Shown here: positions 1 through 12,215 of the stretch, one piece after another
Position numbering within the stretch: position 1 is the stretch's first letter
Layout of the letters: the number at the start of each line of letters is the position of its first letter
From: Nitrososphaerales archaeon TH5895
GTDB taxonomy: Archaea > Thermoproteota > Nitrososphaeria > Nitrososphaerales > Nitrososphaeraceae
Reading direction: 5' to 3'
Length of the DNA: 12,215 nucleotides
NCBI GenBank assembly: GCA_014523695.1
Contig: JAATVS010000296.1
Span: 1-12,215, forward strand
Notes under the pieces: model-generated
Seen by the model: only the letters and a program-made list of their open reading frames with translations
What the model was told of the DNA's origin: nothing
The model's database searches: none
Program-made: the position numbers and the translations under genes

Positions 1-670
1 AGAGAATGAGTATGCTTATCTAAAAGACATTAAAACATTAAAGAAATCACTTGGAGTACTCATTGGTGTCATAGTACTTTTTGCATTTCACGGGATTCTT
101 GATCTAGAACCCTCGATTATTGCCTTGGGTGGAGCAGCGTTTCTGCTTATCATAACGAGACTTCCTCCAGAACAAGTTCTACATGAAGTGGATTGGACTA
201 CGTTACTGTTTTTTACGGGTCTATTTATTATTGTGGGCTTCGCACAACAGGCTGGGTTGATAACTTTACTATCAAATCTCGCGATTAATATAACAAATGG
301 GGATCCCTGGTTTACTTTTCTGATAATCGTATGGCTATCAGCATTGTCCAGCGCATTCGTGGACAATATTCCATTTACTGCTACAATGATTCCAGTAATT
401 GATTCGCTTAACGAAAACTCAATTATTGCTTCTGCATTCGACTCTTTTCAAATAAGTCCTTTGTGGTGGGCATTATCTTTAGGGGCAAACTTTGGCGGTA
501 ACGGAACATTAATTGGTTCTAGCGCTGCAATTATAGCAGTGGGATTAGCTGAAAAGTTCCATTATGGAATCACATTTAATCGATTCATAAAGGTAGGATT
601 TCCATTTATGGTTCTTACCCTGTTAGCTGGTACTTTGGTGTTACTCATCGACACCTTGCTCAGAATATGA
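1..670 (+). CDS. ArsB/NhaD-type ion transporter, C-terminal part (5' end outside window)
   Basis: Integral membrane transporter of the ion transporter superfamily (ArsB, NhaD and P-protein group), which moves arsenite, Na+/H+ or organic anions across the cytoplasmic membrane. The reading frame is open from base 2, so the start is missing and 222 residues are visible, about half of a usual 400-450 residue protein. After a short charged stretch (KDIKTLKKS) the sequence is strongly hydrophobic, with roughly six membrane segments. The family-typical motif SAFVDNIPFTATMIPVI lies at about visible residues 117-133, and GANFGGNGTLIGSSA, resembling the second substrate-loop repeat, at about 161-175. 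The protein ends close after the last membrane helix (TLVLLIDTLLRI). Family membership is clear, but the transported ion cannot be read from the sequence. Arsenite, sodium or a dicarboxylate are all possible. It is separated from the next gene by 291 bases and is probably not co-transcribed with it. Confidence 0.85.
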   Translation, partial: ENEYAYLKDIKTLKKSLGVLIGVIVLFAFHGILDLEPSIIALGGAAFLLIITRLPPEQVLHEVDWTTLLFFTGLFIIVGFAQQAGLITLLSNLAINITNGDPWFTFLIIVWLSALSSAFVDNIPFTATMIPVIDSLNENSIIASAFDSFQISPLWWALSLGANFGGNGTLIGSSAAIIAVGLAEKFHYGITFNRFIKVGFPFMVLTLLAGTLVLLIDTLLRI

Positions 671-926
671 ATTATATCCGGCATGTGAGTTAATGCTAGG
701 ATCAAAGACTTTTGTGATTTTATGGGCATCATAGAATTTTGAATTAATAGCATTATTTTAATATGGGATTGTTTTATCGCATCCAGTTATCCATTCCATA
801 AAAGTAAGCTTCGATCTTGTCTTATTATCCAGAAGTGATATGCATGAAAGTATTTATGTAGGGAGGTAAATTGAAAATGGTGTTATTATGGTAAGTAATA
901 CGTAATCTACATTCACAAGAATGATA

Positions 927-936
927 TTTTTATAGA
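927..936 (+). promoter_or_regulatory. TATA-like box of the universal stress protein gene
   Basis: An AT-rich TTTTTATAG element lies about 28 bases before the ATG at 962. In archaea transcription starts about 25 bases after such a box, which would place the mRNA 5' end at or next to the start codon. No Shine-Dalgarno is present, which fits a leaderless transcript. Confidence 0.5.
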
Positions 937-961
937 ACTTCAGATAGAGAATAATTGCTTA

Positions 962-1444
962 ATGGACGAGCATAACTCAAACTCTGTATCTGTTAAACGC
1001 ATTCTTGTAGCAACCGATGGATCGGCCTCTTCTATTAGAGCTGCTAATTTTGCGATACATCTTTGCAAGTTGGAAAAGGCAGATTTGGTGGTTTTGCATG
1101 TGCTTCCGGATATTAAACAAGGAGGGGTTATTGGTTTGCGTGCAAAGTACGGCGATCTGAAAATGGTATCAGCATTCTTGCAGGCTAAGGCAAATGAAGC
1201 CAATAAATGGATAGAACCAATCCAAAAAAATGCAAAAAAGAATGGAGTGAGCAGCAAAATCGAGATATTAGAAAATGATGGAACGTCAGTAGTGGGTATA
1301 ATAACAAAATATGCACAAAAGAACCAGATAGACCTCATAGCCGTTGGAACAAGAGGTTTATCTAAGTTTAAACGCCTACTAGTCGGAAGCGTAACCTCTG
1401 CGATAACTAGTCATTCTCACTGCCCTGTCCTGCTAGTGAAATGA
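962..1444 (+). CDS. Universal stress protein, UspA domain
   Basis: Small cytoplasmic nucleotide-binding protein of the UspA family, usually dimeric and linked to stress or energy-state responses. It is 160 residues, normal for a single-domain member. The first beta strand and ligand loop are seen in KRILVATDGSASS (residues 12-24), followed by LVVLHVLP (42-49). The ATP-binding signature G-2x-G-9x-G-S is perfect: G129, G132, G142 and S143 in GTRGLSKFKRLLVGS. The C-terminal strand is CPVLLVK. With this motif intact it should belong to the ATP-binding class rather than the non-binding UspA class. The ATG at 962 is chosen because the conserved domain begins only about 12 residues later and a TATA-like box sits at leaderless spacing. 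It is convergent with the next gene, with 10 bases between the two stop codons. The specific stress or partner is not evident. Confidence 0.93.
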   Translation: MDEHNSNSVSVKRILVATDGSASSIRAANFAIHLCKLEKADLVVLHVLPDIKQGGVIGLRAKYGDLKMVSAFLQAKANEANKWIEPIQKNAKKNGVSSKIEILENDGTSVVGIITKYAQKNQIDLIAVGTRGLSKFKRLLVGSVTSAITSHSHCPVLLVK

Positions 1445-1454
1445 ATAAGTTAAC

Positions 1455-1967
1455 CTACCTAGCCTCAAGAATCGCGAATTTGAAGCCAAATACAAACCCA
1501 ACGTAATCTATCGAACCCTTCTGAAATACTATTACCAACTGAGACACTATATTTTTAATCTCATAATCGAATCTTCCATGTGCATATGCATCATATAGTT
1601 CATCAGGTTGAATAAACAAAGGCATTTTCACCTTTTCAAAGCCTTTTTGTTCACGTTTATAATTTAGCATTTTCAAAACAAGATCTATATCATGTTTAAC
1701 ATCCGGGAGTGTTATGTTTTCGGAATAAACTGCGTCTTCGTAAATCGGATTTAACGCTTCTGCCTTAGCTAATCTGAAGACAGTTCTATTCCCCCATTCT
1801 GGGTTATATTCTGGAAAGTGGGAGAGAATATCTTGAACTTTAGCTAAAAAGTGTGCGTGATCCTCAGGAATATCTTTTTTGTTTTTATCCACAATTCTAA
1901 TTATTTCTTTCTTGATAATGATGGAACTCTGAGGTCTGTTTCGAAAGAAATGAACCAAATACTGCAA
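1455..1967 (-). CDS. Hypothetical protein, 170 residues
   Basis: I do not recognise this protein. It is probably soluble: there is no signal peptide or convincing membrane helix, although the C-terminal third has a strand-like hydrophobic pattern (SQLVIVFQKGSIDYVGFVFGF, about residues 142-162). A charged, histidine-containing region (DIPEDHAHFLAKVQDILSHFPE) lies at about residues 32-53. Codon use resembles its neighbours and the frame is open over 510 bases, which supports real coding. The start is uncertain. The furthest start is a TTG at 1967, with an in-frame TGA only two codons upstream. Other candidates are a second TTG three codons later and a GTG at residue 26. No Shine-Dalgarno is visible. 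A TTTAAG box about 26 bases before the TTG would allow a leaderless transcript. A damaged or frameshifted 5' end is an alternative. It is tail-to-tail with the stress protein gene. Confidence 0.65.
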   Translation of the reverse strand: MQYLVHFFRNRPQSSIIIKKEIIRIVDKNKKDIPEDHAHFLAKVQDILSHFPEYNPEWGNRTVFRLAKAEALNPIYEDAVYSENITLPDVKHDIDLVLKMLNYKREQKGFEKVKMPLFIQPDELYDAYAHGRFDYEIKNIVSQLVIVFQKGSIDYVGFVFGFKFAILEAR

Positions 1968-2333
1968 TCTGTATCAATGTTCATTAGTCTTAAACATTTC
2001 CAATATATGGTCCCTGGGTAACAATTGAGTAATAATGGTTTGCTCATAAGCATTGGATTATTGTGATTTAATGGTGCTTTCACCTAAATCAACTCCGATG
2101 CTTCTGTGTTCAATCCAAGTGGTCATTTTGGCCAGATTCTGTTATCAGTGCTCCACAGCTAATCACAACAATTGAAGCAATTTCTTCTTAGAGAACAGAA
2201 CAGTATGCAAACCTACAAAAAAGACAGTTTTTAATATAACAAAAATTGATTCACCTAGATTAACAAGACTAGAATGGAAATAGTTGAATAGTGTTATAAC
2301 AAGTCAGACGTTGCAAAATTTGGTTCAGGGTGG
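1968..2333. other. Intergenic gap, 366 bases
   Basis: AT-rich DNA between two minus-strand genes. It should hold the promoter of the 170-residue protein: TATA-like candidates on the minus strand lie near 1990-1998 and 2001-2008. A 60-residue open frame on the minus strand (1901-2083) crosses part of it but has no recognisable content or start signal. I see no repeat, RNA gene or other structure here. Confidence 0.5.
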
Positions 2334-2864
2334 TTAAATTTCCTCATATGTCAAAATCCTTTTGGCTGCATTAACTCTATTAAAAAGATCCTTGAGAAAG
2401 AGATCTGCAAATCGCTCAAAATTATAAATTCCAAATTGACTTTTGTATTCCTGCCTTCGCTTTTGATATTCCTCCTCTAACCATCGAAAATCAGCTTCCT
2501 TTAATCTAATAACATAGTCCCTAGACATGGACTTGGATTCGAAGACATTTATCATAAACAAGCTGGCAAATTTTGTGAAACTATCCGCTCTATATCTTTG
2601 ACTATATTTTTCCTGTAGGCTTTTGTGATTCTCAACAAGCCATTCCTTTACGTCTGATCTGAGAGTCAATGAGGAATACCTACCGGAGAAATCTATCTTC
2701 AGATTGTGCATTTCAACTGTATATTGGCCCCGTTTTATTTCATTCATCATAATTATCAATGCACTAGGAAGGAACATGCCAGGATAATGTTCATCCGTTG
2801 CGACCTGCAGTCTCTGAAGGATCGCAGGCTTCAATCCTATGGTCTCGTATCCTCTCGAAGGCAT
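2334..2864 (-). CDS. Ribbon-helix-helix-like protein with three repeat units, putative regulator
   Basis: Probable DNA-binding protein. Residues 6-46 read as one ribbon-helix-helix unit: a short strand (YETIGLK), a helix (ILQRLQVATDEHY) and a second helix (FLPSALIIMMNEIKRG). Two further stretches follow the same plan. Residues 63-112 contain SSLTLRSDVKEWLVENH followed by SFTKFASLFMINVFES. Residues 116-164 contain YVIRLKEADFRWLEEEY followed by NFERFADLFLKDLFNR. Units two and three share a pattern: strand, x-W-L, a long charged helix, then [SN]F-x-[KR]-F-A-x-x-F. This suggests internal duplication, with unit one more distant. At 176 residues it is longer than a simple RHH repressor (45-110 residues). 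The ATG at 2864 is preceded by a TTAATTA box at leaderless spacing and by an inverted repeat that could be its own operator. The domain call is by eye, and an RHH-like fold with another role remains possible. Confidence 0.7.
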   Translation of the reverse strand: MPSRGYETIGLKPAILQRLQVATDEHYPGMFLPSALIIMMNEIKRGQYTVEMHNLKIDFSGRYSSLTLRSDVKEWLVENHKSLQEKYSQRYRADSFTKFASLFMINVFESKSMSRDYVIRLKEADFRWLEEEYQKRRQEYKSQFGIYNFERFADLFLKDLFNRVNAAKRILTYEEI

Positions 2865-2881
2865 GGCATAAATGTATTGGC

Positions 2882-2907
2882 TTGCCTAATTAACATTTGG
2901 TAGGCAA
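2882..2907 (-). promoter_or_regulatory. Promoter of the RHH-like gene with an overlapping inverted repeat
   Basis: Two perfect 7-base arms, TTGCCTA (2882-2888) and TAGGCAA (2901-2907), face each other across 12 bases. On the minus strand a TATA-like TTAATTA (2887-2893) overlaps one arm and the spacer and sits about 26 bases before the ATG at 2864, the usual position for a leaderless archaeal gene. A protein bound to the arms would block TBP/TFB binding. The dyad is seen directly; operator function and autoregulation are inferred. Confidence 0.45.
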
Positions 2908-3064
2908 TTGCGCCTGAACAAGACGCATACCATTATGGATTCCTTACCAAAAGACAGCAAGCTCCGACCCATGTGCATGTGACATTTTTCTCACTTTTTC
3001 GCTCACGACTTGTACCACCCCTCGATACTATTTCATGAAATATCTAAGGTAAGAAAATATTAGA

Positions 3065-4579
3065 TTATTTCCCTGCATTTGGTGCGACAAATCCCTTTAG
3101 ATCTTCCCCCATTAATACATCTTCTTCAGGTGGAACATAGTCGACTACTCCATATCTGCCAGGATATTTCTTTTGGGTTGCCAGAGCTACTACAACAAAG
3201 ATTATAACAGATATTACTGGAGGTATCAATGTATCTAAACCTGCTAATTCAACAGGAATGACGAAGAAAAGCAAAAGCCTCAATGATGATCCGATAATAA
3301 GAGAAGCCAATGTTGCGGGTGTATTCGCCTTCCTCCAGAATAAGCCAAATGTCAGTGGTGCCCAAGCTCCTGCAAACACTATGTCAAATGCAAGGATCAG
3401 ATAAACACCGGGTTGAGGTATCATGTATGCGAGTACGAAAGCAGCTAGCATCATTGGAATAGTAAAAATACGTGTCACCATCAGTAACTTTCTGTCCCCC
3501 ATTCCTGGACGTTTTAGTATCCTTTTCAAGATATTTCTTTGAACAATGTTTCTTGACATGACACTGGAAATGGCGAGCAATCCACCATTTGCAGTTGACA
3601 TCGAGGCACCAAGGACTCCCATGAGTAACGCCAATCCAATAACGAACGGAACGTGGTTTATCGCTAAATCAGGGTAAGCAGTATAGGGATCAACCAGATC
3701 TGGCAGAAAGTATAGGGCAACAATGCCCATCATGCTTGTGGGAACGATGGTCAATATTGTTAATCCTGCTCCCATGAAGGCGCCTCTTCTTGCGGTTTTA
3801 CCGTCCCTAGCTGAGAATACCCTTTCCATGAAATCCAATGCTACAATGTCTCCTAGTGCCAAAGCCATGATCCCTGCCCAATTAATGAGAGCACCATTGC
3901 CCATATCAGTTAGCCCAGATAAATCCAAATACCCAGGCGGAGCGCTGCCTAGAATAGTGTCAAAACTGACGCCAGCAAAGCCTCCTGCGAAGAACAGAAA
4001 TGCTGCCCAAAATGCAGCTATCGCCAAATAAATTTGAAAAATGTCTGTATAAGCCGAGGAGAATAGACCACCTGCATATGTATAAATCAAGACGATTATC
4101 GCTCCAATTAGCATTGCCCATATGAAGTCAATATGTAACACCACCGATAAGATATATCCTGTTGCCGCAAAATTGCCTGCTACCAACACTACGAAGCTTA
4201 CCATCATAAGGATTCCAGAAATACCTTCACTAGCATTTCCAAATCTCCTGAAATAGAAATCGGGCAACGTAAGCATTGACATTTTATTCAATTTCTTCGC
4301 ATAGAATATCGCCGTTAAGATGAGGCATGCCGCTAGGCCGATTGGAATAGCAGCTCCCGACCAGAATCCAAATTGATAAACTAGCGATACATTTCCAAGT
4401 GAAGAATTACCATCGATAGATTGCGCAGCCAGCATAGTCCCTACGAAGAAAAGCGGCAAACTCTTGCCTGCAATCATAAACCGCTTGCTGCTTTTCTTTA
4501 CAAGCTTAGAAGCCAGAGTCCCAACAATAAGGGAAAGCGCTAAGAATGCTATAACCCCAATCGCATATCCGTCTACCAA
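3065..4579 (-). CDS. Sodium:solute symporter family protein
   Basis: Membrane transporter of the SSS family (LeuT fold), which couples Na+ entry to uptake of a small solute. It is 504 residues with about 13 membrane helices, the family's usual size. Family features seen are an N-terminal helix followed by SSKRFMIAGKSLP (30-42), the YTYAGGLFSSAYTDIFQ stretch (166-182), and ALLMGVLGASMSTANGGLL (317-335), where the S-T of the sodium site normally lies. The charged C-terminal tail is cytoplasmic (YVPPEEDVLMGEDLKG). The start is a TTG at 4579, supported by a GGAGGT Shine-Dalgarno six bases upstream (4586-4591) and by the absence of a better ATG. SSS proteins carry urea, proline, sugars, carboxylates and other solutes, and the substrate cannot be assigned here. 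In ammonia-oxidising archaea SSS members are often proposed urea carriers. It is divergent from the chaperonin gene across 362 bases. Confidence 0.92.
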   Translation of the reverse strand: MVDGYAIGVIAFLALSLIVGTLASKLVKKSSKRFMIAGKSLPLFFVGTMLAAQSIDGNSSLGNVSLVYQFGFWSGAAIPIGLAACLILTAIFYAKKLNKMSMLTLPDFYFRRFGNASEGISGILMMVSFVVLVAGNFAATGYILSVVLHIDFIWAMLIGAIIVLIYTYAGGLFSSAYTDIFQIYLAIAAFWAAFLFFAGGFAGVSFDTILGSAPPGYLDLSGLTDMGNGALINWAGIMALALGDIVALDFMERVFSARDGKTARRGAFMGAGLTILTIVPTSMMGIVALYFLPDLVDPYTAYPDLAINHVPFVIGLALLMGVLGASMSTANGGLLAISSVMSRNIVQRNILKRILKRPGMGDRKLLMVTRIFTIPMMLAAFVLAYMIPQPGVYLILAFDIVFAGAWAPLTFGLFWRKANTPATLASLIIGSSLRLLLFFVIPVELAGLDTLIPPVISVIIFVVVALATQKKYPGRYGVVDYVPPEEDVLMGEDLKGFVAPNAGK

Positions 4580-4585
4580 AGTGAT

Positions 4586-4591
4586 ACCTCC
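4586..4591 (-). promoter_or_regulatory. Shine-Dalgarno of the symporter gene
   Basis: GGAGGT on the minus strand, six bases before the TTG start codon at 4579. It fixes a non-ATG start, and it is one of only three clear ribosome-binding sites in the window. Confidence 0.7.
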
Positions 4592-4932
4592 AAGGCTAAT
4601 TTTGCAAAAGGTACGTTACCACTATTTAGACCAGTGAGAACGATGCCATCGAACTGCACATTGGTTTCTAAACATGAAATTATATAAATTTTAGGCCAAA
4701 TAATGTAAATTACGGATATGAGAGTGAACTAACATTCGTATACTACATGTAATCTATCGATAAAAAACAATTATTAGATTTATATGCTTTAATTTCTCAT
4801 AATCTGAGTAGTAGACGACCAGAATTCAAAATTTTCAAATATTTTTTGAATCAGGTGTTCCAATCAATTTTTCTATTACGACGTTCTCAGTCCTGCATCA
4901 GACAAGCCTTAAATAGTTTAAATCAGACACGT

Positions 4933-4937
4933 GGAGG
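4933..4937 (+). promoter_or_regulatory. Shine-Dalgarno of the chaperonin gene
   Basis: GGAGG four bases before the ATG at 4942. It selects this ATG over an in-frame TTG at 4846, which would add 32 residues lacking any chaperonin similarity. Confidence 0.7.
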
Positions 4938-4941
4938 ATAC

Positions 4942-6645
4942 ATGGATCCTCGCATGGAACAACTATTCGATGATGGACTTAGGAGAAGTCAAGAGGGCGA
5001 GAGTCGTCGGTATAATCTCTTGGCAGCTACCTTGATTGCAAATCTAGTTAAAAATTCGCTTGGTCCTTGTGGATTGGAAAAAATGTATATCGATATTATG
5101 GGAGAGATCACGGTGACAAAAGATGGTTCGGCTATTTTAAGAAAACTCGATGTTGAGCATCCTGCAGCAAAAATCCTCATAGAGGCAGCCAATTCTGTAG
5201 ACAATGAGGTAGGAGACGGTACTACTTCGGTTGTCATTTTGTCGGGAGAATTACTATCCAAGGCGCAAGAATTGTTGTTGTCTGGAATCGCTCCATCTGT
5301 TATAATTGATGGCTATCTTATGGGTCTAGATATATCGCTTCAGGCACTCAACCGAATTTCAGTATCGTCAACTAGTATACGCAGGGAGGTAATGAGTAAG
5401 TTGGCCGAGACTTGCCTCCGATCTAGGTCTATATCCGGAGTTGTTGCTAGAGAAAATGCTAGTGCAGCTGATCTAGTAGTTGAGGCCGTTTGGAGCATTG
5501 CAGATTTGAGGAGCAAAATGATCGATATAGACGACATCAAAATTGAAGAAAAACTGGGCAATTCTTCTGATACTACCCTAATAAGAGGCACAGTGATTGA
5601 CAAGACCTTTAACGCGTCTTCCAGGGTCAAACAGATTGATAATGCCAAGATACTTCTAACTAATGAAGAACTTGATAGGAGTAGGACCAGGACTAATTCT
5701 GAATTGAATATATCATCCTATGATCAGCTAGAGAATTACCACAGATCTGAATATGAACTACTCGAAGTTAAGGTACAGAATATTATAGATTCTGGAGCAA
5801 ATATCGTGATTTCTCAGAAGGGAATAAGCAAGATTGTCCAACAGCACTTATCAAGAGCAGATATTATCTCCATTCATAGAGTTAAAGAAAATGATATGCT
5901 GTGGTTGGAAAAATCAACAACTACAATGATTATCAAAGATTTGAATGGCCCGATACCATCTAATACTTTGGGTTATGCGGGAAAAGTATATGAAAAATTG
6001 GTTGGTGAAGACAAGATGGTCTTTATCGATTGCTGTAGGGATCCAAAATCAGTAACTCTTCTGTTGAGGGCAAACTCGAAAAGGGTACTCGATGAGTACC
6101 ATCGGTCTGCCTTGGATGGGTTTGCTGTTCTAAGAGACTATATTCTATCACCTCGAATTGTTGGAGGTGCTGGAGCTACTGAAGTGAGGGTAGCATCTAT
6201 CGTTAGAGATGAATCTAGACAAATTAAAGGCCGCGTTCAGCTCGTGCTTCGGAAATTCGCTGATGCATTGGAGGAAATACCAATTACACTCGCTAGAAAT
6301 GCTGGAATGGATACGGTTAACACGATAATCCAATTGAGGTCTAAACACTTGCCTGCTCATAGCAAGGTTAAGTGGTATGGAATCGATTCAAAAAGTAGAA
6401 AGGTAGACAATATCTTCTCCTCAGTGATCGAGCCATCGATAGTTAAAGAACAAATTCTCAAAACAGCTGTGGAGGTAACCTGCATGTTGCTACGCGTGGA
6501 TGATGTCTTGATGGCCAAACCCAAAATGGAGACTCATAGCCACGCAGACGGAGTAGAGCATTCACATCCCGGAGGAGACAAGAAGCATGACCATTATTTC
6601 GATCGACTCGGAAAACAACAAAGGCCTATGCATCACTATTATTGA
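4942..6645 (+). CDS. Thermosome (group II chaperonin) subunit, divergent, with histidine-rich tail
   Basis: ATP-dependent protein-folding chaperonin subunit that should assemble into a two-ring complex in the cytoplasm. It is 567 residues, slightly longer than the usual 540-550. The domains are in order: equatorial (1-140), intermediate, apical with helical protrusion (about 205-375), then intermediate and equatorial again. Nucleotide-site motifs are SLGPCG (39-44), TKDGSAIL (59-66) and GDGTTS (91-96). The aspartate needed for hydrolysis matches D392 in RSALDGFAVL, and GGAGATE (408-414) is present. Divergences from typical thermosomes are Cys at 43 where Arg or Lys is common in LGPRG, Ala at 64 in place of the usual Thr of DGAT, and His at 388 for the Glu of the ER motif before the catalytic Asp. 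Residues 532-565 carry eight histidines. The ATG at 4942 is fixed by GGAGG at 4933. It is probably a paralogue beside standard thermosome subunits encoded elsewhere; that is inferred. Confidence 0.93.
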   Translation: MDPRMEQLFDDGLRRSQEGESRRYNLLAATLIANLVKNSLGPCGLEKMYIDIMGEITVTKDGSAILRKLDVEHPAAKILIEAANSVDNEVGDGTTSVVILSGELLSKAQELLLSGIAPSVIIDGYLMGLDISLQALNRISVSSTSIRREVMSKLAETCLRSRSISGVVARENASAADLVVEAVWSIADLRSKMIDIDDIKIEEKLGNSSDTTLIRGTVIDKTFNASSRVKQIDNAKILLTNEELDRSRTRTNSELNISSYDQLENYHRSEYELLEVKVQNIIDSGANIVISQKGISKIVQQHLSRADIISIHRVKENDMLWLEKSTTTMIIKDLNGPIPSNTLGYAGKVYEKLVGEDKMVFIDCCRDPKSVTLLLRANSKRVLDEYHRSALDGFAVLRDYILSPRIVGGAGATEVRVASIVRDESRQIKGRVQLVLRKFADALEEIPITLARNAGMDTVNTIIQLRSKHLPAHSKVKWYGIDSKSRKVDNIFSSVIEPSIVKEQILKTAVEVTCMLLRVDDVLMAKPKMETHSHADGVEHSHPGGDKKHDHYFDRLGKQQRPMHHYY

Positions 6646-7075
6646 TATGAAATTTCCCCGGTTTGCTTTATCCACGCTTCGTCTAATCATGAAACCGGGA
6701 CGGATTTTTGATTGATCCTGCTATGCCGCGGAACTAGTGAAACCCGTCTCAAATGTCGGTCACTTTTTAACGATGTTCTGAACGAATAAAGACATTCAAT
6801 TCCATCATAGTGTTACATATATAGGCACTATGTATAAGAATACTCCCTTCGTATGTGTATACCACTAATATTAGGATATTATATAGCACAGTTGAATCAA
6901 GTAGATTATGAATTGAATGTCTCATAAAATATCTACCCTTGGAATCCATGATAACTAAAAAAAGGAAATTCTCCAAACTTGTAGCGATAAAATGGGGATT
7001 AGTGTAAATTGTAAATCGATAACTATGTTTTCCGGGAGGTTACCCAGATAAGTGCTTGAATATATAATGGCAGCG
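6646..7075. other. Intergenic gap, 430 bases, with a GC-richer structured stretch
   Basis: The first 120 bases (about 6655-6775) are near 50 percent GC by eye and carry potential stems, described separately. The rest is AT-rich. An open frame of 69 codons on the minus strand (6767-6976) has no recognisable product and no clear start signal, so it is not called. The 3' end of the small minus-strand gene at 7076 closes the gap. Confidence 0.4.
6657..6777 (+). ncRNA. Candidate structured RNA or 3' untranslated element after the chaperonin gene
   Basis: CCCGGTTT (6657-6664) pairs perfectly with AAACCGGG (6692-6699). A second possible stem joins GGGACGGATTT (6697-6707) with AAACCCGTCTC (6740-6750), with two mismatches, and the two stems share bases so they would compete. 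CCGCGG lies at about 6726-6731, and a T-run (CACTTTTTAAC) follows at about 6771-6781, where archaeal transcription could stop. It begins 11 bases after the chaperonin stop, so it could be the mRNA tail, a terminator or a separate RNA. No known RNA family is recognised. Confidence 0.3.
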
Positions 7076-7330
7076 TTAAAGAGGTTTCATTATATCTATT
7101 AGTCTAGCATTAGTTATAATGCCATCTTGTTCTCTAATAGTTAGATCTACCACATACTGAAGGTTATTTAACATAAAAGTGGTCTGCGCATCCCATTCCT
7201 CCCTTTTTTGTTCATTTGGAAGAGAGAATAAAGATCTAAGCTTTAACTCTGTTATATCTTTTCCATACAATGTCGCAATTGCTCCTGCCGCTCGCGCTTC
7301 GACATCACTTTCATTTCTAACCGCATTCAT
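7076..7330 (-). CDS. Small hypothetical protein, 84 residues
   Basis: I do not recognise this protein. It is small, soluble and without a signal peptide. The N-terminal half is alanine-rich and probably helical (VEARAAGAIATLYGK, about residues 9-23). The C-terminal half reads as alternating strands (EWDAQTTFMLNN, LQYVVDLTIREQDG, TNARLIDIMKPL), an amphipathic beta pattern like a small sheet domain. The ATG at 7330 is chosen, and a GTG one codon upstream (7333) is equally possible. A TTTTTATA box (7355-7362 on the minus strand) lies about 28 bases before it, at leaderless spacing, which argues that this is a real gene. No neighbour lies on the same strand nearby, so it is probably transcribed alone. 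The function is unknown. Confidence 0.65.
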   Translation of the reverse strand: MNAVRNESDVEARAAGAIATLYGKDITELKLRSLFSLPNEQKREEWDAQTTFMLNNLQYVVDLTIREQDGIITNARLIDIMKPL

Positions 7331-7354
7331 CACATATCATATAAGGAGAGTAAC

Positions 7355-7362
7355 TATAAAAA
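7355..7362 (-). promoter_or_regulatory. TATA-like box of the 84-residue protein gene
   Basis: TTTTTATA on the minus strand, about 28 bases before the ATG at 7330 and 25 before the alternative GTG. The spacing fits a leaderless archaeal transcript, and no Shine-Dalgarno is seen. Confidence 0.5.
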
Positions 7363-7710
7363 AGTATTGATTTGTGATTCAGTCCACTGGGGAACGCCAT
7401 AAGTATAGTATTATAGAATGCGTAGATTACGTTAGTATATTATTTAACAATTCTGTGTCATGTATTGAATTTGCGAATATTCATTTACCCAATAATTTTT
7501 GGCCACAGTAATGCATCCAGAAAGGTTCGCGCGGATATATGACCAAGGGATCCAGGTTAGGAGGCGTAAATAGAAATCAAGAGAATATCCATGTTGTGCC
7601 AAAACCCATATTTCCCACTATCAATCTATATCTGATTCTAAATCTGAGAACGTATCAGTTTATGTAGTCTCATCTCTCATGAAATGGAATTCGTAAACTA
7701 CTTAGAAATG

Positions 7711-7718
7711 CTTAAAAA
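7711..7718 (+). promoter_or_regulatory. TATA-like box of the ureohydrolase/UreA-like operon
   Basis: CTTAAAAA about 40 bases before the ATG at 7754. It would give a transcript start near 7740 and a leader of only about 14 bases, too short for a riboswitch. No Shine-Dalgarno precedes the ATG. Confidence 0.4.
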
Positions 7719-7753
7719 CATTACCCCATATCCTATTATTTGGCGAATAAAAG

Positions 7754-8878
7754 ATGGGAATGGAATTCTATGGGGATTCGTACAAAGGTAATGATGAGCC
7801 GATTTTTGTTGGAATACCAACTTTTCTGAAGTTACCTTGGCTTAGATCCCGTCAGGAATTAGAAAAAATAAAGCCCGATGTAGCTATAATTGGGGAGCCC
7901 TTTGATTTTGGTACGACGATACGACCTGGCGCAAGATACGGACCGCGTGCAATCCGTGCAGCCTCGACCGTGCCATCTCCTCCATATGAACATTTTAACA
8001 TTGAAACTGGAGTAGATCCTTTTGGCGTATTCAGAACTGTAGACTATGGTGATGTTGCAGTATCTCCGGGAGACGTCATTGAATCGCACAGAAGAATGAC
8101 AAACAAGGTCAAGGAGGTTCTCGATATCGATGGGATTCCTGTAATGTTAGGAGGAGATCACTCAATTACTTTCGCTAACGTGAGAGCATTTGCGAAGAAA
8201 TACAAAAACATTGGAATGATCCATATCGATACTCATGCTGATTGCGCTCCGCAAGGGCTTTGTGGCTTCAAATATGATCATGGGGCACACATTAGAAGAA
8301 TTATGGAGCTAGGATGTCTAAAGGGCAAAAATTATACCCTGATTGGTCCAAGGGGATACTGGCCCGGACCCGATCTCTATAAGTGGATGGCAGATCAGGA
8401 TTTCCAGTGGTTCACAATGTTAGATGTCGAAGAAATGGGAATAGATACGATTGCAAAGGAAGCGGCCGATAGGGCAAATGATGATGTTGATGCAGTTTAT
8501 ATCAGCTGGGACATTGATACATTTGATCCCGCCTATGCCCCGGGCACTGGGGAGCCCGAACCCAATGGCCTCACTTCTAGAGAGGGTATGAGATTAATGC
8601 GACTATTGTCCACATCTTTCGATCCAGACAAGTTTGCATTCGATTTAGTAGAAGTAGCACCCAACTATGATGTAAGCGATGTTAACTCCTACAATGGGGG
8701 AATCACTTCAGGCTTGGCAAATCGACTAATTGTTGAACTCTTAGCAGGGCTTTCCCTCACTAAGAAAGGGGAAAAGGAAGGAAATCCTGTACGGCCAAAG
8801 TTCTATCGTGGGAAGGGACATACTTATGATTTTGGCAACGGTCCTAAAGCAGTGCCCCCAAAAAGAGACAGTCGATGA
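7754..8878 (+). CDS. Ureohydrolase (agmatinase/guanidinase-like), dinuclear metal enzyme
   Basis: Hydrolase of the arginase/agmatinase superfamily, which releases urea from a guanidino compound using two metal ions. All six metal ligands are visible: H136 in GGDHS (133-137), D159, H161 and D163 in HIDTHAD, and D253 and D255 in SWDIDTFDP. The superfamily motif EPFDFGTTIRPGARYGPRAI is at 48-67 and YAPGTGEPEPNGLTSRE at 261-277. At 374 residues it exceeds common agmatinases (about 290-320), with extra sequence at the N-terminus (about 40 residues before the fold) and a polar tail after about 335. An unusual GPRGYWPGP stretch (198-206) lies in a region that varies with substrate. The substrate could be agmatine, guanidinobutyrate, another guanidino acid or free guanidine; I cannot decide, but length and context make guanidine worth testing. 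A second in-frame ATG at 7760 is possible. Its stop overlaps the next start (ATGA), so the two are translationally coupled. Confidence 0.9.
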   Translation: MGMEFYGDSYKGNDEPIFVGIPTFLKLPWLRSRQELEKIKPDVAIIGEPFDFGTTIRPGARYGPRAIRAASTVPSPPYEHFNIETGVDPFGVFRTVDYGDVAVSPGDVIESHRRMTNKVKEVLDIDGIPVMLGGDHSITFANVRAFAKKYKNIGMIHIDTHADCAPQGLCGFKYDHGAHIRRIMELGCLKGKNYTLIGPRGYWPGPDLYKWMADQDFQWFTMLDVEEMGIDTIAKEAADRANDDVDAVYISWDIDTFDPAYAPGTGEPEPNGLTSREGMRLMRLLSTSFDPDKFAFDLVEVAPNYDVSDVNSYNGGITSGLANRLIVELLAGLSLTKKGEKEGNPVRPKFYRGKGHTYDFGNGPKAVPPKRDSR

Positions 8879-9258
8879 TAGATATTAGAGTCTTAGTGCG
8901 TGGAGAAATCGATACTCCTCCATTCGTAAGGGTATTCCAATATCCGGATAAGGAAGAGGAATCAATATTTTTTAATTCCGTAGCTGCAATCAAGAAAAAG
9001 ATTGGGAAGAGTCTAAAGATCAATGCCAATGAAACGCTTGCCATTTTTTGTGCATACGTGATTGAACAGATGAGAGATCGCAAATCTCAAGACGAGATCG
9101 AAAATGCTGCACATGGTATCGTTTCTAGTGACCAAGTGTTGATCGGTGTTCCAGAAACTTTGAGAGAAATGAGCTTTGACGTAATTGTCGACGATTTTCC
9201 GGAACAGCGGATAAAATTGTTTGAACCTATGAAGATAAGCAATTACATGATGATTTGA
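8875..9258 (+). CDS. Urease gamma-subunit (UreA)-like protein coupled to the ureohydrolase
   Basis: Small protein of 127 residues. Residues 49-119 align by eye with the body of urease gamma subunits: KINANETLAIFCAYVIEQ and RDRKS match KLNYPESVALISAFIMEG and RDGKS of bacterial UreA, SSDQVLIGVPE matches TREQVMEGVPE, and the end FPEQRIKLFEPM matches FPDGSKLVTVHNPI. The N-terminal 48 residues do not match UreA's opening helix (LTPREKDKLL). They look strand-rich instead (IDIRVLVRGEIDTPPFVRVF). UreA is a structural subunit that packs against the catalytic subunit and has no active site, so a partner or assembly role is the natural guess. No ureB, ureC or urease accessory gene is in the window. The start overlaps the ureohydrolase stop by four bases, implying coupled translation and probably complex formation. 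Family resemblance is seen; function is inferred. Confidence 0.75.
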   Translation: MIDIRVLVRGEIDTPPFVRVFQYPDKEEESIFFNSVAAIKKKIGKSLKINANETLAIFCAYVIEQMRDRKSQDEIENAAHGIVSSDQVLIGVPETLREMSFDVIVDDFPEQRIKLFEPMKISNYMMI

Positions 9259-9506
9259 ACAAATTATGAACAGCGTTAAGTCAAGGTTGTCGGTTGAATA
9301 ACTGATTCTTCGTGAGATTAGAAATTTTTCTGCAGACTTTATGACCTGTTTATCTTATATAGTTAACATACCCTAAGAAATAAAAAAGTAGAATTAGTTC
9401 AGGTCGTTCACGGCAAACCATCTGCCTGGTTTAAAAGACATGCTTAGTATTATCAGAGGTCGGGATAATGTGGCAATACAAAGTAATACATTGAATACCT
9501 GCAAGT

Positions 9507-9514
9507 CATATATA
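9507..9514 (+). promoter_or_regulatory. TATA-like box of the terC-type gene
   Basis: CATATATA about 35 bases before the ATG at 9546, giving a predicted leader of about 10 bases. A small hairpin, AAACCA (9415-9420) and TGGTTT (9427-9432), lies upstream of the box and so outside the predicted transcript. Confidence 0.45.
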
Positions 9515-9545
9515 GCGTAGACTAAAATTTCTTATCATTTAGACG

Positions 9546-10655
9546 ATGGAACCTCTTGTATTCGCGGATAGTAGTTATCAATCTTTAATGTGGATAGCTT
9601 TTGGATTATTCGTAGGGATAGCTTTAGCGATTGATTTAGGGATGATTGAGAGTATAAGAAGAAGAATTCCTTCAAAGAATAAGAACTCTACAGACAACGA
9701 CGTACAGCTTCTAAGTCACCAAGAGAGAAATAAGAAAACATTCGAACATGCACTGCGTTGGACCATAATCTGGATTTCGCTAGCAGGCGTATTTGCAGGT
9801 CTAATTTTTGTAAGTATGGGATATGACAAATCGCTCTTGTTCCTGACAGGGTATGCTATTGAAAAATCACTAAGTGTAGATAACATGTTTGTATTCGTGT
9901 TAATATTTTCATCGCTTGGTATTCCATACATATATCAGCACAAGGTATTGATGCTTGGGATACTAAGTGCAATTGGGCTGAGGATAGTCCTAATTCTAGC
10001 AGGGATTTCTCTGCTTGAATCATTTCATTGGATGATATACATTTTTGGTGGTCTATTGATATTTACCGCAATACGAATGCTAGTAGCAAAAAAGGAGAAA
10101 AAGATAGAAATAGAAAAGAATATTGCAGTAAGAATTTTGAAAAAGTTTGTTCCTATAGAGCTAAAAGGAGATACCTCAGACAAGTTTCTTCATAGAGCAT
10201 CGGATGGCATAATGTATGCAACTCCGATGCTAATTGCACTGGTAATTATCGAAATGACTGATCTGGTGTTCGCTCTTGATTCGATTCCTGCAATTCTTGC
10301 AATCACAACAGACTCATTTCTAGTAATAACTTCTAATATATTTGCAATACTGGGCCTGAGGAGCTTGTACTTCCTTCTCGCTGGAATGATAGACAAATTT
10401 TACTATCTAAAACCAGGACTGGCAGCAATATTGCTTTTCATAGGCATAAAGATGTTAATTTCAGAGGTTTATGAAATACCGATCCCTACTTCTATAGCTA
10501 TTATTTTTGGAATCCTCGGATTAGCAATTATACTTTCATTTATTAGAATCAAATATGTTTCGGCAAAGGAAGGCACGGACGGACGACCAGATGGAGAAAT
10601 GTCATTTAACAAGAATGATAATGATGAGAATCGGACTAACAAATTCTCAGATTAG
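9546..10655 (+). CDS. TerC family integral membrane protein
   Basis: Polytopic membrane protein of the TerC/Alx family. Characterised bacterial members export Mn2+ or deliver metals to secreted proteins, and the family is named for tellurite resistance. It is 369 residues with about nine membrane helices. The signature acidic motifs are present: EKSLSVDNMFVF (106-117), EMTDLVFALDSIPAI (236-250) and NIFAILGLRSLYFLL (264-278). The in-membrane residues D112, N113, E236, D239 and D245 are likely metal ligands. A cytoplasmic loop (about 41-66) and the charged C-terminus (341-369, rich in N and D) lie outside the membrane. The ATG at 9546 is immediately followed by the first helix region and has a TATA-like box upstream. 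It follows the ureohydrolase operon after 287 bases and has its own promoter signal, so co-transcription is unlikely. The metal specificity in this organism is inferred from the family only. Confidence 0.93.
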   Translation: MEPLVFADSSYQSLMWIAFGLFVGIALAIDLGMIESIRRRIPSKNKNSTDNDVQLLSHQERNKKTFEHALRWTIIWISLAGVFAGLIFVSMGYDKSLLFLTGYAIEKSLSVDNMFVFVLIFSSLGIPYIYQHKVLMLGILSAIGLRIVLILAGISLLESFHWMIYIFGGLLIFTAIRMLVAKKEKKIEIEKNIAVRILKKFVPIELKGDTSDKFLHRASDGIMYATPMLIALVIIEMTDLVFALDSIPAILAITTDSFLVITSNIFAILGLRSLYFLLAGMIDKFYYLKPGLAAILLFIGIKMLISEVYEIPIPTSIAIIFGILGLAIILSFIRIKYVSAKEGTDGRPDGEMSFNKNDNDENRTNKFSD

Positions 10656-10670
10656 GTGATCTAACCTCGC

Positions 10671-10714
10671 GAAGTTCAGCATTCAAATAAAACCCCGAAC
10701 ATTTGAGGAACTTT
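10671..10714. terminator. Nested hairpin between two convergent genes, possible bidirectional terminator
   Basis: The outer arms AAGTTC (10672-10677) and GAACTT (10708-10713) enclose inner arms TCAAAT (10683-10688) and ATTTGA (10701-10706), with a 12-base loop. The structure is readable on either strand and fills the middle of the 93-base gap between the stops at 10655 and 10749. Archaeal termination mainly needs T-runs, which are short here, so the role may be mRNA 3'-end protection instead. Confidence 0.35.
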
Positions 10715-10748
10715 ATAATCTCCATCGTGTAACCACCAACATCTTCTT

Positions 10749-12146
10749 TCACTTACCTGTTATTTTATTAAGTATTGATAACCCTATATTTGCAGCGAAG
10801 TGCTCTTTAGCGTTATTCCCAAAGGTAACGTTTGGCTCTCCCTTTCTCGTAACAAAACCTATGACAGTTGCTCTAAAGTTATGCTTTCGCAATTCATCAA
10901 GTACTGTATTTGTAATGTCTTTGGTTGCGACAATGGTATGACATCCGTTCATAGCAGCCGTTGGGTTTGCTACGAGTGCTTCACTTGAAGCTAGTCTTGC
11001 AATTTCCTCAAACATCATTGGAATGTCATTGACCACAAGATGACAATTGCTTACCCGGGCAAGCTTCCATAAACCAAGAATGCCGTCACTACCTAAAGGA
11101 TGAACCGCTATTATGTTATCATTCTTCTGCAGTGATTCCCCAAAGTTAGGACAATATTTTGAGACTATTTTTCCCAGTGAAAAATGCGGTTCACTCAGGT
11201 TCTTCATGCATTCATCTTTTGCAGATACAAGATCTTGTTTGTTGACGCCTTTGGTTTCCAATTTAGAAATAATCTTCTCATCTATTTGAGCTAGTACAAA
11301 TAGACTTAATGCCATCAATGACCCGAGCGGATTAGTGATAATAATTTGCATAGTTTCCTCAATCTGGTCATAATTTGTAGGTAGTTCTTTGAAGGTGTTA
11401 GCAATCCCCGTAGCACCAAAGAAGAGCTTTCCCATCTTAAGTGAGCTGTAATCATCCATCTTGAGATTATATCTGGATGTGAATGCATCAAGATTTTTCC
11501 TAATCGTATCAAGTGTATATTCGTGAGGAGAATCATAGATGGGGTAGAGGTTAAATCCTGATGTGCACCCAATCAGATTCAAATGGTCGATGCATCGCGT
11601 CATAGGGATGTCTGTATGGAGCTCAGAGTCAGGCTCCAATGTAGGATCAATCACATGAGCCGTAGCATTATCAGCAGCGGTAAAACCTACCTTATCTCCT
11701 CTATGCAAACCAATATAGTCAAGTAAGGCGAATTGTGCATCCCTATGCTCTGTAACAGCAAATGTAGTTTTACTAATGGCAACTTTACACCGGAAATTTC
11801 TGAAGAAATTGTTCAGAATCCCCGTGAATAAGGAAGGATCGTTCTCTATCTCCTTATGAACTCGGAACATAGCAAGGGCGTGTTTAAGTTCAACCTCGTT
11901 TTCAACTGCAGGATCGCGTATGGAAAAGACCCTTCTAGTAAGTTCAGGTGCTTTCCCATTTGCGTAATGGAATGCGTCATACCAATTTGTATCCAACTTT
12001 ATAGAGCTGCGTTTCATTTCCTTTACCGCGTGATTAAGTGTCCAATTATCAATTTCATTAGAACCGGTAGCAACCCACCTCAAAGGGTCGAACCCCAATT
12101 TTCGATATTCTTCTATCTTTTGCCAAAATTCTTCAGTCAACCGCAC
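10749..12146 (-). CDS. PurM/SelD-like ATP-dependent enzyme (AIR synthase-related), substrate unknown
   Basis: Protein of 465 residues in the PurM/SelD/HypE superfamily, whose members make acyl-phosphate or selenophosphate-type products with ATP. The N-terminal 110 residues are unassigned and helical. Residues about 115-275 resemble the PurM N-terminal domain, ending in MQIIITNPLGS (266-276), comparable to the LILTKPLGTG motif of SelD. The C-terminal domain has IPMMFEEIARLA (375-386), NPTAAMNGCHTIVA (394-407, where SelD has DPQTSGGLL) and RATVIGFVTRKGEPNV (425-440, SelD VIGEVT). The catalytic Cys/Sec-Gly-Cys-Lys segment of true SelD is not seen, so selenophosphate synthesis is doubtful. The start is a GTG at 12146, directly after an in-frame TGA, with AGGAGGA (12150-12156) as Shine-Dalgarno. 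An out-of-frame ATG lies in between. A TATA-like TTTAAATA (12191-12198) lies upstream. It is convergent with the TerC gene. Confidence 0.7.
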   Translation of the reverse strand: MRLTEEFWQKIEEYRKLGFDPLRWVATGSNEIDNWTLNHAVKEMKRSSIKLDTNWYDAFHYANGKAPELTRRVFSIRDPAVENEVELKHALAMFRVHKEIENDPSLFTGILNNFFRNFRCKVAISKTTFAVTEHRDAQFALLDYIGLHRGDKVGFTAADNATAHVIDPTLEPDSELHTDIPMTRCIDHLNLIGCTSGFNLYPIYDSPHEYTLDTIRKNLDAFTSRYNLKMDDYSSLKMGKLFFGATGIANTFKELPTNYDQIEETMQIIITNPLGSLMALSLFVLAQIDEKIISKLETKGVNKQDLVSAKDECMKNLSEPHFSLGKIVSKYCPNFGESLQKNDNIIAVHPLGSDGILGLWKLARVSNCHLVVNDIPMMFEEIARLASSEALVANPTAAMNGCHTIVATKDITNTVLDELRKHNFRATVIGFVTRKGEPNVTFGNNAKEHFAANIGLSILNKITGK

Positions 12147-12149
12147 TCA

Positions 12150-12198
12150 TCCTCCTGCATCTCTAACAACTGCATACTTATATCACCAGATATTTAAA
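12150..12198 (-). promoter_or_regulatory. Promoter and ribosome-binding site of the PurM/SelD-like gene
   Basis: On the minus strand TTTAAATA (12191-12198) is a strong archaeal TATA-like box and AGGAGGA (12150-12156) is a Shine-Dalgarno ending three bases before the GTG start at 12146. The predicted leader is about 20 bases. The ribosome-binding site decides in favour of GTG, because the ATG at 12150 reads another frame. Confidence 0.6.
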
Positions 12199-12215
12199 AA
12201 ACACTATTCAGTAAA

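Follow-up and report, generated by a model that had tools for sequence, protein, structure and literature searches.

A candidate nitrogen-scavenging gene cluster of ammonia-oxidizing archaea that combines an arginase-family hydrolase, a urease gamma-like protein and a His-tailed chaperonin

The window, which is the whole stretch of 12,215 nucleotides that was analysed, carries the gene of an arginase-family ureohydrolase (HYD) that overlaps by ATGA the gene of a small protein resembling urease subunit gamma (UreA), just as the original prediction had read it. We propose that this pair belongs to a nitrogen-scavenging cluster of ammonia-oxidizing archaea (AOA), in which a metal-dependent and probably nickel-dependent ureohydrolase feeds urease and is served by a chaperonin of its own and by a partner derived from UreA; we consider the chances of this proposal to be evenly balanced. 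An SSS-family symporter would import a guanidino compound, HYD, as a putative binuclear metal ureohydrolase with nickel as its probable metal, would free urea, and urease would convert this urea to ammonia for ammonia oxidation. A dedicated chaperonin would fold HYD and load its metal, its His-rich tails forming a store of metal inside the folding chamber. The UreA-like protein may be a duplicated urease gamma subunit that was co-opted as a co-translated, non-catalytic partner contacting HYD; it would aid HYD assembly or maturation and be dispensable at times. For AOA, which rank with the most abundant nitrifiers, a conserved route of transporter, hydrolase and urease, filed as agmatinase, would point to an unrecognised source of guanidino nitrogen.

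The proposal builds on observed features: the protein families, the order and overlap of the genes, their conservation and co-occurrence, the active-site motif and the conserved tail. We count in its favor the adjacency of the pair, the co-occurrence of HYD with UreC and with the chaperonin tail, the likely nickel transporters in 20 of 30 loci, a single gene string in genome G038 and the match to the motifs of nickel guanidinases. We count against it the low identity among UreA-like proteins, the six loci in which none was found, the haloarchaeal loci, genome G098 and the missing urease match in the window's own genome. The features concerned are the following.

2334..2864, minus strand: p173, a conserved protein of about 173 residues, in 44 of the 81 sequences clustered, with no Pfam family over the cut-off
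3065..4579, minus strand: SSS-family solute symporter (Pfam SSF), likely importer of the HYD substrate given its co-occurrence with HYD
4942..6645, plus strand: group II chaperonin of divergent sequence, 567 aa when read from the ATG at which its length agrees with that of its relatives (open frame from 4846), Pfam Cpn60_TCP1 469.7 bits
6508..6642, plus strand: His-rich tail at the chaperonin C-terminus, HxH...HxH...HxH...HHYY, from His counts and aligned columns
7076..7333, minus strand: s84, a conserved protein of about 84 residues, in 56 of the 81 sequences clustered, with no Pfam match
7754..8878, plus strand: HYD, arginase-family ureohydrolase, 374 aa, from Pfam and from an alignment with 7esr (GdmH) and 9fek (N. 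inopinata); orthologues 79-99% identical
8875..9258, plus strand: UreA-like paralogue, 127 aa, from Pfam, AlphaFold2 with Foldseek, and a tree; its start overlaps the HYD stop

A scan of named genomes gave 109 relatives, and 80 loci were kept: 76 of AOA type (at least 79% identical) and four haloarchaeal (54-55%). Five of the 76 were excluded from the adjacency count, having HYD at a contig end or, in L137, a chimeric sequence. The pair is conserved in related genomes: an iterated profile run on frames of at least 60 aa found the UreA-like gene directly 3' of HYD in 64 of the 71 testable AOA loci (L118 and L077 on partial matches), and the adjacency is therefore not due to chance. In 47 of these 64 loci the nearest start codon of the UreA-like gene shares 1-4 bases with the HYD stop; where TTG and ATG are consecutive, the overlap holds for both choices. 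The profile, which a strongly diverged copy could escape, did not find the gene in six loci: L085 (named Nitrosocosmicus), L086 and L088 (Nitrososphaeraceae), L121 (Thaumarchaeota casp-thauma3), L126 (Nitrosopelagicus) and L131 (Nitrosopumilus). At least three of them (L085, L086 and L088) keep the chaperonin. The seventh “no” of the automatic count, L136, has a frameshifted HYD and yet possesses the UreA-like gene. With the same profile the gene was found in none of the four haloarchaeal loci.

Two further loci deserve mention. The 700-aa HYD frame of L137 was rejected, as its hydrolase sequence ends near residue 236 and is followed by unrelated sequence, which we read as a chimeric contig. 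In G004 the pair occurs twice in one assembly (C149 and C105), perhaps from two strains.

The pair had originally been seen as a two-gene module with no other urease gene present. This holds for the 12,215-base contig and for its own genome, where searches for UreC, UreD and a second UreA found none; it does not hold for the relatives, and the idea of a module without urease had to be abandoned. We sampled 151 genomes of the order with a completeness of at least 85% (taken to be the same 151 in each draw, since the listed handles agree; genomes without a match are not all listed) and counted HYD in 38, UreC in 58, the His tail in 34 and the SSS symporter in 35. HYD and UreC were together in 36 genomes (Fisher p = 3e-17, a value that treats related genomes as independent and ignores shared ancestry), and the only HYD-positive genomes without a UreC match were G000 and G004. 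UreC was also present in 18 of the 30 loci that reach at least 6 kb either side of HYD. In G038 (L186) one strand carries, in a single string, HYD, the UreA-like gene, a NicO-like gene, UreA, UreB, UreC, UreE, UreF, UreG and UreD, of which the UreA-type genes, UreC and UreD are supported by searches and the other urease genes are named by resemblance. The urease names of neighbor clusters other than those assigned by Pfam likewise come from sequence resemblance and gene order.

The missing urease of the window's own genome is probably an assembly gap, since its genus-mates G003 and G001 have UreC pieces at contig ends. In G003, UreC is cut at the contig end and is followed by a chaperonin and genes reading as UreE, UreF, UreG and UreD, the last backed by a search; in G001 a UreC piece is present. 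We rejected the idea that the genus had lost urease and kept the pair, which rested on PF00449 (none of five genus genomes), a profile that covers the UreC N-terminus only.

Both proteins belong to the families first named for them. HYD scored 266.5 bits with Pfam Arginase (cut-off 22) and the small protein 39.4 bits with Pfam Urease_gamma (cut-off 23.9). Placement of the latter in the UreA family by profile stood in part: the Pfam cut-off was passed, and the NCBIfam UreA cut-offs were missed by far (40.1 versus 123 and 36.8 versus 82.3), so that we regard it as a relative of UreA and not as a standard UreA. Its AlphaFold2 model (36 alignment rows) had a pLDDT of 91.9 and a pTM of 0.86. Each of the model's top 18 Foldseek matches in the PDB was a urease gamma subunit or a urease chain that includes gamma, and 12 of the 18 had E ≤ 0.001 (4fur_B, TM 0.84 by target, E 2e-6); the predicted fold is that of UreA. 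In a tree rooted on one UreA, 37 HYD-linked proteins (36 plus the G038 copy) formed one clade apart from 23 AOA UreA with a support of 0.993. The small protein therefore does not group with the UreA of UreABC operons, and the UreA-like proteins are paralogues of AOA UreA. They resemble UreA in predicted fold and in the core motifs LKxNxxE and GVPE, which are retained in most of 36 aligned members. Unlike UreA, they form a separate clade, carry about 20 extra residues at the N-terminus (seen in the aligned AOA members, absent from the G038 copy) and, in the window, adjoin neither UreB nor UreC. A urease subunit has here been duplicated and then retained beside an unrelated hydrolase.

The UreA-like protein evolves fast. 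Its median pairwise identity between loci was 0.37, the second lowest among 12 families compared, with 0.84 for HYD (0.83 on the pairs shared with the UreA-like gene), about 0.80-0.81 for UreC, 0.73-0.75 for UreA (0.74 in a cleaner set), 0.64 for SSS and 0.50 for the chaperonin, each family being taken on its own set of pairs and the UreA set, gathered mechanically, possibly holding a few wrong members. This low identity and the six of 71 loci in which the gene was not found speak against a catalytic subunit that is always required and against a place in urease like that of UreA. As the gene overlaps HYD, yet diverges rapidly and is sometimes missing, we hold a partner in HYD assembly to be its most likely role.

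It could be speculated, in line with the first of the roles originally suggested, that the UreA-like protein is instead a tether that binds both HYD and urease and channels urea between them. The presence of UreC in nearly all HYD-positive genomes, the gene string of G038 and the retained core motifs fit this idea; however, this is unlikely because an identity of 0.37, against about 0.80 for UreC and 0.75 for UreA, is unlike that of a protein bound to a conserved UreC surface, and because of the loci in which the gene was not found. A structure prediction of HYD fused to the UreA-like protein (pLDDT 71.8, pTM 0.61, HYD part unreliable) said nothing for or against contact. Another possibility, that the protein regulates or inhibits HYD, for example as a sensor of urea or nickel, would suit the gene overlap, rapid divergence and occasional loss, although we think it improbable as the alignment of UreA-like members showed no recognisable ligand site and UreA has, to our knowledge, no sensing role.

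With regard to the hydrolase of the proposed scavenging cluster, HYD is, judging from alignment, probably a metal-dependent ureohydrolase using nickel. Its metal-ligand motifs GGDH, DTHAD and DID line up with the nickel guanidinases 7esr and 9fek, and the binuclear metal ligands of the guanidinase GdmH are present. A point against nickel is that manganese is often the metal in arginase-family enzymes with the same ligands. Guanidinases are recognised by Thr, His and Trp at three positions, according to the available part of PMC11410670. In HYD the Thr and His match, and the position of GdmH-Trp305 is occupied by Glu in GTGEPEP (rule positions were assigned by counting along 7esr and 9fek, with chain numbers 2 ahead). 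The identification of HYD as a guanidinase was therefore rejected on the Trp rule.

A database search returned 4070 homologues of HYD at E ≤ 1e-20, and the best 120 of the 4070 were used for a motif survey. Among these best 120, the specificity residue was Glu in 77 of the 80 homologues that were at least 50% identical and had a readable motif (the exceptions being two Val and one Thr, with five more entries lacking a readable motif), and it was Thr in all 35 homologues at 43-46% identity. This split puts HYD in an archaeal clade, of AOA and haloarchaea, with a signature of its own. We know of no characterised member of this clade. The HYD matches in 61 related genomes also fell cleanly into orthologues at least 81% identical and others at most 38% identical.

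The annotated function would make HYD an ordinary agmatinase, acting in polyamine synthesis or deoxyhypusine formation. This is what the database names of its homologues say; agmatinase/speB copies in AOA appear in the accessible portions of PMC11131427 and PMC10753782, neighbor clusters 16 (deoxyhypusine synthase by Pfam) or 20 occur in 11 of the 30 long loci, and a Haloferax gene described as agmatinase-like was proposed to act with aIF5A in the available text of PMC5178350. On the other hand, HYD falls under the cut-off of the agmatinase equivalog TIGR01230 (154.5 versus 174.3), its specificity position is Glu and not Thr, its presence follows urease, and genomes without HYD retain other arginase-family paralogues (60 of the 61 genomes have some match). 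An ordinary agmatinase thus seems to us a poor prospect. In the excerpted text of PMC11131427, an SSS transporter clusters with an “agmatinase (SpeB)” in one Nitrososphaera clade. That protein is probably HYD, in which case the adjacency of SSS and HYD was already known.

Several known systems resemble parts of the proposed cluster. The nickel-dependent GdmH (Synechocystis 7esr/7oi1; N. inopinata 9fek) is, like HYD, an arginase-family enzyme with these metal-ligand motifs and with Thr and His at two of the rule positions, and passes urea to urease (PMC11410670, in the part available), as proposed for HYD. GdmH differs in having Trp where HYD has Glu, and neither a UreA-like partner nor a His-tailed chaperonin is mentioned for it in that part. 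In the heteromeric nickel metformin hydrolase MefH/MetCaCb, too, genes for a partner and for nickel accompany that of a ureohydrolase (accessible text of PMC11399263); the partner, however, is a second ureohydrolase-family protein, whereas the neighbor of HYD is a UreA paralogue. Like our chaperonin, Helicobacter pylori HspA belongs to a chaperonin system, has a His-rich C-terminus and comes from an organism with urease (PMC7840056, as far as its available text goes). HspA is a GroES co-chaperonin with a His/Cys-rich nickel-binding tail, whereas the archaeal tail belongs to a group II chaperonin and goes with HYD rather than with urease. The claim that no system of this form had been described agrees with our literature search, which found no description of the HYD/UreA-like pair in the portions of papers it reached; neither the UreA-like neighbor nor the His-tailed chaperonin is mentioned in the available parts of PMC11410670, PMC11131427, PMC10753782, PMC8573960, PMC5178350, PMC11399263, PMC6821194 and PMC7840056.

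Nickel loading of the hydrolase had been among the roles first suggested for the small protein. The theme fits; its strongest carrier is the His-tailed chaperonin, which stands 1.1 kb upstream of HYD, and not the UreA-like protein. The Cpn60_TCP1 domain of the window's chaperonin spans the whole profile (positions 1-490 of 490), which makes it a group II chaperonin. In all 44 chaperonin copies longer than 540 aa the last 45 residues hold 8-10 His, and 16 aligned rows chosen from the 44 have seven invariant His columns in the tail. These 44 form one clade (support 1.0) that includes none of 36 comparison chaperonins, which were 30 canonical thermosomes, retrieved for some of the matches, and six chaperonins adjoining UreC. 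The 36 have 0-1 His in their last 45 residues. Thus, by its grouping and by its tail, the window's chaperonin is not a canonical thermosome. Searched against a database, the tail matched 842 proteins, and Cpn60_TCP1 was present in 120 of 120 among the matches listed.

In the order sample all 34 carriers of the His tail were HYD-positive, and the tail was found in none of the 22 genomes with UreC and without HYD (p = 3e-12 within urease-positive genomes, again with related genomes treated as independent). Four HYD-positive genomes gave no tail match. The chaperonin of G034 is 81% identical to a member of the His clade and has its C-terminus cut by the contig end, and in G011 HYD lies at a contig end. 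G098 is an unexplained exception, with two chaperonins lacking His tails (0-1 His) and with HYD and the UreA-like gene present. G038 has four chaperonins without His tails (0-1 His) and carries a His-rich tail on HYD instead. This exchange of the tail from chaperonin to HYD is seen in one genome; a search for further His-tailed HYDs in the family of G038 covered two genomes, one with HYD. Among HYD-type proteins at large, a His-rich tail is strong in four further clusters (P0128, P0129, P0130 and P0132) and weaker in P0136 and P0137.

In group II chaperonins the C-termini point into the chamber. We tentatively suggest a metal-loading group II chaperonin dedicated to one client: its tails may make the chamber a nickel depot, and the ureohydrolase may fold, meet its UreA-derived partner and receive its metals inside or at the chaperonin, with the tail moved to the enzyme where that chaperonin is missing, as in the one genome. 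If true, folding and metal insertion would be coupled in a new way, by a His-rich chaperonin tail that goes with just one metalloenzyme.

A second divergent chaperonin, without a His tail, was observed beside UreC in seven of 12 genomes searched (G003, G005, G015, G016, G027, G032 and G037) and was not seen in G044, G089, G110, G156 and G159; examples are L142:1415-2998 (G003) and L177-L181.

The remaining genes were mapped by clustering the ORFs of the 80 loci and the window and running Pfam on one representative of each neighbor cluster searched. The recurring neighbors of HYD were the SSS symporter, s84, a TPR protein, the chaperonin, p173, a likely nickel transporter and, often, urease. 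Among the 30 loci that extend 6 kb or more to either side, SSS was counted 29 times, s84 29, p173 26, TPR 24, the chaperonin 23 and a transporter of NicO/NiCoT type 20. The NiCoT representative exceeds the NicO cut-off, and the commoner 252-aa type scores under it (21.4 versus 27.7 bits, E 0.00018). These nearby transporters could serve urease only, which is a counter-point to a nickel-dependent HYD. The SSS gene was present in 34 of the 38 HYD-positive genomes (missing from G098, G136, G138 and G142) versus one of the 113 HYD-negative ones (G148), and it stands two genes from HYD in three of the four haloarchaeal loci. In three of these four loci (L138-L141), which are without a UreA-like gene, a PhoU/AbrB-type gene lies between the HYD homologue and SSS.

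No guanidine riboswitch or other RNA matched Rfam at gathering score in the window. A 465-aa protein at 10749-12146 on the minus strand has no Pfam family over the cut-off and occurs in five clustered sequences only, and s84 is conserved across AOA near HYD or urease.
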